Of a DNA stretch of 64,000 nt, positions 1 to 64,000 are shown one piece after another. The stretch's first letter is position 1, and each line of letters starts with the position of its first letter. The DNA comes from Desulfurococcaceae archaeon (GTDB taxonomy: Archaea; Thermoproteota; Thermoprotei_A; Sulfolobales; Ignisphaeraceae). The position numbers were made by a program, and so were the translations under genes. The notes beneath the pieces were generated by a model. That model saw only the letters and a list, made by a program, of their open reading frames with translations, was not told the DNA's origin and did no database searches. Location of the stretch: NCBI GenBank assembly GCA_020832925.1, contig JAJHRF010000001.1, forward strand, positions 62,001-126,000, read 5' to 3'.

Positions 1-1
1 G

Positions 2-643
2 TTATTAGAAGCTATGGGGATTCCTTATATACAAGCCTTAGGCGAAGGAGAGGCTCAAGCTGCATACTTAGCTAAGAAAGGTCTTGCATGGGCTACGGGT
101 AGTCAGGATTACGATTCTCTTCTATTTGGAACACCTCGCCTTATAAGAAATCTCGCTATAACAGGTAAAAGAAAGCTTCCTGGAAAAGATATTTATGTAG
201 AGATTAAACCTGAGATAATAGAGCTCGATAAATTGTTGAAAATCCTCGGAATAACCTTGGAGCAGTTAATCGAGGTAGGGATCCTAATAGGTACAGACTA
301 TAACCCAGATGGTGTAGAAGGTGTAGGTCCTAAAACAGCTCTACAACTAATAAAAACTTACGGATCTCTTGAAAAAGTTCTACGTGTTTTACCGAAAGCT
401 AGATTTCCTGAAGACCCTATGAAGATTAAGGAGTATTTCTTGAAACCGCCTGTAATAGATATAGATAGGATTGAGTGGCGGGAACCTGATAAGAACGCTA
501 TAATACAGATACTTGTTAAAGACCATGACTTCTCCTTAGATAGAGTTGAAAATGCTTTAAAAAGACTTGAGAAAGCTTATCGAGAATTTATGAAAGGTGC
601 ACCATCGTCGTTAGATCAGTGGTTCAGATATTCGAAGAAGTGA
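2..643 (+). CDS. fen: Flap endonuclease 1 (FEN1), C-terminal part; 5' end outside the window
   Basis: The frame is open from the left edge, so only the last 213 codons are present. FEN1 removes 5' flaps during Okazaki fragment maturation and base excision repair, working with PCNA and DNA ligase. The fragment shows the second acidic cluster (SQDYDSLLFG) and the helix-hairpin-helix segment IGTDYNPDGVEGVGPKTA, both typical of the XPG/FEN1 family. The C-terminus LDQWFRYSKK fits a PCNA-interacting peptide. The N-terminal domain with the first catalytic aspartates is missing only because of the window boundary. The next gene is convergent and begins 17 bases later. Identification is secure. Confidence 0.95.
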   Translation, partial: LLEAMGIPYIQALGEGEAQAAYLAKKGLAWATGSQDYDSLLFGTPRLIRNLAITGKRKLPGKDIYVEIKPEIIELDKLLKILGITLEQLIEVGILIGTDYNPDGVEGVGPKTALQLIKTYGSLEKVLRVLPKARFPEDPMKIKEYFLKPPVIDIDRIEWREPDKNAIIQILVKDHDFSLDRVENALKRLEKAYREFMKGAPSSLDQWFRYSKK

Positions 644-659
644 AAACTCTTACTATATT

Positions 660-1172
660 CTAGTAACTGATTTTAATCCTGTAAATCTCGTTGTATATAG
701 AGCTCAACAGATTCTCAAGTACATCTATCCTCATAGGCAGAAATCTTACATCGGATTTCGGTATACGAACTATATGCTGAACAGATCCATCGGGGGTCCA
801 CACACTATCTATCCCCTGTATCCTAGCAGGCGATATCAATTGCTGTATGAATTGCTTTGGATCAGAAGTTTTCTGAACTATTCTTACTCTTAACCCTAGC
901 CTCTCCTCTAAAGCTTTAGCAAGCCTGATAAAATTTTGCCTAGGTACAGGTTCGGCTATATCCAGTATTACTATAAGTGTTGTATTAACCTTATAACTCT
1001 TCACATAACTAGAGTTCTTAAGGAACTTGAAGTTATTATCGTTTTCCAGCTCTAGCAAATGCTTCATCACATCTACTTCCACTTCCTGATGCTCACCACT
1101 TTCTACGAGTCTTCTACATCTAGGACATAACACACCACTTCTAACACATATAACATCTAGAGGTATCTTCAT
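660..1172 (-). CDS. NusA-like KH-domain protein with N-terminal zinc-type cysteines
   Basis: A 170-aa protein. Its N-terminus carries CVRSGVLCPRC near residues 9-19, a likely metal-binding cysteine set. The middle and C-terminal parts look like the archaeal NusA-related KH-type RNA-binding proteins, with the stretch VWTPDGSVQHIVRIPKSD conserved in the crenarchaeal members as I remember them. The expected role is RNA binding linked to transcription or ribosome assembly, which is inferred from the family. ATG start at 1172. It is convergent with fen and divergent from the L40e gene, so it has its own promoter in the 1173-1325 gap. Function is not certain. Confidence 0.65.
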   Translation of the reverse strand: MKIPLDVICVRSGVLCPRCRRLVESGEHQEVEVDVMKHLLELENDNNFKFLKNSSYVKSYKVNTTLIVILDIAEPVPRQNFIRLAKALEERLGLRVRIVQKTSDPKQFIQQLISPARIQGIDSVWTPDGSVQHIVRIPKSDVRFLPMRIDVLENLLSSIYNEIYRIKISY

Positions 1173-1248
1173 CTCTCAGTCCCTAGCAGCACATCCTCGA
1201 ATTAACACTAAATACCTTTCTCAACGTACCATTTTTCTAGACGTTCAG

Positions 1249-1258
1249 CTTATAAATT
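1249..1258 (+). promoter_or_regulatory. TATA box of the L40e gene
   Basis: The sequence cttataaatt is a good archaeal TATA element. Transcription would start about 25 bases downstream, giving an untranslated leader of roughly 45 bases before the ATG at 1326. A Shine-Dalgarno-like aggtg at about 1315-1319 precedes the start. Confidence 0.55.
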
Positions 1259-1325
1259 TAAGTTCTCTAAGAATTTAGAAACTACTACACAAAATAGGTC
1301 TGCATATAGTTGCCAGGTGTTACCA

Positions 1326-1496
1326 ATGCCTCTTACGGATCCCGAGCTAATAAAAATAGTTGAAAAGAGATTACTAAATAAGAAAGTATGTAGAAATTGT
1401 GGAGCGCTAAATCCACCATCAGCTACTAGATGTAGGAGATGTAGAAGCTCTAACCTTAGACCTAAGAAGAAAGCTCTACCTGTAAAGAAAGGTTAG
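1326..1496 (+). CDS. rpl40e: Large-subunit ribosomal protein L40e (eL40)
   Basis: A 56-aa ORF read directly from the sequence. It begins [20 protein letters not shown] and has a four-cysteine zinc ribbon, C-x2-C at CRNC and C-x2-C at CRRC, followed by a lysine-rich tail ([12 protein letters not shown]). Length and motif match archaeal L40e, a small zinc-binding protein of the 50S subunit. The ATG is preceded by aggtg at a normal distance and a TATA box lies about 70 bases upstream. The nucleotidyltransferase gene starts only 7 bases after the stop, so the two are probably cotranscribed. Confidence 0.93.
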
Positions 1497-1503
1497 CATC
1501 TTG

Positions 1504-2074
1504 GTGTTGAAAAACGTTTACACTTAAACATATTGCCAAAGCTATTTCGAGTCTAAGAGCTTACGGAGTAGACGGGATAATCATAGGCAGTACATGTCTA
1601 GACATAGTTTTAGAGAGAACATGTGAAGGCGATATCGATCTCTTTACAACATCTATAAGTCCTCTGCTTGAAGAAGATAGAATTAGGCAGATAGCGTATA
1701 GCCAAGGCTGGTCAACAGGAACAACAGAGCTTGGTACACCATCTATAACTATGAATATTGACGACACCGAAATAACTGTAGAACTTTACGAAAACGTAAT
1801 GGATTTCTATATACCGTTAGAAGCTTTAGATATATGCAGAAGAACTCTGAAAGTAAACGGTGTTGAGGTAAACTACGTAGCTCTAGAATGCTGGATCGTA
1901 TTTAAAGCTCGTAGAGGTTCAGGTAAAGACCTAGCTGAGCTAGCCACCGTAAAGAACATGATTGAAGAAGGTGTGCTATCGATAAATAAGAAATTGTTAG
2001 AGAAAATAATAGATTTCTACGAAGAAGATAAACAGTACATCATCGGAAGACTCAGAACCCTTAAAATCTTATGA
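1504..2074 (+). CDS. Small nucleotidyltransferase-fold protein with an apparent +1 frameshift near its start
   Basis: From 1511 to 2074 one frame is open and codes for a nucleotidyltransferase-like protein: IIIGSTCLDIV followed by CEGDIDLF fits the hG[GS]...D-x-D signature of the fold. That frame has no ATG, GTG or TTG between the stop at 1508-1510 and the motif. The first in-frame ATG, at 1751, would delete the whole catalytic region. In the adjacent frame, GTG at 1504 (or TTG at 1501) sits at a normal distance from L40e and reads VLKN, then hits TAA at 1525. Removing one A from the A5 run at 1510-1514 joins the frames into VLKTFTLKHIAKAI. Possibilities are a sequencing error, recent inactivation, +1 recoding or a non-standard start. 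The substrate is unknown. Confidence 0.6.
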
Positions 2075-2160
2075 ACATCATCAGTGTTCAAAGTTCAAAC
2101 ATCCTTCTACACAATATGACAAATACTTGTAGATCTAAACATCTTTAAGCATTGTTTAGA

Positions 2161-2234
2161 TGGGCCCGCGGGGATTCGAACCCCGGACCTCCGCCTCGTG
2201 AGGGCGGCGTCCTACCAGGCTAGACGACGGGCCC
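2161..2234 (-). tRNA. tRNA-Val (anticodon CAC)
   Basis: A 74-nt cloverleaf on the minus strand. The 7-bp acceptor stem is GGGCCCG/CGGGCCC, the T loop is TTCGAAT, and the anticodon stem CCGCC/GGCGG encloses CTCACGA, giving CAC for valine GUG codons. There is no intron. The discriminator is A and CCA is not encoded, since the next bases do not read CCA. It differs from tRNA-Val(UAC) at 14111 only at the first anticodon base. Confidence 0.96.
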
Positions 2235-2308
2235 TAGTACGTTTTATTAAGTATCTCAGACCACATTATAATTTTTATCACTCGTTCTCTAGATAATTAT
2301 GTAATCCT

Positions 2309-2917
2309 TTATTCATCTTCACCGTTATTGTTTTCAATATCTGGCGAAATTATGTTATGTAGAAGATTGATTAATCTATTCTTTCCTTTTAAATACTCTT
2401 GATTTATACCAAATAGCTCTAATTGAATTTTCTCCATCTCTTCGTCGGTATTTACCCTCGAATACAGTTCAAGTCTTTCTCTATTCAACTCAATAAAGTG
2501 GTAACCCCATTTAAATTGGCTTAGTATCTTAGCAGCTAGATCCTTAAAATTCGTTATGTAGAGCGCCGCTGCAATTGCTTCAGCAGTGCTAAGTTTGAAT
2601 GGTTTTCCATAGTTTATAGGGTTTGCCGCTATTAGTAGAGGTAACACTCTTTGCATTCCGTGTTTAAGCGATTTCAATACATTGGTACTTCCTTTCCATG
2701 AAACGTCTATGGCTGTTAATCCGCATCTCACTATGTAATCTCTATCACTAAACTTAGTGTAGGTCTTTGCATAGGGATTCAATACAATACTACATTGCGG
2801 GATCTCTGTTAATCTGGTTATTCTATAGGCTAGACCTCGCCTAATTAATTTTTCAGCTGTACATAAATCCGGATCGTCTTCACCTTTAGTTAGTATATAG
2901 ATCTTTATGGACAACAT
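2309..2917 (-). CDS. tsr3: 16S rRNA aminocarboxypropyltransferase Tsr3
   Basis: A 202-aa protein matching the Tsr3/DUF367 family. Features include DPDLCTAEKLIRRGLA near the N-terminus, IVLNPYAKTYTKFSDRDY, AIDVSWKG, LPLLIAANPINYGKPFKLS, and the helical part SQFKWGYHFIELN. Tsr3 transfers the aminocarboxypropyl group of SAM to the methylated uridine of the small-subunit P site (hypermodified U1191 in yeast 18S). The acidic, asparagine-rich tail (ENNNGEDE) is probably disordered. ATG start at 2917. The divergent Lrp-domain gene has its start about 100 bases away. Confidence 0.92.
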   Translation of the reverse strand: MLSIKIYILTKGEDDPDLCTAEKLIRRGLAYRITRLTEIPQCSIVLNPYAKTYTKFSDRDYIVRCGLTAIDVSWKGSTNVLKSLKHGMQRVLPLLIAANPINYGKPFKLSTAEAIAAALYITNFKDLAAKILSQFKWGYHFIELNRERLELYSRVNTDEEMEKIQLELFGINQEYLKGKNRLINLLHNIISPDIENNNGEDE

Positions 2918-3017
2918 CCACGCCTTACGATTTGTTGTACTAGTACAATTACAATTCTGTTATATCCAGATATACTTTTATACCCTTTACTTCATATAGC
3001 TTTAGGTGTTATATTTC

Positions 3018-3269
3018 ATGCCAAGAGCGCTGATATTGATAAACACAGAGGTAGGTGCCGAAGAAGAAGTACTGGATATGGTTAGGAAAATTGAGGGGGT
3101 TCAGAATGCTAGTCTTGTTTATGGAATATACGATCTGTTTGTAGAAATAGAGGCTGAAAGTATTGAGAAATTGAAAGATGTGATCACCTCCAAGATTAGG
3201 AAGATACCTAAAGTTAAATCAACAGTTACCATGATTGTTGTATCGACAAGTGTTAAACCTAGTACCTAA
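3018..3269 (+). CDS. Stand-alone Lrp/AsnC ligand-binding (RAM) domain protein
   Basis: An 83-aa protein (MPRALILINTEVGAEEEV...) that corresponds to the C-terminal effector-binding domain of Lrp/AsnC regulators. It has the pattern VYGIYDLFVEIEA and ends in the strand STVTMIVV. There is no helix-turn-helix, so it cannot bind DNA by itself. Such single-domain proteins are common in archaea and may oligomerise or bind amino acids. I chose ATG 3018, because the upstream GTG at 3006 lies inside the apparent Shine-Dalgarno sequence (taggtgtt). tiaS begins 3 bases after the stop, so they are likely one operon. Confidence 0.85.
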   Translation: MPRALILINTEVGAEEEVLDMVRKIEGVQNASLVYGIYDLFVEIEAESIEKLKDVITSKIRKIPKVKSTVTMIVVSTSVKPST

Positions 3270-3272
3270 ACA

Positions 3273-4673
3273 ATGACGGGGCCTGAACAAGATTATTGTG
3301 TAGTACATATCGGTTTAGATGATATTGATCTATACCAATTCGGATGTACAACTCATGCTGCAACATACCTTATTCATGAGCTTAGTAAATTGTTGCACAT
3401 ACATCTACTTGATTATTTGAATCTTGTGAGGTTAAACCCATCTATACCATGGAAAACTAGAGGAAATGGAGCTGTAGCAATACGTATAGCTATACCTTGT
3501 AGATACATAGATAACATAGCTGAGTTAACCCAGAGAATAATAGATGATTACTATGCAAAGCTATGTAAACATCTAGGTATAGATATAGCTGAACCCCATG
3601 TCAACCCTGGTATCGTTATAGCGTTAAATCCTCTACCTCCTATATACGGTCACATATATACTAAAGCATTAACAGATGTAGTACTACCTGAAGTTGTTCT
3701 AGATAAGCTGATGAAGAACTCTAACACTTTATTAGTTGAACGGTACAGAGGTAGAGGTATTGTTGGAGCAGCTGCTGCTATAGGCTGGGTTCTACACTTT
3801 TCAGACTACACCTATGAGCTAATAACGTACAGATCTAAGTATAGATATTTAGAGCCGAGATGCGTTGATGAATCATCTGTATACCTATTCAATGATACAA
3901 CAAGGTACACCTTCAATAATATCGATATTGAGACAAATAGAATACTTGTAACACCTCACGGATTTGATCCTGTTCTCTACGGTGTTAGAGGAGATGATGT
4001 TTTTGAGTTAATAAAAGCTCTTGAAATGATCAAGGTATGCGAACCTATATCTGCTTGGACAATATTTAGATCTAATCAAGGTACAGACGCACATATCGTG
4101 GAAAGATCTGTTAACGAGTTGAGATCGTATAGAACAGCTAGATTGAGATTAAGGATTCTTGGGAAACCGATCGTGATTCCTAAAGGTCATGTAATTGTAA
4201 GAGCTGGTGACAGTACAGGTGTAATAGATCTGGTGTTCTTCAAACCATCTAAACTAGATACTGTAGCGAAGAAGTTGCAGATAGGAGATGAAGTTGTAGT
4301 GCATGGCCATGCCAAACCCTGGGCTCACGAGGTATGTTTCCATGTAGAGAAGATAATTGTAGTTAAACAGACAAGAACATATATATGTAAACCGCCTAGG
4401 TGTCCGTTATGTGGATGCAGATTAACAAAGAAAGGTTTTGGTAAAGGATACAAGTGCCTATGTTGTGGACGCAGTTTCATGAACATCGAGTTGGAGTGCC
4501 ATATTGATTATCGTGAGAATTTGAAGAAGCTCTTCATGCCACCACCATCTGAACAGAAGCATCTAATTAAACCGTTGAATAGGTATGGAAGAGAACACAA
4601 AGAACATCTACCGCTTAAAGAAATTCCTCTGGATACTGTTACGAAAATTGTTGAACCCCTACTGTTCCTGTAG
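3273..4673 (+). CDS. tiaS: tRNA(Ile2) 2-agmatinylcytidine synthetase TiaS
   Basis: A 466-aa protein. TiaS uses ATP and agmatine to convert C34 of tRNA-Ile(CAU) to agmatidine, so that the tRNA reads AUA instead of AUG. The N-terminal region starts with HIGLDDIDLYQFGCTTHAA and contains PWKTRGNGAVAIRIA. The conserved RYRGRGIVGAAAAIGW lies in the middle. An OB-fold-like segment follows at roughly residues 290-365. A C-terminal zinc ribbon has CPLCGC and CLCCG. The order and length match characterised TiaS proteins. It directly follows the Lrp-domain gene. Confidence 0.95.
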   Translation: MTGPEQDYCVVHIGLDDIDLYQFGCTTHAATYLIHELSKLLHIHLLDYLNLVRLNPSIPWKTRGNGAVAIRIAIPCRYIDNIAELTQRIIDDYYAKLCKHLGIDIAEPHVNPGIVIALNPLPPIYGHIYTKALTDVVLPEVVLDKLMKNSNTLLVERYRGRGIVGAAAAIGWVLHFSDYTYELITYRSKYRYLEPRCVDESSVYLFNDTTRYTFNNIDIETNRILVTPHGFDPVLYGVRGDDVFELIKALEMIKVCEPISAWTIFRSNQGTDAHIVERSVNELRSYRTARLRLRILGKPIVIPKGHVIVRAGDSTGVIDLVFFKPSKLDTVAKKLQIGDEVVVHGHAKPWAHEVCFHVEKIIVVKQTRTYICKPPRCPLCGCRLTKKGFGKGYKCLCCGRSFMNIELECHIDYRENLKKLFMPPPSEQKHLIKPLNRYGREHKEHLPLKEIPLDTVTKIVEPLLFL

Positions 4674-5004
4674 AGACCACAAAAATCCTACTTACACGCC
4701 CACCCCTAGATTTCTTATGGATAAATTAATGTGCCAGATCATCACTATAATGCTGATAGAAAAGTATACAATGCATTATCTTCTGTAAGTATAGATAGAT
4801 TAGCTTCAGTATAACTCTTTATACAAACTTATCAATAAAATCTTATAGTTAAATATAAAGTTTGAAGTCGAAATCCCGAAAAGACATGATGGGGTGTAAG
4901 GCTATTAATCTGTAAACATCTTTACGATCACCATAACTTATATAAAACGGTGTTGAAGTGTTACCTACCCCTATGTTTCCTGTGCAAATACAAAATCTTT
5001 TGTT
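4674..5004. other. 331-base gene-poor gap between tiaS and RNase P RNA
   Basis: I find no convincing ORF here. The stretch is AT-rich. The only notable site is a strong TATA-like element (cttatataaa, 4937-4946) that reads well on the plus strand and, as its complement, on the minus strand. No gene is apparent downstream of it in either direction. U-rich minus-strand sequence near 4985-5003 may terminate the RNase P transcript. Confidence 0.5.
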
Positions 5005-5323
5005 GGCCCGACCCACAGTAACCCGTCTTCGGTCTTCGGCAATATTTGGCTTAGCGGTTCCCCAACCCTCGTACGGAACTCATCAGGTTGGATCCTTACT
5101 CTCCGGAGGACGGCCGTTTCACTGCTTCCGCAAACCTCATCAACAGGTTACTGCTCCCCAGTTGCCTGGGGAGCCTCGCTGCATCATCTTCATAGGTTTG
5201 CGGACATGTCGTTTCTGTGCCGGAGCCCGGGGTATCACCCCGGCCCCTTGCGGGGCTCCGGTTCCGTACAGAGGACGGTGTTTCCTCGGGCTTTGAAGCC
5301 CGTGGTTGCCTGTGGGTCGGGCC
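5005..5323 (-). ncRNA. rnpB: RNase P RNA
   Basis: A GC-rich, highly structured 319-nt block in an AT-rich background. Read on the minus strand, its ends form a perfect 14-bp P1 helix (GGCCCGACCCACAG with CTGTGGGTCGGGCC). Conserved RNase P elements occur in order: GAGGAAA (CR-I), CACAGAAACGACA (CR-II/III), GTGAAACGG followed by GAGTAAGGAT (CR-IV), and GACGGGTTACTGTGGG near the 3' end (CR-V). It is the catalytic RNA that removes tRNA 5' leaders. ORFs crossing this block are spurious. A TATA-like ataattattaat lies about 25-30 bases upstream of the 5' end. Confidence 0.93.
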
Positions 5324-5432
5324 AGATTCTAGTTTATGTTACAGAATTAATAATTATTGAATTCAATATGTTCTATATAGTCTATAGATACTCTTTGTTT
5401 AATAAAATGCTATGATTTCATAGGCATATTTG

Positions 5433-5603
5433 TCAAGGCTTTAAGAAAATCCTTAGTATGAGTATGGTTAAAGCTGTTATGTACGTTATAAGCAGTATTA
5501 AGTATGGCGGGATCTTTACTTGTTCTTCTACCTCTTCATAGAACCGTATTAAACCTACGTAGCTAGTTATTGAAGGTGTTTGTCTTCTTCTACGTCTCGA
5601 CAT
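5433..5603 (-). CDS. secG: Preprotein translocase subunit Sec61-beta (SecG-like)
   Basis: A 56-aa ORF read by eye. It starts MSRRRRRQTPSITSYVGLIR, continues FYEEVEEQVKIPP, and ends in one transmembrane helix of about 20 residues and the tail RIFLKP. The arginine-rich N-terminus, the GLIRFYEE motif and a single C-terminal membrane segment are diagnostic for archaeal Sec61-beta, the small tail-anchored subunit of the SecY translocon. Secreted products in this window (S-layer protein, Lon-like protease) would be its clients. The divergent SWIM gene starts 81 bases away. Confidence 0.93.
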   Translation of the reverse strand: MSRRRRRQTPSITSYVGLIRFYEEVEEQVKIPPYLILLITYITALTILILRIFLKP

Positions 5604-5683
5604 AGTGACCCTCTTCTCTATGTTCGGATAAGTGTTTACTAGGGTTATTAACTGTTTTCAGTTCTAGATATTTTGTTGTAGCT

Positions 5684-6052
5684 ATGTCGGACTTATGTTC
5701 AGAGGATGTTGTGAGACATTTTGAAAACTATGATAAGATTATCGAAGCTTTAGCTAGTAAGAGATTTATTGTGTTGGAGTGTAAAGGTTTGGTTACGTAC
5801 ATCTTCAAAGGTACTAAAAGAGATTATATCGTATCCCCTTGTAGGCTTTGTACATGTGAAGACTTCATCATTAACTATATAGGCAAGAATAGATCTACTC
5901 CTTGTTACCATGTTGTAGGTTTCAGAATTGCTGAGAAACAGGGTAAACTTACCAAGTTAGACGTTGATAATAAGACGTTGTCGAAGATATTAGAGGAGAT
6001 AGTTCTTGACGGTATTTCGTATACACTTAGAAAACTATTAAAATCCTCTTAA
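5684..6052 (+). CDS. SWIM zinc-finger protein
   Basis: A 122-aa protein with the SWIM signature C-x-C-x(n)-C-x-H: CTCEDF, then PCYHV about 15 residues later, with two further cysteines just before (SPCRLC). SWIM domains bind nucleic acid or protein. In archaea, small SWIM proteins have been proposed as partners of RadA paralogues, comparable to the eukaryotic Shu complex (family knowledge, not seen here). No RadA paralogue is in the window. ATG start at 5684. The GGGP synthase gene follows 28 bases after the stop, so cotranscription is likely. Confidence 0.75.
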   Translation: MSDLCSEDVVRHFENYDKIIEALASKRFIVLECKGLVTYIFKGTKRDYIVSPCRLCTCEDFIINYIGKNRSTPCYHVVGFRIAEKQGKLTKLDVDNKTLSKILEEIVLDGISYTLRKLLKSS

Positions 6053-6080
6053 AGAAGTTCGTTAGATCTGGTGTGGAGAT

Positions 6081-6833
6081 ATGAGGTGGAGAGGTAAAGT
6101 ATATAGCTACATAACCAAGGCGCTGAGTTCTGGTGAAAAAATTCATTTCACATTAATAGATCCTGAAAAAATTCGTAGTATAGAAGAGCTTAGAAACATT
6201 TTGAAGACTGTCGTAGATGTGGGTACAGATGCAATTCTAATAGGTGGAAGTTTAATGGTTTTCAGCGACGATGTTACATTGGTAGCGAAAGCTGTGGAGG
6301 AATTCGATAAACCTTCTATATTATTCCCAGGAAATATAGCTGGTCTATCACCTTACGCTGACGCAATTCTATTTATATCTCTTCTAAATTCAGATAACGT
6401 CTACTATATCGTAGGTGCACAAGTTGTTGCAGCACCTGTAGTAAAAAGATTTGGTCTCGAGGTTTTACCTACAGGTTACATAGTAGTAGGATCGTTTAAC
6501 ACATCAGTAAGCTTTATGGGGAGAGCGAGGCCTATACCATTAGATAAACCTGCTATTGCTGTAGCCTACGCTTTAGCTGCCAAGTATATGGGGATGAAGT
6601 TCGCATATCTTGAAGCAGGTTCTGGTGCAAAAAGATGTGTACCGCTAAAGATGGTATCAGCTGTGAAAAAAGCTGTCGAGGATATGATTGTAATCGTTGG
6701 TGGAGGTATAAGAGATGCTGATAAAGCTATTAGTTTAGCAAACGCTGGAGCAGATATAATAGTTACCGGTACAGTAGTAGAGAAAGATATTGCTAAAGCT
6801 GTTAACATAATATCGAAGTTAAAACATAGGTAG
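6081..6833 (+). CDS. Geranylgeranylglyceryl phosphate synthase
   Basis: A 250-aa TIM-barrel prenyltransferase of the GGGPS/PcrB family. It makes the first ether bond of archaeal membrane lipids from sn-glycerol-1-phosphate and geranylgeranyl diphosphate. Recognisable motifs in order are FTLIDPEK (acidic Mg/diphosphate site), ILIGGSLMV, ILFPGNIAG, LPTGYIVVG, AYLEAGSGA, VGGGIRDADKA and GADIIVTGT; the last two form the phosphate-binding loops. The length is normal. ATG start with ggtg about 10 bases upstream. Confidence 0.95.
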   Translation: MRWRGKVYSYITKALSSGEKIHFTLIDPEKIRSIEELRNILKTVVDVGTDAILIGGSLMVFSDDVTLVAKAVEEFDKPSILFPGNIAGLSPYADAILFISLLNSDNVYYIVGAQVVAAPVVKRFGLEVLPTGYIVVGSFNTSVSFMGRARPIPLDKPAIAVAYALAAKYMGMKFAYLEAGSGAKRCVPLKMVSAVKKAVEDMIVIVGGGIRDADKAISLANAGADIIVTGTVVEKDIAKAVNIISKLKHR

Positions 6834-6908
6834 AATCTATTAAAATTAATCATGAACTCAACAAGTACTCGATAAGATATAGGTATGCATCTATTCATCG
6901 TCTGAATG

Positions 6909-7964
6909 CTACGATAGACCCAGGGCCTTCTTAATGTTAATTGTGTATGGAGGTTCGATAACCCCTTTCTCTGTTATAATAGCGTTAACTAGATCAGGTG
7001 GTGTTATATCGAATGCAGGGTTGTATACTTCTACATCTTCAACTGTTATAAGTATTTTGTTTAAAACTTTCCTCACTTCATCAAGGCTCCTCTCCTCTAT
7101 AACTACCTTCTCTACAGGTGTATAGGGATCTATAGTAGATGTTGGAGCAGCTACGTAGAAGGGAACACCATGTCTTTTAGCAGCTATAGCTATTGTGTAA
7201 GTGCCTATCTTGTTGATTACATGACCATCTAGAAGAACTCTATCAGCACCGACGATAACCTTGTTAACGAGCTTCTTGTACATCACGTAGCCCACCATGT
7301 TATCCGTTATAAGTGTTACAGGTATACCTTCTTTCTTCAGCTCCCATACAGTAAGTCTAGCACCTTGAAGTACAGGTCTAGTCTCTGTCGCTATAACTTT
7401 GATCTTCTTACCTTTATACCACGCGATACGTATAACGGCGAGAGCTGTTCCTAGAGCAACTGTTGCTAAGGCTCCTGCATTGCAGTGGGTCAAGATAACA
7501 TCTCCATCGTCTATAAGTTTCTCCCCATACTCACCAATACGAGTATTTATCTCGATATCTAACCTGTATATCTCTAAAGCTTTATCTACAACAGCCTTCC
7601 TTAGCTCTTCAACTGTAGAGTACTGCTTATTTACAGCTTCCTCTATCTGGTTCAAAGCCCAGAATAAGTTGTAGGCTGTAGGCCTTGTCTTACGAAGACG
7701 TTCTATAGCTCTACGTGCTAAACTCTTAACCTCTTCTACGCTATCAGATGAAGTATTGTATACTGTTGCTGCAACAGCTAAAGCAGCTGCAACACCTATT
7801 GCTGGAGCTCCCCTGATCTCCATATCCTCTATAGCTTTAGCAATACGTTCATAATCGCTACTTTCCTCGTAAACCTCTACTTCTGGAAGAAGCTTGGTGT
7901 TAATCCATCTGACTCTCCCGTTAATCCATTCTAAAGCCTTGATCTTGATTGGGTAAAAGTTCAA
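6909..7964 (-). CDS. mtnA: S-methyl-5-thioribose-1-phosphate isomerase (MtnA / aIF2B-like family)
   Basis: A 351-aa protein of the eIF2B-alpha/MtnA superfamily. It has MEIRGAPAIGVAAALA, LTHCNAGALATVALGTA with the catalytic cysteine, ATETRPVLQGARLT, and VIVGADRVLLDG with the catalytic aspartate, then GTYTIAIAAKRHGVPFYVAAP. MtnA isomerises methylthioribose-1-phosphate to the ribulose form in methionine salvage. In archaea, related proteins can act as ribose-1,5-bisphosphate isomerase, but the THCNAG and GADR pattern and length fit MtnA best. Start ATG at 7964. Convergent with the GGGP synthase gene. Confidence 0.88.
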   Translation of the reverse strand: MNFYPIKIKALEWINGRVRWINTKLLPEVEVYEESSDYERIAKAIEDMEIRGAPAIGVAAALAVAATVYNTSSDSVEEVKSLARRAIERLRKTRPTAYNLFWALNQIEEAVNKQYSTVEELRKAVVDKALEIYRLDIEINTRIGEYGEKLIDDGDVILTHCNAGALATVALGTALAVIRIAWYKGKKIKVIATETRPVLQGARLTVWELKKEGIPVTLITDNMVGYVMYKKLVNKVIVGADRVLLDGHVINKIGTYTIAIAAKRHGVPFYVAAPTSTIDPYTPVEKVVIEERSLDEVRKVLNKILITVEDVEVYNPAFDITPPDLVNAIITEKGVIEPPYTINIKKALGLS

Positions 7965-8082
7965 AAGACTTCCCCTATACGGTGTGTCTAAAGGTTATAA
8001 CCTAGGAATAAAAGAATAAATTCTTATTGTGCTGTATACTACGTAGTTAAAAAGAGTGTTAGCTGTAGGGATCAGAAGTAAG

Positions 8083-8574
8083 ATGCCTAACAACGTTATT
8101 GTGGAGTATGTAAAAGGTAAAGCTTATGTTCTACGTGTACCTACGAATATTGCTGAGAGGCTCGGTTTGAGAGAAGGGAAAGAGATACCTATACCTATCT
8201 TACTATACCTAACCTATACCGGTGTAGCAGAGGTTTATAATGATAGGGGGGAGAAGCTATTGTTTGAAGATGTGATCAAAGAGCTTAAGGATGTGGAAGC
8301 CTTCACGGTGTTTACAGTTCTACATGATCTGATGAAGAAGGGTAAGAAGGTCTTGTTGGGGGATAGCATGCGTGAACTAATTCTACCAGACGAAAAGATT
8401 AAGGTGATGGTTATTGACGAGGATTCGTATATATCAGCTGAGGATATATATAAACTTGTCGAGAAATCTATTAAGCAAGAGACTAGGCTTATCATAGCTG
8501 TGGTAGATATCAATGGTGAAACCACGTACTACGAAGTTAGTAAGATGGATTTCCCTAGAATTGAGCGGAGGTGA
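8083..8574 (+). CDS. tRNA-splicing endonuclease-like protein, probable non-catalytic subunit
   Basis: A 163-aa protein (from ATG 8083; a GTG at 8056 would add 9 residues). The C-terminal half resembles EndA: VFTVLHDLMKKGKKVLLG, then LIIAVVDINGETTYYEVSKM, the closing strand pattern of the EndA fold. I do not see the catalytic histidine between these blocks. That fits the structural subunit of the crenarchaeal heterotetrameric enzyme, whose catalytic partner would be encoded elsewhere. Its substrates would include the two intron-containing tRNAs at 13.8-14.0 kb. hisS overlaps its stop by 4 bases. Confidence 0.6.
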   Translation: MPNNVIVEYVKGKAYVLRVPTNIAERLGLREGKEIPIPILLYLTYTGVAEVYNDRGEKLLFEDVIKELKDVEAFTVFTVLHDLMKKGKKVLLGDSMRELILPDEKIKVMVIDEDSYISAEDIYKLVEKSIKQETRLIIAVVDINGETTYYEVSKMDFPRIERR

Positions 8575-9881
8575 ACTCTTTGCAGATAACGTATGAACCT
8601 CTAAGAGGGTTCAAAGATTACATCCCTCCGGAGAGCGAGATTTTATCGTGGATAACGCAGACATTTGTTGATGTTGTTAAGAGGTTTGGGTATAGAGAGA
8701 TAAGGACACCTACTGTTGAGAGTTTCCAACTTTTTGCTCTAAAGTCGGGGGAAGAGATCAGGGAATCCATGTTTATCTTCAAGGATAAGGCTGGGAGAGA
8801 GGTAGCTCTAAGACCGGAGATAACCCCTAGTGTTATAAGGGTGTACTTGAAAGAGATGAAGCATCTACCTAAGCCTATAAGGCTATACTATGTCGGCTAC
8901 GTATTCAGGTATGATGAACCTCAGTTTGGTAGATATAGAGAGTTTACACAAGCAGGTGTGGAAATCCTTGGAGGCGAGGATCTTTATTTCGATGTAGAGC
9001 TTATAGAGGTTCTGGAAGAGTTCTACGATAGTATAGGTCTTAAGAATAGAAGATACAAGGTCAACAACATAGCGATATTCAAAGATATTGCGAAGAGAGC
9101 TGGTATCGATGGTGTTGAGTTAGATAGGTTTCTACATTACCTAGATAAAGGGATGTACGATAGAGCCTCTAAGCTACTTAAAGCTAGGGGGGCTTATGAA
9201 GAAGCGAAACTTGTTGAAGAGATTTCACAGATAAAGGATTCACCTCATAAATTCGGGTCTATGAAGGAGATAGTATCGAGGATTAGAAATGCTGAAGAGC
9301 TTGTGAAGCATGTAGAAGTTCTGGAGAGGTACCTAGACATTGTTAAAAGTATCGGTGCTGATGTAGTTGTTGAACCAGCTTTCGCTAGAGGTATAGCCTA
9401 CTATACAGGGATAATATTCGAAGTTGTTGTACCAGGGTTCCCTGTAAGCATAGCTGGAGGTGGTAGATACGATGATCTTACACGTGTCTACGGAGGTGAA
9501 AGCTTGGCTACTACAGGTTTTGCTATAGGTGTTGAGAGAACTATGCTTGCGTTAACTAAGGATAATACTAGTTTACCGTTTAGCAGAGGTAGGCAAGTTC
9601 TTGTTCTACTACTTGTAGATGATATCCAAGCATACCCGAAGATCTACAGCATAGTTAGAGATCTTAGAAGAAGAGGTCTCATTGTACAGTTTGAACTAAC
9701 TTCTCCTAGTAAACTAAGTAAATGGTTGGAATACGCCTCTAAGAACTTTATAGACTACATAGTTATCGTAGGGAAGAAAGAGCTAGAGCTTGGCACTGCA
9801 ACAGTTAGGGATATGAGAGAATGGTCTCAAAGAATTGTTAAATTAGATGAAATCTCGAAGATCTTAGCTACAGGTGTTTAA
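8571..9881 (+). CDS. hisS: Histidyl-tRNA synthetase
   Basis: A 436-aa class II synthetase that charges tRNA-His. Motifs in order: GFKDYIPPESE near the N-terminus, RPEITPSVIRVYL, motif 2 RYREFTQAGVEILGG, the HisRS-specific RGIAYYTGIIFEV, and motif 3 TTGFAIGVERTMLAL. The C-terminal anticodon-binding domain contains VLVLLLVDDIQAY. The start is GTG at 8571, overlapping the preceding stop (GTGA), which implies translational coupling with the endonuclease-like gene. The dys gene follows immediately. Confidence 0.96.
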   Translation: MNSLQITYEPLRGFKDYIPPESEILSWITQTFVDVVKRFGYREIRTPTVESFQLFALKSGEEIRESMFIFKDKAGREVALRPEITPSVIRVYLKEMKHLPKPIRLYYVGYVFRYDEPQFGRYREFTQAGVEILGGEDLYFDVELIEVLEEFYDSIGLKNRRYKVNNIAIFKDIAKRAGIDGVELDRFLHYLDKGMYDRASKLLKARGAYEEAKLVEEISQIKDSPHKFGSMKEIVSRIRNAEELVKHVEVLERYLDIVKSIGADVVVEPAFARGIAYYTGIIFEVVVPGFPVSIAGGGRYDDLTRVYGGESLATTGFAIGVERTMLALTKDNTSLPFSRGRQVLVLLLVDDIQAYPKIYSIVRDLRRRGLIVQFELTSPSKLSKWLEYASKNFIDYIVIVGKKELELGTATVRDMREWSQRIVKLDEISKILATGV

Positions 9882-9885
9882 CTAT

Positions 9886-10815
9886 ATGGAGTTCGAGAAA
9901 GTTGAAGATGTGAAGCTACGCAAAGATATGGGTATAGAGGATCTGGTAGAGGTTTACAAGAAGATTCACGGATTCATGCCTGCACATCTATACAGAGCTA
10001 TAGAGATTATCAAGGAGATGAAGAAGAAATGCGATACCAGGTTTCTAAGCTTTACAGGGAATATAGTAGCTACAGGTGTTAGAGGTATATTAGCGCAGTT
10101 GATAGAAGAGAAGGTTTTTAACGTAATCATAACGACCTGCGGAGCTATAGACCATGATATAGCTAAAAGTTTCGGAGGTACCTACGTTAAAGGTTTCTTC
10201 GAGGTTAACGATGTAGAACTACATCGTAGGAACATCCATAGACTAGGCAACATATTCATACCTATAGATAGCTACGGACCTTTAATCGAGAATGTTGTTA
10301 GAAAGGTTTTAGACGAGTTGAGGATCCAGAACCCGGGTAAGGTATGGAGTATACGCGAGATTCTTCATGAAATTGGTAAAAGAATTAACGACGAGTATTC
10401 AATCCTTAGAGCAGCAGCAATAACAAACACACCTATCTATGTACCAGGATTTCTCGACGGAGCTTTCGGAACAGCTCTACTTATGTATAATCAGTTCAAC
10501 AAGTTTGATATAGATGTCTTCGCCGATGAAAAAGAGTTAGCGAACATAGTTTTCAAATCTAGGTGTATGGGGGCTCTGATAATTGGTGGAGGTATAAGTA
10601 AACACCATACACTATGGTGGGCGCAGTTCAGGGAAGGGCTGGAGTACGTGATCTATATAACAACAGCTGTTGAATGGGATGGATCTCTAAGCGGGGCACA
10701 CCCGAGGGAAGCTATCACGTGGGGTAAGGTTAAAGAAGAGTCTAAACATGTTGTTGTATATTCAGATGCTACGCTAGTTCTACCGATAATTGTGTATGCT
10801 ATTCTGTACACATAG
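9886..10815 (+). CDS. dys: Deoxyhypusine synthase
   Basis: A 309-aa protein from ATG 9886 (an upstream GTG at 9874 is within the hisS end and inside the aggtg Shine-Dalgarno sequence). It transfers the aminobutyl group of spermidine to a lysine of aIF5A, the first step of hypusination. Family motifs: FLSFTGNIVATGVRG, ITTCGAIDHDIAKS, YVPGFLDGAFGTAL, LIIGGGISKHHT, SLSGAHPREAITWGKVKEES; the lysine of WGK is the catalytic residue in the human enzyme. Length is typical for archaea. Part of the endonuclease-hisS-dys operon. Confidence 0.95.
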   Translation: MEFEKVEDVKLRKDMGIEDLVEVYKKIHGFMPAHLYRAIEIIKEMKKKCDTRFLSFTGNIVATGVRGILAQLIEEKVFNVIITTCGAIDHDIAKSFGGTYVKGFFEVNDVELHRRNIHRLGNIFIPIDSYGPLIENVVRKVLDELRIQNPGKVWSIREILHEIGKRINDEYSILRAAAITNTPIYVPGFLDGAFGTALLMYNQFNKFDIDVFADEKELANIVFKSRCMGALIIGGGISKHHTLWWAQFREGLEYVIYITTAVEWDGSLSGAHPREAITWGKVKEESKHVVVYSDATLVLPIIVYAILYT

Positions 10816-10868
10816 ACTCAAGATCGCGATAAACTGTCATCATGGAATAGAATACATATTTACGCAAG

Positions 10869-10878
10869 ACTTATAAAG
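10869..10878 (+). promoter_or_regulatory. TATA box upstream of topoisomerase VI genes
   Basis: The element acttataaag lies about 90-100 bases upstream of the top6B start, in the 146-base gap after dys. It implies an untranslated leader of some 60 bases, longer than usual for this genome, or a start further upstream than annotated. Confidence 0.4.
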
Positions 10879-10960
10879 CAGAACATTGTAAAGATACACT
10901 GCTTATTAGGTCTTCCGGAGAATTATTTAGTGATTAGGGTAGAGAAGAAAGAGTATTGTT

Positions 10961-12562
10961 GTGGAGTCAAAAATGGCTGTAACGATTTTAGAGAAGTTCA
11001 AAAGTATAAGTCCTGCTGAATTCTTCTACCGTAACAAAGAGATAGCTGGTTTCTCGAACCCTGCTAGAGCTTTATACCAGTCGGTAAGAGAGCTTGTAGA
11101 GAACGCTTTTGACGCAACTGATGGTCACGGTATCTTGCCGAATATAGAGATATCTATTGATAGACATCCTGAGAAACTCAATGTCTACAGAATTACAGTG
11201 AAAGATAATGGTATAGGTATTCCCGGGGAGTATATACCTGAAGCCTTCGGTAAAGTCTTGTTTAGCTCTAAGTATGTTCTAAGACAGTCTAGAGGTCTCT
11301 TCGGTTTAGGAGCTAAAATGGTTGTTCTATACGGTCAAATTACGGTAGGAGAACCTGCTGAAATAATATCTGCCACCATTGGCTCGAAGAAGGTGTACAT
11401 GTATAGAATAGCTATAGATATCAAGGAGAATAAACCTATAATTCTACACAAGGCTTTCTGGATCAATACCACTAATTGGCATGGGACGATAGTTAGGGTT
11501 TCTATAGAAGGTGATTGGGGTAGAGCGAAACAGAAGATTCTAGACTATGTGAGGAGAACCGCTATAGTAACTCCTTACGCTAACATAGTATTCAAAACAC
11601 CTGATGGAGATGTATATGTATACCCTAGTGTTACAAACAAAGTCCCACCACCACCGAAAGAAACAAAGCCCCATCCACATGGAGTAGATATAGAGATGTT
11701 GAAGGCTATGATAAGCGAGACCAAGGCTGAGACACTTCTAGATTTCTTAGCTTCGGAATTCCAAGGGGTAGGAGAAGTTACGGCTCAGAGATTCCTCCAG
11801 ACATATGGTTTCGATCCTAGTAAGAAAGTTAAAGAGCTTACAGCTGAAGAGATTGAAAAGTTCGTGAAATGCTTAAAGGAGTACAACGAGTTTAAGAAGC
11901 CTAGAGCAGACCATCTATCACCTATAGGTGCTGAACTAATAAAGATAGGTCTTAAACAGATACTGAAACCAGAATTTGTTGAAGCTGTAACTTGTAAACC
12001 TGTTGTATACGAAGGGCACGCGCTTATAGTTGAGGTAGGGATAGGTTACGGAGGATCTATACCTCCTTCAGACCAGCCTATAATCCTTAGATACGCTAAC
12101 AAGATACCTCTGTTATACGATGAGAAAAGCGATGTATCTTGGAAAGTTGTGTCCGAGAACATAGACTGGAAATACTACGAGATAGAGTTCCCAGCACCGA
12201 TAGCTATTCTTGTCCATGTATGTGGAACTAAGATACCGTATAAAGGTGTTGGTAAAGAGAGTATCGCAGATGTACCTGTTATAGAGAAGGAGATAGAGGA
12301 GGGGATAAGGTACGTCGCCAGAGCTTTGAAACAGTACCTCTTAAAGAAGCAGAGAGAGGAAGAGGCTCTGAGGAAGGCTTACACAATAATAAAGTATATA
12401 CCGGAGATAGCTTCAGCATTATCTATTTTCGCCTCAGCAAACCCTGAGAAAATAGATCAGAAGATATTTGAAGCTAAATTATTCGAAATGGTTAAGTCTA
12501 AGTATGGGGAAGTTCTTAAGAACATTTCTTCGGTAAGAGATGTAGTGATACAGAGTGAGTAA
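10961..12562 (+). CDS. top6B: DNA topoisomerase VI subunit B
   Basis: A 533-aa ATPase subunit of the type IIB topoisomerase, which relaxes and decatenates DNA. The GHKL (Bergerat) motifs are clear: RELVENAFDATD, DNGIGIPGEYIPEAFG and SRGLFGLGAKM. The H2TH region follows (FQGVGEVTAQRFLQTYGF), then the transducer domain. The start is GTG 10961; ATG 10973 (MAVTILEKF) is equally plausible and has gtgga just upstream. The end overlaps top6A by 8 bases. Confidence 0.96.
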   Translation: MESKMAVTILEKFKSISPAEFFYRNKEIAGFSNPARALYQSVRELVENAFDATDGHGILPNIEISIDRHPEKLNVYRITVKDNGIGIPGEYIPEAFGKVLFSSKYVLRQSRGLFGLGAKMVVLYGQITVGEPAEIISATIGSKKVYMYRIAIDIKENKPIILHKAFWINTTNWHGTIVRVSIEGDWGRAKQKILDYVRRTAIVTPYANIVFKTPDGDVYVYPSVTNKVPPPPKETKPHPHGVDIEMLKAMISETKAETLLDFLASEFQGVGEVTAQRFLQTYGFDPSKKVKELTAEEIEKFVKCLKEYNEFKKPRADHLSPIGAELIKIGLKQILKPEFVEAVTCKPVVYEGHALIVEVGIGYGGSIPPSDQPIILRYANKIPLLYDEKSDVSWKVVSENIDWKYYEIEFPAPIAILVHVCGTKIPYKGVGKESIADVPVIEKEIEEGIRYVARALKQYLLKKQREEEALRKAYTIIKYIPEIASALSIFASANPEKIDQKIFEAKLFEMVKSKYGEVLKNISSVRDVVIQSE

Positions 12563-13745
12563 CAAGGTTGAAGCTATGTCTATGTCGCATCTATATACAT
12601 CTAAAGTAGATCAAAAAATTAGAATAGCTATCACCGAGAAGTTGAGGTATAGATTTCTAGAGCTAGCTAAAGCTGTTCTTAGTGGAGAAGAGCCTAAGAT
12701 GATTATACCTAAGAGAACACTATCCAATACTGTATACGATAAAGAGAGGAAACTATTGTTACTAGGATCTGAAACTTTTGAGAGGAGATTTCTGGATGTT
12801 AGAGAAGTTAGGAAGTTTATGCAGACATTACTCATGGCTAAGATTATATACGAAGCTCTGAAAAATAACGAGTACCCAACAATAAGAGATCTCTACTACA
12901 GAGGTAAGCATACAATACGGTACAGATCTTTCAAAAAGTCTATAGAAGAGGAGAATACATGGGATGAGCAGAAAGAGAGTGACGCAGTTCTGAGAGATAT
13001 AGAGGTGTATGTAGGACTTCTTAGAGAAGATATGCTTATACTTAGCAAAGAGAAGGGTAAGGTTGTAGGAGATCTGAGGATAAGATCTGGAGACGATGTT
13101 ATAGACTTGAGTAAGATGGGTCACGGAGCTTACGCTATAGAACCTACACCAGATCTAATAGAGTTTCTCGATGTAAATGCTGAACTCGTATTGGTTGTAG
13201 AGAAAGACGCTGTTTTCCAGCAACTCCATAGAGCAGGGTTCTGGAAAAAGTATAGAGCTATTCTAGTTACAAGCGCAGGTCAACCTGATAGAGCTACGAG
13301 GAGATTCGTAAGAAGGTTAAACGAAGAGTTGAAGCTTCCTGTATACATATTAACAGATGCAGATCCATACGGATGGTATATATACAGCGTCTTCAAGATA
13401 GGCTCTATAACACTATCATATGAATCTGAGAGATTAGCAACACCTAACGCTAAATTCCTAGGGGTAAGTATGACGGATATCTTTGGGGATAAGAATAAGA
13501 AACCATACCTTAGCGAAGAAGAGAGGAGGAACTTCATAATCAAAGCAAAGAAAGCAGATATAAAAAGAGCTCAAGAACTTCTAAACTACGAATGGTTTAA
13601 AACAGAGAAATGGATGAAAGAGATAAACATATTCCTTGAGAAACAAAGTAAACTCGAAATAGAAGCTTTAACAGGTAAAGGACTCTACTTCCTAATGGAT
13701 ACATACATACCTACAAAGATACAGACAGGAGACTTCATAGACTAG
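12555..13745 (+). CDS. top6A: DNA topoisomerase VI subunit A (Spo11-like)
   Basis: A 396-aa DNA-cleaving subunit, homologous to Spo11. The catalytic tyrosine lies in TIRDLYYRGKHTIRY. The Toprim domain provides VVEKDAVF and ILTDADPYGWYIYSV for metal binding. GTG start within the end of top6B, so translation is coupled and the two subunits are made together to form the A2B2 enzyme. The gene is followed directly by the tRNA cluster. Confidence 0.96.
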   Translation: MSNKVEAMSMSHLYTSKVDQKIRIAITEKLRYRFLELAKAVLSGEEPKMIIPKRTLSNTVYDKERKLLLLGSETFERRFLDVREVRKFMQTLLMAKIIYEALKNNEYPTIRDLYYRGKHTIRYRSFKKSIEEENTWDEQKESDAVLRDIEVYVGLLREDMLILSKEKGKVVGDLRIRSGDDVIDLSKMGHGAYAIEPTPDLIEFLDVNAELVLVVEKDAVFQQLHRAGFWKKYRAILVTSAGQPDRATRRFVRRLNEELKLPVYILTDADPYGWYIYSVFKIGSITLSYESERLATPNAKFLGVSMTDIFGDKNKKPYLSEEERRNFIIKAKKADIKRAQELLNYEWFKTEKWMKEINIFLEKQSKLEIEALTGKGLYFLMDTYIPTKIQTGDFID

Positions 13746-13822
13746 ACCTAGCCATACCCTTAAAATCTTCAGCAAACTCGAAATAACTTTAAATCTGCAG
13801 TAACTAGTACAGACATGTAGAC

Positions 13823-13915
13823 GCCGCCGTAGCTCAGCTGGGAGAGCGCCCGGCTGAAGAAACCAAAACTTCAGGCACCGGGCGGTCGGGGGTTCAAGTC
13901 CCCCCGGCGGCACCA
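13823..13915 (+). tRNA. tRNA-Phe (anticodon GAA) with a 17-nt intron, CCA encoded
   Basis: The acceptor stem is GCCGCCG/CGGCGGC with A73 and an encoded CCA at 13913-13915. The anticodon stem CCCGG/CCGGG encloses 24 nt instead of 7. Removing 13860-13876 leaves CTGAAGA, anticodon GAA at 13856-13858. A TATA-like aactttaaatc lies about 35 bases upstream. It is the first of three tRNA genes on this strand. Confidence 0.93.
13860..13876 (+). other. tRNA-Phe intron (canonical position 37/38)
   Basis: A 17-nt intron with the bulge-helix-bulge core: 4-bp helix CTGA/TCAG flanked by 3-nt bulges AGA and GCA, cut AG|A and GC|A. The inner helix is nearly absent, so this is a relaxed (bulge-helix-loop) substrate. 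Confidence 0.8.
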
Positions 13916-13927
13916 AAACACCTAGAT

Positions 13928-14032
13928 GCCGGGGTGGCCGAGAGGTCCAAGGCGGCGGGCTGCAGTGGTTTCCGGCTCCGCCCACCGTAGAGACCCGTTA
14001 ACTCCCGGGTTCGAATCCCGGCCCCGGCTCCA
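13928..14032 (+). tRNA. tRNA-Cys (anticodon GCA) with a 27-nt intron, CCA encoded
   Basis: The acceptor stem is GCCGGGG/CCCCGGC with discriminator T (U73, as expected for Cys) and CCA at 14030-14032. The T arm is CCGGG-TTCGAAT-CCCGG. The anticodon stem GCGGG/CCCGT encloses an interrupted loop. Removing 13966-13992 leaves CTGCAGA, anticodon GCA at 13962-13964. The long inserted sequence mimics a type II variable arm at first sight, but the real variable region is only about 6 nt, which excludes Ser and Leu. Confidence 0.92.
13966..13992 (+). other. tRNA-Cys intron (canonical position 37/38)
   Basis: A 27-nt intron. The bulge-helix-bulge is good: central helix CTGC/GTAG with one G-U pair, bulges AGT and AGA, and an inner helix starting GGT/ACC. 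It is a standard substrate for the archaeal splicing endonuclease. Confidence 0.8.
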
Positions 14033-14110
14033 ACATTACTATAAACATAACCTCATCAGCTAATATGCATATAAACTTAAATCCGTTGTTATTGTATCTC
14101 CATATCTATA

Positions 14111-14187
14111 GGGCCCGTCGTCTAGCCTGGTAGGACGCCGCCCTTACGAGGCGGAGGTCCGGGGTTCGAATCCCCGCGGGCCCACCA
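14111..14187 (+). tRNA. tRNA-Val (anticodon UAC), CCA encoded
   Basis: Cloverleaf of 74 nt plus encoded CCA at 14185-14187. The anticodon loop CTTACGA gives UAC for GUA codons. There is no intron. A TATA-like catataaact lies about 40 bases upstream. The body is identical to tRNA-Val(CAC) at 2161-2234 except for base 34. Confidence 0.96.
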
Positions 14188-14211
14188 AAACGATGTTTTT
14201 ACTCTACATGG

Positions 14212-14268
14212 AGATGATGAGCAACGCAGGCCTAGGAGAATAAATGATGGGACCCCTTTGTCTGATAA
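14212..14268 (+). ncRNA. Candidate C/D box sRNA with both guides matching tRNA-Leu
   Basis: About 57 nt starting 25 bases after tRNA-Val. Box C is ATGATGA (14214-14220), C' is ATGATGG (14244-14250), D is CTGA (14262-14265), and D' is a degenerate GAGA (14236-14239). The C-to-D distance (41 nt) is normal for archaeal sRNAs. The D guide gacccctttg (14251-14260) is complementary to 56020-56029 in tRNA-Leu(UAG). The D' guide acgcaggccta (14224-14234) is complementary to 56050-56060 in the same tRNA. Both duplexes leave position -1 unpaired. The RNA may be processed from a tRNA-Val transcript. It is not confirmed by expression data. Confidence 0.65.
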
Positions 14269-14282
14269 CACTATTCTCCTAG
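14232..14282. repeat. 11-bp perfect inverted repeat downstream of tRNA-Val
   Basis: CTAGGAGAATA (14232-14242) and TATTCTCCTAG (14272-14282) can form an 11-bp stem with a 29-nt loop that contains the C' and D boxes of the sRNA candidate. The second arm ends 7 bases from the stop of the convergent pilin-like gene. It may be a terminator or a processing stem. Confidence 0.5.
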
Positions 14283-14289
14283 ACTATGT

Positions 14290-15459
14290 CTAATCTATTC
14301 TCGGTAACATTGTTAACTCTAAAACTTGTAGATAGGTATTGCTTAATGCGAACACTGTTACAATTGTTGAGATAGGTTTGCTATACTTTGTCGATGGAAA
14401 TCTCAGCACCGTTCTCGTTATATTGTATGGGTAGAACTCTACTGTATATACTCTCCAACCCATATAGTATGCGTAAAACCTTACACTTCTACCGTTAACA
14501 ATCCATGTACCTGCAATTCTTGTTGAAGCTGAGATAGATCCGTGCAATTGGTACCATATAGTCGTATTCTCTTTACCGATTTCAGCACAAGATAGATTAG
14601 ATACAACGATATATGTACGCCCTATCAATGGGTCTGCATAACCCATATAAAACATGTTTACGTAGAACCAACCTTTTGTAGTTATTCCAAGGTCTATACA
14701 TATATCTAGTAGGTAAACAGCTTGGCTAGCTACATCAATGCCTAAGGTATTATCATCTCCATCTACAAGGTTGTAGGGGTATACAATGTAATCTCCTTTA
14801 TATAGTACTGAGATATACCTACCTTCGTCAGGATCGCTAGGTCTGTACTGTACATAGATCCTCTCTCCACTAAAGGTGTGGAGAACTTCATCTTCCCATG
14901 TGGCTATAGCTACATTATTCTCTGGAATAGCGTAGATATAGAAATATGTTTCAGGAGCTACAACCCTCTTAACCCTGTATACCAGGTGATTCCACGAATT
15001 ATTGTCGTAGTATGTAGGGGGAACTCTTTCATAGCTCCAAAAACCTCTATACATAGAGATTGTGTTGTTGAAACCTTGATTACTAGAGCTACAGAAAACA
15101 TTATTGTTAACAGTTTCTACACATACCCTACCTATATCTAAACCATTAAAATCCGTAGATATACCGATACCTCTTCCAGATCTAACAACAACATCAACAT
15201 CTCTAACAACGAGAGTCCTATTCTTCAACTCTATATATATCAAATCAACTTTAACATCTCTAGAACCTTTATTAACCAAGGTAACAACATTGCTATCAAC
15301 ATTAACATCTAGATACTCCTTAGCTTTCTCAATACTCTCAACAGCATCTCTAGCCACACTATATATAGTGTTCAACCAATCTGTAGCTACATAGATTACT
15401 ATAAGCAGTACAGAGATTAAAACAACAGTACCTATATACTCACTTTGACCACGGATCAT
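14290..15459 (-). CDS. Prepilin-like secreted or membrane-anchored protein
   Basis: A 389-aa protein. It begins MIRGQSEYIGTVVLISVLLIVIY..., where the short basic leader RGQS followed by a hydrophobic helix resembles a class III (type IV prepilin) signal, although only one membrane helix is present. The remaining ~350 residues are predicted extracellular and beta-rich, with asparagines in possible N-glycosylation sites. I do not recognise the ectodomain. It overlaps the stop of the upstream pilin-like gene by 20 bases, so both form one operon divergent from the S-layer gene. A role in pili or surface adhesion is an inference. Confidence 0.6.
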   Translation of the reverse strand: MIRGQSEYIGTVVLISVLLIVIYVATDWLNTIYSVARDAVESIEKAKEYLDVNVDSNVVTLVNKGSRDVKVDLIYIELKNRTLVVRDVDVVVRSGRGIGISTDFNGLDIGRVCVETVNNNVFCSSSNQGFNNTISMYRGFWSYERVPPTYYDNNSWNHLVYRVKRVVAPETYFYIYAIPENNVAIATWEDEVLHTFSGERIYVQYRPSDPDEGRYISVLYKGDYIVYPYNLVDGDDNTLGIDVASQAVYLLDICIDLGITTKGWFYVNMFYMGYADPLIGRTYIVVSNLSCAEIGKENTTIWYQLHGSISASTRIAGTWIVNGRSVRFYAYYMGWRVYTVEFYPYNITRTVLRFPSTKYSKPISTIVTVFALSNTYLQVLELTMLPRID

Positions 15460-15880
15460 ATACCCTCACCTCGAAAACCATCAACACATCTCCATCGCTT
15501 CTAAAAACTTTGAGAGGTAGATCGCGAAGTAAAGCAATACAACTTCTATCGATAAACATGTAATCTACGTAATCCCTGTAAACAACAGTTAAATTCGTTT
15601 TCAAGCCTGTTCTGAAAACACATAGATACTTAACATCGTTGAAATTGCTGTAGTTAGATCTACAGAGAGTTACATTATGTTGAAAAACAATCTCTAAGCT
15701 AGAGATGTTATAGCATACGGTATACCCATAGATATAGCTTTGTCTAGGTCTATATATAGGGTATAAACTAGTTGAATATGTATAGATATAGATAGCTACA
15801 GCAGTCGATATAGCTAATAACACTGTAAACGCGATGAAACTCGATACACCTCTAAAGATATGTATAGCATGGAACTTCAC
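15440..15880 (-). CDS. Small prepilin-like protein
   Basis: About 146 aa from GTG 15880 (VKFHAIHIFRGVSSFIAF); longer starts up to 15919 would add 13 residues. RGVS just before a hydrophobic helix (SFIAFTVLLAISTAVAIYIY) is a likely prepilin peptidase site. The rest is a short ectodomain with two or more cysteines. It overlaps the following pilin-like gene. The pattern of a short and a long pilin-like gene suggests a minor pilin and an adhesin, but no pilus ATPase or platform gene is in the window. Confidence 0.55.
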   Translation of the reverse strand: MKFHAIHIFRGVSSFIAFTVLLAISTAVAIYIYTYSTSLYPIYRPRQSYIYGYTVCYNISSLEIVFQHNVTLCRSNYSNFNDVKYLCVFRTGLKTNLTVVYRDYVDYMFIDRSCIALLRDLPLKVFRSDGDVLMVFEVRVYDPWSK

Positions 15881-15943
15881 AGACCCCACACAAAACTCAG
15901 TAGCTAAAAAATGTTCCAAAGATTTTCAAAAATTCGAGAAGTG

Positions 15944-15982
15944 TGTACATATGTATACATCTGTACTTTGCTTGTGTATACA
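15944..15982. repeat. Repeated TGTATACA palindromes in the divergent pilin/S-layer promoter region
   Basis: The palindrome ATGTATACAT (15951-15960), the related TGTACATATG just before it, and a second TGTATACA (15975-15982) lie within 40 bases. They sit between the pilin-like genes and the S-layer TATA box. The arrangement looks like a multi-site operator, though the binding protein is unknown. Confidence 0.4.
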
Positions 15983-15997
15983 TGTGTAGGCATTCGC

Positions 15998-16007
15998 CTT
16001 ATATAGG
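15998..16007 (+). promoter_or_regulatory. TATA box of the S-layer/stalk gene
   Basis: The element cttatatagg lies 45-54 bases upstream of ATG 16052, predicting a leader of about 20 bases that includes a strong Shine-Dalgarno sequence gggtga at about 16037-16042. Confidence 0.6.
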
Positions 16008-16051
16008 GGAGCCATAGCGATAACATAGTTCAGAGTGGGTGAATCTAAACC

Positions 16052-19000
16052 ATGTCGAATCTAAAACAAATCTCCACATACACAGTATTAACAGTATTAG
16101 TAGCCTCACTAATCCTACCAATAGCAACAGTATTAGGACAAATAGTAGGAGTACCTGTACAAATAGTTAGCGTTACATCTCCAGCATATCCGGGGGAAAC
16201 AGTTGCTGTAACGTTAGATATAGGGTTAGCTACAACAGTAACAGTAAGTCTATGTAACAATGCTGGCTGTGCATACACCTGGGCTTCACAGGTATTCACA
16301 CCTCCAACACCTGGTAGATACACATTAACATTGTCATTACCAGAGAAACTACCAGGTCTTACGAATTGGAACGCGACCTGTAGATATGGATATGTTTCAG
16401 TATCCACAGTATTTGGAGGTTTATCACAAGAGTTCTGTATAGCTCCAAAGATAAGAGTATCACCACCATCCACAGCACCAGTTAAACAAGATGGTTCTCC
16501 TGTAACTGTAACTGTTGAATTCCTAGGCTATGTACCTGGGGACACTGTTAGCCAAGTAGTGTTATCAGGACCAGCAACATACACTGTAACTGTTATACCA
16601 AGTGCCGCCATCGGATCTGATGGTTATGGAAGTACTACAGTTGATTTAAAAGCGATAACAGGTCAAGGAATACCGAGAGGAACATACAAAGTATATGGTG
16701 TAGGAACACAAACAACAGATTTCAGCAAAGCTAAACTAGGATCTCTCGAGATAAAACCACAGGTAGTTATAACACCAACTGAAGGCAATGGTAGATGTGA
16801 TGCAAGTGTATGTGAGTTAGAAAAAATCGGTATCTATGGATATGGTTTCGATCCCAATGTAGCTATAGTGAGCATACTTCTGAAGAACATTAACTTCACC
16901 AAGGTTATCTACACAGTTACACCGCCAACAGGTTTTGCAACAAATGCTAATGGATACTTCGAACTAACTAACTTGAAGCAGTATATTGCCGGTGGTAAAG
17001 GTACAAATATGACAGCTGGTCTATATATAGTGAATGTTACTCAAGCACCATTACCAAAGACTTTATCAAACACATCGACTATAGATCTTGCGACAGTTGG
17101 ATCTGTAGTAATATCAGAATCAGCTATAGTCTCAGCTCTAGGTGTAAGAGCTTCGATAACAGCTACATCCTATGTAGATGGAAAGCTAGACTACGTACCG
17201 AAGACATCGACAATGGCTTACACATTAACAGAAGTACTAAGAATAGATATAACCTATGCAGGTAAGAAATATCAGCTAGCAGCAAATGTTGAGGATCCAG
17301 CAACCAGAAGTGTGAGGTTTGCTCTATACAACACAACAGTTACACCATATGTAACAATGTTCTCAACAACAGCTACAGCAACACTTAATACAACTATAGG
17401 TGCATACATAGCTGATATATGGTTCAACATAGGTCCAGATTACACAACAACACCAACACCACCACCAGGTCAGTACAGGTACTGGGCATCGTTCTACATC
17501 TACCCCAACCAAATACTGTTGCTGCTTAGAGAGTGGAGTTTCATAGTAACAAAAGCTAACCTAACGATAACCTATGTAAACAAAGATACTGGTGTAACGA
17601 TTAAGAGGTTCTTCGTATACCCAACCAATATGAGTGTTGATACAGTGGTGGAAGTATCAGATAAATTCACAGAAGGAGGGATTGAGTGGTCTATAAGCTG
17701 GAGCTACGACCCATCAACAGAAGTTGCATCGATAAGTGTAACTGGCAAGCCTCTGAAAGGTCCAAGTTTCGAATTCAGAAACGTCTATTACATAGTGAGA
17801 TCACTACTAGTGTTGCTAACTCCGATGCCTATATTACCAGGTCAGAGCGTTACTATGGCTGCTTATGGTTATGCTCCAGGTAGGTACTGGGGTCATATAC
17901 CACCTGGTTACGATGATAACTATCTAGATGTGTACTGGGAGAAGATAGTTAGACTAGGCACATTTAGACTAGGTAAAGATGGTAACTTAACGTTCACCAT
18001 AACAATACCTTCAGATGCTTCGTTCGGTGTACACTATATATGGGGTGTCGATAAATGGAACTATGAGTACACGCTAGCTATAATAATTGGTGCTAGAGCA
18101 TACTACACAATAGTACCACCACCAGGGTTTGTTATACCTCCAACACCTACTGTAAGTGCTGGGTATATGGATAAGAGGGTTATGGTATGCCCATGCCCAG
18201 CAACATATGTAGGTCTAAGCTACTGTGATAAATGTGTTGTATATGTTGGTAGATGTGATTATCTTGGAGATGAGATAAAAGTTGTGTTATCCGGTGTATC
18301 ACCTGGAGAAACTATCACTGTATACTTTGCTGATAGAGCTATGAAAACTGTGAAAGCTAATACCTCAGTAGTTGAGGTAAGCTTTATAGTTCCAACAGTA
18401 CCTGAAGGCGATTACACGATATACGCTATTGGAACTGTTAGCGGTACAATATATGTTAGTGACTATTTCAACGGAACAAAGTTTGTAACAGCACCAGTTA
18501 TGGTAAGACCAAAGATACTGCTCGCAGACTTGAACAGAGATATATTACCAATACTTGTTGGACCAGGATTTGTTAGAGTACTCGGAACAGGATTCAGACC
18601 AGGTGTATCATTCGTAGGTATGCTAGTGAATAAGACAGATGCAGCTTTCACATTCAATGTACAGGTACAGAGATGGAGTGCAGATGATAGAGGTGTACTG
18701 ATAAACACCTATAGCAAAGATATTGTACCAGGTCTATACATACCAGCACTAGAACCAGGAGCATATGAAATCAGACTACTATACGTTGTAGGAGCTGATA
18801 CGAAGATGAGTTTACCAGGCTATGTCTACGTTATAAACAACCTAAGTATTGTAGCTACAAAACTTGACTTAGCAACTATAGCAAGTAAGATTGATAAAGT
18901 TGCAGATCTTGTACAGAAAGCTAGCGATGCTATAGCAAAAGTACAAGACGCTATTATAAACGCTTTAACACCTAGATTAACAGAGATCAAGAGTGCTATC

Positions 19001-19693
19001 GATAGTTTGAGCAGGACTGTTGCAACTAAGACTGATATAGATACGGTGGTAAAGAGTGTAAGCGATGTTGAAAGCCTTATAGTCTCGGTTATGGCGAGTA
19101 TAGCATATCTCAAAGATACTGTTGCTACTAAAGGTGATGTAATAACCTTAGTTGATACACTTAAGAAACTTGATACTATATTAACAGGTATTAACTCTGC
19201 TATAGGTAAACTAGATGATTTAAGTAGAACACTTAGCGATGTAGAGAAAGCTCTAGGAACAGTAGCTACTAAGAGTGATGTAGAGGATCTAAAGAGAACC
19301 ATACCTGTAGATGTTATAAACGAGATAAGAACTAGAGTAGCAACAGCTATCGATGCACTAACTCAAGCTAGAAATGAGATAGCCGCTATAAGAACAGATG
19401 TAACTGGATTGAAGACAGATGTAGCCGGTATCAAATCCGATGTAGCAACCGTTAAGTCAACAGTAGATGCTGTGAAAAGCGATACAATTAAACTAGCTGG
19501 TATTGAATCAACATTGAACGCTGTAAAAGGTGATACAGGTAGATTAGCTGGTGTTGAATCAAAGTTAGGATCTGTAGACGATACTGTATCAACAGTAAGA
19601 ACGCTAGTCATATTAGCATTAGTATTCGCAGTAATAGCAGCTGCAGCAGCTATCTACGCTACAATAGCTATATCAAGAGCTGTAGCAAAGTAA
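16052..19693 (+). CDS. Large S-layer or S-layer stalk protein (1213 aa) with coiled coil and C-terminal anchor
   Basis: Residues 1-30 form a Sec signal peptide (hydrophobic TVLTVLVASLILPIATVLG). Residues ~30-930 are rich in Thr, Val, Pro and Gly with repeated beta-sandwich-like units (PGETVAVTL, PGQSVTMAAYGYAPG, SPGETITVYF). One cysteine-rich patch is CPCPATYVGLSYCDKC. Residues ~933-1180 are a coiled coil containing four VATKxD units. A final hydrophobic helix (residues ~1183-1206) anchors the protein. This architecture matches crenarchaeal SlaB-type stalks, or a tetrabrachion-like fused S-layer protein. The strong promoter and Shine-Dalgarno sequence fit an abundant product. The family is inferred from architecture. 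Confidence 0.75.
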   Translation: MSNLKQISTYTVLTVLVASLILPIATVLGQIVGVPVQIVSVTSPAYPGETVAVTLDIGLATTVTVSLCNNAGCAYTWASQVFTPPTPGRYTLTLSLPEKLPGLTNWNATCRYGYVSVSTVFGGLSQEFCIAPKIRVSPPSTAPVKQDGSPVTVTVEFLGYVPGDTVSQVVLSGPATYTVTVIPSAAIGSDGYGSTTVDLKAITGQGIPRGTYKVYGVGTQTTDFSKAKLGSLEIKPQVVITPTEGNGRCDASVCELEKIGIYGYGFDPNVAIVSILLKNINFTKVIYTVTPPTGFATNANGYFELTNLKQYIAGGKGTNMTAGLYIVNVTQAPLPKTLSNTSTIDLATVGSVVISESAIVSALGVRASITATSYVDGKLDYVPKTSTMAYTLTEVLRIDITYAGKKYQLAANVEDPATRSVRFALYNTTVTPYVTMFSTTATATLNTTIGAYIADIWFNIGPDYTTTPTPPPGQYRYWASFYIYPNQILLLLREWSFIVTKANLTITYVNKDTGVTIKRFFVYPTNMSVDTVVEVSDKFTEGGIEWSISWSYDPSTEVASISVTGKPLKGPSFEFRNVYYIVRSLLVLLTPMPILPGQSVTMAAYGYAPGRYWGHIPPGYDDNYLDVYWEKIVRLGTFRLGKDGNLTFTITIPSDASFGVHYIWGVDKWNYEYTLAIIIGARAYYTIVPPPGFVIPPTPTVSAGYMDKRVMVCPCPATYVGLSYCDKCVVYVGRCDYLGDEIKVVLSGVSPGETITVYFADRAMKTVKANTSVVEVSFIVPTVPEGDYTIYAIGTVSGTIYVSDYFNGTKFVTAPVMVRPKILLADLNRDILPILVGPGFVRVLGTGFRPGVSFVGMLVNKTDAAFTFNVQVQRWSADDRGVLINTYSKDIVPGLYIPALEPGAYEIRLLYVVGADTKMSLPGYVYVINNLSIVATKLDLATIASKIDKVADLVQKASDAIAKVQDAIINALTPRLTEIKSAIDSLSRTVATKTDIDTVVKSVSDVESLIVSVMASIAYLKDTVATKGDVITLVDTLKKLDTILTGINSAIGKLDDLSRTLSDVEKALGTVATKSDVEDLKRTIPVDVINEIRTRVATAIDALTQARNEIAAIRTDVTGLKTDVAGIKSDVATVKSTVDAVKSDTIKLAGIESTLNAVKGDTGRLAGVESKLGSVDDTVSTVRTLVILALVFAVIAAAAAIYATIAISRAVAK

Positions 19694-19817
19694 GATAATA
19701 ACTACTTTAAATAATTCCATAAATATTTTTGAATTAAATAATTTTTTAACTTAAATATAGCATTATTCTCTGATTATATGTTATAATCTGCGAATTTTCA
19801 TATTTTTGCAGAATAAG

Positions 19818-19828
19818 GTTTATAATCC
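19818..19828 (+). promoter_or_regulatory. TATA-like element upstream of purA
   Basis: The element gtttataatcc, with purine-rich gaataag before it, lies about 140 bases upstream of purA and 35-45 bases upstream of a 31-codon ORF. The position fits a promoter for a leader that includes this short ORF. Confidence 0.4.
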
Positions 19829-19861
19829 TGACCTTATCTTAAACTAGAAGCAAAGGATATA

Positions 19862-19957
19862 GTGTATCTACTTAGAGTGTTAGATGTAAATAGACTTAAT
19901 AGTTTTATAGATAGATCTAAGTTGAGAGTGGAGGATATAGTGTTTCTAGGGTGGTAG
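19862..19957 (+). CDS. Short 31-codon ORF in the purA leader, doubtful
   Basis: GTG at 19862 opens a 31-codon frame (GTG TAT CTA CTT ...) that ends at TAG 19955-19957, 4 bases before the purA ATG. It is preceded by aaagga, a possible ribosome-binding site, and lies downstream of a TATA-like element. Its peptide ends VEDIVFLGW. It could be a leader peptide coupling translation to purA, a gene remnant, or chance. I recognise no homologue. Confidence 0.25.
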   Translation: MYLLRVLDVNRLNSFIDRSKLRVEDIVFLGW

Positions 19958-19961
19958 AGAT

Positions 19962-20987
19962 ATGCCTTTAGCAATAGTTGTAGGAGGGTTCTTTGGTGAT
20001 GAAGGTAAAGGTAAGGTTGCAGGGTATCTTGGGTATACTGATAAACCTGGTATCGCTGTTAGATGTGGATCTATAAATGCTGGTCATACTGTTGTTTATA
20101 ACAATAGGGTTTGGAAGCTTAGGATAGTTCCATCGTTTTTCTTAAGCTGGAGAACGAGGTTGTTGATAGCCTCTGGAGCTCTTATTAGATTAGATGTTCT
20201 GTTTAGAGAAATTGAGGAAACAGGTGTTAGAGGGAGGCTGTTTGTCGATAAACATACCGGTGTTATAGAGGATAGACATGTAGAGATGGAGAAATCTGAT
20301 GAATTTCTATCGAAAGTTATAGGCTCAACTCTCCAAGGTGTAGGTGCAGCTATGGTTGATAGAGTTCTTAGGAGGCTTAGGCTAGCTAAAGATGTTAAAG
20401 AGTTGAGCGATCTCATCGTCGATGTAGCTTTAGAAGTTAACGAAGCTCTTGATCGTGGAGAACTTGTCTATATAGAGGGTGTTCAAGGTACTTTCCTCAG
20501 CTTATACCACGGAACGTATCCTTATGTAACTAGTAGAGATACAACTGCATCAGCATTCCTATCCGAGGTAGGTGTAGGTCCTAAGAGAGTAGACCATGTT
20601 ATAGTTGTATTCAAATCCTATGTAACGAGAGTTGGCGGGGGACCTCTGGAGAACGAATTGTCGTTGGAAGAAGCTCAGAAAATGGGTTTGTTAGAGGTAG
20701 CTACGGTAACTGGTAGAGTAAGACGCGTAGCTCCTTTCAATATAGGGTTAGCGAAAAGAGCTGTAATGCTTAACTCTGCTACACAGATAGCTATAACAAG
20801 ACTCGATGCACTATTTAAAGAAGATAGATGTGTTAGAGAATGGTCTAAACTATCTTTGAATGCTCGTAGATGGATTGAAGAGCTGGAGAACATTCTTAAA
20901 GTACCTCTAACGCTTATCGGTACTGGCGAAGATATCCTCTGTATGGTTGATAGGAGGGAGGAGCTTGGGTTTGGGTGGAGAAGATGA
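19962..20987 (+). CDS. purA: Adenylosuccinate synthetase, short archaeal form
   Basis: A 341-aa enzyme that joins IMP and aspartate using GTP, the first committed step to AMP. The N-terminal GTP site GGFFGDEGKGKV and the IMP-binding CGSINAGHTV are clear, as are LQGVGAAMVDR, IEGVQGTFLSLYHGTYPYVTS and KSYVTRVGGGP. At 341 aa it lacks insertions of the ~430-aa bacterial enzyme, which is normal for hyperthermophilic archaea. ATG start. The end overlaps the FAD oxidoreductase start region, so they are coupled. Confidence 0.95.
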   Translation: MPLAIVVGGFFGDEGKGKVAGYLGYTDKPGIAVRCGSINAGHTVVYNNRVWKLRIVPSFFLSWRTRLLIASGALIRLDVLFREIEETGVRGRLFVDKHTGVIEDRHVEMEKSDEFLSKVIGSTLQGVGAAMVDRVLRRLRLAKDVKELSDLIVDVALEVNEALDRGELVYIEGVQGTFLSLYHGTYPYVTSRDTTASAFLSEVGVGPKRVDHVIVVFKSYVTRVGGGPLENELSLEEAQKMGLLEVATVTGRVRRVAPFNIGLAKRAVMLNSATQIAITRLDALFKEDRCVREWSKLSLNARRWIEELENILKVPLTLIGTGEDILCMVDRREELGFGWRR

Positions 20988-22444
20988 GGAGCTACGACGT
21001 AGCTGTAGTTGGAGGAGGTGTTGCAGGTCTATTTGCATCACATGAACTAGCTCAGTACAGTAAAGGTAGACTAAGGATAGCTGTTATCGAGATGGGTAGT
21101 AAGAATCCTTACAGATCTTGCCCTATGCTAAACTTGAAAAGATTGGCAAGAGATAGAGAATGTGTTAACTGCTCACCATGCAATGTTTTATCAGGTATAG
21201 GTGGGGCTGTAACATTTAGTAGCGGTACTATGAATCTTAGACCCGATATAGGTGGTGATCTAGATAAACTACTCGGTAGTTGGGAAGAAGCTGAAACCTT
21301 GATATACTACGTAGACTCAATACTTGTAAAATTCGGTGCACCTAACAATCTCTACAAAATAGACCCTGAACAAGCTTCAGAATTAGAACGTTTAGCTGCT
21401 AAAGCAGGTGCAAAATTTATTCCAACACCTCAGAGGTTAATAGGTTCTGATAATATGCCTAAGGTTATAGCGAATATGTTGAAGTTCCTAGAGGAGAGCG
21501 GAGTACATATAATTGATAGAACTGTCGTCGAGGATATGGTTCAAGAAGGTGGTAGATATGTACTGAAAACTAGCTCAGGTGATATTGAAGCTCGCTACGT
21601 AATCATAGCCCCTGGTAGAGTAGGTGCTGAATGGTTTTCAGAATTCGCTAAAAGAAGAGGAGTAGATGTGGAACCAGGGCCTCTTGATATAGGTGTAAGA
21701 GTTGAAGTACCTGCATACGTTATGGAGCCTATAACGAAGGTTGTTAGAGATCCGAAAATAATTATGTATACGAAGAGTTACGACGATAAGGTAAGAACTT
21801 TTTGTACAAATCCTTATGGGCTTGTAGTTGAGGAAAGGTATCCGGATGGTTCTGTAGGTGTTAATGGGGAGAGTTTTACGAATATAAAGACTAAGAACAC
21901 GAATTTTGCTTTACTTGTAACAACGAGACTTACAGATCCTTTCGAGGATACAATAGCTTATGGAAAAAGTATTGCAAGACTTGCAACGAAATTAGGTGGA
22001 GGGAAGCCTATTATACAAAGGTTTGGAGATCTAGAAGCAGGTAGGAGAAGTACTTGGGGTAGGATAGAGAGAAGTGTTGTTGAACCTACGTTGAAAACTG
22101 TAACACCGGGCGATATAGCTATGGCATACCCCTACAGAGTTGTTGTAAACATAATCGAGGCTCTAAAGAGATTAGATACAATTATACCTGGAGTAGCATC
22201 GCCTCAAACCTTGCTCTACGCACCTGAGATAAAGTTCTACAGTATTAAAGCAAGAGTCTCTAGAGAACTCGAAACAAATCTTCGAAATGTATTCGTTACA
22301 GGTGATGGTGTAGGTCTTTCAAGAGGTATGAATGTAGCAGCAGCTACAGGTGTTATAGCTGCTAGAGCGATATTGATAAGAGAAGGTTTCGATATAGACC
22401 TGATCCCAGAGGTTCAACATAAACCTCTAGAGATAATACCATAA
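20984..22444 (+). CDS. FAD-dependent oxidoreductase
   Basis: A 486-aa protein from ATG 20984, within the last codons of purA; GTG 20975 is part of the Shine-Dalgarno sequence ggtgg. The N-terminal Rossmann motif VVGGGVAGLFA binds FAD. A cysteine cluster (RECVNCSPCNVLSG) follows at residues ~60-75. GGAVTFSSGTMN and, near the C-terminus, VFVTGDGVGLSRGMNVAAATG complete the flavin site. It resembles the uncharacterised FAD-dependent dehydrogenases of the COG2509 type, as I remember them. The substrate is unknown. Cotranscription with purA may be only organisational. Confidence 0.8.
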   Translation: MRSYDVAVVGGGVAGLFASHELAQYSKGRLRIAVIEMGSKNPYRSCPMLNLKRLARDRECVNCSPCNVLSGIGGAVTFSSGTMNLRPDIGGDLDKLLGSWEEAETLIYYVDSILVKFGAPNNLYKIDPEQASELERLAAKAGAKFIPTPQRLIGSDNMPKVIANMLKFLEESGVHIIDRTVVEDMVQEGGRYVLKTSSGDIEARYVIIAPGRVGAEWFSEFAKRRGVDVEPGPLDIGVRVEVPAYVMEPITKVVRDPKIIMYTKSYDDKVRTFCTNPYGLVVEERYPDGSVGVNGESFTNIKTKNTNFALLVTTRLTDPFEDTIAYGKSIARLATKLGGGKPIIQRFGDLEAGRRSTWGRIERSVVEPTLKTVTPGDIAMAYPYRVVVNIIEALKRLDTIIPGVASPQTLLYAPEIKFYSIKARVSRELETNLRNVFVTGDGVGLSRGMNVAAATGVIAARAILIREGFDIDLIPEVQHKPLEIIP

Positions 22445-22495
22445 CATACTCAGCAACAGCAAACTACTGCAAGAAGATTGTTATTTGTAGTTAAG

Positions 22496-23131
22496 TTACA
22501 GATATTCTTTAACATACTTAGCTATAATTTCGGCTGCTAGTTTAACAGAGTGGAAAGCTTTTTTACCGTAGTTTATGAAGATTATATCAAGTTTAGCTGA
22601 AGTTTTTATCAAGCTCTCTCTAAGAATTGATTCATGATGTCTAGGTACTACAGCTACTATTTCCCTATGGTAGCTAAGCTTAGGTAGTACTTGTGATAGA
22701 AGATCTACAAATAGTTGACGATATGTAGATGTTAGTTCGTGTACAGGGTAATCGTAGTTTGCGAAAGGGTAGTATATATCTAGCTCCCTAGGAACTAGAA
22801 TCATAGGTTCAGATAGTATATATACCTGAACATATTCATAAACACCGTTCTTACGAAGAACAGATTCAGCAATTCTATGTGTAGCAGAAGCTCTGTAAGG
22901 TTTTACAGAAGAACAAGGCATTATAAGAGCGTACCTTCTCTCACACAATCTAGGATCGAAATACTTTAATAGAAATCTATGCCATAGCTTGATATGAGGA
23001 TGGTTAAAGAGGTTTTCTACATCATTTCTAAGAATCTTTATACCAGGTGGTATAGATAGAAGCTTGTTAGCCATGTCCTCGCCTAATTCATTATACAGGT
23101 AATCTATGTAAATCTTCACCAGCTTACACAT
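22496..23131 (-). CDS. Stand-alone ArcS-core (DUF5591-like) protein
   Basis: A 211-aa protein from ATG 23131 (a TTG lies one codon upstream). The central motif MPCSSVKPYRASATHRIAES matches the conserved PCSxxKPYxxSxxH signature of archaeosine synthase ArcS. The following LSEPMILVPRELDIYYPFANYDYPV is also typical of that domain. ArcS acts on preQ0 at position 15 of tRNA. The full-length euryarchaeal enzyme has extra TGT-like and PUA domains that are absent here. So this could be the crenarchaeal minimal form or a relative with another role. Followed on the same strand by no close partner. Confidence 0.7.
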   Translation of the reverse strand: MCKLVKIYIDYLYNELGEDMANKLLSIPPGIKILRNDVENLFNHPHIKLWHRFLLKYFDPRLCERRYALIMPCSSVKPYRASATHRIAESVLRKNGVYEYVQVYILSEPMILVPRELDIYYPFANYDYPVHELTSTYRQLFVDLLSQVLPKLSYHREIVAVVPRHHESILRESLIKTSAKLDIIFINYGKKAFHSVKLAAEIIAKYVKEYL

Positions 23132-23261
23132 CAATAAACCCTAATACAAATCTCGTTACATAGTTGTAGATAAGAATATAGTATCGATAAAGAGTTGACC
23201 TAAGATTCTCAACCTCGATACACACTTAAATATTTGCTAGATATACTTCGTTCAAGATAGT

Positions 23262-23705
23262 TTAGGTATCGGGGATTTTCTCCTTACTTACAACAACAAT
23301 GTTCTCTATAGCTGTGTATGGGTATTGACCTTTCTCGTCTTTCTCATACTTTTTAACTATATCCCATATATTAAGTAACGAAATAGAGACTGCTGTTAAA
23401 GCCTCCATTTCAACACCTGTTCTCTCTCTAGCCTTAACTGTTACCTCTACACACACTTTATCCTCTTCAACCCATACCCGGGGTTCTACATAGTCTATCC
23501 TTATAGGGTGGCAAAACGGAAGTAGGAGGTAGGTTTTCTTAGCACTCTCAATAGCTACTATCTGCGTAACCGCGATAACATCTCCTTTCTCAACCTCTTT
23601 ACTAACAATCTTATCTATAGTATCTTTGCGAAGTCTTATACAACCTCTAGCTGTAGCAACTCTATACACTTCCCCCTTTAAACTAACGTCAACCATTCTA
23701 GCCAT
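23262..23705 (-). CDS. moaC: Cyclic pyranopterin monophosphate synthase MoaC
   Basis: A 147-aa protein that, with MoaA, converts GTP to cyclic pyranopterin monophosphate in molybdenum/tungsten cofactor synthesis. Typical motifs: MVDVSLKGEVYRVATARG at the N-terminus, LLLPFCHPIRIDYV, VTVKARERTGVEMEALTAVSISLLNIWDIVKKYEKDEKGQYP. The KKYEKD segment includes the catalytic lysine. ATG at 23705, with gagggtg as Shine-Dalgarno and TATA-like sequence (cgtataaag) about 25 bases further upstream. No other moa gene is in the window. Confidence 0.95.
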   Translation of the reverse strand: MARMVDVSLKGEVYRVATARGCIRLRKDTIDKIVSKEVEKGDVIAVTQIVAIESAKKTYLLLPFCHPIRIDYVEPRVWVEEDKVCVEVTVKARERTGVEMEALTAVSISLLNIWDIVKKYEKDEKGQYPYTAIENIVVVSKEKIPDT

Positions 23706-23793
23706 GGATTTACACCCTCTAAAACTTTATACGTAACCACATATAAAGATCTATAGTGATATTACATCAAGTATCAGTAATAATAACGGTGTT

Positions 23794-23808
23794 CTGAGCT
23801 AAGCTCAG
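23794..23808. repeat. Perfect 15-bp palindrome upstream of moaC
   Basis: CTGAGCTAAGCTCAG has two 7-base arms around one base. It lies about 90 bases upstream of the moaC start and about 50 bases downstream of the zinc-finger gene stop (both genes on the minus strand). It may be a regulator site or a compact hairpin. Confidence 0.35.
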
Positions 23809-23858
23809 TCTTTCTATCAACATATCTTCAAAGTTTTAGTATGCTGAGATTCGGTAGT

Positions 23859-24131
23859 TTAAGTTGTTTCATCTATTAGTTTCTCAAGTTCATACATATG
23901 ATTCTTTATTAAATGGGAGACTAGTGCAGGTGCTCTTAGAAACTTCTTTTTACAGAATGGGCATATCCTTAACCCTCTATAAGGATTAAGTTTTTCAGTA
24001 GCTTTTTTAGCAGAAGAATATTTCTCGAAATAGTGTTTATCACCGAAAGAAGGTTTTAATCCAGCAAGCCATCGAGCTATAGACTTTATAACTTTATCAC
24101 GATCACGAGTATTAAGAGCCAAGATCTGCAC
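23859..24131 (-). CDS. Small C2H2 zinc-finger protein
   Basis: A 90-aa basic protein with one classical-looking finger in its C-terminal half: CPFCKKKFLRAPALVSHLIKNH, that is C-x2-C-x12-H-x4-H. The N-terminal half (IKSIARWLAGLKPSFG) has no recognised domain. Small C2H2 proteins of this kind are frequent in crenarchaea and may bind DNA or RNA. GTG start at 24131, divergent from the Lon-like protease gene. Confidence 0.7.
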   Translation of the reverse strand: MQILALNTRDRDKVIKSIARWLAGLKPSFGDKHYFEKYSSAKKATEKLNPYRGLRICPFCKKKFLRAPALVSHLIKNHMYELEKLIDETT

Positions 24132-24278
24132 CTAACTGAGATACTTTTAAGCAAGGGCTCTATTTAAATACTGATCTGATTATAGTAGTAAATATTATAA
24201 ACGAATTGTGAGCAAAGTATTTAATATATAAGTTTTTCTGTATGTTTATGGTTACACATGTGTTGGTGTGGTAACTCT

Positions 24279-26357
24279 ATGAATTTAGGTAGATACCTGC
24301 TATACCTTAGTATAGTGACTATAGTACTGCTGTTAAGTATAAACCTCAGTCTATCCCCGATTTCTAGTTACGTTCTTGATGAGTCTAGGCATGTTGTAAT
24401 AGTAGCTGTATCAACGTTACCAAATGGGAGTTACGTAGGTGTCTCGGCGGATCTGTATGTTAGAGTTACGTGTCCGGGTAAAGGTCATGTATACGTAGAG
24501 ACACTACCTTTAAGTCAGATAGATCTACAAGCATCGACGAGAGTAGCAGCTTTAGTAGCAAGTTCTTTAGCCAATATAAGTTTCAATAGCTGTGATTACT
24601 ATGCATCGATAAAAGCGGATTCACCTATTGTTGGAGGTCCTAGCGCAAGTGGTGTAACAGCTGTGGCATTTGCATCAGCACTTCTACATCTACCGTTAAA
24701 CGAATCTATAGTTATGACAGGCATGATTATGCCTGATGGAAGTATAGGCCCTGTAGGTGGACTTAAGTATAAACTTGATGCAGCTGTATCTAGAGGAGCT
24801 AAAGTTTTTCTCGTTCCTTACGGACAAGTTATTGACTATGTTTACCAAGTTCTTGAAGAGAGATGGGGGCCCGCGATAATCAGGAGAACTCTTAGAGTAC
24901 CAATAAATTTAACAGAATACGGTAAGAGCTTCGGAGTAAAAGTTTTACAAGTTGCATCAGTATACGAAGCCCTAGAAATATTCACAAACAAAGTTTTCAA
25001 AGTTGAACCTAATTACGAGTTACTGAATACGAAAATAAGCCAGCTATATGAGGTTGTAAGCCCTGTCATAGAGATATGGATAAAGGATCTGAAGAACGAG
25101 ATAGAGAATATCTCTACAAGATGTGGTGAAGTAAAGGATGATGTACTATCATACGTTAAAAATAGGTACGGGCCTCTTATATATAGCCAAATTTCTTCTG
25201 AGATCAGAGATTTAGAATCAAGATTAAGAACGGTATTGACTAGAGCTAGAGAAACCGAGAACCTAGGTAGGGTATATTCAGCTGCTTCTATGTATTTCCA
25301 AGCACTAATCTATGCCTATACAGAGTACTACCTACTTGAAGCTCTAAGAAACCCAAACATTGTATCTACGAAAATCGAGGATTTGAGGTTTAAAGCCTAC
25401 AATATTATAAATAGCCTATCCCAATGTTGCGAAAAACAGTTAGATATAGCAAAACTATCTATAGCTATTAACGTTCTTGATAGAGTTTACGAAGCGTTGA
25501 TATATATAAACAAAACCTCTACCTTAAACGACATAATATCGATAGCTTCAACAATAGCTTACGCTGATGCAAGATTACGTACAGCTATACAGTGGGCCAA
25601 GCTTACATCGATACCTATAGAATCCAAAATCGTTGTCAAGCTTGAGGATGTAAAGTCTATGGCTACGTATATAGAGACCTTAGTTCAAAACATATATGCT
25701 TACCTAATAGCGTTATCAGAATCACAATCAATACAACTTCCATCAGAAGTTAATGAAGCTGAACAAAGGTACAACCTTATGCAGAATGTTTCTGACGATT
25801 TAAGTAAACTTGCCTTAGGTATAAGCTCTACAAGCTATATGTATCAAGCTCTAGTGAAACTATTTACGCAATCCCCTGAAGCATCCGTATATGCAATAAA
25901 TAGAACTCTATATACGAATCTAGGACCTATAGCCGATGCTATACCTGTCGACTCAGTTCTATACCTAGAGTTTGCGAAGATCTTGGTAGAGGAAATGGGA
26001 GATTACGGTTCAGGAGCTATAGCTTTAGCAAAACTTTCAATAATAATCGCTCTATATAAAACAATAGCAACAACATCTTCAGCAAGTCTTTTGCCACGTT
26101 CTTCAGAAACAAGTGTTGTTAAGTCCAGTATTTACCTTACATATACACCGTACACCGTCACATCAACACTTATCTTAATATCGAACTATACCGTAACCAC
26201 AACCATAACAACAACAAAAACGGTTATTAATACGTTAATCACGACAGTCTACGGAGAAGACATCGCTAAATACCTCTACATATCTCTAGGTTTTCTCGGA
26301 GTACTTGTAGTAATAGCGTTAGTTATGGTAATACTTATTAGTAGAAAACTTAGGTAA
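24279..26357 (+). CDS. Membrane-anchored, secreted Lon-type (S16) serine protease without an ATPase domain
   Basis: A 692-aa protein from ATG 24279, preceded by ggtgtggt; ATG 24258 would add 7 residues. It starts with a signal/anchor helix (residues ~5-27). A Lon proteolytic domain follows at ~35-220: the Ser is in VGGPSASGVTAVAF and the Lys in GPVGGLKYKLDAAV, as in the Ser-Lys dyad of Lon. There is no Walker A/B. The middle is a long helical, coiled-coil-like region. A Ser/Thr-rich segment (SNYTVTTTITTTKT) precedes the C-terminal membrane helix. The active site is predicted to face outside the cell, so it would act without ATP. Confidence 0.78.
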   Translation: MNLGRYLLYLSIVTIVLLLSINLSLSPISSYVLDESRHVVIVAVSTLPNGSYVGVSADLYVRVTCPGKGHVYVETLPLSQIDLQASTRVAALVASSLANISFNSCDYYASIKADSPIVGGPSASGVTAVAFASALLHLPLNESIVMTGMIMPDGSIGPVGGLKYKLDAAVSRGAKVFLVPYGQVIDYVYQVLEERWGPAIIRRTLRVPINLTEYGKSFGVKVLQVASVYEALEIFTNKVFKVEPNYELLNTKISQLYEVVSPVIEIWIKDLKNEIENISTRCGEVKDDVLSYVKNRYGPLIYSQISSEIRDLESRLRTVLTRARETENLGRVYSAASMYFQALIYAYTEYYLLEALRNPNIVSTKIEDLRFKAYNIINSLSQCCEKQLDIAKLSIAINVLDRVYEALIYINKTSTLNDIISIASTIAYADARLRTAIQWAKLTSIPIESKIVVKLEDVKSMATYIETLVQNIYAYLIALSESQSIQLPSEVNEAEQRYNLMQNVSDDLSKLALGISSTSYMYQALVKLFTQSPEASVYAINRTLYTNLGPIADAIPVDSVLYLEFAKILVEEMGDYGSGAIALAKLSIIIALYKTIATTSSASLLPRSSETSVVKSSIYLTYTPYTVTSTLILISNYTVTTTITTTKTVINTLITTVYGEDIAKYLYISLGFLGVLVVIALVMVILISRKLR

Positions 26358-26437
26358 TGCAGATTAAGGTCAACAGCTCTTAAATACTGCTTAAAGAGAA
26401 AACTGAAAGAGTATGTGAAGTTAATCTGGTGTTGTAA

Positions 26438-27493
26438 TTGGATAGAAAGGTAGTAATAATAGTGATAGTGTTAGGGGTAATCGCTGTAAGTGCTGTTTCA
26501 ACATTAATATTACTACGAGTAGCTAAAGGTGGTGGATGTATTTCTCAAGATAATGTCTTTATCGTTGTGTATAGATATGCAAAACCCTTGGATAATGCGT
26601 ATAAATCTTTAGCTCAAATAATGACCGAAGCACTTAAAACAAATAGTTCTGGTAAATTTAATATTGAGTTGCAACTTTGTTATGTAGAGCTCAATGATTT
26701 ACCACCAGATTTGCGAGCTAAGGTAGAACAACAATTCAAATTTTATCCGGTGTTTGGTTTGAAATCTCAAACCTTGTCTAGTGTAGATATACCTATAGTT
26801 AATATCGTGTTCGATAAGTACGGGGAGGGAATCTATATAGCTAAACCTAACATAACTTGGTATCTATACCTATATCTATCACAGTATTACGGATTCCAGT
26901 ACCTCGATATTAACGGAATTTACGCGATGATTATTACTGTTGAGAAGCCCAAGATCTACATCAATGCAACGCCTATTATAGGTTCTAAAGAAGCTAGATA
27001 TTATATCTTCGTATACGAAGATGTTGGCTGTCCTTATTGTGCAAAACTATACTATGAAGTGTTCCCAAAGATATTAGAACTTGTTAATAACGGTACTATA
27101 GCTATCCTATTGAAGAACCTCCTTGTACATGAGGAAGTATTTGAAGTTCAACGTTATCTAGTAGCGTTATATATTGCTACACGTGATAATGAGCTAATCT
27201 ATGACGTTATGGAGTTTATATATGGTTTATTATTGAAAGGATCTCAAGTTACGTTGAATCAAGTAAGGGAATACGTTATAAATAAGTATGGGAAGGATGT
27301 AGAGATCGAGAAATACCTAGAGTTGGCGGAGGGTATCATAAATCAAGAGAAAGAAGAAGCTTCTCGATATATCATTATTGGGACTCCAGGTATCATTATA
27401 TGGGATAACAAGAATAGCATAGGTATAGTTGTTATAGGATTTAAGCAAGCAGAGGATCTAATTAAATTAATAAACTTTTTAAATAAAATTTAA
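26438..27493 (+). CDS. Membrane-anchored DsbA-like thioredoxin-fold protein
   Basis: A 351-aa protein starting at TTG 26438. An N-terminal membrane helix (residues ~5-27) places the rest outside. In the second half, VYEDVGCPYCAKLYYEVFPKI has the C-P-Y-C redox motif of DsbA/DsbC-type proteins. GTPGIII near the C-terminus supplies the cis-proline of the thioredoxin fold. A role in oxidative folding or isomerisation of cysteine-containing surface proteins is inferred; the S-layer protein and the Lon-like protein are nearby candidates. Located 80 bases after the Lon-like gene. Confidence 0.75.
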   Translation: MDRKVVIIVIVLGVIAVSAVSTLILLRVAKGGGCISQDNVFIVVYRYAKPLDNAYKSLAQIMTEALKTNSSGKFNIELQLCYVELNDLPPDLRAKVEQQFKFYPVFGLKSQTLSSVDIPIVNIVFDKYGEGIYIAKPNITWYLYLYLSQYYGFQYLDINGIYAMIITVEKPKIYINATPIIGSKEARYYIFVYEDVGCPYCAKLYYEVFPKILELVNNGTIAILLKNLLVHEEVFEVQRYLVALYIATRDNELIYDVMEFIYGLLLKGSQVTLNQVREYVINKYGKDVEIEKYLELAEGIINQEKEEASRYIIIGTPGIIIWDNKNSIGIVVIGFKQAEDLIKLINFLNKI

Positions 27494-27498
27494 TTAAT

Positions 27499-28866
27499 TC
27501 ATCGTTTCGGTAATTTGATATCGAATTTCATGAAAATTTCAGCTATATGTCTAGGGTTAATCTCGTTCACGTAGTTTGTTAACATCATATCACGTACATT
27601 CCTTAGGTCTTTTGTTTGAGCTAGTACCCATGATAGTTTGACGTAGGCTGTTTCTGTTAACATATCTTCTCCTGGTATAACCCCTATCTCTAGAAGTTTT
27701 CTCCCAGTTGTATATACATTCATATTTACACGTCCGAATATTGTTTGAGTTGTCATTACAACAGCTATCCCTTCCTCAATAGCTCGTTTTAGAGATTCTA
27801 TAGTGTAGCTCCCTATATGTCCAAGACCTGTACCCTCTATAACTATTCCGTGGAATTTCTTGTCAACTAAGTAATCTATAATTTCGCTCTGAATTCCGGG
27901 GTAGGCTTTGATTATAGCAACTCTATCGTCGAAATCTATCTTTGCGATCAGTTCTTCAGGTTTTCTCCTAGGTAAAAATCTATCGTTTATCATGTTTATT
28001 TTAAGCGATAGTAAGTCTACAGATGCTAAAGGAAGATCGTTTACAGATTGGAATGCATCTCTTCTACTGCTGTGAAGTTTCCTAACCTTTACCCCTCTAT
28101 GAATATATGTCTCTATATCAGATGGTGTTGAATGCATCACGACAACGGATTCTCCAAATGGTGCTTTAAGTGTAGTTACTACAGCTGCTAAAAGATTGAG
28201 CGCGGCATCAGTACTAGGTCTATCACTACTCCTTTGAGCACCTACGAAAGCTATCGGCATGGGCAAGTTTCTCAATGCAAATGCTATAGCGGCTGCAGAG
28301 TAACTCATTGTATCTGTGCCGTGCGTTATAACGACACCGTTAACACCTCCATTAATAGCTTTAAGAACATTTCTAGCCATAATCTCCCAATGTCTAGGGG
28401 TCATATCTTCACTGAGAATATTGAAGAGAACCTCTACATCGTAGCTAGCTAAACCACGTAGCTCCGGTATAAGCTCCATAAGCTCTTCAGGGGTCATAGC
28501 AGGTTTTACAGCGCCTGTTTCATACTCTACTTTACTAGCGATAGTTCCTCCACACCCCAGTATCTTCACGATGGGATTACCTTTGCTAATCTCGGTGCTC
28601 TTCAATACCTCTTCCCTATCCCCGATCTTCCTACATTCAACAACATCTATCGAAGTTATCTTATTTGCATCGATACCTATATTATACCCATTATCAAGCT
28701 TCAAAACAATTATATCAGGATGGCTTAGCTCATGTTTAGGCATCAGTAAACCATAGATAACCCTACTATTTTCAACAACAATCTTCAGCTTACACCCAAT
28801 AGACACACCTAAAGCCTCTAATAGAGTTCTAACCCTTCCCTTATAACCAGCTAGAGGATCGTTCAT
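27499..28866 (-). CDS. gatD: Glutamyl-tRNA(Gln) amidotransferase subunit D
   Basis: A 455-aa protein from ATG 28866 (TTG 28878 would add 4 residues). GatD releases ammonia from glutamine or asparagine for GatE, which amidates Glu-tRNA(Gln). An N-terminal SH3-like domain (residues 1-85) is followed by an L-asparaginase-type domain with ILGCGGTIASKVEYETGAVKP, VITHGTDTMSYSAAAIAF and FVGAQRSSDRPSTDAALNL. The N-terminal domain distinguishes it from plain asparaginases. gatE is not in this window. Convergent with the DsbA-like gene; the stops are 5 bases apart. Confidence 0.94.
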   Translation of the reverse strand: MNDPLAGYKGRVRTLLEALGVSIGCKLKIVVENSRVIYGLLMPKHELSHPDIIVLKLDNGYNIGIDANKITSIDVVECRKIGDREEVLKSTEISKGNPIVKILGCGGTIASKVEYETGAVKPAMTPEELMELIPELRGLASYDVEVLFNILSEDMTPRHWEIMARNVLKAINGGVNGVVITHGTDTMSYSAAAIAFALRNLPMPIAFVGAQRSSDRPSTDAALNLLAAVVTTLKAPFGESVVVMHSTPSDIETYIHRGVKVRKLHSSRRDAFQSVNDLPLASVDLLSLKINMINDRFLPRRKPEELIAKIDFDDRVAIIKAYPGIQSEIIDYLVDKKFHGIVIEGTGLGHIGSYTIESLKRAIEEGIAVVMTTQTIFGRVNMNVYTTGRKLLEIGVIPGEDMLTETAYVKLSWVLAQTKDLRNVRDMMLTNYVNEINPRHIAEIFMKFDIKLPKR

Positions 28867-28965
28867 TTCAGTACCCAAATATATACTTGAAAACTAAGGT
28901 ATTTGAGTATAACTAGTGTTTTCAGATTGATTTAGATTACTTCAGAGGTACTTTTAAAACCTGAG

Positions 28966-30774
28966 CTAGTAACTCTCAGGTTTCTCGCTAGGTATTGTAA
29001 CTTTCTTGAGCTGCTTCATATATATTTCGTAGATCTCTTTAGTTGTTGTAGCTTCTGTTGGAGATTTATCGGGTCTCCATCTAACAAATCTTGGGAATCT
29101 TATAGATATCCCTACACCTGGTTTAACCCAACCTTTACAGCAGGTATGTATAGGTGATAACGTTAGCTCAGCACCTATGACCTCCATAACTATGCGTGGT
29201 TCAAACCATACATCTGCTTCTATATCGCTATCTACACTTGGATGTTTATACGATAGTTTATACTGTTCAAACATTTTGGGTAACGCTGCAAGATCTTCAT
29301 CTGTAAACCCTGATCCTACTTTACATACAGTTTTGAATGTCCCTGTATCCGGATCGTAAGCGGCTGCTAGTAGTGCTCCATAGCTACCAGCTCTTTTACC
29401 TTTACCATGGAATGCGCCAACAACTACTAGATCTACTGTATCAATCATTTCGCTCTTGTAATCTCGTTTATACTTAATCCACAGCCAACCTCTAACACCT
29501 GCTTGATATACTGAGTCTGGCCCTAGGGATTTGACCACTAGCCCTTCCATACCACTCTCAATCGCTTTCAAGAAGAATTCCTCAAGTTCTTTAACATCTT
29601 TAACTACTATATGTTCTGCTAACCTAAATTCCTCAGATTCTTCTACTATCTTCTTCAACCATTCACGGCGCTCAGATAGAGGTTTAAGTGTTAGATCTAC
29701 TCCGTCTACGTATAAGCAGTCAAATAACCTGACAATAACAGGATATTCTTTTACAGCTTCGTGGATATCCTTCTTCCTCTTCCTATGCATAAGCTCTTGG
29801 AATGGTCTGTAGTCGCCTGTTTCAGGATCTACAGCCACGATCTCTCCTTCAATGATAGTTTCATCAGCTTTAACATGCTTAAGCACAGCATCGACTACAT
29901 CAGGATATTGTGAAGTTATATCCTCAAGTCTTCTCGAGAAAATCCAGACAGTCTTGCCTTTCTTATGTATTTGAGCTCTTTCACCATCGTATTTAAACTC
30001 TGCTAAACACGGTGTACCAGCTTTAGCTAAGATCTCGCTAGGATCGCTAGCTCTCTCTGCAAGCATAGGTCTTAACGGTATACCAGGGATAGGCTTGATA
30101 TTTCTTAGAGCTTGAGGTCCTTGCCCTGCTAACATCTTAGCTATAGCTCCTAGATCTGGATAGATATTGTAAGCTCTTTCCACAATATCTCTCGAAGTTC
30201 CGAAAGCTATAGCCAAGCCATCCATTATAGTAGCATCTCCTACACCTAGCCTCAATCTCCCTTCGACAAACCTTACGATAAACTTAGCTTCTTTTGCGTT
30301 AGCAGAGCTAAGTAACGATGCTAAAAGCCTTATCTTGATATCTCTACTCCCTTCACCTTGAAGTGAAGCTATCTTAGCTAAAGTACTGTAAACCTCGTCT
30401 ACAGTTAACTTCTTCTCAGCTATTTTCTCACTTTTAATAAATGCAGTCAATCCTGCAGATTTTCTCTCCCTAGAGATCTTCAGTCTCTCTACAACAAGTC
30501 CATAATCCCCTAGCGATTTATATAGCTTCTCAACTTCGTTCTCAGGTATGTTGAGCGCTATAGAGATAGCTTTTTGAATACCTTTCTCTGCGATACCTAA
30601 CTCAGGCATCCCTTTCCAATCAGGCCATAGAGTCCCCTGAATAAAGTAGATAACCTTATCTATACTGCTAGGATCACATTTCTTAAACAACATAGCTAGA
30701 GTAGAGGCTTGCTGAATTTTACTAGGTGTTTTCTCCAGTATATCCAGTGTTTGTGCAACGAGTGCAAACTCCAA
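28966..30774 (-). CDS. lig: ATP-dependent DNA ligase
   Basis: A 602-aa archaeal type I ligase. The adenylation motif is CLAEFKYDGERAQIHK, whose KYDGER lysine accepts AMP. Further motifs: IEGEIVAVD, YPVIVRLFDCLYVDGVDL, GMEGLVVKSLG and WLWIKYKRDY. The N-terminal ~230 residues are the helical DNA-binding domain, the C-terminal part the OB fold with RFPRFVRWRPDK. TTG start at 30774. It joins Okazaki fragments together with FEN1, also encoded in this window. Downstream of L35Ae on the same strand, but separated by a hairpin. Confidence 0.96.
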   Translation of the reverse strand: MEFALVAQTLDILEKTPSKIQQASTLAMLFKKCDPSSIDKVIYFIQGTLWPDWKGMPELGIAEKGIQKAISIALNIPENEVEKLYKSLGDYGLVVERLKISRERKSAGLTAFIKSEKIAEKKLTVDEVYSTLAKIASLQGEGSRDIKIRLLASLLSSANAKEAKFIVRFVEGRLRLGVGDATIMDGLAIAFGTSRDIVERAYNIYPDLGAIAKMLAGQGPQALRNIKPIPGIPLRPMLAERASDPSEILAKAGTPCLAEFKYDGERAQIHKKGKTVWIFSRRLEDITSQYPDVVDAVLKHVKADETIIEGEIVAVDPETGDYRPFQELMHRKRKKDIHEAVKEYPVIVRLFDCLYVDGVDLTLKPLSERREWLKKIVEESEEFRLAEHIVVKDVKELEEFFLKAIESGMEGLVVKSLGPDSVYQAGVRGWLWIKYKRDYKSEMIDTVDLVVVGAFHGKGKRAGSYGALLAAAYDPDTGTFKTVCKVGSGFTDEDLAALPKMFEQYKLSYKHPSVDSDIEADVWFEPRIVMEVIGAELTLSPIHTCCKGWVKPGVGISIRFPRFVRWRPDKSPTEATTTKEIYEIYMKQLKKVTIPSEKPESY

Positions 30775-30843
30775 TTCGTAAACCCCAGTATTAATTTAAA
30801 ACCTTTGTAGATTAATATAGTATGCAAAACATGCACCCAGATA

Positions 30844-30867
30844 TTGCCGATGATGATAACTCGGCAA
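30844..30867. repeat. 7-bp hairpin between L35Ae and DNA ligase genes
   Basis: TTGCCGA (30844-30850), a 10-nt loop and TCGGCAA (30861-30867) form a perfect stem in the 158-base gap upstream of lig. It could end the L35Ae transcript. C- and D-like boxes occur on both strands around it, but they overlap the stem, so I do not call an sRNA. Confidence 0.4.
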
Positions 30868-30932
30868 GAAGGTATAGATGCCTTATCAGAGTTACACTGA
30901 GGATATTCAACAAGATGATCTCTATAAAATCA

Positions 30933-31211
30933 TCACTTCTTAATTATATCAACTAGAGATCTAATCATCTGCCCAGGTATCCCTGGATCAAACCTTACCA
31001 CAACAACGCCATTCTTACATCCATGAACTTTAACCACCTTACCTCTATACACGTTACCGTAGATATCTCTAGCTATAACCTTTGAACCTATCAATCCGTA
31101 AATAGATTTTAAATCTGTGAAAACCCTTACATATACTTCGTTGTTGTACTGCTTATTACTACCTTTCCTATAACCTAATATTACTCCTACCACCCTAGAT
31201 ACAGTATTCAT
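30933..31211 (-). CDS. rpl35ae: Large-subunit ribosomal protein L35Ae (eL33)
   Basis: A 92-aa protein. The C-terminal half, GLIGSKVIARDIYGNVYRGKVVKVHGCKNGVVVVRFDPGIPGQMI in pieces, shows the small beta-barrel typical of archaeal L35Ae, with the conserved VVRF and PG-I-PGQ segment. The length is normal. ATG at 31211. It is a single ribosomal protein gene, not part of a ribosomal operon here. Confidence 0.9.
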   Translation of the reverse strand: MNTVSRVVGVILGYRKGSNKQYNNEVYVRVFTDLKSIYGLIGSKVIARDIYGNVYRGKVVKVHGCKNGVVVVRFDPGIPGQMIRSLVDIIKK

Positions 31212-31405
31212 TTATTTTAGCACCCCCTAAGTATCTACTAGAGGATCTCTATATACTAATCAATAAATAGCTTTAAGTAAGAGCTTAAAAACATAACTAA
31301 AATAATATTTAGATTCCTAACCTGAAAAGGAAATCAATTATTGAAAAGATTAAAAAGATTCTACCCATAGTAAATGATGGGGATATAGATGGATTAGTTC
31401 TAAAT

Positions 31406-32062
31406 TTAAGCTGTACCCGTTGCTGGAGCTGTTGTCTTCTCTTTTACAGATGTTACTACTGGTAATTCTGGGAATTTCTCTTTCATTCTCTGTTCCGCTA
31501 CTATCTTAGCTTCTTCTAGTATCTTTCTAGCTTCTGGAGATGCGTAGATATCTCCAATAGGTGTTCCTAGAGCTTCACCTGTTGATATAACTACATCTCT
31601 TAACCCTTCTTCAATCTCCTGAAGTTCTAGAGACATCTCGGGCATAACGCCTCTAAGTATATTCCTCAACTCTTTAATGACGCCAGCTACAGGTATGAGA
31701 CCACTTAATACATCACCTGTAACGAGAACTGTCTCTATTCTTAGCGCTACTTGCTCTAACGCTACTTGCGTTATAGTGAGCTGTTTAACAAGTTTCCTAA
31801 TCTCAGCAATCTCGTTTGCATACATAGTAGCTCTAACTTCATCTCCCTGGGTTAGAGAATCTACTACTCTTTCAAATAGTGTTCTATCTCTATCACGAAG
31901 CCTCTCAACAAAGACCTCTAATCTACTAATTAAAGACCTTATCTTGTAATTCGCCATGACAAGCCTCTGCTTTACAGGTTCTTTCTTCTTAAATACTTCC
32001 TTAATTTTCTCCCTAACTGTAGGTCCTCCAGACCATCTCTTCTCGAAATCTGATAGACTCAT
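31406..32062 (-). CDS. cdvB: ESCRT-III-like cell division protein (CdvB family)
   Basis: A 218-aa Snf7/CdvB protein. The N-terminus MSLSDFEKRWSGGPTVREKIKEVF is basic, as in CdvB paralogues. Long amphipathic helices follow (residues ~30-160), with RIETVLVTGDVLSGLIPVAGVIKELRN. The segment ASPEARKILEEAKIVAEQRMKEKFPELP near the C-terminus is a likely helix/MIM region. It lacks the C-terminal winged helix of full CdvB, so it is closer to CdvB1/CdvB2. These proteins form filaments that constrict the membrane in division, remodelled by the Vps4-like CdvC (not in the window). A second, divergent family member is at 62429. Confidence 0.9.
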   Translation of the reverse strand: MSLSDFEKRWSGGPTVREKIKEVFKKKEPVKQRLVMANYKIRSLISRLEVFVERLRDRDRTLFERVVDSLTQGDEVRATMYANEIAEIRKLVKQLTITQVALEQVALRIETVLVTGDVLSGLIPVAGVIKELRNILRGVMPEMSLELQEIEEGLRDVVISTGEALGTPIGDIYASPEARKILEEAKIVAEQRMKEKFPELPVVTSVKEKTTAPATGTA

Positions 32063-32097
32063 AGTTTTCCCCTATATAAATCTTCAACCATATAGAT

Positions 32098-32108
32098 GTA
32101 TATATAAG
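32098..32108 (-). promoter_or_regulatory. TATA box of the CdvB gene
   Basis: On the minus strand the element reads cttatatatac, 36-46 bases upstream of the ATG at 32062. It predicts a short leader. Confidence 0.55.
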
Positions 32109-32191
32109 AGGTAAAGCTCATGATTTAAACTAATTGGTTATAGTAAGGAAACACCGATATTTTCCGTACTTAATTAAGTAAGAACTAACTT

Positions 32192-32202
32192 GTTATATAA
32201 AG
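32192..32202 (+). promoter_or_regulatory. TATA box of the AK6-type kinase gene
   Basis: The element gttatataaag lies about 85 bases upstream of TTG 32284. The gap from 32063 to 32283 also holds the CdvB promoter on the other strand and no other recognisable feature. Confidence 0.45.
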
Positions 32203-32283
32203 ATAATACCTGGGAGTTAAGCATTATAATGATTAAAATGATTAGACTGTAACTAAGTATAATTAGGTTAGGGGTACAAAGAT

Positions 32284-32877
32284 TTGAAGTGTATAGGTAT
32301 TTCAGGTACGCCAGGGACAGGAAAATCTAGTGTAGCTAGAGAACTTTCTAAAGAGCTCCAAATCCCTGTTATAGAGCTTAGCGAATTTGTTGTAAATAAC
32401 AATCTCTACCTATACTACGACGCTATAAGGAATAGCTATGTTGTAGATGAGGAGAAATTGAGAAACAGTATAGCCAAGCTATATAGAGAACGAGGAGCCT
32501 TTATAATCGTTGGTCATTATGTAGAAATACTGGAAAGAGATCTATACGAATTAGTGATTGTTCTTAGAAGGAATCCTATCGAATTGCTCAATATCTTGAA
32601 AACTCGAAGATGGCCTGATAGTAAAGTTGCTGAAAATGTTGAAGCAGAGCTTTTATCTGTATGTACTTTTAATGCTATAGAAGAGCTAGGTGAAGACCTT
32701 GTCGTCGAAGTTGATGTAACATCTAAGAATGTTTCAGAAGTTGTGAACGAGATTATGGATATCTTGCTGGGATTGAAATCTGTTTATCTAGGTCATAGAA
32801 TTGACTGGCTTTCATTAGTACCTGAGAAGGATCTGGAAGCTATCCTTAGTTATATCGAGAAATACAGATTGTATTGA
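32284..32877 (+). CDS. AK6/Fap7-type adenylate kinase
   Basis: A 197-aa P-loop NMP kinase with the Walker A motif GISGTPGTGKSSVARELSK at the very N-terminus. The rest follows the archaeal AK6/Fap7 pattern: IELSEFV, IIVGHYVE, VIVLRRNPIELLNILKTRRWPDSKVAENVEAELL. Fap7 acts in the last steps of small-subunit rRNA maturation with protein S11 (family knowledge). The C-terminal extension of about 30 residues (KSVYLGHRIDWLSLVPEK) is longer than in some relatives. TTG start at 32284, with aggttagggg upstream. Confidence 0.85.
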   Translation: MKCIGISGTPGTGKSSVARELSKELQIPVIELSEFVVNNNLYLYYDAIRNSYVVDEEKLRNSIAKLYRERGAFIIVGHYVEILERDLYELVIVLRRNPIELLNILKTRRWPDSKVAENVEAELLSVCTFNAIEELGEDLVVEVDVTSKNVSEVVNEIMDILLGLKSVYLGHRIDWLSLVPEKDLEAILSYIEKYRLY

Positions 32878-32887
32878 TGGATATACA

Positions 32888-33139
32888 TTACTGAATTCTT
32901 TCCAAACTTTTCCTAGTTTTCTCGTGTATCTCTTTCAACTTCTCCTCGTACTCTTTAACCGTTGACTTAACAGCTTGTTCAAGAACTTTCTGATCTATGT
33001 ATAGAACAAGACTTTTGAAAAATTTTAATGCACACCTCTTAGAATGGAAATAGACTTCCCTACCTGCTAAATTTAGCTTTATTCCCTGTCCTTCAGGGAA
33101 AATTCTTCCACAGACAAGACATTCATACTTTCTAGACAT
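32888..33139 (-). CDS. Small zinc-binding protein, TRASH/L24e-like N-terminus with helical tail
   Basis: An 83-aa protein. The first half has ECLVCGRIFPEG and YFHSKRCALKFFKS, that is C-x2-C then H-x3-C, like the TRASH/L24e treble-clef metal site. The second half is a charged helix (VKEYEEKLKEIHEKTRKSLERIQ), possibly a coiled coil. Its function is unknown; metal sensing or ribosome association are both possible. ATG start. The DUF2258-like gene lies upstream on the same strand with a 61-base gap. Confidence 0.65.
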   Translation of the reverse strand: MSRKYECLVCGRIFPEGQGIKLNLAGREVYFHSKRCALKFFKSLVLYIDQKVLEQAVKSTVKEYEEKLKEIHEKTRKSLERIQ

Positions 33140-33200
33140 TAACTACACCGCTATGCAGATCTCAGTATTTGAAAAAATTGTTGTATTGATTTGGAGAAGT

Positions 33201-33920
33201 TTATTCTTCTGTACCTTCTTCTACTTCTTCATATCCAGCCATAGGTTTTACAGCCACTCTTTCTCTAATAGCATTAATAGTGTTTAATGCTTCGTTAGCA
33301 TCTACATGTCTAGCTGATAGAATTACCTTAGATAGAGTTTCTCTTAAAACTTCGTCAAGCATTTTATCTGGTGAAATATCGAGTCTAACCTTATCGAAGA
33401 TAGCTGGTGTAGGCTCTAATACTGCACCCTTCTTTAATACGGCTAAGCTTTCATTGACGGGCGTTATTATTGCAGCTCCTACCTCACGTTCACCTAATTT
33501 TATCGCTAAAACGATATCGCCATCAAATGTTTCACCAAGTTTTTCAAGAGTATACGCTACAGCAGCTGTTGAAATTTCCAATGCTTTAGCTGTTAACGTT
33601 TTGACAACCTTTTCTACCTCTTCCTGGGGCACCCTTCTAAAAGCTTCAACAGTTAACGTATCCCACTTCCATACAATGTTCTTGTTCTGCTCATCGATAT
33701 CATAGTCAATACGAACTCTAACAACATCGCCTTTATCTATCTTTAACTGTTCAACAAGTAACGTGTATAGGAATCTATTTAACTGAGCAATAGCTAAAGC
33801 AATACGCTGACCCCATTCTTTATCCCTCTTAACGTAATCCCTCATTTGAGCAAACATTGTTCTCCTAATTTTGTCAGCATAAGCACCTGCTATCACGAAC
33901 CCTGAGCTAAGTCTAGGCAT
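33201..33920 (-). CDS. Conserved crenarchaeal protein, probable DUF2258 family
   Basis: A 239-aa soluble protein beginning MPRLSSGFVIAGAYADKIRRT, a start I recall as typical of the crenarchaeal DUF2258 family. It alternates helices (KEWGQRIALAIAQLNRFLYTLLVEQ) with strand-rich parts (VVRVRIDYDIDE, IVWKWDTLTVEAFRR) and ends in an acidic tail (YEEVEEGTEE). No catalytic motif is visible. The biochemical role is unknown to me. ATG start at 33920 with its own promoter, divergent from the small 72-aa gene. Confidence 0.6.
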   Translation of the reverse strand: MPRLSSGFVIAGAYADKIRRTMFAQMRDYVKRDKEWGQRIALAIAQLNRFLYTLLVEQLKIDKGDVVRVRIDYDIDEQNKNIVWKWDTLTVEAFRRVPQEEVEKVVKTLTAKALEISTAAVAYTLEKLGETFDGDIVLAIKLGEREVGAAIITPVNESLAVLKKGAVLEPTPAIFDKVRLDISPDKMLDEVLRETLSKVILSARHVDANEALNTINAIRERVAVKPMAGYEEVEEGTEE

Positions 33921-34050
33921 AGAGATACCCTCTAGAGATACTTGTTGAAAACTAGTTAAAGCTTTATATGGAGTTCAAATAAGTAGTTAAAGGAGATGTG
34001 AACCAAGGATATTCAATATAGTGTGAAACGTATACGGTGAGGGGGAATAC

Positions 34051-34269
34051 ATGCCTCAATCTTTAGAGTTAGAGTTAATTGATGTATATAGATACGAAGG
34101 TTTTATGGGTAAGAGGTTCAGGTTTAGGATTAGAGGGTCGAAGGTGTATATAAACGTTCTGGCTAACTCGATTGAGGAAGCAGTTGAAAAAGCTAAACAA
34201 ATAATTAGTAAACTCGAACTAGATAAACAACTAACTCGTTCACCTGATTCAAAAGAGAAAGAAACTTAA
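34051..34269 (+). CDS. Small conserved-looking protein of unknown function (72 aa)
   Basis: The ORF has a strong Shine-Dalgarno sequence (ggtgaggggg) just upstream of ATG 34051, which supports translation. The protein has two basic beta strands (KRFRFRIRGSKVYINVL) followed by a helix (SIEEAVEKAKQIISKL) and a charged tail. This strand-strand-helix order recalls small ribosomal or RNA-binding folds such as LX/L20a, but the sequence does not match them well. The GT-C-like gene starts 14 bases after the stop. Confidence 0.55.
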   Translation: MPQSLELELIDVYRYEGFMGKRFRFRIRGSKVYINVLANSIEEAVEKAKQIISKLELDKQLTRSPDSKEKET

Positions 34270-34283
34270 GAAGTTGAATATAC

Positions 34284-35645
34284 ATGAATGCGAAAATTAA
34301 GACCATGGAAATCGCGATAATCATCGCGATATCTGTACTAACTATAGCGGTATCTACGTATATGCATAAACCTCGTGAAGTTTCTATTTTAAACAACCCT
34401 GGTTTAAGCTATAGCGATATAGTGTACGGGCTGTACAACCCTATATTTGTGGACATTGTTACACCCAATGGGTTACCAAATTATCAGAAAATTAATGAGA
34501 AATGGTTTAGAGAAGATGTAGCTATGAAACTTATGACTACGAGAATCTGCCCAATTCCCTACCTAGACTATAAGTTTGAATATCCACCTATAGTAGGAGC
34601 TTTATGGTTTGTATCTACATGTATTTCTTTTACGTTAACCTTCTCTCCAACATATAGTTCGGTTGAATACTACTTGTTGGTGAAGAAAGCAGGGGATGTT
34701 CATTACTATATACAATCTTTCTTTATATCTGCATCTCTCATCATCTCAATAATATACATGTATAAGTTATCAAAAACCCTAAACAAATCGTGGAGTCGAG
34801 TAGCGCTGTTCGCAGTTCTCCCGTCAACTATTCTCTACCTCATATACAACTGGGATATGATTACAGCTATGTTTATACTAATGTCCATATACTACCTATA
34901 CAATAAGAAATTCTTTCTCTCAGGTTTATTACTAGGTTTAAGTATATCAACTAAGCTCTTACCCTTGATACTCGCTATAGCTGTCATCTATGATCTTATA
35001 CAGAAAACCTTTATAAACAAGGAGTATGTACATACATTATCGAGGTTTGCTCTAGGTGTAGTAGTGGGATTAATACCCTATATCATAATGATCGCTATCT
35101 CTTATAACGGTTTCACATACTTTATTCAGCACCATGCTCAATGGTACTGCGAAAACTGTTTATACCTACTCATAACGAAAGATGTATGGAATCCCTACAA
35201 TCGTGTTCTCTCAATGCTATTCATATTCTTAGCTCTCATAATTACAATGACTATCGATGTACAGTACGATGAAATGTTCTGTCTGTGTACTATCTCCTTA
35301 ATATCCCTGGTGATATCAACAGCATTAAACTATGTATTCTCACCCCAAATGATGCTCATGTTAACATCAATAGCAGTACTAATTCTAAACTTAAAACAAT
35401 TGCTATTTCTTATTGTAGCTGACTTAGCTAATTTCGGGATAATGGCGTTATTTTTCAAAGATGCTGAAGCTAGGTCATGGTTGATAGAGAGACTTGGAGT
35501 AAGGGTTCGGATTACGCAAAATCCATGGGATATAGATTCACCTGTACAGATGTTAGCAACTATAAGAAACGTAATTCTGATATTATTAATGGTAGATCTT
35601 ATCTATACCTTACTCAAGCTACGAAGTAAAATTTTAGAGAAATAG
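34284..35645 (+). CDS. Polytopic membrane protein, probable GT-C glycosyltransferase
   Basis: A 453-aa protein with about 9-11 hydrophobic helices. The loop after the first helix contains DIVTPNGLPNYQKINEKWF and DYKFEYPPIVGALWF; an acidic residue and the YPP motif in the first extracellular loop are typical of GT-C fold polyprenyl-phosphate-dependent mannosyltransferases (GT87/DUF2029-like). It could transfer sugars in N-glycan or lipid glycosylation of surface proteins. The substrate cannot be read. ATG start at 34284, probably cotranscribed with the 72-aa gene. Confidence 0.6.
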   Translation: MNAKIKTMEIAIIIAISVLTIAVSTYMHKPREVSILNNPGLSYSDIVYGLYNPIFVDIVTPNGLPNYQKINEKWFREDVAMKLMTTRICPIPYLDYKFEYPPIVGALWFVSTCISFTLTFSPTYSSVEYYLLVKKAGDVHYYIQSFFISASLIISIIYMYKLSKTLNKSWSRVALFAVLPSTILYLIYNWDMITAMFILMSIYYLYNKKFFLSGLLLGLSISTKLLPLILAIAVIYDLIQKTFINKEYVHTLSRFALGVVVGLIPYIIMIAISYNGFTYFIQHHAQWYCENCLYLLITKDVWNPYNRVLSMLFIFLALIITMTIDVQYDEMFCLCTISLISLVISTALNYVFSPQMMLMLTSIAVLILNLKQLLFLIVADLANFGIMALFFKDAEARSWLIERLGVRVRITQNPWDIDSPVQMLATIRNVILILLMVDLIYTLLKLRSKILEK

Positions 35646-35719
35646 CTATTAACGAATTTGATGATAGAATAGCTATACTTTATAAACCGGTTTGAGGTAC
35701 AGTTCCTCGGCGGTTTTAG

Positions 35720-36700
35720 ATGAGGACATCACATGTAGGGAGCTTTCCCCTAGATTATAGCTATGATAATGTTAAAAGAGCTGTACTGGATATGAACAGA
35801 ATCGGGGTAGATGTTCCTCCTTATCCTCAGCTAAGAAATTTTGTAGAGATATATTTGAAACCTCTTGAGGACGCTGGATGCCTCCGTAGCTCTAGAGGTG
35901 TATACTTTCTGAACATAGATAATATCGAATGTTCTAAAAATGTGAAAATAAAAGTTGCTGAAGCTGAAGATACTGTCAAAATTATTGAGGAACACAATAT
36001 TCAATTCAATGTTTTAAGAGCTCCTGTAACAGGGCCCTTCACATTAGCATCGAGGATATATATACCTGGTGCTGGAAGTGGAGGTGGTTTAAGTTCTACA
36101 TGTCTTAGTAAGAAAGAATTGGTAATAGATTTGTTAACTAATTTCATTATAAATACTGTGAAATACTTAGTCGAGCTTGGCTACAACATAGTGTTCATAG
36201 ATGAACCTGTATTTAATTATCTTATAGGTATGAAGAGGATTTTGTTCGGATATAAAGAGGATGAGGTGGTAGAGATTTTAAATAAGATATCGTCTTCGTA
36301 TCCTATTGAGTTTGGAGTTCATGTATGTGGAAGGCTCAATCCAAAGATTGTAGAGATAATTCTCTCAGTGCCTAAGATTAAGTACATGAGCATAGAGCTT
36401 CACGATACGCCTACAAACCTCGAATTGGTAACTAAGGAGCTTTTAGAGAAACACGATAAAGTATTATCGCCTGGTTTAGTAAGTTCACAGAAACCGGTTA
36501 TTGAAGATGTTAACGAAGTCCTCTCTCTACTTAGATCGGTATACAGGAAAATCCAGGTTATTGATTTGGTGTCTGGCGATTGCGGTTTTGGCGGTCTTAA
36601 AGGATCTTTAGGTGATAAAGAGAAAGAATACAATGTAGCTATATCTAAGTTGAGAACTGTTGTAGATGCTGTTAAAAAATTTAAGGTAGAGCTAAAGTAA
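35720..36700 (+). CDS. Cobalamin-independent methionine synthase-like protein (MetE C-terminal type)
   Basis: A 326-aa protein matching only the catalytic C-terminal barrel of MetE. It begins MRTSHVGSFPLDYSYDNVKRA; VGSFP is the family start. The zinc site is recognisable in FGVHVCGRLNP (His and Cys) and SGDCGFGGLKG (Cys), with FIDEPVFNYL between. Single-domain archaeal relatives methylate homocysteine using a corrinoid protein or another donor instead of folate. A TATA-like actttataaacc lies about 45 bases upstream. The Dph6-like gene follows 18 bases downstream. Confidence 0.85.
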   Translation: MRTSHVGSFPLDYSYDNVKRAVLDMNRIGVDVPPYPQLRNFVEIYLKPLEDAGCLRSSRGVYFLNIDNIECSKNVKIKVAEAEDTVKIIEEHNIQFNVLRAPVTGPFTLASRIYIPGAGSGGGLSSTCLSKKELVIDLLTNFIINTVKYLVELGYNIVFIDEPVFNYLIGMKRILFGYKEDEVVEILNKISSSYPIEFGVHVCGRLNPKIVEIILSVPKIKYMSIELHDTPTNLELVTKELLEKHDKVLSPGLVSSQKPVIEDVNEVLSLLRSVYRKIQVIDLVSGDCGFGGLKGSLGDKEKEYNVAISKLRTVVDAVKKFKVELK

Positions 36701-36718
36701 CTAAGGTGTCGATAGAAT

Positions 36719-37438
36719 TTGAAGTTGTGTGCACTACTTTCTGGTGGTAAAGATAGTAATTATGCTTTGTACAAAGCTTTCAAGGAAGGTCATGAAATAT
36801 CTTGTATTGTTGTAGTTAAGCCTAGGAAAGAAGATAGCTGGTTATTTCACTCAGTATACCCAGAGTTAGCAGTACTTCAAGCTCAATCAATGGGTCTCCA
36901 AGATAAGGTGTATGTGGTTGAAGTTAGTGGTGAGAAAGATTTAGAATTGATAGAATTTGTAGAGTTTATGAGGAGATTGAGGAGGATAGTAGAGTTCGAT
37001 GGGATAGTCTCCGGAGCTATTCTTAGTAAATATCAATTGAGAAGATTTGATTATGTTGCTAGAAGCTTAGGAGTACAACTATACACACCTCTATGGGGTT
37101 TAAATCAAGAGATCTATCTAAGGAATTTAGTTCGCGAAGGATTTATCTTTATAATAACGAAGATATCGACTATGGGTTTACCGAGGGAGTTTATGTTAAG
37201 ACCTATAACTAGTGAACATGTTGAAAAAATTATAGAGTTGTCACGTAGATACGGATTCAATCCGGCATTCGAAGGAGGTGAAGCTGAAACTCTAGTTGTA
37301 GATGCTCCCTATTTTAATTATAGTCTGTGTTTAGAAGGTGAGGTGGTATCATTATCAGAGTTCGAACATATTCTTAAGCTGAGTAGATATTGGCTAGGTG
37401 CGAAGGGATCGGAGTGTATTTCGATAAGAATTCGTTGA
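36719..37438 (+). CDS. dph6: Diphthine-ammonia ligase-like ATP pyrophosphatase (Dph6 family)
   Basis: A 239-aa protein with the PP-loop ALLSGGKDSNYALYKA at the N-terminus, GAILSKYQLRRFDYVARSLG, LYTPLWGLNQ and FNPAFEGGEAETLVVDAPYF. These are the hallmarks of the Dph6/MJ0570 family, which amidates diphthine on elongation factor 2 as the last step of diphthamide synthesis. TTG start at 36719. Together with dys at 9.9 kb it links the window to translation-factor modification. Confidence 0.88.
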   Translation: MKLCALLSGGKDSNYALYKAFKEGHEISCIVVVKPRKEDSWLFHSVYPELAVLQAQSMGLQDKVYVVEVSGEKDLELIEFVEFMRRLRRIVEFDGIVSGAILSKYQLRRFDYVARSLGVQLYTPLWGLNQEIYLRNLVREGFIFIITKISTMGLPREFMLRPITSEHVEKIIELSRRYGFNPAFEGGEAETLVVDAPYFNYSLCLEGEVVSLSEFEHILKLSRYWLGAKGSECISIRIR

Positions 37439-37463
37439 TTGTTAACGAATACCGATGCTAAGT

Positions 37464-38741
37464 TTATGGGCTAGTTCTCAATCTAGCTATGAAAAATCCT
37501 TCGCATTCATCTATATGAGGATACGTTCTACGAACTTTCGTCCAAACGCTATACCTTCTATAACCTTTGCTGACAGGGATATCGAGGTTCTCGAGTTCAG
37601 CGCCTGTTTTATTCATAACCTCCTCTATTACCTCCTCACCTTCTTCAGGCATTATAGAACATGTTGCGTATACAACTCTTTCACTATACCTAAGCGCATT
37701 TACAAGCAACTGTGTCTGTATTTGATGCATTTTCTTTGGTATAGCCGAGTTCTCAAGCATAAGCTTTATCGATGGATCCTTCGGTATAGCTCCACTACTA
37801 CTACAAGGCGCATCGACAAGAGCTATATCAGCTCGTTTACTTAAACTAACGATCCTACTATCAGATAGAACTATATGAACTCTCTCTACATCTACTCCAA
37901 ACTTCTTCAGCAGGGACTTCATAAAGGATATTCTTCGAGGAGATCGATCAAAAGCTACTATATGTGCTTTATTCTCAGTTAACTGCATTATAAGTGAAGT
38001 TTTGATTCCGGGTGCAGCAGCAAAATCATATATAGTGTCGCCAGGCTTTGGATCCATAGCGATAACAGTTAAAACACTAGCACGATCCTGTATAACAGCA
38101 CCTCCTTCTTTAACTATTTTCAGGCTTCTTGGAGGTATTGGCGAAGATATTATCTTCACGGTGATAGGTATATGTTTATCGACTTCGAATTCCACACCTT
38201 CAGCATCCAACATCTTTATAGCTTTATCGATATCAATCTTCAAGGTGTTTATCCTGAGCCATACAATACGTCTATTCATAGCATCCAGCATCTTCTTAAC
38301 TTCATCCTCCTGTAAAACCTCTACTAATCTATTGTAAATCCACTGCGGATAAGATAGCAGTTCCCACGGCTTTAGCTCTTGAAGAACTTCATCAATATCA
38401 ATTCTTCCGAAATCCCTCGAGATAATCTTGCTGAGCTTAGATGGTATAGGTATGCTTAAATCTTTAAGCTTTAGGTAAAGGAAAAGTTTTGCACACATTC
38501 TATAAGACACATTTTTTCTCCCAAGATGTCCAGCTATACTCTTAACCATTAAATACTTCGACACAAATTCATGAGCTAAGTTGAAAAGGTCTTCGCGTGT
38601 AAACTGGGGTGAAGAGCATCGATACCTTCTACAAGTATAAGTAAAAGCTCTATCCACATTAAAATGTTGTTTCTCTGTAAGGTAGAGAACGTTTGCTAAT
38701 AATGAGACGATATTGTCTATGTTAATGCTTGTATACTTCAT
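37464..38741 (-). CDS. tRNA/rRNA cytosine-C5 methyltransferase (NOL1/NOP2/Sun family)
   Basis: A 425-aa protein with an N-terminal RNA-binding (RsmB/NusB-like) helical region and a C-terminal methyltransferase domain. SAM-binding motif: DTIYDFAAAPGIKTSLIMQ. The two catalytic cysteines are in VDAPCSSSGAIPKDPSIK and YATCSIMPEEGEEVIEEV. It methylates C5 of cytosine in tRNA or rRNA; the exact position cannot be told from sequence. ATG at 38741. Convergent with the Dph6-like gene, with 25 bases between the stops. Confidence 0.93.
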   Translation of the reverse strand: MKYTSINIDNIVSLLANVLYLTEKQHFNVDRAFTYTCRRYRCSSPQFTREDLFNLAHEFVSKYLMVKSIAGHLGRKNVSYRMCAKLFLYLKLKDLSIPIPSKLSKIISRDFGRIDIDEVLQELKPWELLSYPQWIYNRLVEVLQEDEVKKMLDAMNRRIVWLRINTLKIDIDKAIKMLDAEGVEFEVDKHIPITVKIISSPIPPRSLKIVKEGGAVIQDRASVLTVIAMDPKPGDTIYDFAAAPGIKTSLIMQLTENKAHIVAFDRSPRRISFMKSLLKKFGVDVERVHIVLSDSRIVSLSKRADIALVDAPCSSSGAIPKDPSIKLMLENSAIPKKMHQIQTQLLVNALRYSERVVYATCSIMPEEGEEVIEEVMNKTGAELENLDIPVSKGYRRYSVWTKVRRTYPHIDECEGFFIARLRTSP

Positions 38742-38860
38742 GATCTCTTAATCCTAGGACCCAATTCCCGGCATTGTATTCTTGTACTAACGTATAAGAG
38801 CACGGATTCTTCAAGTTGAAGATAATGTTAAGTATTAACGATGCAGTTTTAAAGATTTGG

Positions 38861-39436
38861 TTATTGAGTATCTTTGGATCCTTTTTCGAGAAGTGCTTTA
38901 AGTATCTGGATAATCAGTTCATCAATTGTACTACTCTTCTTCTCGATAGGTGGTGTAACTTTTTCTCCTTTCATAGCTTTTATAGCACGTTCTTCAAAAC
39001 CTTCTAGAATTAGTTTGAGCTCAAATTCGTAGAGAACACCTTCATATTTTTCTTGGTATCTTACTTCGCCGTTATCATCTGCGTATAGAACTACTGTTGT
39101 AGGTGATGCATGAACATCGAATTGTTTAAAAGTTTCTGCAGCTGCTTTTGAATTGCAATCTCTTGCGAACCAGTTACACAAAATTATTACGAAGTTGTAC
39201 TGTTTTAGATTTTGTGCATTGTTATCAATAAATGGGAACCATATGGTATCATATTTTCTGCAAGCAGAGCATTTAGTATTATCAAAGTATATTACGTAAA
39301 CTCCTTTTCTCTCAGGTTTAAAAACCTCACCATCAATTCTAATCAATTGCCAACCATTTCTCTCCTTGTTGTATATATAGATTCCGTTGGGCATATCGGC
39401 GTTAACAGTTTTAAACACTTGCTGCACGTTACCCAT
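38861..39436 (-). CDS. Thioredoxin-like protein with CSAC motif
   Basis: A 191-aa protein from ATG 39436 (MGNVQQVFKT), chosen because taggtggt lies just upstream; GTG 39445 would add 3 residues. The active-site motif is DNTKCSACRKYDTIWF, C-S-A-C instead of the usual CGPC, and ASPTTVVLY supplies the cis-proline. It has no signal peptide, so it is probably cytosolic. The C-terminal extension (EKKSSTIDELIIQILKALLEKG) is likely helical. Divergent from the next gene. Confidence 0.75.
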   Translation of the reverse strand: MGNVQQVFKTVNADMPNGIYIYNKERNGWQLIRIDGEVFKPERKGVYVIYFDNTKCSACRKYDTIWFPFIDNNAQNLKQYNFVIILCNWFARDCNSKAAAETFKQFDVHASPTTVVLYADDNGEVRYQEKYEGVLYEFELKLILEGFEERAIKAMKGEKVTPPIEKKSSTIDELIIQILKALLEKGSKDTQ

Positions 39437-39547
39437 AAACACCACCTACGGTCTTCTCCTCGAAAAATCCTTCTTTTCTACGCGTAGTTTCGTAATATAG
39501 CTATATAAGTGTATCTAATATAACTCTTAAGCTTAAGGGCTAGGATC

Positions 39548-39910
39548 TTGAGTTTAGAGAGTCTATACATAAGGTACGTACTTGTAGGTCTCTATAGAGA
39601 TGAAAATTTTACTTATGCTCGTGCAGCAATTGTGCCAAACTTAAAAGTGAGCTTGATAGTAGAATCCAAGGCTCGGGAGATTAAATGCATAGAAAAACTT
39701 GATCAAAAGTACTACCTTACATCCGAAGTACTGGGGGTTATAGGTATTGATAGTGTATGTACTATCGATATGGTAGCCACAGTTAAAGGGCATCAAAGAG
39801 TAAAACTGGTGCTCAACGTTGTAAAAGATGAGGTGCTAAAGAAACTTGCTTGCGAAGCTATTTTCGGTTCCGATACTGTACTAGTGTTAAATCCTATACT
39901 TCTCCTCTGA
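39548..39910 (+). CDS. Hypothetical protein, 120 aa
   Basis: TTG start at 39548, preceded by a TATA-like ctatataagt about 40 bases upstream. The protein alternates beta strands (YVLVGLYRD, ARAAIVPNLKVSLIV, RVKLVLNVVKDEVL) and ends hydrophobic (DTVLVLNPILLL). Two isolated cysteines (IKCIE, SVCTI) do not form a metal motif. I recognise no family. The reading frame and promoter support a real gene. Confidence 0.5.
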   Translation: MSLESLYIRYVLVGLYRDENFTYARAAIVPNLKVSLIVESKAREIKCIEKLDQKYYLTSEVLGVIGIDSVCTIDMVATVKGHQRVKLVLNVVKDEVLKKLACEAIFGSDTVLVLNPILLL

Positions 39911-39979
39911 GGAGTACTAGAACTTGTTTAAAGATCTTGGAATAGCTTGCGATGATAGTTTTTAAACAATAAATAGATA

Positions 39980-40110
39980 GCGGCCCGATCCCAGCTTGGA
40001 CGGGCTGCGCCCCCTTTCGGAAGGCACAGCCTCGTCCAACGCGGCTGGCTTAACTTCCGGGATCTGACGAGTCCGGGTGTTGCCTAGCCGCTATGGCCGG
40101 GTCGGGCCGC
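39980..40110 (-). rRNA. rrf: 5S rRNA
   Basis: Read on the minus strand, the RNA starts GCGGCCCGACCCGGCCATAG and ends GATCGGGCCGC. Helix I is closed by at least nine perfect pairs (GCGGCCCGA/TCGGGCCGC). The characteristic CACCCGGACTCGT and CCCGGAAGTTAAGCC of archaeal 5S rRNA are both present. Length is 131 nt. No 16S or 23S gene lies nearby, as usual in crenarchaea where 5S is a separate unit. U-rich sequence (tttattgttt) follows the 3' end and may be the terminator. Confidence 0.96.
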
Positions 40111-40132
40111 CACGATGCTATAGCTAGGTCGA

Positions 40133-40141
40133 GTTTTTAAG
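40133..40141 (-). promoter_or_regulatory. TATA box of the 5S rRNA gene
   Basis: On the minus strand the element reads cttaaaaac, preceded by purine-rich aaaa as a BRE. It is 23-31 bases upstream of the 5S 5' end, exactly the expected distance. Confidence 0.7.
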
Positions 40142-40169
40142 TTTTGATTAACTTAGCTATTCTACGGGA

Positions 40170-40487
40170 TCAGCGTTTCCTATAGGTGTATTGTGCAAAT
40201 ATGGCTTCTATAACTAATTTGTTTCTGCATTTAGGACATTCACCAACTATTTTGCCTACGAAATCTCCTTCCTGAAACTCTTTCTCTACTATATAATCGT
40301 TGTTGTAGCACTTCACTATAGCTATGTATCTTTGGGGTACCTCATCGAGTTTATCTAGTTGTTGGAAACTCTTCATAAATCCTGACCTAAGTTTGAAGTA
40401 TAGAATTAGTGTAAGTATTATTAACACAACCATGGCTATGATAATTATGGGCATAAATGTAGTGTCTGAGATTTGTTGATAAATCAT
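40170..40487 (-). CDS. Small membrane protein with a C-terminal zinc-ribbon-like cysteine pair
   Basis: A 105-aa protein: an N-terminal membrane helix (FMPIIIIAMVVLIILTLILYFKL in pieces, residues ~11-33), then a cytosolic domain with IAIVKCYNNDYIVEKEF and GECPKCRNKLVIEAIF. One C-x2-C plus an upstream Cys could bind metal, perhaps as a dimer. Function unknown. It starts 3 bases from the stop of the DUF1512-like gene and is certainly in the same operon. Confidence 0.6.
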   Translation of the reverse strand: MIYQQISDTTFMPIIIIAMVVLIILTLILYFKLRSGFMKSFQQLDKLDEVPQRYIAIVKCYNNDYIVEKEFQEGDFVGKIVGECPKCRNKLVIEAIFAQYTYRKR

Positions 40488-40489
40488 TA

Positions 40490-41596
40490 TTAATACACAC
40501 CCACGGTATTACCTATACCAACAATTATAATGTTGTCACCAGGTTTCGTTCTATTCTTTATTATGTCTAGAACTATTTGGTAAGCTTTCTCTACACCTTC
40601 CAATATTTCACGCTTCATGGGTTTTATCGCTTCATCACTACCCATTTTAATTATTATAGCATCTAATGGTGCACCACATTTTACTGCTGTTCTCTCTATC
40701 TCTATTTTTTCTGGTCCTGGGTCACCAATAGCAGCGCCTGTTCCTTCGGCTACGAGTCCTGTTCTCTCTCCCTCAAGCTTTAACGCTGCGTCAATAGTTA
40801 TTATTCGTGAAACTTTGTATGCCAGCATTTCTGCAAGTTTTGCTACAGCTTTACCTGGTTTCCCAACGGTAGCTCCAGGTCCTTTAGCTTTAACTATGTA
40901 GACGTTCCTATGCTCTATGTTTACAACAGAGTAGACAGTGTCTTCCTCTATATCGATTCTCGGTGCTGTACTCATCAATTTATAGGCAACCATAGGACCT
41001 GCGCTATCGCCTATAGGTACACCCCTTATTATCCCGTCTATAGCTCTAGAGTAAGGCATTAATTCTCGAACTAGTTGAGGCATGATTAGGTATAACTGCA
41101 TCAGTAATACCCAGTTCTCGTATTTCTTACCTAGATAGTAGTAGTGACGGAGGATCTTATATATCGTGTAGAGAGCTGAGGCTATTGCAAGAGATACTGC
41201 AACATTGTTTCTAGTATGTACACTAAGGCTAGGCGCTATTCTCTCTAAATCCTGCTTAAACTTTTGCTCGTTAATTGTTATTATGTGATCAAGTCTCTTT
41301 ATTATATCTATAGGCTCTATAGATACAGGCTCTATAACGAAGTAATTTTCAAGAGTAGTGTTAACGAAAGGATCTACGTTCTTTATACCTAGTTTAGCTA
41401 GATACGATTTCACTTTGTTAACACTTTCGCTAACCAAACCTTCAATTAGAGCTAATCTTGTAGCTACTCCCCGCTCATATCTGTAGAACTGGGTTTTCTG
41501 GGGAAGATCTGTGAAGAAGTATAGGAAGAATAGTACCCATACTAACAGCGATAATATGGTATTCCAATTATCTACTTGCTGAAATACTGTTAACAT
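40490..41596 (-). CDS. DUF1512-type conserved archaeal membrane protein
   Basis: 368 aa from ATG 41596, chosen because gcggtgc lies about 10 bases upstream; TTG 41623 would add 9 residues. An N-terminal membrane helix is followed by a large domain with GPMVAYKLMST, KAKGPGATVGKPGKAVAKL, TGLVAEGTGAAIGDPGPEKIEIE and IIVGIGNTVGVY. I recall this glycine-rich pattern from the DUF1512 family. The two GPGATVGKPG/GTGAAIGDPG repeats suggest nucleotide or phosphate binding. Function is not known. Confidence 0.65.
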   Translation of the reverse strand: MLTVFQQVDNWNTILSLLVWVLFFLYFFTDLPQKTQFYRYERGVATRLALIEGLVSESVNKVKSYLAKLGIKNVDPFVNTTLENYFVIEPVSIEPIDIIKRLDHIITINEQKFKQDLERIAPSLSVHTRNNVAVSLAIASALYTIYKILRHYYYLGKKYENWVLLMQLYLIMPQLVRELMPYSRAIDGIIRGVPIGDSAGPMVAYKLMSTAPRIDIEEDTVYSVVNIEHRNVYIVKAKGPGATVGKPGKAVAKLAEMLAYKVSRIITIDAALKLEGERTGLVAEGTGAAIGDPGPEKIEIERTAVKCGAPLDAIIIKMGSDEAIKPMKREILEGVEKAYQIVLDIIKNRTKPGDNIIIVGIGNTVGVY

Positions 41597-41692
41597 GTAC
41601 AGCACCGCAGAGCCGTATCTCAAAATGATGTTTCGGCATTAAAATCTCTATCAGAATAATACCTATAGTTAATAAGTTCTTCATCTAATAAC

Positions 41693-42613
41693 TTAGCACT
41701 CTGTCGTAATAATGACGTTACCTTTGTTATCAATTAAAACTGTATGCTCAAACTGAGTTACAACACCATTTGATTTCTCGATAAGTACAGGGTAGGGGAT
41801 TAGCAAGTTATTATTACGTAATTCATATAGAATACTGTTGATTCTGGTTTTACTGATACGATCTATATACCATCTTATTGCAAATGGGAGAGTTCTTCTC
41901 GTATTGTATATCTCTATATACAGCGTATATGTATCTTTACTTAGTGCACGGATTTTCTTAGGATTAAACTTTAAAGCATAGATAGTAGTTGTAGAAGTTT
42001 CTATAACAAATCCTACACCATTAGTTGCAAACGGCTCTACAGCATAGACCTTACCTTTTTGGAATTTACCAAAATTTAATCTATCGTTGAAATTAGGTAT
42101 GGTTTCTCCTGCATGAATAACGTACCTATCTATGCTATGCCCGCTTAAGTTGTATATAGGTCTATATCCATAATCTTTCACAGTCTTCTCAATTATAGCT
42201 CCAACCTCGTTAAACCTCTTACCAGGCGCTATATACAACAACGCTTTTTCAAGAGCTTGTTTAACGCTCTCTATTAACGGTGTAAACTTATCTGATAACG
42301 ATATAGTTACAGCTGTATCAGCTATATAGCCTTCGATGTGAACCCCTATATCAATCTTAACAACAGCTTCGCTAGGTATAATCGTTGTATCGTCAGGTAA
42401 CGGAGTGTAATGAGCTGCTATATTATTTATAGATATGTTCACAGGGAAAGCAGGTTCTCCTCCTAATTCTCTTATCCTATTCTCTATATAGTGAGCAAGC
42501 TCTAGTATTTTCAAGTTAGGCTTTACATAATGTTCTAAATCTTTAGCAATTAAACAGGCTATCCTACCTGCATCGATATACTTCTCCAAGTCCTCTTCAG
42601 TTAACAGAGTCAA
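41693..42613 (-). CDS. map: Type II methionine aminopeptidase
   Basis: A 306-aa protein that removes the initiator methionine of nascent proteins. Metal and substrate residues lie in AAHYTPLPDD (His), VKIDIGVHIEGYIADTAVTI (Asp, Asp), YNLSGHSIDRYVIHAGETIPNF (His), VYAVEPFATNG (Glu) and QFEHTVLI (Glu). The helical insertion that separates type II from type I is present (residues ~210-260). TTG start at 42613. Divergent from the metallo-beta-lactamase-fold gene. Confidence 0.95.
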   Translation of the reverse strand: MTLLTEEDLEKYIDAGRIACLIAKDLEHYVKPNLKILELAHYIENRIRELGGEPAFPVNISINNIAAHYTPLPDDTTIIPSEAVVKIDIGVHIEGYIADTAVTISLSDKFTPLIESVKQALEKALLYIAPGKRFNEVGAIIEKTVKDYGYRPIYNLSGHSIDRYVIHAGETIPNFNDRLNFGKFQKGKVYAVEPFATNGVGFVIETSTTTIYALKFNPKKIRALSKDTYTLYIEIYNTRRTLPFAIRWYIDRISKTRINSILYELRNNNLLIPYPVLIEKSNGVVTQFEHTVLIDNKGNVIITTEC

Positions 42614-42757
42614 TTTTCGTACCCTACACTACATCTGTCTATTACGTAATTATATGCTCTAGTATCCATAGATAGAAGAGTTGAAGACATATTTTAGAGT
42701 TAGAGATTTTAACAGATTTTAAACCTGCTATATAGGGATAGTTTAAAGGGTTTAACT

Positions 42758-43456
42758 ATGTTGAAACTTAGATGGCTAGGTCATGCAGCTTTCGTGGTTG
42801 AGGTAAATGGTAAAGTTGTGTTGATAGATCCTTGGATAACGAACCCATTATCACCTTACAGAAGTATAGATAGTTTCACTAAAGATTACCACCATGTAGA
42901 TTTGATAATTGTTACGCACGATCACGGAGATCATGTTGGAGATTCTGTAGAGCTACTTAGAACTTACAACAAATCAAGAATAGTAGCTTTATACGAGTTA
43001 GCAGAAGAAATAGCTAGAAAAGCTAATGCTCTAGATAGATCTATAGGGGCTAACATAGGGGGGCCTGTTACTATAGACAATGAGTTAACGCTTGTATTTA
43101 CTGAGGCTGTACATAGTTCAACGATAGCGCATCCTAGTGGGGTTATGATTATAGGTAAGAATGTGAGTATATATCATGCTGGCGATACTGGGGTGTTCAT
43201 GGATATGAAACTTATAGGTGAACTCTACAATCCCACAGTAGCTCTGCTACCCATAGGAGGATGGTTCACTATGGGTATCAAGGAAGCGGTGAAAGCTGTC
43301 GAGCTCATAAAGCCAAAATACGTCATACCTATACATTACAATACGTTTAATTTGATTAAAGCAGATCCAGAAGAATTTGCAAAAATAGTTCAAGAGACGG
43401 TGCCAGGTGTAACGCCTATCGTGTTAAAACCTGGGGAGGAGATAAGGATAGAGTAG
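42758..43456 (+). CDS. Metallo-beta-lactamase-fold hydrolase (UPF0173/UlaG-like)
   Basis: A 232-aa protein with the complete metal site: THDHGDHVGD (HxHxDH), EAVHSSTIAHPSG, AGDTGVFMDM and IPIHYNTF. It starts MLKLRWLGHAAFVVE, typical of the UPF0173 group of metal-dependent hydrolases. The substrate is unknown. ATG start with aagggttta upstream. The C-terminal part of a related protein is encoded at the right edge of the window on the other strand. Confidence 0.88.
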   Translation: MLKLRWLGHAAFVVEVNGKVVLIDPWITNPLSPYRSIDSFTKDYHHVDLIIVTHDHGDHVGDSVELLRTYNKSRIVALYELAEEIARKANALDRSIGANIGGPVTIDNELTLVFTEAVHSSTIAHPSGVMIIGKNVSIYHAGDTGVFMDMKLIGELYNPTVALLPIGGWFTMGIKEAVKAVELIKPKYVIPIHYNTFNLIKADPEEFAKIVQETVPGVTPIVLKPGEEIRIE

Positions 43457-43572
43457 GATATTCTGAGTAAACCTAGCCCAATTCTTTTCAATGATGTAGA
43501 AGTGAGGCATAGTCTTTATAAGGGTGTGAAAATATATTATAGGTTTCGGCTATATGGGGATGTATAATTGTT

Positions 43573-45090
43573 TTGCTGATAGAGCCTCTATCGAAAGGTG
43601 AACAACAGATCCTAAGTATTTTAGTTAAAGAGAGGAGAGAGTTACCGATAGAAAAAATCGCGGAAATAACTCAGCTTCCACAATCATCAGTGTCATCCTT
43701 TATAGAGTTGCTCAAGAACCGCGGAATTATTAACATTATTGAATATGAGGTATCGCGAGCTAAAACAACAGATGAAGGTAAATTATACATTAGTAAACTA
43801 CCAGAGGAAATACTGATAAACATCCTATTAGAGAAAGGAGGTCTTGCAGACATCACTGAAATCGAGAACGCCATGGGGAAAGAAATTGCAAATATAGCGT
43901 TGGGATGGGCTAAGAGAAGAGGATGGGTCGAGGTTATAAAGGAGGGAACCAAAACTTTAGTAAGATTTGTAGGTTATGAATCTCTAAATGAACACCGATC
44001 ATTATTAGCTAAATATCTTAATGAAGACGAGGTTCCGAAAGATCTTGAAAATAACGAGGTATTTAAGGAACTTGTTAGACGCAAGCTCATAACTGTTTAT
44101 AGAAAGAAAATCAAATTTGTTAAGCTTGCTATACCTATAGAGAAAGCTGAGGAGATTCTCCGATTAGGTGAAGGTATTTCGAGATTAACAAGAGAAGTTA
44201 TAGTTAAAGATCTGTGGAAGACAAGTATTATAAAACCTTACAACTTATCAGCTCTACCTCCAACGAGGTACGGAGGTAAAAAGCATTTCTTTAAAGAATT
44301 TGTGAAGATGATTAAGGAGGTTATGGAGTCTCTAGGATTTGAAGAAGTAGGAGATGACTATATAATTCCAGAGCTATGGAATTTCGATATACTTTTCCAA
44401 GCACAGGACCACCCATCTAGAGATATTCATGATATACTCTTAGTTGAAGGTTCAGCAAATATCGATGTGTTTAGAGATGTAGTTGAAAGAGTTAAAAATG
44501 TTCACGAGTACGGAGGTTCCTCAGGTAGCATCGGTTGGAGATATCAATGGTCTTATAGTAAAGCTTCGAGACTTATACTACGTTCGCATACAACAGCTGT
44601 AACAGCTAGAGCTTTAATCGGTAGAAACCCACCTGCAAGACTCTACGTTATAGCGAGAGTTTTTAGAAGAGATAATCCTGACGCTAGACATTCACCAGAA
44701 TTTACGAATTTCGATGGCGTAATCATGGAAAAAGACTTCACTTTTAGAAAGCTCCTAGGGTTACTTACCCAGATACTAAGATATCTTGGTATTGAAAAGC
44801 TGAAGTTTAAACCTAGCTACTTCCCCTTCACAGAGCCTAGTGTTGAAGGTTATGGATACGTTCCTGGCTATGGATGGATAGAGATTTTCGGAGCTGGAAT
44901 GTTTAGGCCTGAAGTTCTTGAAATTCTAGGAGTAAAATATCCTGTAGGTGCGTGGGGTATGGGTGTTGAAAGAATAGCCATGATCACATACGGTATCAAC
45001 GATATAAGGTTAATATTTGCAAACGATGTAGATTATATGAGGAAGTTCCCAACAATTAAGGTTCTTGTAAGTGGTGTACGGTGCCCGTAG
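43573..45090 (+). CDS. pheS: Phenylalanyl-tRNA synthetase alpha subunit
   Basis: A 505-aa catalytic subunit. The N-terminal ~190 residues are winged-helix DNA/RNA-binding domains (LSKGEQQILSILVKE, LPQSSVSSFIELLKNRG). The class II core has FWNFD-type ELWNFDILFQAQDHPSRD, RSHTTAVTARALI, FRRDNPDARHSPEFTNFDG, SYFPFTEPSVEGY and GAWGMGVERIAMI (motif 3). The start is TTG 43573; a TATA-like aaatatatta lies about 35-45 bases upstream, so the leader is very short. It overlaps pheT by 10 bases. Confidence 0.95.
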   Translation: MLIEPLSKGEQQILSILVKERRELPIEKIAEITQLPQSSVSSFIELLKNRGIINIIEYEVSRAKTTDEGKLYISKLPEEILINILLEKGGLADITEIENAMGKEIANIALGWAKRRGWVEVIKEGTKTLVRFVGYESLNEHRSLLAKYLNEDEVPKDLENNEVFKELVRRKLITVYRKKIKFVKLAIPIEKAEEILRLGEGISRLTREVIVKDLWKTSIIKPYNLSALPPTRYGGKKHFFKEFVKMIKEVMESLGFEEVGDDYIIPELWNFDILFQAQDHPSRDIHDILLVEGSANIDVFRDVVERVKNVHEYGGSSGSIGWRYQWSYSKASRLILRSHTTAVTARALIGRNPPARLYVIARVFRRDNPDARHSPEFTNFDGVIMEKDFTFRKLLGLLTQILRYLGIEKLKFKPSYFPFTEPSVEGYGYVPGYGWIEIFGAGMFRPEVLEILGVKYPVGAWGMGVERIAMITYGINDIRLIFANDVDYMRKFPTIKVLVSGVRCP

Positions 45091-46757
45091 TTAGGACAAG
45101 TATTGCCAGATTAACAAGATTAGTCGGAATTAATGACGTAGAGAAAATAATAGAGACGTTGTTCAACTTAAAGTGTGAAACAGAGTTAGAGAATAGCGAA
45201 GGTATAGCTATAGAAGTGCCAAGTGAAAGGATTGACATGTTCTCTATAGAGGGTATAGCGTACGCTATCAGGCTTTATCTCGGGCTAGAAAAACCTAGGC
45301 TTACAACACCTAAACCATCTTTCAAGGTTCTCGTCGAACCTCCTACGAAAAGACCTTATATTGCTGTTGCGGCTGTAAAAGGTGTTGAGCTGGATGAGAA
45401 TTCATTGAAAGAGTTGATAGAATTTCAAGAGAGATTGCATACTACTTATGGAAGGAATAGAAGAAGGATAGCTATAGGGCTTCACGATCTCTCGAAACTA
45501 CCGAGCAGTAACCTTACATACAAAGAGGTAGACATAAATATATCGTATATGGTTCCGCTCTTCGCCAAGAAAAGGATGACTGTAAAAGAAGTTCTAGTAT
45601 CTACTGAGCAAGGAAAGCTTTATGGAGAGATATCTCTTAATGGCGATAGACATCCAGCGTTATTCTCGGGGAATGAGATAATAGCTCTACCCCCAGTAAT
45701 AAATAGCGATATCACGAGATTAGATCCTACTACAAGAGATATATTTGTAGATGTAACAGGTACAGATATCAATGCTGTTATCAGTGTTTTGAATTCTATT
45801 GTTCATTCTTTAATGTTCTACAGAGGAGAAGTTCTTGGCGCGGAAATTGTTTATCCAGATAGAGTACTTCTAGCACCTGATCTAGACTTTAAGACTATTG
45901 TTGTAGATATGGACTTTGCATCGAGATGGCTTGGAGTACCTAAAGATAGGCTGGTTAGTGAAGTTCCTAAAGCTTTACAGCGTATGGGTTACATAGTACA
46001 ATCAATTAATTTAGAGCAAATCGAGGTGAAAGTTCCTCCATATAGGGGTGATATTCTTCATCAAGTTGATGTAGTTGAGGATATAGCTATAGGTATAGGT
46101 TACGAGAATCTGGGGATAGAGTATATCCAGACGTATCCAGAGAAAAAACCTGGGAAAGATAGTAAAAAACTTATGGTAGAGGTATTGAGAGAGGTTCTGG
46201 TTGGGTTAGGGTATATAGAGGTAAACACATTATCCTTAATATCCTCAGAGATTTTGAAACTTGTTTCTGATGAACCGTTTCCACGGATAGTAAACGCTTT
46301 ATCTAAAGAACTAGACGCCGTCAGAAACTCACTAATACCCTCGCTCCTCATAACGTTTAAGAATTCGCAATATGCTACTCTACCTGTTAAAATATTTGAG
46401 ATAGGGGAAGTTGTTGAAAGATGTAATGGGTGCTACAATAATTGGAGAAATAGTTTAAGAGCTGCCTTCGGTGTTATGGATAGCGAGATAAGATTCGAAG
46501 AGATACATGCAGATCTATATTCAGTACTAATGGAGATCGGAGTAAGTAAGGATATATCGTTAGAACCTTATAGAAGGAAAGGTTTTATAGATGGTCGTTG
46601 TGGTCTTGTTAAGTATAGAGATAGTGTCATTGGGGTTATAGGAGAGATACATCCAGAGGTGTTAAAGTTTATAGGACTTGAGTATCCTGTAGCTATAGTA
46701 GAGCTGTATTTAGAGCTACTTACAGATATTATAGAAGAAGTTTATCTAAACTCCTGA
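45081..46757 (+). CDS. pheT: Phenylalanyl-tRNA synthetase beta subunit
   Basis: A 558-aa archaeal/eukaryotic-type beta subunit, shorter than the bacterial one (no EMAP or FDX domains). It shows the editing domain B3/B4 region (residues ~85-265, with ALPPVINSDITRLDPTTRDIFVDVTGTD), the B5 domain (VDMDFASRWLGVPKDRLV, VKVPPYRGDILHQVDVVEDIAI) and the catalytic-like module at the end. GTG start inside the pheS end, so the heterodimer is translationally coupled. tyrS follows 27 bases downstream. Confidence 0.95.
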   Translation: MPVVRTSIARLTRLVGINDVEKIIETLFNLKCETELENSEGIAIEVPSERIDMFSIEGIAYAIRLYLGLEKPRLTTPKPSFKVLVEPPTKRPYIAVAAVKGVELDENSLKELIEFQERLHTTYGRNRRRIAIGLHDLSKLPSSNLTYKEVDINISYMVPLFAKKRMTVKEVLVSTEQGKLYGEISLNGDRHPALFSGNEIIALPPVINSDITRLDPTTRDIFVDVTGTDINAVISVLNSIVHSLMFYRGEVLGAEIVYPDRVLLAPDLDFKTIVVDMDFASRWLGVPKDRLVSEVPKALQRMGYIVQSINLEQIEVKVPPYRGDILHQVDVVEDIAIGIGYENLGIEYIQTYPEKKPGKDSKKLMVEVLREVLVGLGYIEVNTLSLISSEILKLVSDEPFPRIVNALSKELDAVRNSLIPSLLITFKNSQYATLPVKIFEIGEVVERCNGCYNNWRNSLRAAFGVMDSEIRFEEIHADLYSVLMEIGVSKDISLEPYRRKGFIDGRCGLVKYRDSVIGVIGEIHPEVLKFIGLEYPVAIVELYLELLTDIIEEVYLNS

Positions 46758-46784
46758 TGTACTTAATCATGTGCGGGGTGGTCT

Positions 46785-47876
46785 ATGGATTTAGAGAAGA
46801 AACTTGAGATAGTAAAGCGTAATACTGTAGAGATAGTTACGGAGAACGAGCTTATCGAAGCACTGTCTACAGATAGAAAGATTAAAGGTTATATAGGTTT
46901 TGAACCTAGTGGTATTGCTCATATAGGTCATCTCCTGTGGATGTTTAAGTTTAAAGACCTAGTAAATGTCGGTGTAGAGATGATACTATTTCCAGCCACA
47001 TGGCATGCTTGGATAAATGATAAGCTCGGCGGAGATCTAGAATTGATCAGAGCTTCAGCACAGCACTTCATAAAGATGTTGGAAGCTATAGGTGTCGATA
47101 GAACGAGATTTAGAGTTGTATACTCCGACGAGCTTGTTGAGAAACGTGAGTACTGGGAGAAGGTTCTCAGATTAGCTAAAAGAGTTAGTCTTAGTAGAGT
47201 CAAGAGAGCGTTGACAATCATGGGTAGGAGAGCTGATGAAGCTGAACTAGATTTTGCTAAACTAATATACCCGTTTATGCAGGTAGCAGATATATTTGAG
47301 TTAGGGGTAGATATTGCTCTAGGGGGTATAGATCAGAGAAAAGCACATATGTTAGCAAGAGATGTTGCTGAGAAATTCGGGTGGAGAAAACCTATAGCGA
47401 TACATACACCGTTGCTCCCCTCGTTGAGAAGCTCTATGAAAATGGCTATGACAAGAAGTGATGTAGAGATAGACGATATAGCCATGGAGGTGAAGATGAG
47501 CAAGTCTAAACCTGAAGATGCGATACTTATAACGGATAGTGATGAGGAGATAAGGAAGAAGATTAAGCAGGCTCTCTGTCCTCCTAGAGATGTATTAGAT
47601 AACCCTGTTATGCTTATAGCTAAGTACATAATCTTTGCTGAAGAACCTAAGAGATTCGTTATAGAGCGTGAAGCTAAGTATGGAGGTACCATAGAAGTTT
47701 ATACGTATAGAGAGCTAGAGGAGCTCTATGTAAACGGTAAACTGCACCCACTAGACTTGAAGAATGCAGTAGCAGAAGAACTTATAAAGATTATTAAGCC
47801 TATAAGAGATACAATTCAAAAAGATGTTACGTTATGGAAAAACCTCTTAGATATCGAGAAAAGCATAACCAGGTAA
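46785..47876 (+). CDS. tyrS: Tyrosyl-tRNA synthetase
   Basis: A 363-aa class I synthetase of the archaeal/eukaryotic type. The HIGH motif is GFEPSGIAHIGHLLWMFKF, and KMSKS is VKMSKSKPEDAILI. LGGIDQRKAHMLARD recognises the amino acid. The length is normal for archaea, without the bacterial C-terminal S4-like domain. ATG at 46785. Third gene of the pheS-pheT-tyrS-dnaG run. Confidence 0.95.
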   Translation: MDLEKKLEIVKRNTVEIVTENELIEALSTDRKIKGYIGFEPSGIAHIGHLLWMFKFKDLVNVGVEMILFPATWHAWINDKLGGDLELIRASAQHFIKMLEAIGVDRTRFRVVYSDELVEKREYWEKVLRLAKRVSLSRVKRALTIMGRRADEAELDFAKLIYPFMQVADIFELGVDIALGGIDQRKAHMLARDVAEKFGWRKPIAIHTPLLPSLRSSMKMAMTRSDVEIDDIAMEVKMSKSKPEDAILITDSDEEIRKKIKQALCPPRDVLDNPVMLIAKYIIFAEEPKRFVIEREAKYGGTIEVYTYRELEELYVNGKLHPLDLKNAVAEELIKIIKPIRDTIQKDVTLWKNLLDIEKSITR

Positions 47877-47888
47877 AGGGTATAGAGA

Positions 47889-49202
47889 ATGGTTAAGTAC
47901 ATTATAAGAGCGAGAATTGAAGTAGATGGAACCGTCGATAAATCAGATATCATAGGAGCTATATTTGGTTATACAGAGGGAATATTTGGGGAAGAATTCG
48001 ATTTAAGAGAGCTTCAGGATAAGGGTAGGGTTGGAAGGATTAGCGTAGAGATAAAACAACAGGAGGGTAAAACTGTTGGCGAAATATTTGTACCATCTAA
48101 TCTTGATAGAATTGAAACAGCTTTGCTAGCCTCTCTCATCGAAAATGTTGAACGTGTAGGACCTTACCAAGCTAAGGTACAAGTTATAGATATAGTTGAT
48201 GTAAGAGCTGAAAGAATTAAGAAGATAATAGAGAGAGCTACAGAGATAGCTAAAAAATACTTTCTAGAGAAAGCACCAGATCTAAAAGAAATCATAAATA
48301 AGATAACCGAAAACGTGAGATCAGCAGAACTAATTCTATATGGACCTGAGAAACTTCCTGCAGGACCAGATGTGGATAAAAGTGATACTATAATAGTGGT
48401 TGAAGGACGAGCAGATGTGTTAAACTTACTTAGGTATGGCTATAGGAATGTAATAGCGTTAGAAGGAGCTCATGGAACTAAAGTCCCTGAGACGATAATA
48501 AAGCTCGCTGCTAAGAAAACAGCTATACTGTTTATTGATGGTGATAGAGCTGGAGAACTTATTGCTAGAGACGTTATTCGTGTTGCTGATATAGATTACA
48601 TTGCTCGTGCACCTCCAGGTAAGGAAGTTGAGGAGCTTACAAGTAAGGAGATAGCGAAAGCGCTGAAGAATGCTATACCAGTGAAGCAGTTTCTAGAACA
48701 GCTCGAGAAGAAGTCTGAGATAGTAGAAGCAGAGGTGAAAACACCAACCCCATCTATACAACCTTCTACAACATCTCCTACAGCAGAAGCTGTACAACAA
48801 TTTACGCAACCAGCAGTAGAACCGAGTGTAGCACAGGTTACTCAAGTTGTTAAACCAGTTACTGAAAAACCTACTATTGAAGGGGTTTTCGAAATACCTG
48901 TCAATGTTATAGAAGAGGGTAAGAAAATCTTAGGAACGCTAGAAGCTCTATTATACGACGATAAGTGGAGCATTATTGAAAGAGTTCCTGTAAGAGATCT
49001 CGTTGATAAACTAGAGAAAACAAGTTATAGAAATGTGCAAGCAATACTATTCGATGGCATTATAACGCAAAGATTATTAGATGTAGCTTCATCTAAAGGC
49101 GTTAAACTAATCATAGGTGTTAGATTAGGCAATATAGTTAAGAAACCTGACAATGTCATCATAATGACGTTTAACGATATTTTAAACGCTTTACAAAAGT
49201 AA
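47889..49202 (+). CDS. dnaG: DnaG-type protein (archaeal primase-like, exosome-associated)
   Basis: A 437-aa protein. The Toprim domain is clear: IIVVEGRADVLNLLRYGYRN, ALEGAHGTKVPETI and AILFIDGDRAGELIARDV. The N-terminal TEGIFGEEFDLRELQ is the archaeal DnaG signature. A Pro/Thr/Gln-rich linker at residues ~275-325 separates a C-terminal alpha/beta domain (residues ~330-437). In crenarchaea DnaG is a stable subunit of the RNA exosome, and primase activity in vitro has also been reported. No helicase-binding or zinc domain of bacterial DnaG is present. ATG start, 12 bases after tyrS. Confidence 0.93.
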   Translation: MVKYIIRARIEVDGTVDKSDIIGAIFGYTEGIFGEEFDLRELQDKGRVGRISVEIKQQEGKTVGEIFVPSNLDRIETALLASLIENVERVGPYQAKVQVIDIVDVRAERIKKIIERATEIAKKYFLEKAPDLKEIINKITENVRSAELILYGPEKLPAGPDVDKSDTIIVVEGRADVLNLLRYGYRNVIALEGAHGTKVPETIIKLAAKKTAILFIDGDRAGELIARDVIRVADIDYIARAPPGKEVEELTSKEIAKALKNAIPVKQFLEQLEKKSEIVEAEVKTPTPSIQPSTTSPTAEAVQQFTQPAVEPSVAQVTQVVKPVTEKPTIEGVFEIPVNVIEEGKKILGTLEALLYDDKWSIIERVPVRDLVDKLEKTSYRNVQAILFDGIITQRLLDVASSKGVKLIIGVRLGNIVKKPDNVIIMTFNDILNALQK

Positions 49203-49269
49203 GTAAGAATATAGCTAAGAAGCACACAATCGTTATTCGTTTAATGAATTCTAAGTTATTTATTTTATT

Positions 49270-49309
49270 AACAGCAATCCTTATCTGCAATTAATAAGCT
49301 ACTGCTGTT
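49270..49309 (+). terminator. Hairpin downstream of dnaG
   Basis: AACAGCA/TGCTGTT (7 bp) outside and CTTAT/ATAAG (5 bp) inside form a 40-nt stem-loop with a small internal loop, 68 bases after the dnaG stop. It may protect or end the mRNA. Archaeal intrinsic terminators normally need only a U tract, so this call is tentative. Confidence 0.35.
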
Positions 49310-49392
49310 CCATGTTTAATTTCACAACAAGCTTTTGAGTTTACTGCTTGAGAATACGCATAGTTAACGATATCGATATATAGAGTTAAGCT

Positions 49393-49450
49393 AGGTTCAG
49401 TGACGCCATCCTTCTTCATCAATCTGATAGCTCACCCGGTTCATCACCAT
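49393..49450 (-). ncRNA. Candidate C/D box sRNA, possible 23S rRNA guide
   Basis: On the minus strand: box C GTGATGA (49441-49447), D'-like CAGA (49423-49426), C' TTGATGA (49416-49422) and D CTGA (49397-49400). The C-to-D spacing is 40 nt. The D' guide (minus strand of 49427-49440) contains gggtgagct, complementary to AGCTCACCC. AGCUCACC is highly conserved in the GTPase-associated centre of 23S rRNA (recalled, not in this window). The D guide aaggatggcgtca could bind GCCAUCCUU of the same rRNA region more weakly. A TATA-like element lies upstream. D' and C' are unusually close. Confidence 0.6.
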
Positions 49451-49481
49451 GAATAGATAGTATGTTTCGGGACTTAATTAG

Positions 49482-49493
49482 CTTAATATATCG
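49482..49493 (-). promoter_or_regulatory. TATA-like element of the C/D sRNA candidate
   Basis: On the minus strand it reads cgatatattaag. With a start about 25 bases downstream, transcription would begin at about 49457, just before box C at 49447. Confidence 0.4.
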
Positions 49494-49561
49494 AGTACAA
49501 GATGATTGTGCACCATAGTTACAGAGAATCCTAATGACTATGTTTAATAGAGTAAATACTT

Positions 49562-50008
49562 TTAGCAAGTATCTTTAATCATTAGGTAAGCATCTTCGTT
49601 ATCGAGATAGTACTTCGGTATAGTTTTAACGATACGGTATCCCAGTTTATGGTATAACTTTATAGCGGCTTCATTTGAAACTCTTACTTCTAATCGATAT
49701 CTACATACACCAAAATTCTCTTTAAGTATTTTCTCGATCGTATACATCATCGCTGTTCCTAAACCTTTTCTTCTATAATCTGGGTGTATGCATATGGATA
49801 CTATATGTCCATAACCATCTCTTCTCACTAACCCTGAAACATATCCAACAATCTTGTTACCAGTTTCGGTAACTAAAAATAATTCAGGGTATAGAGAGAA
49901 TAGTATGTAGAGTAGGTTCTTGGGGTAAGGATCTTTAAAACATAGAGTCTCCAGCTCGTAAATCTTGTCTAGATCCTCTACCTTTGCTTGCCTAATACTG
50001 AAATTCAT
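49562..50008 (-). CDS. GNAT N-acetyltransferase (RimI/Ard1-like)
   Basis: A 148-aa protein with the acetyl-CoA-binding motif VSICIHPDYRRKGLGTAMMYT (R-x2-G-x-G/A) and the C-terminal SNEAAIKLYHKLGYRIVKTIPKYYLDNEDAYLM, which is characteristic of N-terminal protein acetyltransferases of the RimI/Ard1 group. Such enzymes acetylate the N-terminus of many crenarchaeal proteins. ATG at 50008. It lies 14 bases downstream of the site-2 protease gene and is probably in its operon. Confidence 0.88.
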   Translation of the reverse strand: MNFSIRQAKVEDLDKIYELETLCFKDPYPKNLLYILFSLYPELFLVTETGNKIVGYVSGLVRRDGYGHIVSICIHPDYRRKGLGTAMMYTIEKILKENFGVCRYRLEVRVSNEAAIKLYHKLGYRIVKTIPKYYLDNEDAYLMIKDTC

Positions 50009-50022
50009 GCTGTAGACCTCGA

Positions 50023-51258
50023 TTAGCCGTAGGTCAAGATGATGTAAGAAGCTATTACCATAGTTATAGCGATTATCAGTGAGTTGACTATGTCGATAAT
50101 CTTGAGGTTCAATATCTTATTAAATCTACTACCTCTGGTTTCGAGGATTAACTTTATAAAGAGGCTTCCATCTGTTATGAATAGAGGTATAGCATTTAAT
50201 GCAAATAGGCTAAGGTTTATATTCGTGATCGACTCCAGCATCAGCACTAAGTTTTCGAACCATTGAGCTACGTAAACTTTGGAATCTTTTACAAAAGCTG
50301 TAACACTGTTGAATACAGCTCCTATACAAGGTGTTGCAGGATTATCTATTCTATGTGCGAACAAATACAACGATTTATTCCAGCATAGATCTGATTTGCA
50401 TAGGTATAGGGATAGGTTTGAACCTATAGATGCAGACCTGATTATCGATATGAACTGGTTCAATGAAGTGATCACGGTATTGTTTATGGAGAGGATGATG
50501 GAGTTAGGCTCTATGTTGGCTAGTTTAGCTGGGCATATGGATGTATTACAGATAGAGCAATCTATATCGGATATCATCACAGCTTGGATTGGGTTACCAA
50601 GGAAATGATTTGCGAAAAATACTGAGGATATCATGACTATCAAGAAGATAGCTGATGCTAAAGCATTTGCGAAGATACCTGCAGAAACTATGTTGAGTTT
50701 AGATTTCGTAGAGGCTGTATTGAGTTCTACATCGTCTAGTTCTACGAATGCTACAGGAATTAAGAGAAGTACTCCTAAGCCCCAGCTTTTTACAGAAACA
50801 CCCTCCTTTAGGGCAACAACAGCGTGAGCTAATTCATGTAATACGATGGCTATCACCAAAGCTATTATTATGTATGCTACCGGATACGGTAAGAACTGTG
50901 ATGATTTGAATACAAGCGGTAGAGGAACTACAACAGGTTGAGGAGCGGGAGCGCTACCCATGATATGGCGTAAGAACTCTCTTATAAACCCTATTAATCT
51001 GGGAAAAAGCATCACGTAGAATAAGGTTATCCCGATAACAACGCTAGAGTAAAGACCGTAGCTAAACCCTTTGCCAAGGGGTTTCGAATTAACAGGTTTC
51101 CTACTTTTACCGAGAAAAACTAGGATTCCTCCAACTATAAACTGAACTCTGTACCTATTCTTGATTACGATGGAGTTGGTACGTGTATTTAAGCTAAGCA
51201 CTGTTGTGATAGCGATAAATAGTCCGAAAACTATTAAGATAGTTTGTAAATCGTTCAT
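50023..51258 (-). CDS. Site-2-type intramembrane metalloprotease (M50) with PDZ-like domain
   Basis: About 411 aa from ATG 51258; GTG 51268-51270 would add 4 residues. Several membrane helices carry VLHELAHAVVALKEG (zinc-binding HExxH) and, near the C-terminus, LNAIPLFITDGSLFIKLIL, the second family motif N-x2-P-x4-DG. Between them is an extracellular PDZ-like segment (LANIEPNSIILSINNTVITSLNQFI) with cysteines at CSICNTSIC that might form disulfides. It probably cleaves membrane-bound regulators or signal peptides; the substrate is unknown. Divergent from the nucleotidyltransferase gene, with only 29 bases between starts. Confidence 0.88.
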   Translation of the reverse strand: MNDLQTILIVFGLFIAITTVLSLNTRTNSIVIKNRYRVQFIVGGILVFLGKSRKPVNSKPLGKGFSYGLYSSVVIGITLFYVMLFPRLIGFIREFLRHIMGSAPAPQPVVVPLPLVFKSSQFLPYPVAYIIIALVIAIVLHELAHAVVALKEGVSVKSWGLGVLLLIPVAFVELDDVELNTASTKSKLNIVSAGIFANALASAIFLIVMISSVFFANHFLGNPIQAVMISDIDCSICNTSICPAKLANIEPNSIILSINNTVITSLNQFISIIRSASIGSNLSLYLCKSDLCWNKSLYLFAHRIDNPATPCIGAVFNSVTAFVKDSKVYVAQWFENLVLMLESITNINLSLFALNAIPLFITDGSLFIKLILETRGSRFNKILNLKIIDIVNSLIIAITMVIASYIILTYG

Positions 51259-51287
51259 TCCTATAGTCACTCTCTAGTGAGATATCC

Positions 51288-51998
51288 ATGGATAACTATG
51301 CTGTAGAGGTTATATATTCACAAGAACATTGGGCTATACTGAAGGAGAAAAGAGTGAAAGGTCTGAAGATCATAGAAGCTTTGAATAGCTGTGGTTTTAG
51401 TGTAGCGGTCCTTCATGGTAGTGTGGCGAGAGGTGATGTATCTAGGGATAGCGATGTCGATGTAGCGTTTCTTCATGTATACCCTGCTAGCTTAGTTAAA
51501 CTATGTTTAGAGGAGAATAGATTTACAGTATACGATGTGAAGATTGTTCAGCCTACTCCTAAACATACGCCAAAGATCTACATATACCTAGACCCTTTCG
51601 AAGAACAGTGTGTATCTATTCCATTAGCTGAGTTAGAACCTATAGAGATTGAGTATTACAAGTTTAGCGGTTATGTAACGAAAGAAGACATAATTGCGAA
51701 TAAGAGGGTTAAAGGTGTTAATAAGAAACTGAGACTCATAATACCCACTGGGAGAGGACATATAGAGATACCTGTTAAAGGTAATGAAGGTTACGTTAGT
51801 AGAATTCTAGAGGTACCGCTTGAGATTGTGAAAGACCGTGTTGAAGCTTTATCTAGACGTCTCGAGGAAGGGCATACAGGTTTATTCATAGAGATCTCTG
51901 TACCAGTATTCGAAGAAATAGAGCATTTCGTTAAAAAACTCTGTAGAGAAAACCAGTTTTTCAGAAGAGCTGTGGCAAAGCATGGGTTATGCATATAG
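51288..51998 (+). CDS. Nucleotidyltransferase-domain protein
   Basis: A 236-aa protein. The N-terminal half has VAVLHGSVARGDVSRDSDVDVAFLH, the complete GS-x(n)-D-x-D motif of the DNA polymerase-beta superfamily. The C-terminal half (residues ~110-236) has no obvious catalytic motif, but contains LIIPTGRGHIEIPVKGNEGYVSRIL. It resembles a group of archaeal predicted nucleotidyltransferases of unknown substrate. The ATG is 17 bases after the opposite GTG, so transcripts in both directions are nearly leaderless. It overlaps the radical SAM gene by 17 bases. Confidence 0.78.
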   Translation: MDNYAVEVIYSQEHWAILKEKRVKGLKIIEALNSCGFSVAVLHGSVARGDVSRDSDVDVAFLHVYPASLVKLCLEENRFTVYDVKIVQPTPKHTPKIYIYLDPFEEQCVSIPLAELEPIEIEYYKFSGYVTKEDIIANKRVKGVNKKLRLIIPTGRGHIEIPVKGNEGYVSRILEVPLEIVKDRVEALSRRLEEGHTGLFIEISVPVFEEIEHFVKKLCRENQFFRRAVAKHGLCI

Positions 51999-52893
51999 CG
52001 ATGTAGTTAGCCTAGAACCTTACGGGGTATGGTATAGAGGGATCCCCAAAGGTTGTATCTACTGTATGAAAGGATCTAAAGTAGTTATCTTTGTTACTGG
52101 TATATGCCAAACTCTATGCTACTACTGTCCCATAAGTAGAGAACGTAGGAGTAGCAATGCTTTCTATGTTAATGAAGAAAGGTTTACGAGTATAGCTGAA
52201 ATTGTTGATGAGGTAAGTATGGTGAAAGCTGAAGGCGCATCTATAACCGGTGGAGAACCTTTCCAAGTATTTCACATGGTTGTAAAGTTTGTGAAGACAT
52301 TGAAAGATTTGATGGGATGGAACTTTCATATACATCTCTATACATCAGGTTTCGGTGTAACTAAAGAAGCGATTAAAAAACTAGAAAAAGTGGGGCTCGA
52401 TGAGATAAGATTTCATATAGTTAATGAAACAATCTACAAATTAGTAGAATTCGCAGCTAAAGAAACTGGTATGGATGTAGGTATAGAGGTTCCTGCTATA
52501 CCTGACACGAATTATCTCTGGAGTATAGTTATGAAAGCAGAGATGATAGGAGCTAGGTTCGTGAATTTTAACGAATTCGAGGTTTCTGAAACAAATGTTG
52601 AGCAAATACTTATTCGCGGATATAGGTTGAAAGAGGATGGGAGAGGTGTTGAAGGAAGTTATGAAGCAGCTTTGAAGGTCATCGAGAGAGCTTCTAAAGA
52701 AGGTTTAAAGATATCAGTACATTTATGCCCGGCAATATTTAAGGATGTTGTCCAGCATAGGAATAGACTTAGGAGAAAAGCTCTAGTTTGTCTTTATCCG
52801 GGTACTGAGGTGAATCCCGATGGAACTATAAAGATAGACAACAACGACTATATACCGATGTTCGATATTTGTAGCGTATTCATCAAAAAATAA
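51982..52893 (+). CDS. Radical SAM protein (COG2108-like)
   Basis: A 303-aa protein with the radical SAM cluster motif TGICQTLCYYCPIS (C-x3-C-x2-C), a preceding extra pair GCIYCM, and the SAM-binding ASITGGEPFQVF. VHLCPAIFKDVVQHRNRL near the C-terminus may bind a second cluster or substrate. It resembles uncharacterised archaeal proteins related to pyruvate formate-lyase activases. ATG start within the nucleotidyltransferase gene. The coupling suggests the two proteins act together. Confidence 0.8.
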   Translation: MGYAYSDVVSLEPYGVWYRGIPKGCIYCMKGSKVVIFVTGICQTLCYYCPISRERRSSNAFYVNEERFTSIAEIVDEVSMVKAEGASITGGEPFQVFHMVVKFVKTLKDLMGWNFHIHLYTSGFGVTKEAIKKLEKVGLDEIRFHIVNETIYKLVEFAAKETGMDVGIEVPAIPDTNYLWSIVMKAEMIGARFVNFNEFEVSETNVEQILIRGYRLKEDGRGVEGSYEAALKVIERASKEGLKISVHLCPAIFKDVVQHRNRLRRKALVCLYPGTEVNPDGTIKIDNNDYIPMFDICSVFIKK

Positions 52894-52979
52894 GAGCTAT
52901 GTAAGCTTGAGTATCTCTAGCTCTGTACTGAAAACAAGGACTGGTTATAGATAAGGTACATATCTACAGAGTGTGACTC

Positions 52980-54122
52980 ATGCCTAAAGAAGCTCTCCTA
53001 TATAGAGTAATTGATGAAAGTAAAAGAGTTGTTGAGTGTACAGCTTGTCCAAGGAGGTGTAAAATAGGGGATGGTCTCCACGGTTTTTGCGGTATTAGGT
53101 GGAATTTCAATGGGAAACTTTACCTAGTATCTCACGGTCTTGCAATAGCTGTTGCTATAGACCCTATAGAGAAGAAACCTTTGTACCATTTTTACCCAGG
53201 TTCAGCTGTGTTCTCGATGTCTACGACAGGGTGTAGCTGGGGTTGCATATTCTGTCAAAATTGGGATATATCGCAGAGAAAGATTATAGCTGGATGGAGA
53301 TTACCACCAGAAATGGCTGTAAATATAGCTCTTGCATATGGAGTTCAAGGTATTACGTATACATACAACGAACCTGTAGTTTTCATAGAGTATGCATACG
53401 ATGTAGGGGTCTTGGCGAAGAAGTACAACCTCTTCAATACTATGGTTACCAACGGATATATGACCGATGAAACGATAGATCTTGTAGCGAAATTTGTTGA
53501 TGCTGTGACAGTAGATTTCAAAGGTCATGGAGATCAGGATGTTGCTAGAAAACTCTGCTTAGTACCTGATATAGAGCCTGTGTTTAATGCTATTATTGAG
53601 TTGAAGAAGAAAGGGGTATTTGTAGAGATAACGGATCTAGTGATACCTAAATATGGAGATGATATTGATAAAGCACGTAAATTAGCTAGATGGATTGTTG
53701 AAAACCTCGGACCTGAAACCCCTGTACACTTCCTAAGATTTCATCCAGATTACAAACTACTAGAACTACCTTCGACTCCTGTGAAAGTTCTTGAAAAACA
53801 TATAGCTGTAGCGAGGGAGGAGGGTCTAGTCTATACATATATAGGTAATGTGCCGGGACATCAATACGAACATACTTACTGCCCAAGATGTGGTAAACCT
53901 GTGATAAAGAGATTCGGTTTTGATATAATTGAACATAATCTAGATGAAGGATCTCATTGTAAATTCTGTGGATATAGGATCAATATTGTTGGAGGTATAA
54001 GCCTTGCACATAAATTAGATAGATTCGTTTATGTACCTCTAGACCTATATACCGAGTTTATTCATGTTAAACCTAACGAGATAAAGAACTTCGTCTTCGG
54101 GGGGATAGGTGGAATACCATAG
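52980..54122 (+). CDS. amrS: AmmeMemoRadiSam-system radical SAM enzyme (AmrS)
   Basis: A 380-aa protein. The N-terminal cysteine box ECTACPRRCKIGDGLHGFCGIR, then IDPIEKKPLYHFYPGSAVFS and the cluster motif TGCSWGCIFCQNWDIS (C-x3-C-x2-C) are the hallmarks of AmrS. A C-terminal zinc ribbon-like region has YCPRCGKPVIKR and CKFCGYRI. The system is named for co-occurring AMMECR1 and Memo proteins, which are not in this window; its reaction was unknown to me. ATG start. Overlaps the TatD-like gene by 14 bases. Confidence 0.9.
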   Translation: MPKEALLYRVIDESKRVVECTACPRRCKIGDGLHGFCGIRWNFNGKLYLVSHGLAIAVAIDPIEKKPLYHFYPGSAVFSMSTTGCSWGCIFCQNWDISQRKIIAGWRLPPEMAVNIALAYGVQGITYTYNEPVVFIEYAYDVGVLAKKYNLFNTMVTNGYMTDETIDLVAKFVDAVTVDFKGHGDQDVARKLCLVPDIEPVFNAIIELKKKGVFVEITDLVIPKYGDDIDKARKLARWIVENLGPETPVHFLRFHPDYKLLELPSTPVKVLEKHIAVAREEGLVYTYIGNVPGHQYEHTYCPRCGKPVIKRFGFDIIEHNLDEGSHCKFCGYRINIVGGISLAHKLDRFVYVPLDLYTEFIHVKPNEIKNFVFGGIGGIP

Positions 54123-54864
54123 AATTGCTGATGCTCATTGTCATTTACATGAATTTAGCGATGACGAGGTAAAGGATATAGCGTTGTTAGGTATAGATGT
54201 TATAGCTGTTAGTGATGACTACTATTCATCGTTAAGAACTTTAACACTTTCAGAGAGATATAACTGGGTCATACCTGCTGTAGGAATACATCCATGGAGC
54301 ATAACCTTAGATTCTATAAACGAATTCAACGAACTTGTAGAGCTTGTAAACAAGTTGAAGCATAGGATAAAAATCCTAGGAGAAATAGGGTTAGACAAGA
54401 AGTTTAAATCTGAAACATTCGCATATCAATTACAAATATTTAAACTATTTATAGAACTGGGGGAAGAGCTTAAAGCTATCCTAAATATACACGCGGCTGG
54501 TGCATGGAAAGAGGTTTTGGATCTTATGATTAAAAGTGACATCTCTACAGCTATAATTCACTGGTATACAGGCCCTATCGAGTTGCTCAAAGATCTAGAA
54601 AGCAGGGGATTCTATATATCTATAAACCCTGCAGTATCTATCCAAGAGAAGCATAGAGAAGTTGTGGCAAAAGCCTCTCTAGACATGATGTTGGTTGAAA
54701 GCGATGCTCCGTATAGATATAGGGATATGATGCTACATCCTAGAAATGTTTACGATGTTATGAAGTATATAGCGCAAATAAAAAACCTTAGTTATGAAGA
54801 AGTCTATGAAGCAGTAGCTAAAAATTATGAAAAGCTGAGGAACTTAATTGGTTTGAATATGTAA
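54109..54864 (+). CDS. TatD-like metal-dependent hydrolase
   Basis: A 251-aa amidohydrolase-fold protein. Metal ligands are visible in IADAHCHLHEF (H-x-H), ILGEIGLDKKF (Glu), LNIHAAGAW (His), AIIHWYTG (His) and VESDAPYRYRD (Asp). TatD proteins are 3'-5' DNA exonucleases or related hydrolases. GTG start inside amrS, so it is translationally coupled with it. It ends the run nucleotidyltransferase-radical SAM-AmrS-TatD. Confidence 0.88.
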   Translation: MEYHRIADAHCHLHEFSDDEVKDIALLGIDVIAVSDDYYSSLRTLTLSERYNWVIPAVGIHPWSITLDSINEFNELVELVNKLKHRIKILGEIGLDKKFKSETFAYQLQIFKLFIELGEELKAILNIHAAGAWKEVLDLMIKSDISTAIIHWYTGPIELLKDLESRGFYISINPAVSIQEKHREVVAKASLDMMLVESDAPYRYRDMMLHPRNVYDVMKYIAQIKNLSYEEVYEAVAKNYEKLRNLIGLNM

Positions 54865-54985
54865 CTGAATTAAATTGAATCAGAATATTTTATCACAAAA
54901 TCAAAAACTCTAAAATACTGAACACGTAGAGTAAATATTCAGAGTATTCGTAAAGGAAGCTATTAGCATTAACGGGGGTATATAT

Positions 54986-55627
54986 ATGAGTTTAAGTGAA
55001 GCTATAAAGAGGTTGAAATTGTTATCTCTACCTCAAGATTATCCAGAAGATGTGGATCTGATACGGTTAATAGATTATAGATCGTTTATGAACTGTGTAA
55101 ACAACGAGGTTAGGTGTGCTATTCTCACGTTAATAAGTAAAGGTATTACATCTGCTGCTGATATAGCTAAGTACTTAAACATCTCCAGAACAGGTATATA
55201 TAGACATCTCAATGTGTTAGCAAGAAGTGGTTTTCTAATGCATATGAATGGGAGGTACTATATCTCAGCGAAAATATTCCTAATATACGATGTGGATATA
55301 GATAGTGATGGATTCATAAAGCTGAAGATCCACCCAGATAAAGGAGGGTTTATCGATGAAGAAGCAGGTTTTGTTCTTATAAAAGGTCCGATATGTAAAT
55401 GCGAAGTATGTAGAGCTTTCGATACATGTATAAAAGCTGTTAAAAGTGTTGCAAAGAAACTCGATATCAGAATAAGATCTGAAAACCCCTTACAAGCTTT
55501 TACTGAGATAATTAGAGAGCTAATCTATCGCGATGTATACCACGTTATAAGGAACGGGTATCTCATAGTAAGACCGGTATACATAGAGGAGGAAGAGGAA
55601 GAGAAGCTTGAAGAAACTCGTATTTAA
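54986..55627 (+). CDS. Winged helix-turn-helix transcriptional regulator (ArsR-like) with Cys-rich C-terminal part
   Basis: A 213-aa protein. Residues ~35-90 form an ArsR-like winged helix (RCAILTLISKGITSAADIAKYLNISRTGIYRHLNVLARSG in parts). The C-terminal region has ICKCEVCRAFDTC, four cysteines in a row likely to bind metal or a cluster. An acidic tail (EEEEEEKLEE) follows. The start ATG is preceded by cgggggtat. It overlaps the ASCH gene by 20 bases, so one message makes both. The DNA target and the sensed signal are unknown. Confidence 0.78.
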   Translation: MSLSEAIKRLKLLSLPQDYPEDVDLIRLIDYRSFMNCVNNEVRCAILTLISKGITSAADIAKYLNISRTGIYRHLNVLARSGFLMHMNGRYYISAKIFLIYDVDIDSDGFIKLKIHPDKGGFIDEEAGFVLIKGPICKCEVCRAFDTCIKAVKSVAKKLDIRIRSENPLQAFTEIIRELIYRDVYHVIRNGYLIVRPVYIEEEEEEKLEETRI

Positions 55628-55919
55628 GCTAGACTTTGCTGGTAAGATATTGACAGGAGAGAAAACAACAACAATCAGGTTATCCACAGATCTTAACGAA
55701 GGCGATACTGTAGAGGTATACGTAGGCCATGTGAGAATAGGTAAAGCATTAATAAAGAAAGTCTATAAGAAGAAGTTAAGCGAATTAAGCGAAGAAGAAA
55801 TCAAATCCGATGGATTTCAATCCAAAGAAGATTTGATAAGAAATCTTGCGAAAATCTATGGAAGTAAAAGAATTAACGTAGACCCGGAGGTCTATATAAT
55901 AGAATTTCAATTGCTTTGA
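55608..55919 (+). CDS. ASCH-domain protein
   Basis: A 103-aa protein starting at TTG 55608. The pattern KLDFAGKILTGEKTTTIRLS at the N-terminus (GxKxxTxR) followed by GDTVEVYVGHVRIGKALIKKV is typical of ASCH domains, a PUA-like fold that binds RNA or nucleotides. The lysine, threonine and arginine of the motif form the binding cleft. Its overlap with the regulator suggests a functional pair. Substrate unknown. Confidence 0.82.
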   Translation: MKKLVFKLDFAGKILTGEKTTTIRLSTDLNEGDTVEVYVGHVRIGKALIKKVYKKKLSELSEEEIKSDGFQSKEDLIRNLAKIYGSKRINVDPEVYIIEFQLL

Positions 55920-55998
55920 ATAGAAAGTTATGAAACTTAAAGAATATAAACCTAAGCTAAAATAACTCTAAAACTTGAGCACAGTTGCATAACACATG

Positions 55999-56086
55999 GC
56001 GGGGGTGCCCGAGCCAGGTCAAAGGGGTCGGGCTTAGGACCCGATGGCGTAGGCCTGCGTGGGTTCAAATCCCACCCCCCGCACCA
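55999..56086 (+). tRNA. tRNA-Leu (anticodon UAG), CCA encoded
   Basis: Acceptor stem GCGGGGG/CCCCCGC with A73, CCA at 56084-56086, and a long variable arm (ATGGCGTAGGCCTGCGT region). The anticodon stem TCGGG/CCCGA encloses CTTAGGA, anticodon UAG. No intron. Two stretches, 56020-56029 and 56050-56060, are complementary to the guides of the C/D sRNA candidate at 14212. A TATA-like gaatataaacc lies about 50 bases upstream. Confidence 0.96.
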
Positions 56087-56193
56087 ACAACTCCTCAATT
56101 GATGTACCCTATATCTATATATGCGTAAGTTATTTTAATCCATCTGTACAACTATAACTTTTACACTGTGTAAATACATTATCGGGTTAGGCT

Positions 56194-56823
56194 ATGAGTA
56201 TATACGAATTTGACAAGATATATCATTTAGAGGATCTAATTAAGCAGGATATAATTACTGTTATGAGGAATCTATATAGACGCAACTTAATTTCAGCTTT
56301 ATCTGGTAATCTAAGTGTTAGGATACCGGGGACGAACTATATATGGATAACTCCTTCAGGTCTTCATAAAGCTGAGCTAAAGGTAGATGACCTAGTTAAA
56401 ATAGATTTAGATGGTAACATAATTGAAGGTCATCATAAACCTTCATCTGAGTGGAGATTCCATGTAGCTATATACAAATTAAGATCTGATATATATGCTG
56501 TAGCTCATACCCATAACCCTGCTGTGCTGGTGCTAGATCTTCTCGATATAAAATTAGATCCAAGTATATTAATCGAGTCGAAGTACTATATTAAAGGGAT
56601 AGCATATGTACCTGAAGCAGAACCTGGAAGTATGGAGTTAGCTAGGTATGTTGCTGAAGTAGTTAAATCTGATGTTAACGCTATTATACTGAGGAGACAT
56701 GGGGTGGTGACAATGGGTAAGAATATATATGAAGCGGAAACAATTGCTGAAGCGTTGGAGGATCTAGCGTTAGTACAACTATACACATTAACTTTGAGAT
56801 CGCTTTTAAGTATAAGTAAGTAG
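56194..56823 (+). CDS. Class II aldolase/adducin-family protein
   Basis: A 209-aa zinc-dependent aldolase-fold protein. Residues: SALSGNLSVRIPG, WITPSG, KPSSEWRFHVAIYK (catalytic Glu), VAHTHNPAVLVLDLL (two zinc His) and ILRRHGVVTMGKN (third zinc His). The family includes fuculose-1-phosphate and related aldolases; archaeal members take part in DHAP-based aldol reactions. The exact substrate cannot be read. ATG start. Convergent with the Lhr-type helicase gene. Confidence 0.88.
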   Translation: MSIYEFDKIYHLEDLIKQDIITVMRNLYRRNLISALSGNLSVRIPGTNYIWITPSGLHKAELKVDDLVKIDLDGNIIEGHHKPSSEWRFHVAIYKLRSDIYAVAHTHNPAVLVLDLLDIKLDPSILIESKYYIKGIAYVPEAEPGSMELARYVAEVVKSDVNAIILRRHGVVTMGKNIYEAETIAEALEDLALVQLYTLTLRSLLSISK

Positions 56824-56840
56824 ATTTCTAGTTGTAAAGA

Positions 56841-59579
56841 TCATCGCTGTGCTATACCCATGGTTTGCTCTCGATCTTTATCATGAATTTCAATAGTTAC
56901 AGAGTTATTTTGTTGAACAAGCATTTTCTGCTCTAGGACTTTCTTAACCATGTCTTGGAATTTCGCTATCAACTTCTTCTTATCCTCCATCAGAACTATG
57001 TCACTGTAGCCAAAGGCTATGATATGATGTGCGAATGGGCTTGGTGCATAACGACTAAACACGTATAGGATCTTGATTTCACCTCTATGTATTTTCTCGA
57101 GCACTTCTTTAGCATGGGTTAGATCCATGAAATCTTCCAGAACCTCTCTATATGTCTCCTCTATGACAGGAAATCTAGGGTGCTTTTCAACAATTTCAAT
57201 AAGTTTCTCAGCGTTTACCTGTCTCTTAGCTAACGATACATCTACACCTTTATATCTCCTCAACAACATGAATGCACGTTCTGCACAATGTCTAAACCTT
57301 TTCTTAAACAGCTCTGTTCTCCTTATAGCTTTCCTAGCTATGGATTCTACATTATCTGGATTAACCTCTTTAATTACATCTTCTACAACTTTCTTAAGAA
57401 CCTGATCCCCTATCTCTACGTTTTTCAACGTAAGCATAAATCCATTATCTGTTACACTAATCCTAACATTTTCACCTAATTTCCTACTTAATGTATAGGC
57501 ATAAACTCTCGATAAAACATCATTAGTTCTTCGTCCAAACAATGAATGGAATATTATGTTAGTGGTAGCGGATTCGGGATCTCTCCATATCTCTATAACG
57601 ATATCTTTATCTGATGGAACTATACCTGTGTAGAGAAGCTGTTCGTACATGTATTCATAGATATATTCAGCAGCATGTATTTCCAGTTCGTACTCTTTAA
57701 TGAGAAACTCCACAACCTTTTCCTTTGGTCTACTCTTTATCATTTCAGCTAAAAACCTTCGGAACTTCCCGATCTCTAAAGCTGAATCATATGATAATGG
57801 TAACATCTCTGAGAACCATATAGGTACAGTAGGCTTCTCTCCTTCAGCAGGTGCAACAACTATATGTGTAGGATTAATAGATAGTACTCTATACGTTCTA
57901 CCACCTAGAACAAATATGTCTCCAGGACTTAGAATCTCTACAAAACCTTCCTCTAGATCGCCAACGTATCTTTTCCTACCCTCTAAAACAGCTGTAACAG
58001 GAACCTTAGCTTCATCCGGTATAGCTCCTACATTTAGTTGGTATATCATTCTAGCACCTCTCCTCCTACCAACAATCCTCGTTTCCTTATCATATCTTAT
58101 CTTAGCATATACATTGTAATCCTCGAGCCCTGGATAAATACCGGCTAAATAGTTGATAACAGTCATGAACTCTTCCTCAGTTAAATCTCTATAGGGATAG
58201 CTTCTGCGTACAATTCTAAGGATTTCCTCTACTGTTCGCGGTTTCTCTAAAGACATCCCTACAATGTGTTGCGCTAGTATATCGAGTGGTTTCTTCGGTA
58301 TTTTCACGTTATCTATCTTTCTCTCCCTAGCTAGCTTCGCTAAGACACAACACTCTACAAGATCATCTCTATCTACTATCAGTAGCACACCTTTACTCAT
58401 AGCGTACGCATTATGTCCCGATCTACCGACTCTTTGTAGAAGTCTTGTCACACTTTTCGGGCTGCTCAACAGGACTACGAGATCTATGTACCCTATATCT
58501 ATCCCCAGCTCTAAACTTGTAGAGGATACGACAACACGTAGTTCTCCTCTCTTAAGCCTCTCCTCGACATCGAGTCTGACATCTCTACTTAAGCTACTAT
58601 GATGAGCCTCAATCTCATCAGCATCTAAAATACCGTTAGTACTTAGCATTTTCTTTAATTTAAAGACTACTCTCTCGGTAGCACTTCGGGTGTTTGTAAA
58701 GACGAGAGTCGTTCTATGAGTTTGGACTAGCTTAGCTAAGGTATCGTATATAGACTCTGTTAATACTGATGCAGGTGTGTAAACAAGGTCCATTTTAGGG
58801 CATACAACCTTTATATCGAAAGGTTTTGCAAACCTAGCATCAACAATGACCACAGTTCTAGGATTTCCGTAATCATCGAAACCTCCTAGAAATCTCGCAA
58901 CTTCTTCTAATGGCGAAATTGTTGCGCTTAACCCAACCCTCTGAAAATCTTTTCCCACAAGATCTACAAGTCTTTCAAGTGATAGAGCTAAATGCGAACC
59001 TCTCTTATTACCTGCAAGTTCATGGATCTCGTCTACGACTACCCATTGAACATCGCTAAGCTTTTCCCGAAATCTTGGGGCGTTAAGTGTTAAAGCAAAG
59101 CTTTCAGGTGTCGTTATCAATATATGTGGAGGCTCTTTAAGCATCCTAGCTTTTTCATGTGGAAGAGTATCGCTAGTCCTAACAGCGACTCTTATCTCTA
59201 TATCTTTATTAAACCACTTCTTAACATACTCACTCATGCTGGTTAACGGTGTTATCAAGTTCTTCTTCATATCGTTGTTAAGAGCTCTCAAGGGGGAGAT
59301 ATAGACGACGTAGACCTTGTCTTCAAGCTTACCTTCTAATGAGTATCTAACTAGGTTGTCTATGATAGGTAGGAATGCGGCTAACGTTTTACCAGTTCCG
59401 GTGGGGCTCGATATTAAAACGTTGTATCCTTGTTTAATATACGGTATAGCCATTCTCTGAGGGGGAGTTAACTTACCCAAGTTATTCTTAACCCAAGCAG
59501 CTATAGGTTCAGCTAAGAACTGCAAAACATACTCATCTTCAAAATCTCTAGCATACACTATACCGTTACTATTATCCAT
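56841..59579 (-). CDS. lhr: Lhr-type ATP-dependent helicase
   Basis: A 912-aa superfamily 2 helicase of the archaeal Lhr group. Motifs in order: LISSPTGTGKTLAAFLP (I), YVVYISPLRALNND (Ia), WVVVDEIHELAGNKRGSH (II, DEIH), VGLSATISPLEEV (III), TTLVFTNTRSATERVVFKL (IV), SSTSLELGIDIGYIDLVV (V) and RLLQRVGRSGHNA (VI). A long C-terminal part follows with winged-helix and Lhr-specific domains. Lhr unwinds branched DNA and RNA-DNA hybrids and is linked to repair. ATG at 59579. Confidence 0.94.
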   Translation of the reverse strand: MDNSNGIVYARDFEDEYVLQFLAEPIAAWVKNNLGKLTPPQRMAIPYIKQGYNVLISSPTGTGKTLAAFLPIIDNLVRYSLEGKLEDKVYVVYISPLRALNNDMKKNLITPLTSMSEYVKKWFNKDIEIRVAVRTSDTLPHEKARMLKEPPHILITTPESFALTLNAPRFREKLSDVQWVVVDEIHELAGNKRGSHLALSLERLVDLVGKDFQRVGLSATISPLEEVARFLGGFDDYGNPRTVVIVDARFAKPFDIKVVCPKMDLVYTPASVLTESIYDTLAKLVQTHRTTLVFTNTRSATERVVFKLKKMLSTNGILDADEIEAHHSSLSRDVRLDVEERLKRGELRVVVSSTSLELGIDIGYIDLVVLLSSPKSVTRLLQRVGRSGHNAYAMSKGVLLIVDRDDLVECCVLAKLARERKIDNVKIPKKPLDILAQHIVGMSLEKPRTVEEILRIVRRSYPYRDLTEEEFMTVINYLAGIYPGLEDYNVYAKIRYDKETRIVGRRRGARMIYQLNVGAIPDEAKVPVTAVLEGRKRYVGDLEEGFVEILSPGDIFVLGGRTYRVLSINPTHIVVAPAEGEKPTVPIWFSEMLPLSYDSALEIGKFRRFLAEMIKSRPKEKVVEFLIKEYELEIHAAEYIYEYMYEQLLYTGIVPSDKDIVIEIWRDPESATTNIIFHSLFGRRTNDVLSRVYAYTLSRKLGENVRISVTDNGFMLTLKNVEIGDQVLKKVVEDVIKEVNPDNVESIARKAIRRTELFKKRFRHCAERAFMLLRRYKGVDVSLAKRQVNAEKLIEIVEKHPRFPVIEETYREVLEDFMDLTHAKEVLEKIHRGEIKILYVFSRYAPSPFAHHIIAFGYSDIVLMEDKKKLIAKFQDMVKKVLEQKMLVQQNNSVTIEIHDKDREQTMGIAQR

Positions 59580-59671
59580 AGAGATCTCTTCAGCCCCTTC
59601 TTAATAACTAGATCCGATTTAGATCTTATAGAACCTTGACAGTATAAAAAACTTACAGCACATGACAAAGA

Positions 59672-59923
59672 TTACAGAATCTGTAACCTAGATAAAGCTT
59701 CTCTAATATTTTGAGGTAAAGACATGTAGTCTATTTCTTCAGATTTCGAGACATCGTAATTCCACTCTTTTTGTTCACCTTCAGCTATCTCGTAGACATG
59801 TCTTGTAGTGAGTATAGGTACAATGAATAACTTTCCATCACTTGTTCTACAAAGTTCTACGATAATCGATTTATCCCCCTTCTTCACTACATATCTCTTC
59901 TCTACAGTTATGCTATACATCAT
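59672..59923 (-). CDS. Hypothetical protein, 83 aa
   Basis: The ORF starts with two ATGs (59923 or 59920), preceded by gaggtcggga as a probable Shine-Dalgarno sequence. The N-terminal half is beta-rich (YSITVEKRYVVKKGDKSIIVELCRTS), then a helical end (LPQNIREALSRLQIL). One cysteine. No family recognised. It is compact and spaced like a real gene between the DUF2192-like gene and lhr. Confidence 0.5.
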   Translation of the reverse strand: MMYSITVEKRYVVKKGDKSIIVELCRTSDGKLFIVPILTTRHVYEIAEGEQKEWNYDVSKSEEIDYMSLPQNIREALSRLQIL

Positions 59924-59973
59924 ATCCCGACCTCCTATACCTACATACGATAACTCTTTACGCTGCTAGATGA

Positions 59974-60675
59974 TTACTTGTCCCTACTTTTTAAGCTGTT
60001 AACAAGATTCTGAGGTATTTCAAAGAAATGTTTAGAAACTTCTATTATATAGCTAATCGATGGAAGGATGTTAGGTATGCCGAAGTCTATCGCTATAGTG
60101 TTCTTAGCTATGTTTATATCGATTTTAGTCTTTATTTCGTTATCAGCTAGTTTTTTACCTACTTCATAAGCTATCACAAACTTAGCAAACCTTCTAACAG
60201 TTTCCTCCATAGGCTTAAAGACATTGTATACCTTCCTCATGAGTTGCACAAATGTCTGTTTATCCATAAACTCGAAGTAGTACATGGTGAACAGAAACCT
60301 CAATATTCTAGCAACTAGTTTATCGTCTACAGATTTGCATAACTCTGGATCACGGCTACAAAACTCATCATAATTAGAAACACTTTTAAGAATTTCTAAG
60401 ATTTTCTCTATCTTTATCTCTACATCAAATAATTTCTCTAAAACATCTTTACTTAGTTCTTTATCTAATCCCAACCCCCACTTAGCTATAATGTAGAGAG
60501 AAGCCATATCTTTATCATAGAGATCTGGAGAAGAACTTGATCCTCTTATAGGTTCAACTCCTATCTCTTTATAACACATTTGTAGAATTTTCGTAGCTTC
60601 TTCACGCGATGTAATGTTTTCTCGGATTATTCTACTCCACGCGTTCACAAGCGCTATGATCCTTTTCCTCTTCAT
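59974..60675 (-). CDS. Conserved crenarchaeal helical protein, possibly DUF2192
   Basis: A 233-aa protein from ATG 60675 (GTG 60693 would add 6 residues). It is almost entirely alpha-helical, beginning MKRKRIIALVNAWSRIIRE, with ATKILQMCYKEIGVEPIRG and MASLYIIAKWGLGLDKELS. No catalytic motif is visible. I recall a crenarchaeal family (DUF2192) with such an N-terminus, but this is a weak memory. Divergent from the radical SAM gene. Confidence 0.5.
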   Translation of the reverse strand: MKRKRIIALVNAWSRIIRENITSREEATKILQMCYKEIGVEPIRGSSSSPDLYDKDMASLYIIAKWGLGLDKELSKDVLEKLFDVEIKIEKILEILKSVSNYDEFCSRDPELCKSVDDKLVARILRFLFTMYYFEFMDKQTFVQLMRKVYNVFKPMEETVRRFAKFVIAYEVGKKLADNEIKTKIDINIAKNTIAIDFGIPNILPSISYIIEVSKHFFEIPQNLVNSLKSRDK

Positions 60676-60742
60676 GTTCACGATCTCGACCACGGTATAA
60701 TAGTGTACTCTTGCATACTCGATATAGAGTGATTTAGGTTAG

Positions 60743-60753
60743 GTATATAAATA
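60743..60753 (+). promoter_or_regulatory. TATA box of the radical SAM/B12 gene
   Basis: The element gtatataaata lies 42-52 bases upstream of ATG 60795, with a Shine-Dalgarno-like gaggt at 60782-60786. Confidence 0.6.
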
Positions 60754-60794
60754 CCCGTGAATAATTTCATGTATATGAATTGAGGTTTAACGAG

Positions 60795-62360
60795 ATGAGT
60801 AAGGCTGAGATAGTTATAACATCTGATAGAACTATGATGACAAACCATCATGGTAAAGAGTTCTTAGGATTCATCGCTACAGCACCTCCAGTTATTCTAC
60901 CAGAATTCCTATGGATGTATATATGTTGCCCTAAACCTAGAGTAGATAAGTTTGGAAGACCTTTATATGCTCCGTACGGTTTAAGAAAGGTAGAGGCAGC
61001 TCTACAAGATGCAGGATTCAATGCTCAAATAATAGACCCAGACTACCTGGGTAAGTACGTAGATACAGCGAAGATCCTTATGATAGGACATCACGATTTC
61101 TTCGCGTTCGGACCTCCGAGTTCCGAATGGTGGTTAATAACAAAAAAAGAGCCTATCAATAGAAGAAGTTTCATCAAGTTGATGGAGAGTAACGCTGTGA
61201 AAGTTATGAAGAAGAAAGGTGTTAAAGTGGTAGTAGGAGGTCCGGCGGCTTGGCAATGGTTGTGGGAGCCAGAGCTTGTGGATAAATGGGGTGTGGATGT
61301 TGTTATCGAAGGAGAGGCTGAGAAAATAGTGGTGGAGATAGTTCGGAAGCTTCTTAACAGTGAACCAGTGCCAAAGTATATATCTGTAGGAGCTAAGGAA
61401 GTTCCTTCTGTAAACGAGATACCGTTAATAAAAGGGGGTAGTGTTAATGGACTTGTAGAAATAACCCGCGGTTGTCCAAGGGGATGTAAATTCTGCAGCG
61501 TTACTCTAAGACCTCTTCGTCACATACCTATAGAGAAGATTATAAAGGAGATACAGATAAATACTTCTAGCGGGATAAACCACGCGATATTTCATAGCGA
61601 AGATGTGTTACTCTACGGAACCTCAGGTATAGAACCTAATCCAGAAGCCGTTCAAAAACTACATAATGACGTTATCAAAAGTGTGAAGAATTTGAACTCT
61701 ATTGCATGGGCTCACGCATCTCTAGCTGCAATTGTTTACTCTCAAAGAAAGTACAAGCTTATCTCAAAAGTGACAGAGATTATATACTCAAGTCTTGAAC
61801 AAGATTACCTAGGGGTAGAGGTTGGGATAGAAACAGGTTCTCCAAGACTTGCTAAAATAATAATGCCAGCCAAAGCTGCACCATTTAAATCTGAGGAATG
61901 GCCAGACGTAGTTGAGGAAGCATTCTCTATAATGCATGACCATAGGATAATACCTGCCGCAACATTCATACTTGGATTCCCAGGTGAAGAACCTGATGAC
62001 GTTGTTAAAACAATAGAGCTTCTAGAGAGGTTGAAGCAGTATAGAAGTATAATCGTGCCAATGATATTCGTCCCCATGGGAGTCCTGAAGGGCTCCGAAG
62101 GTGGTATAATGGGTCTTAAATTTACTCGCGAGCATGCTGAAGCTATGAAGATAGCATTTCGGCATACAGTTAAATGGGCTGAAGATATTATGAACAACTT
62201 CTATCTACGTAAGAAAGTTTATGCACCTCTAAGACTTCTACTCAAGGTGTTTATATGGATAGCTAAGCAGAAGGTATCCAGTATTGAGAAAAGCTTGTTA
62301 CCTCAGTTTGAATCTAAAGAGCTTTCGTTAATAGAAAGTGCATGCGAAGAAAAATGCTGA
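60795..62360 (+). CDS. B12-binding-type radical SAM protein
   Basis: A 521-aa protein from ATG 60795; TTG 60780 would add 5 residues and overlaps the Shine-Dalgarno sequence. The N-terminal ~190 residues look like a cobalamin-binding-type Rossmann domain (GLRKVEAALQDAGFNAQII, VVVGGPAAWQWLW). The radical SAM core follows with EITRGCPRGCKFCSVTLRPLR (C-x3-C-x2-C), VEVGIETGSPRLAKIIM and FILGFPGEEPDDV. Family members methylate or thiomethylate unusual substrates. The His expected in the B12 loop (DxHxxG) is not obvious, so actual B12 binding is uncertain. Substrate unknown. Confidence 0.82.
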   Translation: MSKAEIVITSDRTMMTNHHGKEFLGFIATAPPVILPEFLWMYICCPKPRVDKFGRPLYAPYGLRKVEAALQDAGFNAQIIDPDYLGKYVDTAKILMIGHHDFFAFGPPSSEWWLITKKEPINRRSFIKLMESNAVKVMKKKGVKVVVGGPAAWQWLWEPELVDKWGVDVVIEGEAEKIVVEIVRKLLNSEPVPKYISVGAKEVPSVNEIPLIKGGSVNGLVEITRGCPRGCKFCSVTLRPLRHIPIEKIIKEIQINTSSGINHAIFHSEDVLLYGTSGIEPNPEAVQKLHNDVIKSVKNLNSIAWAHASLAAIVYSQRKYKLISKVTEIIYSSLEQDYLGVEVGIETGSPRLAKIIMPAKAAPFKSEEWPDVVEEAFSIMHDHRIIPAATFILGFPGEEPDDVVKTIELLERLKQYRSIIVPMIFVPMGVLKGSEGGIMGLKFTREHAEAMKIAFRHTVKWAEDIMNNFYLRKKVYAPLRLLLKVFIWIAKQKVSSIEKSLLPQFESKELSLIESACEEKC

Positions 62361-62428
62361 TACAAGTATAGTTAGCATAGATCTATATGTGTTGTAGTTA
62401 ATAACTAGGTGACGATAGTAGCAAAATT

Positions 62429-62932
62429 GTGTGGTTAGATGTGAGTACCTCAATAAGATCGCATGTTTTAATGTGTTTAGCGTTGATGAGAGAATTATAT
62501 AACAAGATAGTGTACTACAAGTCTATAGTAGATAGAAGCATAGCACGGTATACAGAATACAGAGAAAAAATAGTGAAGATTATGCCTGAGAAAGTGGATA
62601 GCGTGAACGAAGAGATAGAGATACTCAAAAAAATGTACAGACGTCTAGACAGTATATCGATATTCCTTGAAAAAGTGTTGTTAAGACTTGAAACACTAAT
62701 CACCATCGGGGACAGTGTTACCATAGCCTTAGCTGTGAGAGAAGTTGTTAAAGAAATTTATCGTTACTCGAAAAGTATTCCACCTACACTTATCATTCTA
62801 ATCGATAAACTTAACGATATATCTAAGGGTCTAATACAAGAGTTAGCACAACACTATGATATAGTCTCTGTAACTTCTCCAGAAATTTCGAAAATTATTG
62901 ATGAAGCGAAAAAGGCTGCAAATATTGATTAA
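62429..62932 (+). CDS. Small divergent ESCRT-III/CdvB-like protein
   Basis: A 167-aa all-helical protein starting at GTG 62429 (GTG 62441 is an alternative). The middle, LEKVLLRLETLITIGDSVTIALAVREVVKEI, lines up with LEQVALRIETVLVTGDVLSGLIPVAGVIKEL of the CdvB protein at 31406-32062. The C-terminal SPEISKIIDEAKKAA lines up with ASPEARKILEEAKIVA. The basic N-terminal region is shorter, and the final tail is missing. This supports a remote CdvB paralogue. It could cap or regulate ESCRT-III filaments or act in vesicle formation; both are inference. Convergent with the methyltransferase gene. Confidence 0.7.
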   Translation: MWLDVSTSIRSHVLMCLALMRELYNKIVYYKSIVDRSIARYTEYREKIVKIMPEKVDSVNEEIEILKKMYRRLDSISIFLEKVLLRLETLITIGDSVTIALAVREVVKEIYRYSKSIPPTLIILIDKLNDISKGLIQELAQHYDIVSVTSPEISKIIDEAKKAANID

Positions 62933-62945
62933 TTTATCTTTCAAA

Positions 62946-63458
62946 TTATTTGTCGCTGATACCCTTAATATATAGGTATAGCCTAGCTGTTCTCATAGGG
63001 AGAGATACTTCAACTATTTGAATAGGTTTCCATCCAGGTATCTCGAAATCCAATGTTATAACTCTTGTGCCGTTAGCCAATTCTGCTTCTAGCTTAGGTT
63101 TCAAAGCTTTATTAACAGATGTTAATAAATACATATAGACGACAGTTGCATCCTTCAGCTCTACGTTAAAGAAATCATCGTTGATAAAGACGATTTTATC
63201 TAATACATTTGCAGCTTTAGCACCCTCCTTCGCTTTCTCTATAAGTGTAGAATTAAGTTCTACACATACACCTTTCTTTGCACCTTCTTTAACAGCTTTT
63301 ATAACGACTCTCCCATCACCACAACCTAGATCGTAAAACACATCGTCACTATTTATATTAGCTAACCTCATTACTATGTCGAGGAGTTCTTCCCTTGTGG
63401 GTACCCATGGCACTCTAATTCCGCTGTAATAAGTAGTACTCCATGTCAAATTCGACAC
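62946..63458 (-). CDS. SAM-dependent methyltransferase, aKMT-like (protein lysine)
   Basis: A 170-aa class I methyltransferase. SAM motif I is FYDLGCGDGRVVIKAVKEG; acidic motif II is VCVELNSTLIEKA; then INDDFFNVELKDATVVYMYLLTSVN and a C-terminal FEIPGWKPIQIVEV. The order and length fit the crenarchaeal lysine methyltransferase aKMT, which methylates many cellular proteins in Sulfolobus. GTG start at 63458 (a spacing-based choice). No histone-like or Cren7 gene is in the window. Confidence 0.82.
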   Translation of the reverse strand: MSNLTWSTTYYSGIRVPWVPTREELLDIVMRLANINSDDVFYDLGCGDGRVVIKAVKEGAKKGVCVELNSTLIEKAKEGAKAANVLDKIVFINDDFFNVELKDATVVYMYLLTSVNKALKPKLEAELANGTRVITLDFEIPGWKPIQIVEVSLPMRTARLYLYIKGISDK

Positions 63459-63561
63459 CGTTGATCCGAGTTCTAGATCATTAGAGAAAGTTTATTAATT
63501 TTTGTTGATATAAGAAAGTTAAAAATTAATTAAATTGTGTTTGTGCAGTTCTACTCTATGT

Positions 63562-64000
63562 CTATGTATAGCTAAATATGTAGATAGTCTTGGGTTTTAA
63601 GTCTGGTTTATCGATTATAAGAGTATTTGAGTTCAGGTAAACTTTATTCCAATCAGATGGTGCTAGCTTTAAGAATTCGTCAACAGGTTTCAAAGGTAAT
63701 TCTAGACCTTGTATCCAGAAGTGCATAGGTATGACTGTTAAAGGTTCTAAAACCTCTATCGCTTTCCAAGCGTCACGAGCATCTATCGTAAAAACACCTC
63801 CTACAGGTACCATGAGCATATCTACAGGTTTAAGTTTTGCTCCAATACCAAGCTCGGGTACATGTCCTAAATCTCCTAGGTGAACAATCGAAATTCCATC
63901 AACTACTACTTTGTAAACAACGTTTTTACCTCTTCTTCTTCCCCTATCCTTATCATGGTATGTCTCTACACCCAGAATCACCACATCGTTTACAGACACC
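63562..64000 (-). CDS. Metallo-beta-lactamase-fold protein, C-terminal part; N-terminus outside the window
   Basis: The frame is open to the right edge, and the HxHxDH zinc motif expected at the N-terminus is not included. The present part shows VHLGDLGHVPELG, MLMVPVGGVFTIDARDAWKA and VIPMHFWIQGLELP, which match the second half of UPF0173/UlaG-like hydrolases, including the Asp and His metal ligands. It is related to the protein at 42758-43456 but not closely. Substrate unknown. Confidence 0.8.
   Translation of the reverse strand, partial: VSVNDVVILGVETYHDKDRGRRRGKNVVYKVVVDGISIVHLGDLGHVPELGIGAKLKPVDMLMVPVGGVFTIDARDAWKAIEVLEPLTVIPMHFWIQGLELPLKPVDEFLKLAPSDWNKVYLNSNTLIIDKPDLKPKTIYIFSYT

Follow-up and report, generated by a model that had tools for sequence, protein, structure and literature searches.

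A conserved box C/D sRNA of Ignisphaera with two guides predicted to target the leucine tRNAs

The sRNA locus and its surroundings

The window, that is the whole 64,000-nucleotide stretch of DNA analysed here, sits in a 1.88-Mb archaeal assembly (G000; genus Ignisphaera, Thermoproteota) and contains a box C/D sRNA flanked by a tRNA-Val(UAC) gene and by a convergent reading frame that ends at 14290. The features of the locus and of its predicted target in the window are collected in Table 1.

Table 1. Positions in the window of the sRNA, its neighbouring tRNA gene and its predicted tRNA target
Feature	Position	Strand	Sequence	Remarks
tRNA-Val(UAC)	14111..14187	+		ARAGORN and Rfam; box C lies 26 nt downstream; probable co-transcription partner
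Box C/D sRNA	14212..14268	+		Approximate mature body, ends inferred; boxes, spacing and orthologues in 13 other family genomes
Box C	14214-14220	+	AUGAUGA (ATGATGA in DNA)	From sequence; 98% mean pairwise identity, 14 species
D' guide	14224..14234	+	ACGCAGGCCUA	N+5 nucleotide C14231; 11/11 to all five tRNA-Leu; 93% identity
D' box	14236..14239	+	GAGA	Degenerate; GA kept
Box C'	14244-14250	+	AUGAUGG (ATGATGG in DNA)	From sequence
D guide	14251..14260	+	GACCCCUUUG	N+5 nucleotide U14257; 88% identity between species
Box D	14262-14265	+	CUGA (CTGA in DNA)	Invariant across 14 species
tRNA-Leu(UAG)	55999..56086	+		Predicted target; four more tRNA-Leu elsewhere in the genome are also predicted targets
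D-guide target	56020..56029	+		3' end of the D-loop, 3' strand of the D-stem and positions 26-28; predicted 2'-O-methyl A22 at 56023
D'-guide target	56050..56060	+		Runs from the variable arm into the T-stem; G at 56053 predicted to be 2'-O-methylated

The element, which runs from box C through box D at 14214-14265, has the layout of an archaeal box C/D sRNA. Boxes C and D agree with RUGAUGA and CUGA, and the internal C'/D' motif, defined by a k-loop with GA/AG pairs, combines an AUGAUGG box C' with a degenerate GAGA box D'. Boxes C, C' and D, which an earlier note on this DNA had described as clear, are thus all present. The normal spacing claimed in the same note holds for the C'-D spacer, whose 11 nt fit the archaeal guide length of about 10-12 nt, but not for the C-D' spacer, which at 15 nt is long against that range and of which 11 nt form the complementary part. 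The host genome also encodes fibrillarin (E 1e-104).

A loose C/D pattern (ATGATGA-N9-34-TGATGR-N8-14-CTGA) matched the 64-kb window once, at the sRNA locus, compared with an average of 0.00 matches over 100 shuffled sequences. Matches to several bacteria in a genome-wide pattern scan were set aside as chance matches of a loose pattern. A pattern search returned 10 canonical sRNAs, all with a C-D' spacer of 12 nt, but the length limit of that pattern excludes 15-nt spacers, and these sRNAs were therefore not used as proof of a universal 12-nt spacing. Rfam gave no hit, hence none above gathering score, at the sRNA locus, and folding of the naked strand was uninformative (z = 1.1), as expected of C/D sRNAs. 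Folding revealed no clear terminal stem in this copy, which would suit a non-functional remnant or a box-like sequence that is not a gene; this explanation is extremely improbable given that boxes C and D and the guides are 88-100% identical between species while the flanks are near random.

Directly 5' of the sRNA lies a tRNA cluster (13823-14187) composed of tRNA-Phe and tRNA-Cys, each with introns, and tRNA-Val; tRNA-Phe and tRNA-Cys were missed by ARAGORN run on the whole window and were found by Rfam. The gap between tRNA-Val and the sRNA is about 10-26 nt in this genome and in G007 and G008, and tRNA-Ala(GGC) lies downstream of the sRNA in eight congeners, G007 and G008 among them. Because there is little room for a promoter behind tRNA-Val, the sRNA is probably cut from a tRNA-Val(UAC) co-transcript, and cleavage at the tRNA 3' end would expose the sRNA 5' end. 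Dicistrons of a tRNA and a C/D sRNA have precedents, and in one of them, from N. equitans, the tRNA is tRNA-Val (described in PMC7994747).

Several other features of the window were recorded. Two reading frames occupy the minus strand at 14290-15919, one of which, of 389 aa, begins MIRGQSEYIGTVVLISVLLIVIY, resembles an archaeal pilin-type signal at its start and terminates, on the strand opposite the sRNA, 24 nt away from box D. Two adjoining reading frames at 10961-13745 are, from inspection by eye, what we take to be DNA topoisomerase VI subunits B and A. ARAGORN also called a tRNA-Asp with anticodon AUC at 60487-60572, which is probably false, because it lacks Rfam support and, to our knowledge, archaea have no A34 tRNAs.

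Guide complementarity to leucine tRNAs

The D guide (GACCCCTTTG) and the D' guide (ACGCAGGCCTA) are exact reverse complements of 10 nt and 11 nt, respectively, of tRNA-Leu(UAG), as the earlier note had reported, so that each site shows at least 9 nt of complementarity to a stable RNA with the N+5 nucleotide included. Comparison of the guides with 42 of the 44 tRNA genes found in the genome, plus the tRNA-Leu(UAG) of the window, revealed that the 11-nt D' target is complete in all five tRNA-Leu (GAG, CAG, UAG, UAA and CAA). The D target matches at 10/10 positions in the GAG, CAG and UAG isoacceptors and at 9/10 in UAA and CAA, in which position 27 is G and the D guide of this genome forms 8 continuous pairs. 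Among the other tRNAs compared, none exceeded 8/10 (D) or 8/11 Watson-Crick pairs (D'), and tRNA-Ser was rejected as a second D-guide target, its 8/10 match having a mismatch inside the core. Since the guides match all five isoacceptors and no other tRNA, the sRNA would be a guide for the tRNA-Leu family and not for tRNA-Leu(UAG). The earlier note had named tRNA-Leu(UAG), which does match, and saw one isoacceptor because the window contains one only.

When both guides were shuffled with their composition preserved, 0.035% of trials produced a pair of matches, each of at least 9 nt, within one tRNA, and the observed combination of 10 and 11 nt is rarer still, bearing out the view that such a double match is unlikely by chance. 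This low rate weighs against the idea that the C/D sRNA acts on rRNA or some other RNA and matches tRNA-Leu fortuitously, an explanation that could draw on the GC-rich composition of tRNAs and on the estimate, in PMC4644070, that one in three archaeal C/D sRNAs lacks a match to rRNA. We give that explanation hardly any credence, because both guides are conserved together with their targets in 14 genomes and the rRNA matches are of 7-8 nt only.

rRNA was rejected as a target, as the best continuous pairing in the 16S-23S region of a congener (G002) was 8 nt for the D guide and 7 nt for the D' guide; an apparent 11-nt rRNA match proved to be a tRNA-Leu gene adjoining the operon. Covariance-model searches found no 16S or 23S rRNA in the assembly that holds the window, and the universal 16S motif was missing from G000, G009 and G005, possibly reflecting missing contigs, masking or rRNA introns.

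Conservation and guide-target co-variation

BLAST and a model made from the sequences of ten orthologues located the sRNA in every Ignisphaera genome sampled, 11 in number, and in three of the seven family genomes that belong to other genera; in one genome, G012, only the D' half was found. Weak model matches in families f2, f5 and f9 (L162-L165, L167, L170-L172) were rejected, most of them being a single half or coding-like. Across 14 species, mean pairwise identity was 0.98 for box C, 0.93 for the D' guide, 0.88 for the D guide and 1.00 for box D, compared with 0.35 and 0.32 for the 12-nt flanks, 0.36 for the first three spacer bases and 0.31 for the N+1 base of D'. The contrast between conserved boxes and guides and near-random flanks points to selection on the boxes and guides only. 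Conservation in close relatives had been proposed as a check on the candidate, and it came out in its favour, with boxes and guides kept in 11/11 Ignisphaera genomes, and in other genera too, amid randomised flanks.

The D' box was GAGA, UAGA, UGGA, AAGA, AUGA, CCGA or CAGA in ten aligned orthologues, with the GA invariant, and its register was ambiguous in G002, G007, G008 and G009. The GA of a D' box is the part that forms sheared pairs. The earlier note had called this box degenerate, and GAGA does depart from CUGA, but the degeneracy would be understandable given that GA is mostly kept and in a fixed register. The C-D' spacer was 15 nt in 13 of 14 species and 14 nt in the remaining one.

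The guides of each species were scored, free to take any placement, against the tRNA-Leu genes of the same genome. In 14/14 family genomes, the best placement put the N+5 nucleotide of the D guide on A22, the site assigned to it in the earlier note, and N+5 of the D' guide on one particular G of the variable arm, the same in each (nt 55 of tRNA-Leu, 56053 here); the N+5 positions were paired in every genome. The guides therefore remain complementary to each genome's own tRNA-Leu. Because tRNA-Leu is nearly invariant within the family, co-variation between guide and target is limited to a few events. In G007 and G008, guide and tRNA have both changed at the D' edge with pairing kept. In G009, the D' guide ends in U in place of A, and the partner base has changed from U to A in three of five tRNA-Leu, converting the last D' pair from A-U to U-A in these isoacceptors. 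The variable-loop base concerned is A in the CAA, GAG and UAA isoacceptors (L178, L176 and L177) and U in CAG and UAG (L140 and L117). As the G009 isoacceptors differ at this one base, one guide fits three of them better, which provides a natural test of guide strength. The G002 guides include G-U pairs and form a shorter D duplex.

A similar but diverged element was found in family f7, through model matches in six genomes (G033, G167, G168, G169, G178 and G182) and by direct reading in a further five (G023, G172, G173, G177 and G179); the loci are L158, L159, L160, L166, L168, L169 and L254-L258. In several genomes it adjoins tRNA-Thr(CGU). In the f7 element, a C-like box is followed by the slightly variable D' guide (A)CGCAGGCCUA and then, one base further on, by a D' box that is of the GA type in most copies; some copies carry a GC-rich hairpin between D' and C'. 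Its D guide differs from that of Ignisphaera. Pairing of this guide in G182 and G033 covers positions 23-34 of tRNA-Leu, with N+5 on G26, and at tRNA position 27, which is U in G182 and G in G033, the guide base is A and C, respectively, matching the tRNA. The remaining f7 genomes share a conserved D guide, GCCCGUCCACG, that pairs less well with tRNA-Leu. In G182 and G033, the D target would lie at G26 instead of A22; position 26 is one where thermophilic archaea are known to carry a ribose-methylated base, m2,2Gm26 (PMC7668247). An sRNA whose second target differs between families is useful for studying guide evolution.

Predicted methylation and relation to known guide RNAs

The boxes, pairing and conservation described above make this sRNA a conserved, well-supported member of a known guide-RNA class, unusual in its pair of targets and in its spacing. 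We consider it highly likely that the locus encodes a dual-guide box C/D sRNA specific for tRNA-Leu, its expression and the methylation being predictions from sequence, and very probably the sRNA directs chemical marking or folding of tRNA-Leu. In the proposed mechanism, L7Ae, Nop5 and fibrillarin would assemble on the C/D and C'/D' motifs, and the two guides would bind the tRNA-Leu precursor, one on each side of the anticodon arm. Pairing of the D guide with the 3' half of the D-arm would lead to 2'-O-methylation of A22, while pairing of the D' guide with the leucine-specific variable arm would methylate the loop-closing G of that arm, or at a minimum anchor the particle to leucine tRNAs. A single RNA could in this way serve all five isoacceptors.

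The two sites are predicted with different strength. Methylation of A22, which is predicted to lie opposite G13 at the edge of the D-stem, is the firmer prediction, because the spacing of the D guide is ordinary (11 nt), and we regard it as likely. The variable stem would most simply consist of nt 48-50 (GGC) paired with nt 55-57 (GCC) around a GUAG loop, which would pair the G at nt 55 with C50. The D' target nucleotide would then close the variable loop, and its placement at the base of the variable arm in the earlier note would be mistaken. Methylation of this G is less sure, with the balance tipping only slightly towards it, because the 15-nt C-D' spacer falls outside the usual 10-12 nt (PMC7994747) and spacing is reported to matter for activity; conserved spacing is required for efficient methylation according to the title of Tran et al. 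2005, as cited in PMC7994747.

The D' guide may be mainly an anchor. In one alternative, the D guide alone methylates, at A22, and the D' guide is a binding element that confers leucine specificity and keeps the tRNA in place. The 15-nt spacer constant across species, the off-consensus D' box and a D' target unique to tRNA-Leu would all fit such an arrangement, and Dennis et al. argue (PMC4644070) that both pairings form even when one site is unmethylatable. Nevertheless, most species and f7 keep the D' GA and the N+5 register on the same G, as expected if that G is methylated, and we view a purely anchoring D' guide as possible though on the doubtful side.

Because the two targets flank the anticodon arm and are 20 nt apart, the sRNA might in addition serve as a clamp or chaperone. 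A tentative joint reading is that the sRNA base-pairs with each leucine tRNA on either side of its anticodon arm, as a two-handed, tRNA-specific clamp, contributing to folding as well as methylation at high temperature, with the unusually long D' spacer fitted to the geometry of the tRNA; we hold this to be rather unlikely. We think it more improbable still that the sRNA is primarily a folding chaperone that clamps tRNA-Leu around the anticodon hairpin at high temperature, with methylation secondary, as the fixed N+5 placement favours guiding; a chaperone function has been suggested for double guides acting on rRNA (PMC7994747).

Dual guiding as such is familiar from archaeal rRNA: of 489 C/D sRNAs from archaea, roughly half are predicted to be rRNA double guides (Dennis et al. 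2015, PMC4644070). The present sRNA shares with these the C, D', C', D layout, the N+5 rule, the fibrillarin machinery and the use of two guides to nearby sites of one RNA, but here both targets are in tRNA-Leu and the C-D' spacer is 15 nt. Many archaeal C/D sRNAs without rRNA targets match tRNAs, according to the same paper, in which those data are uncompiled.

Among tRNA guides, the box C/D RNA in the tRNA-Trp intron, which directs Cm34 and Um39 (PMC7994747, PMC6313347), likewise uses its two guides on two sites of a single tRNA and is an exception to the single-guide use described for tRNAs. That RNA is an intron of its own target, whereas the sRNA described here is a separate trans gene matching five isoacceptors at other sites. 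The Pyrobaculum tRNA-targeting C/D sRNAs also act in trans, and a conserved site can serve several tRNAs, but they are said to pair with the tRNA through one guide, the second being without a target (Lui et al. 2018, via PMC7994747), in contrast to the two guides aimed at the same tRNA here. Single-guide use is the picture that PMC7994747, a review, gives of tRNA guides acting in trans.

Predicted C/D guides of P. furiosus target tRNA-Leu(UAA) at G47 and tRNA-Leu(CAA) at C34 (snoRNAdb, via PMC7668247), thus sharing tRNA-Leu targets, one of them in the variable region, although only one site per tRNA is listed, the lineage is distant and the likeness concerns the target sites; mass spectrometry as reported in PMC7668247 did not detect methylation of G47. 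In S. acidocaldarius, the observed modifications at G18 and U34 of tRNA-Gln(UUG) have predicted guides (PMC7668247), so that two sites of one tRNA are again assigned to the C/D machinery, in this case in a different tRNA and with a likeness that lies in the two sites. According to PMC7668247, several crenarchaeal tRNA methylations have no known guide or enzyme. A literature search of limited reach turned up neither an account of this RNA nor any dual guide for tRNA-Leu.

In sum, a dual guide that matches every leucine tRNA and persists throughout the genus, and in part across families, yields two exact predicted methylation sites, and this sRNA would be useful for studying tRNA stabilisation in hyperthermophiles.

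Follow-up and report, generated by a model that had tools for sequence, protein, structure and literature searches.

YlbL and SepM are the bacterial proteins closest to the system considered here. In the accessible text of the papers cited throughout this work, YlbL contains no AAA+ domain, is judged to be likely extracellular and has the membrane-bound protein YneA as its proposed target, and its purified ectodomain was inactive on casein, lysozyme and YneA (PMC6051672), an outcome that calls for caution with simple assays. CSP-21, a signal peptide, is cut by SepM, and the title of a reference within the same article calls the specificity of SepM strict (PMC11197336). In archaea, the ATPase and protease domains of LonB both face the cytoplasm (PMC4343526). 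A 2008 survey found 39 Lon_C-only proteins across 91 genomes, some of them archaeal (PMC2605481), and a putative extracellular archaeal serine protease of T. gammatolerans was placed in peptide assimilation (PMC2718504).

The DNA examined here, called the window, is a stretch of 64,000 nucleotides (contig JAJHRF010000001.1, positions 62,001 to 126,000 of the forward strand) from a Desulfurococcaceae archaeon whose 1.88-Mb draft genome (GCA_020832925.1) is 99% complete. Ignisphaera assemblies figure among the best named matches of this genome, which suggests a relative of Ignisphaera (Thermoproteota). An earlier note on this DNA had described a Lon-type protease gene next to a gene for an exported thioredoxin and had proposed that the two form an envelope quality-control pair working without ATP. 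Our results make it likely that the first gene codes for an ATP-independent Lon-type protease, tethered at the cell surface and acting on exported polypeptides, and that the thioredoxin is independent of it and became adjacent through a rearrangement. The features discussed below are listed in Table 1.

Table 1. Features of the protease gene and its neighbour, in window coordinates.
Feature	Position	Strand	Basis or remark
Gene for the predicted surface-anchored S16 (Lon) protease	24279..26357	+	692 aa from ATG 24279; first ATG of the ORF at 24258
N-terminal hydrophobic segment, residues 14-32 (signal peptide or N-in anchor)	24297..24353	+	Hydropathy; model helix 10-30
Predicted Lon proteolytic domain, residues ~42-248	24381..25001	+	Lon_C match; VIA-align Z ~20 over 42-247
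Catalytic Ser129 (GGPSASG), by position	24642..24644	+	Invariant in 41/41
Catalytic Lys172 (GGLKYK), by position	24771..24773	+	Invariant in 41/41
Cys72, candidate disulfide partner of Cys112	24471..24473	+	Joint presence/absence across 41 sequences
Cys112, candidate disulfide partner of Cys72	24591..24593	+	Joint presence/absence across 41 sequences
Predicted twelve-helix domain, residues 253-609	25014..26084	+	AlphaFold2 models; no convincing solved relative found
Ser/Thr-rich stalk, predicted disordered, residues 611-668	26088..26261	+	41% Ser+Thr; model
Predicted C-terminal transmembrane segment, residues 675-693, then basic tail	26280..26336	+	Hydropathy; model
Gene for the predicted exported DsbA-like thioredoxin, 351 aa	26438..27493	+	TTG start; Thioredoxin_4; CPYC 198-201

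Results

Lon domain and catalytic dyad

The protease ORF (24258-26357, forward strand) is 699 aa long when counted from its first ATG, and protease residues are numbered on this ORF throughout. The start proposed earlier, ATG 24279, corresponds to Met8; it is preceded by GGTG at 24265-24268, which we take to be a ribosome-binding core, and the 692-aa product is therefore plausible. Lon_C was the sole Pfam match of the window protein at E<=0.1 (E 2.3e-7, residues 126-188), scoring 31 bits against a cut-off of 21.1, and all 38 aligned rows matched it; of the remaining Pfam families, only ChlI reached E<=0.001, in one row. The earlier note had stated that the protease has no ATPase, and the Pfam scans agree: an AAA family was matched neither by the window protein at E<=0.1 nor by any of the 38 rows at E<=0.001. 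The two LonB equivalog models gave 44.1 and 38.2 bits against cut-offs of 723.3 and 516.6, and the AAA+ module that LonA and LonB ATP-dependent proteases carry in the same chain was not found in this one. Searched with PF05362 (Lon_C), the genome returned a single place, the protease gene itself, and matches were obtained in 13 of 14 control genomes.

The Ser-Lys dyad, reported as intact in the same note, is conserved at both Ser129 and Lys172 in all 41 sequences compared, a set made of the window protein and 40 relatives (45 matches before identical core segments were collapsed) that includes some near-copies and partial rows. Three partial rows (L015, L025 and L047) were omitted from the alignment, leaving the 38 rows used for the scans, and the protease tree was built on 39. 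The two residues are 43 positions apart, the same spacing that we assume for the E. coli Lon dyad, S679/K722. Structure prediction, which had been suggested as a check, bore out the assignment: a full-length AlphaFold2 model from the 38-row alignment (mean pLDDT 86, pTM 0.80) shows, in order, a helix (10-30), the Lon domain (~42-250), a run of helices (253-609), a disordered stretch (611-669) and a last helix (669-698). Its residues 42-247 matched solved Lon proteolytic domains, in VIA-align with Z of ~20 and rmsd values mostly between 2.4 and 2.9 and in Foldseek with E values as low as 1e-9. The Lon-like domain of RadA, presumably not a protease, was also among the fold matches. The window protein thus has a Ser-Lys dyad in the Lon position and, in its predicted model, a Lon proteolytic fold, the two marks of an S16 Lon peptidase domain, and from these features we infer proteolytic activity.

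Topology

A hydropathy scan with a 19-residue window detected hydrophobic segments at both the N- and C-terminal ends in 37 of the 38 aligned rows, window protein included, the rows being stop-to-stop frames in which some N-terminal segments may precede the true start. Such recurrence of end segments in a Lon-domain protein is beyond chance. Weaker internal stretches were flagged in 23 of the 38 rows; the one in the window protein, 586-604, falls within modelled helix 583-609 and is probably no membrane segment. Hydropathy alone gives the same picture for an N-in/C-in chain as for the reverse orientation.

N-x-S/T sequons between the anchors averaged 1.56 per 100 aa (0.65 to 2.96; 38 rows, window included), sixfold more than the mean of 0.26 (maximum 1.38) in 22 control ORFs, which are window ORFs of at least 200 aa with no predicted membrane segment and some of which may not be genes. 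The window protease itself has nine sequons between its anchors, or 1.4 per 100 aa. Ser and Thr make up on average 37% of the 49 residues ahead of the last helix (20 to 57%; 38 rows), against a top 50-residue value of 28% in the control ORFs that some protease rows do not exceed; in the window protease the stalk reaches 41%. The tail beyond the last helix is net positive in every one of the 38 rows. By computation, the sequons, the stalk and the tail charge place the protease domain very probably outside the cell, where the earlier note had put it from the membrane segments at its two ends. The reading of the Ser/Thr-rich stretch as a glycosylated spacer also holds as a prediction, and the composition of the stalk and the sequon excess indicate that it is probably glycosylated.

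Twelve-helix domain

Between the protease domain and the stalk lies an all-helical domain of ~360 residues that was absent from the earlier description. Modelled alone, it gave 12 helices with a pLDDT of 93.5 and a pTM of 0.92. No Pfam family was found in more than 3 of the 38 members, the best single E being 4.1e-4, and profile matches to solved sequences came mainly from a 30-residue stretch near the end of the domain that resembles designed TPR proteins (best E 6.9e-5), with further matches to designed or coiled helices. Foldseek reached a best E of 0.11. The best VIA-align match, again to a designed protein, had Z 8.6 and rmsd 5.0 over 148 residues, and a match of this kind between helical bundles may reflect only a common helix arrangement. 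The fold searches with the predicted domain thus gave no convincing solved relative, which does not in itself make the fold a new one. The domain is variable in the alignment, where column identity averages 31%; the tyrosines Y93 and Y235 are invariant, and A95, R162, R192, W199 and F289 are nearly so (helical-domain numbering).

Cysteine pair

Of the 41 sequences, 19 have both Cys72 and Cys112, 22 have neither, and no sequence has a single one of them. The 39-row tree requires two changes to account for this pattern, and the simplest account of one of them is that the same-genus genome G002, whose protease has neither cysteine, lost the two together; the other 10 of the 11 same-genus proteases have the pair. 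Joint presence and absence suggests a Cys72-Cys112 disulfide, which would fit a location outside the cell, although cytosolic disulfides are common in such thermophiles. Oxidised and reduced E. coli Lon structures were among the fold matches of the Lon domain, and we take their disulfide to be at positions other than Cys72 and Cys112, so no shared redox switch is claimed. A disulfide link between the thioredoxin and the protease was considered and rejected: G002 keeps the two genes adjacent and lacks both cysteines, and the cysteine pair therefore gives a thioredoxin-protease pair no support.

Thioredoxin neighbour

The gene that follows the protease gene, on the same strand after an 80-base gap, had been read as that of an exported CPYC thioredoxin, and this identification stands. 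The ORF has one N-terminal hydrophobic segment (residues 6-24, by hydropathy), a Thioredoxin_4 match (E 3.1e-11), the CPYC motif and profile matches to BdbD and DsbA structures, and its C198, C201 and P317 are invariant in 12 rows, with Pro317 lying within TPG; by sequence, then, it has the CxxC motif and the predicted cis-Pro loop of a thioredoxin domain. VKOR, DsbB and DsbD families were not found in this 99% complete draft, which leaves a DsbA-DsbB/VKOR oxidation pathway with neither DsbB nor VKOR as a partner in the genome. VKOR was present in 7 of the 41 genomes searched and in none of the 18 genomes of the family, own included, some of them only 55-80% complete.

Co-occurrence of the two genes in relatives had been set beforehand as the test that could refute the proposed pair. 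Of 60 relative genomes, 55 contain protease relatives and 23 contain thioredoxin relatives. Each of the 23 also has the protease, which leaves 32 protease-bearing genomes with no detectable thioredoxin relative. All 11 same-genus genomes, own included, carry both genes, and gene coordinates place them side by side in two, the window genome (G000) and G002. In G005, where another thioredoxin is encoded elsewhere as well, 25 kb separate the two genes; in G009 they are 184 kb apart on a single contig, and in the remaining seven genomes they do not share a contig. Equally, the thioredoxin appears in 2 of 35 protease neighbourhoods, those of the window and G002; the 35 represent slightly fewer distinct places, since L035 and L084, for example, are one place under two names, with hardly any flank on the downstream side.

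The thioredoxin gene has a steady neighbour of its own. A GatD/asparaginase gene (gatD) adjoins it in all seven same-genus loci examined, with a DNA ligase gene beyond, and by Pfam the two window copies are GatD/asparaginase and ATP-dependent DNA ligase. In the window and G002, gatD and the thioredoxin gene are on opposite strands, and in the other five loci they share a strand; gatD was not among the shared neighbours in five thioredoxin loci outside the genus (L096-L100). Since the window and G002 are sisters in the protease tree (support 99/99), one rearrangement in one sub-lineage, joining two separately conserved blocks, would explain the adjacency. The co-occurrence survey and the adjacency in two sister genomes out of 11 thus turn against the two-gene pair, which was rejected on the surveys of both genes, their neighbourhoods and the protease tree.

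Among neighbour families found in at least 5 of the 35 protease loci, the steadiest is a zinc-finger protein encoded upstream (11 loci, all within the family). A protein of ~150 aa is encoded directly upstream in nine loci, likewise all within the family, and one that was scanned matched Sin3a_C only, below its cut-off; another family occurs in 12 loci with no steady place. No neighbour conserved across families that would name a substrate was found in the 35 loci.

Distribution

A profile search of the class matched 207 of 229 genomes at E<=0.001; in 174 the match was below 1e-10 and in 33 it was weaker. Of these 33, 23 belong to one family, f11 (E 1e-7 to 6e-4), and matches there fall at the stalk-and-anchor end of the profile (G037, G055 and G215) or at 68-137 (G027), so that f11 is probably without the protease. 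In many genomes there is an additional copy of ~600 aa that is more distant, and some genomes score through a copy of this kind alone. Across a sample of the phylum, matches came from 70 of 111 genomes, weak matches included; several weak matches are proteins of over 700 aa and may be other Lon-domain proteins. Sixteen phylum places were fetched and yielded 15 proteins (L111 gave none), extracted by requiring dyad-like motifs, which makes dyad conservation not countable among them. Eleven are short (253-330 aa) and have a Lon domain after an N-terminal hydrophobic segment but no such segment at the C-terminus; of the four long ones (569-640 aa), three have the C-terminal segment. Given these short anchored proteins, it seems that a simpler anchored Lon domain acquired the helical domain, the stalk and the second anchor, or else that the short forms lost these parts.

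Discussion

The combined evidence is best read as that of a protease working in the way of bacterial YlbL and SepM. The chain would cross the membrane at its N-terminus, or be released there by signal peptidase, and the Ser/Lys Lon domain, followed by the twelve-helix domain, would fold outside the cell; a glycosylatable Ser/Thr stalk would come next and the C-terminal transmembrane helix would tether the whole. With no ATPase in the chain and no ATP expected outside, the substrates would be those that need no motor-driven unfolding, namely unfolded, flexible or specifically recognised exported polypeptides. The helical domain may serve substrate recognition and binding, or assembly, and the protease may take part in the turnover or processing of envelope proteins, which makes a role in quality control plausible. 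The thioredoxin is probably an independent exported thiol oxidoreductase that lies next to the protease by chance. The RadA match, the inactivity of the YlbL ectodomain and the lack of a conserved neighbour naming a substrate were counted against this explanation.

How selective such a protease would be bears on a narrower reading, in which it trims a few surface or secreted proteins, such as pilin-like, S-layer or binding-protein precursors, and is no general scavenger. We regard this as a real possibility, if not the one that we favour: the SepM precedent (PMC11197336), the wide conservation in the class and the large dedicated helical domain agree with it, but none of the conserved neighbours names a substrate, and by sequence alone such processing is inseparable from turnover and partly overlaps with the preferred explanation. 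A nutritional role, in which protein from the environment is digested and the peptides are taken up, as proposed for the T. gammatolerans protein (PMC2718504), is distinctly unlikely here, since matches in most genomes of the class do not obviously track one feeding mode and tethering to the cell would be atypical of a bulk digestive enzyme.

We consider it very unlikely that the two adjacent genes form a dedicated pair in which the thioredoxin makes or mends disulfides, Cys72-Cys112 included, and the protease removes the failures. Their arrangement on one strand, the exported look of both products, the cysteine pair in most same-genus proteases and the presence of both genes throughout the genus would all fit such a pair, but the adjacency is confined to the window genome and G002, of which G002 lacks the cysteines, more than half of the protease-bearing genomes have no detectable thioredoxin relative, and the constant neighbour of the thioredoxin gene, in the seven same-genus loci examined, is gatD. 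Least probable of all is a non-proteolytic scaffold that retains the Lon fold as RadA does; RadA domains are indeed among the fold matches, but both dyad residues are invariant.

The favoured reading, an ATP-independent protease at the cell surface, can be extended to a phylum-wide machine in which the twelve-helix domain, of unsolved fold, replaces the AAA+ ring in substrate handling and which would be an archaeal counterpart of DegP/Tsp-type proteases, an extension that we hold to be rather unlikely. Little is known in general of how archaea keep watch over their proteins beyond the membrane, where ATP is lacking. The protein described here occurs in most genomes of the class and combines a conserved dyad with a large domain of unexplained role, which makes it a candidate for such a function that lends itself to study, and if it is active, the Lon fold would have been recruited to motor-free surface proteolysis in Archaea as in Bacteria, with different accessory domains.

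Comparison with known systems places the neighbour close to the exported thioredoxins of the DsbA family through its Thioredoxin_4 domain, CPYC motif and TPG with invariant Pro317, but it differs from them in an extra N-terminal region of ~150 residues and in a genome with no VKOR, DsbB or DsbD match. The protease resembles archaeal LonB in having a Ser/Lys proteolytic domain and in being membrane-bound; unlike LonB, it has no AAA+ domain and probably faces outward. The group COG1750, 'archaeal serine protease' of S16 type, which we take to be archaeal and exported with a Lon domain and no AAA+, may be of the same kind, and short anchored Lon-domain relatives were found in other classes of Thermoproteota. 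With YlbL and SepM the protease shares a membrane-anchored Lon proteolytic domain that lacks AAA+; this domain is judged to lie outside the cell in YlbL and SepM (PMC6051672, PMC11197336) and is predicted to do so here. However, YlbL and SepM carry a PDZ domain, and none was found here at E<=0.1 in the window protein or at E<=0.001 in the 38 rows; the SepM/YlbL model NF041438 gave the window protease 32.4 bits, below its cut-off of 200, and the twelve-helix domain, stalk and C-terminal anchor after the Lon domain are further differences. The 2008 count of Lon_C-only proteins gives, in its accessible text, neither topology nor a helical domain (PMC2605481), and in a literature in which subscription journals were barely covered, we found no description of the long twelve-helix form beyond that count and the T. 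gammatolerans annotation. Anchored Lon domains without AAA+ are, as a kind, already known.

Results and Discussion

Besides its CPYC motif, the exported DsbA-like thioredoxin carries two more cysteines in its N-terminal region, at residues 34 and 81. Both are apparently missing in one relative of the thioredoxin (locus L056), whose aligned row is cut at the start of the match, a pattern as if residues 34 and 81 formed a further disulfide pair. The genus retains an exported CxxC thioredoxin, yet VKOR was found in none of the 18 family genomes (G000-G017, the window's own genome and those of the same family).

Features of the window
Feature	Position	Strand	Length	Remark
Zinc-finger-like protein	23859-24131	-	90 aa	Best Pfam match below cut-off
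Thioredoxin	26438-27493	+	351 aa	
tRNA-Asp (ARAGORN)	60487-60572	+		Anticodon 'atc', odd anticodon position (28)

The tRNA-Asp call is perhaps a misread intron-containing tRNA or a false match. The zinc-finger-like protein is encoded upstream of the membrane-anchored Lon-type protease, probably a surface enzyme, on the opposite strand, in 11 of the 35 protease neighbourhoods compared.

Other classes of the phylum include short (253-330 aa) anchored Lon-domain proteins that have no twelve-helix domain (loci L104-L110 and L112-L115). Many genomes of the class encode a diverged second relative of the protease, of about 600 aa (for example G042:C1:629477-630013).
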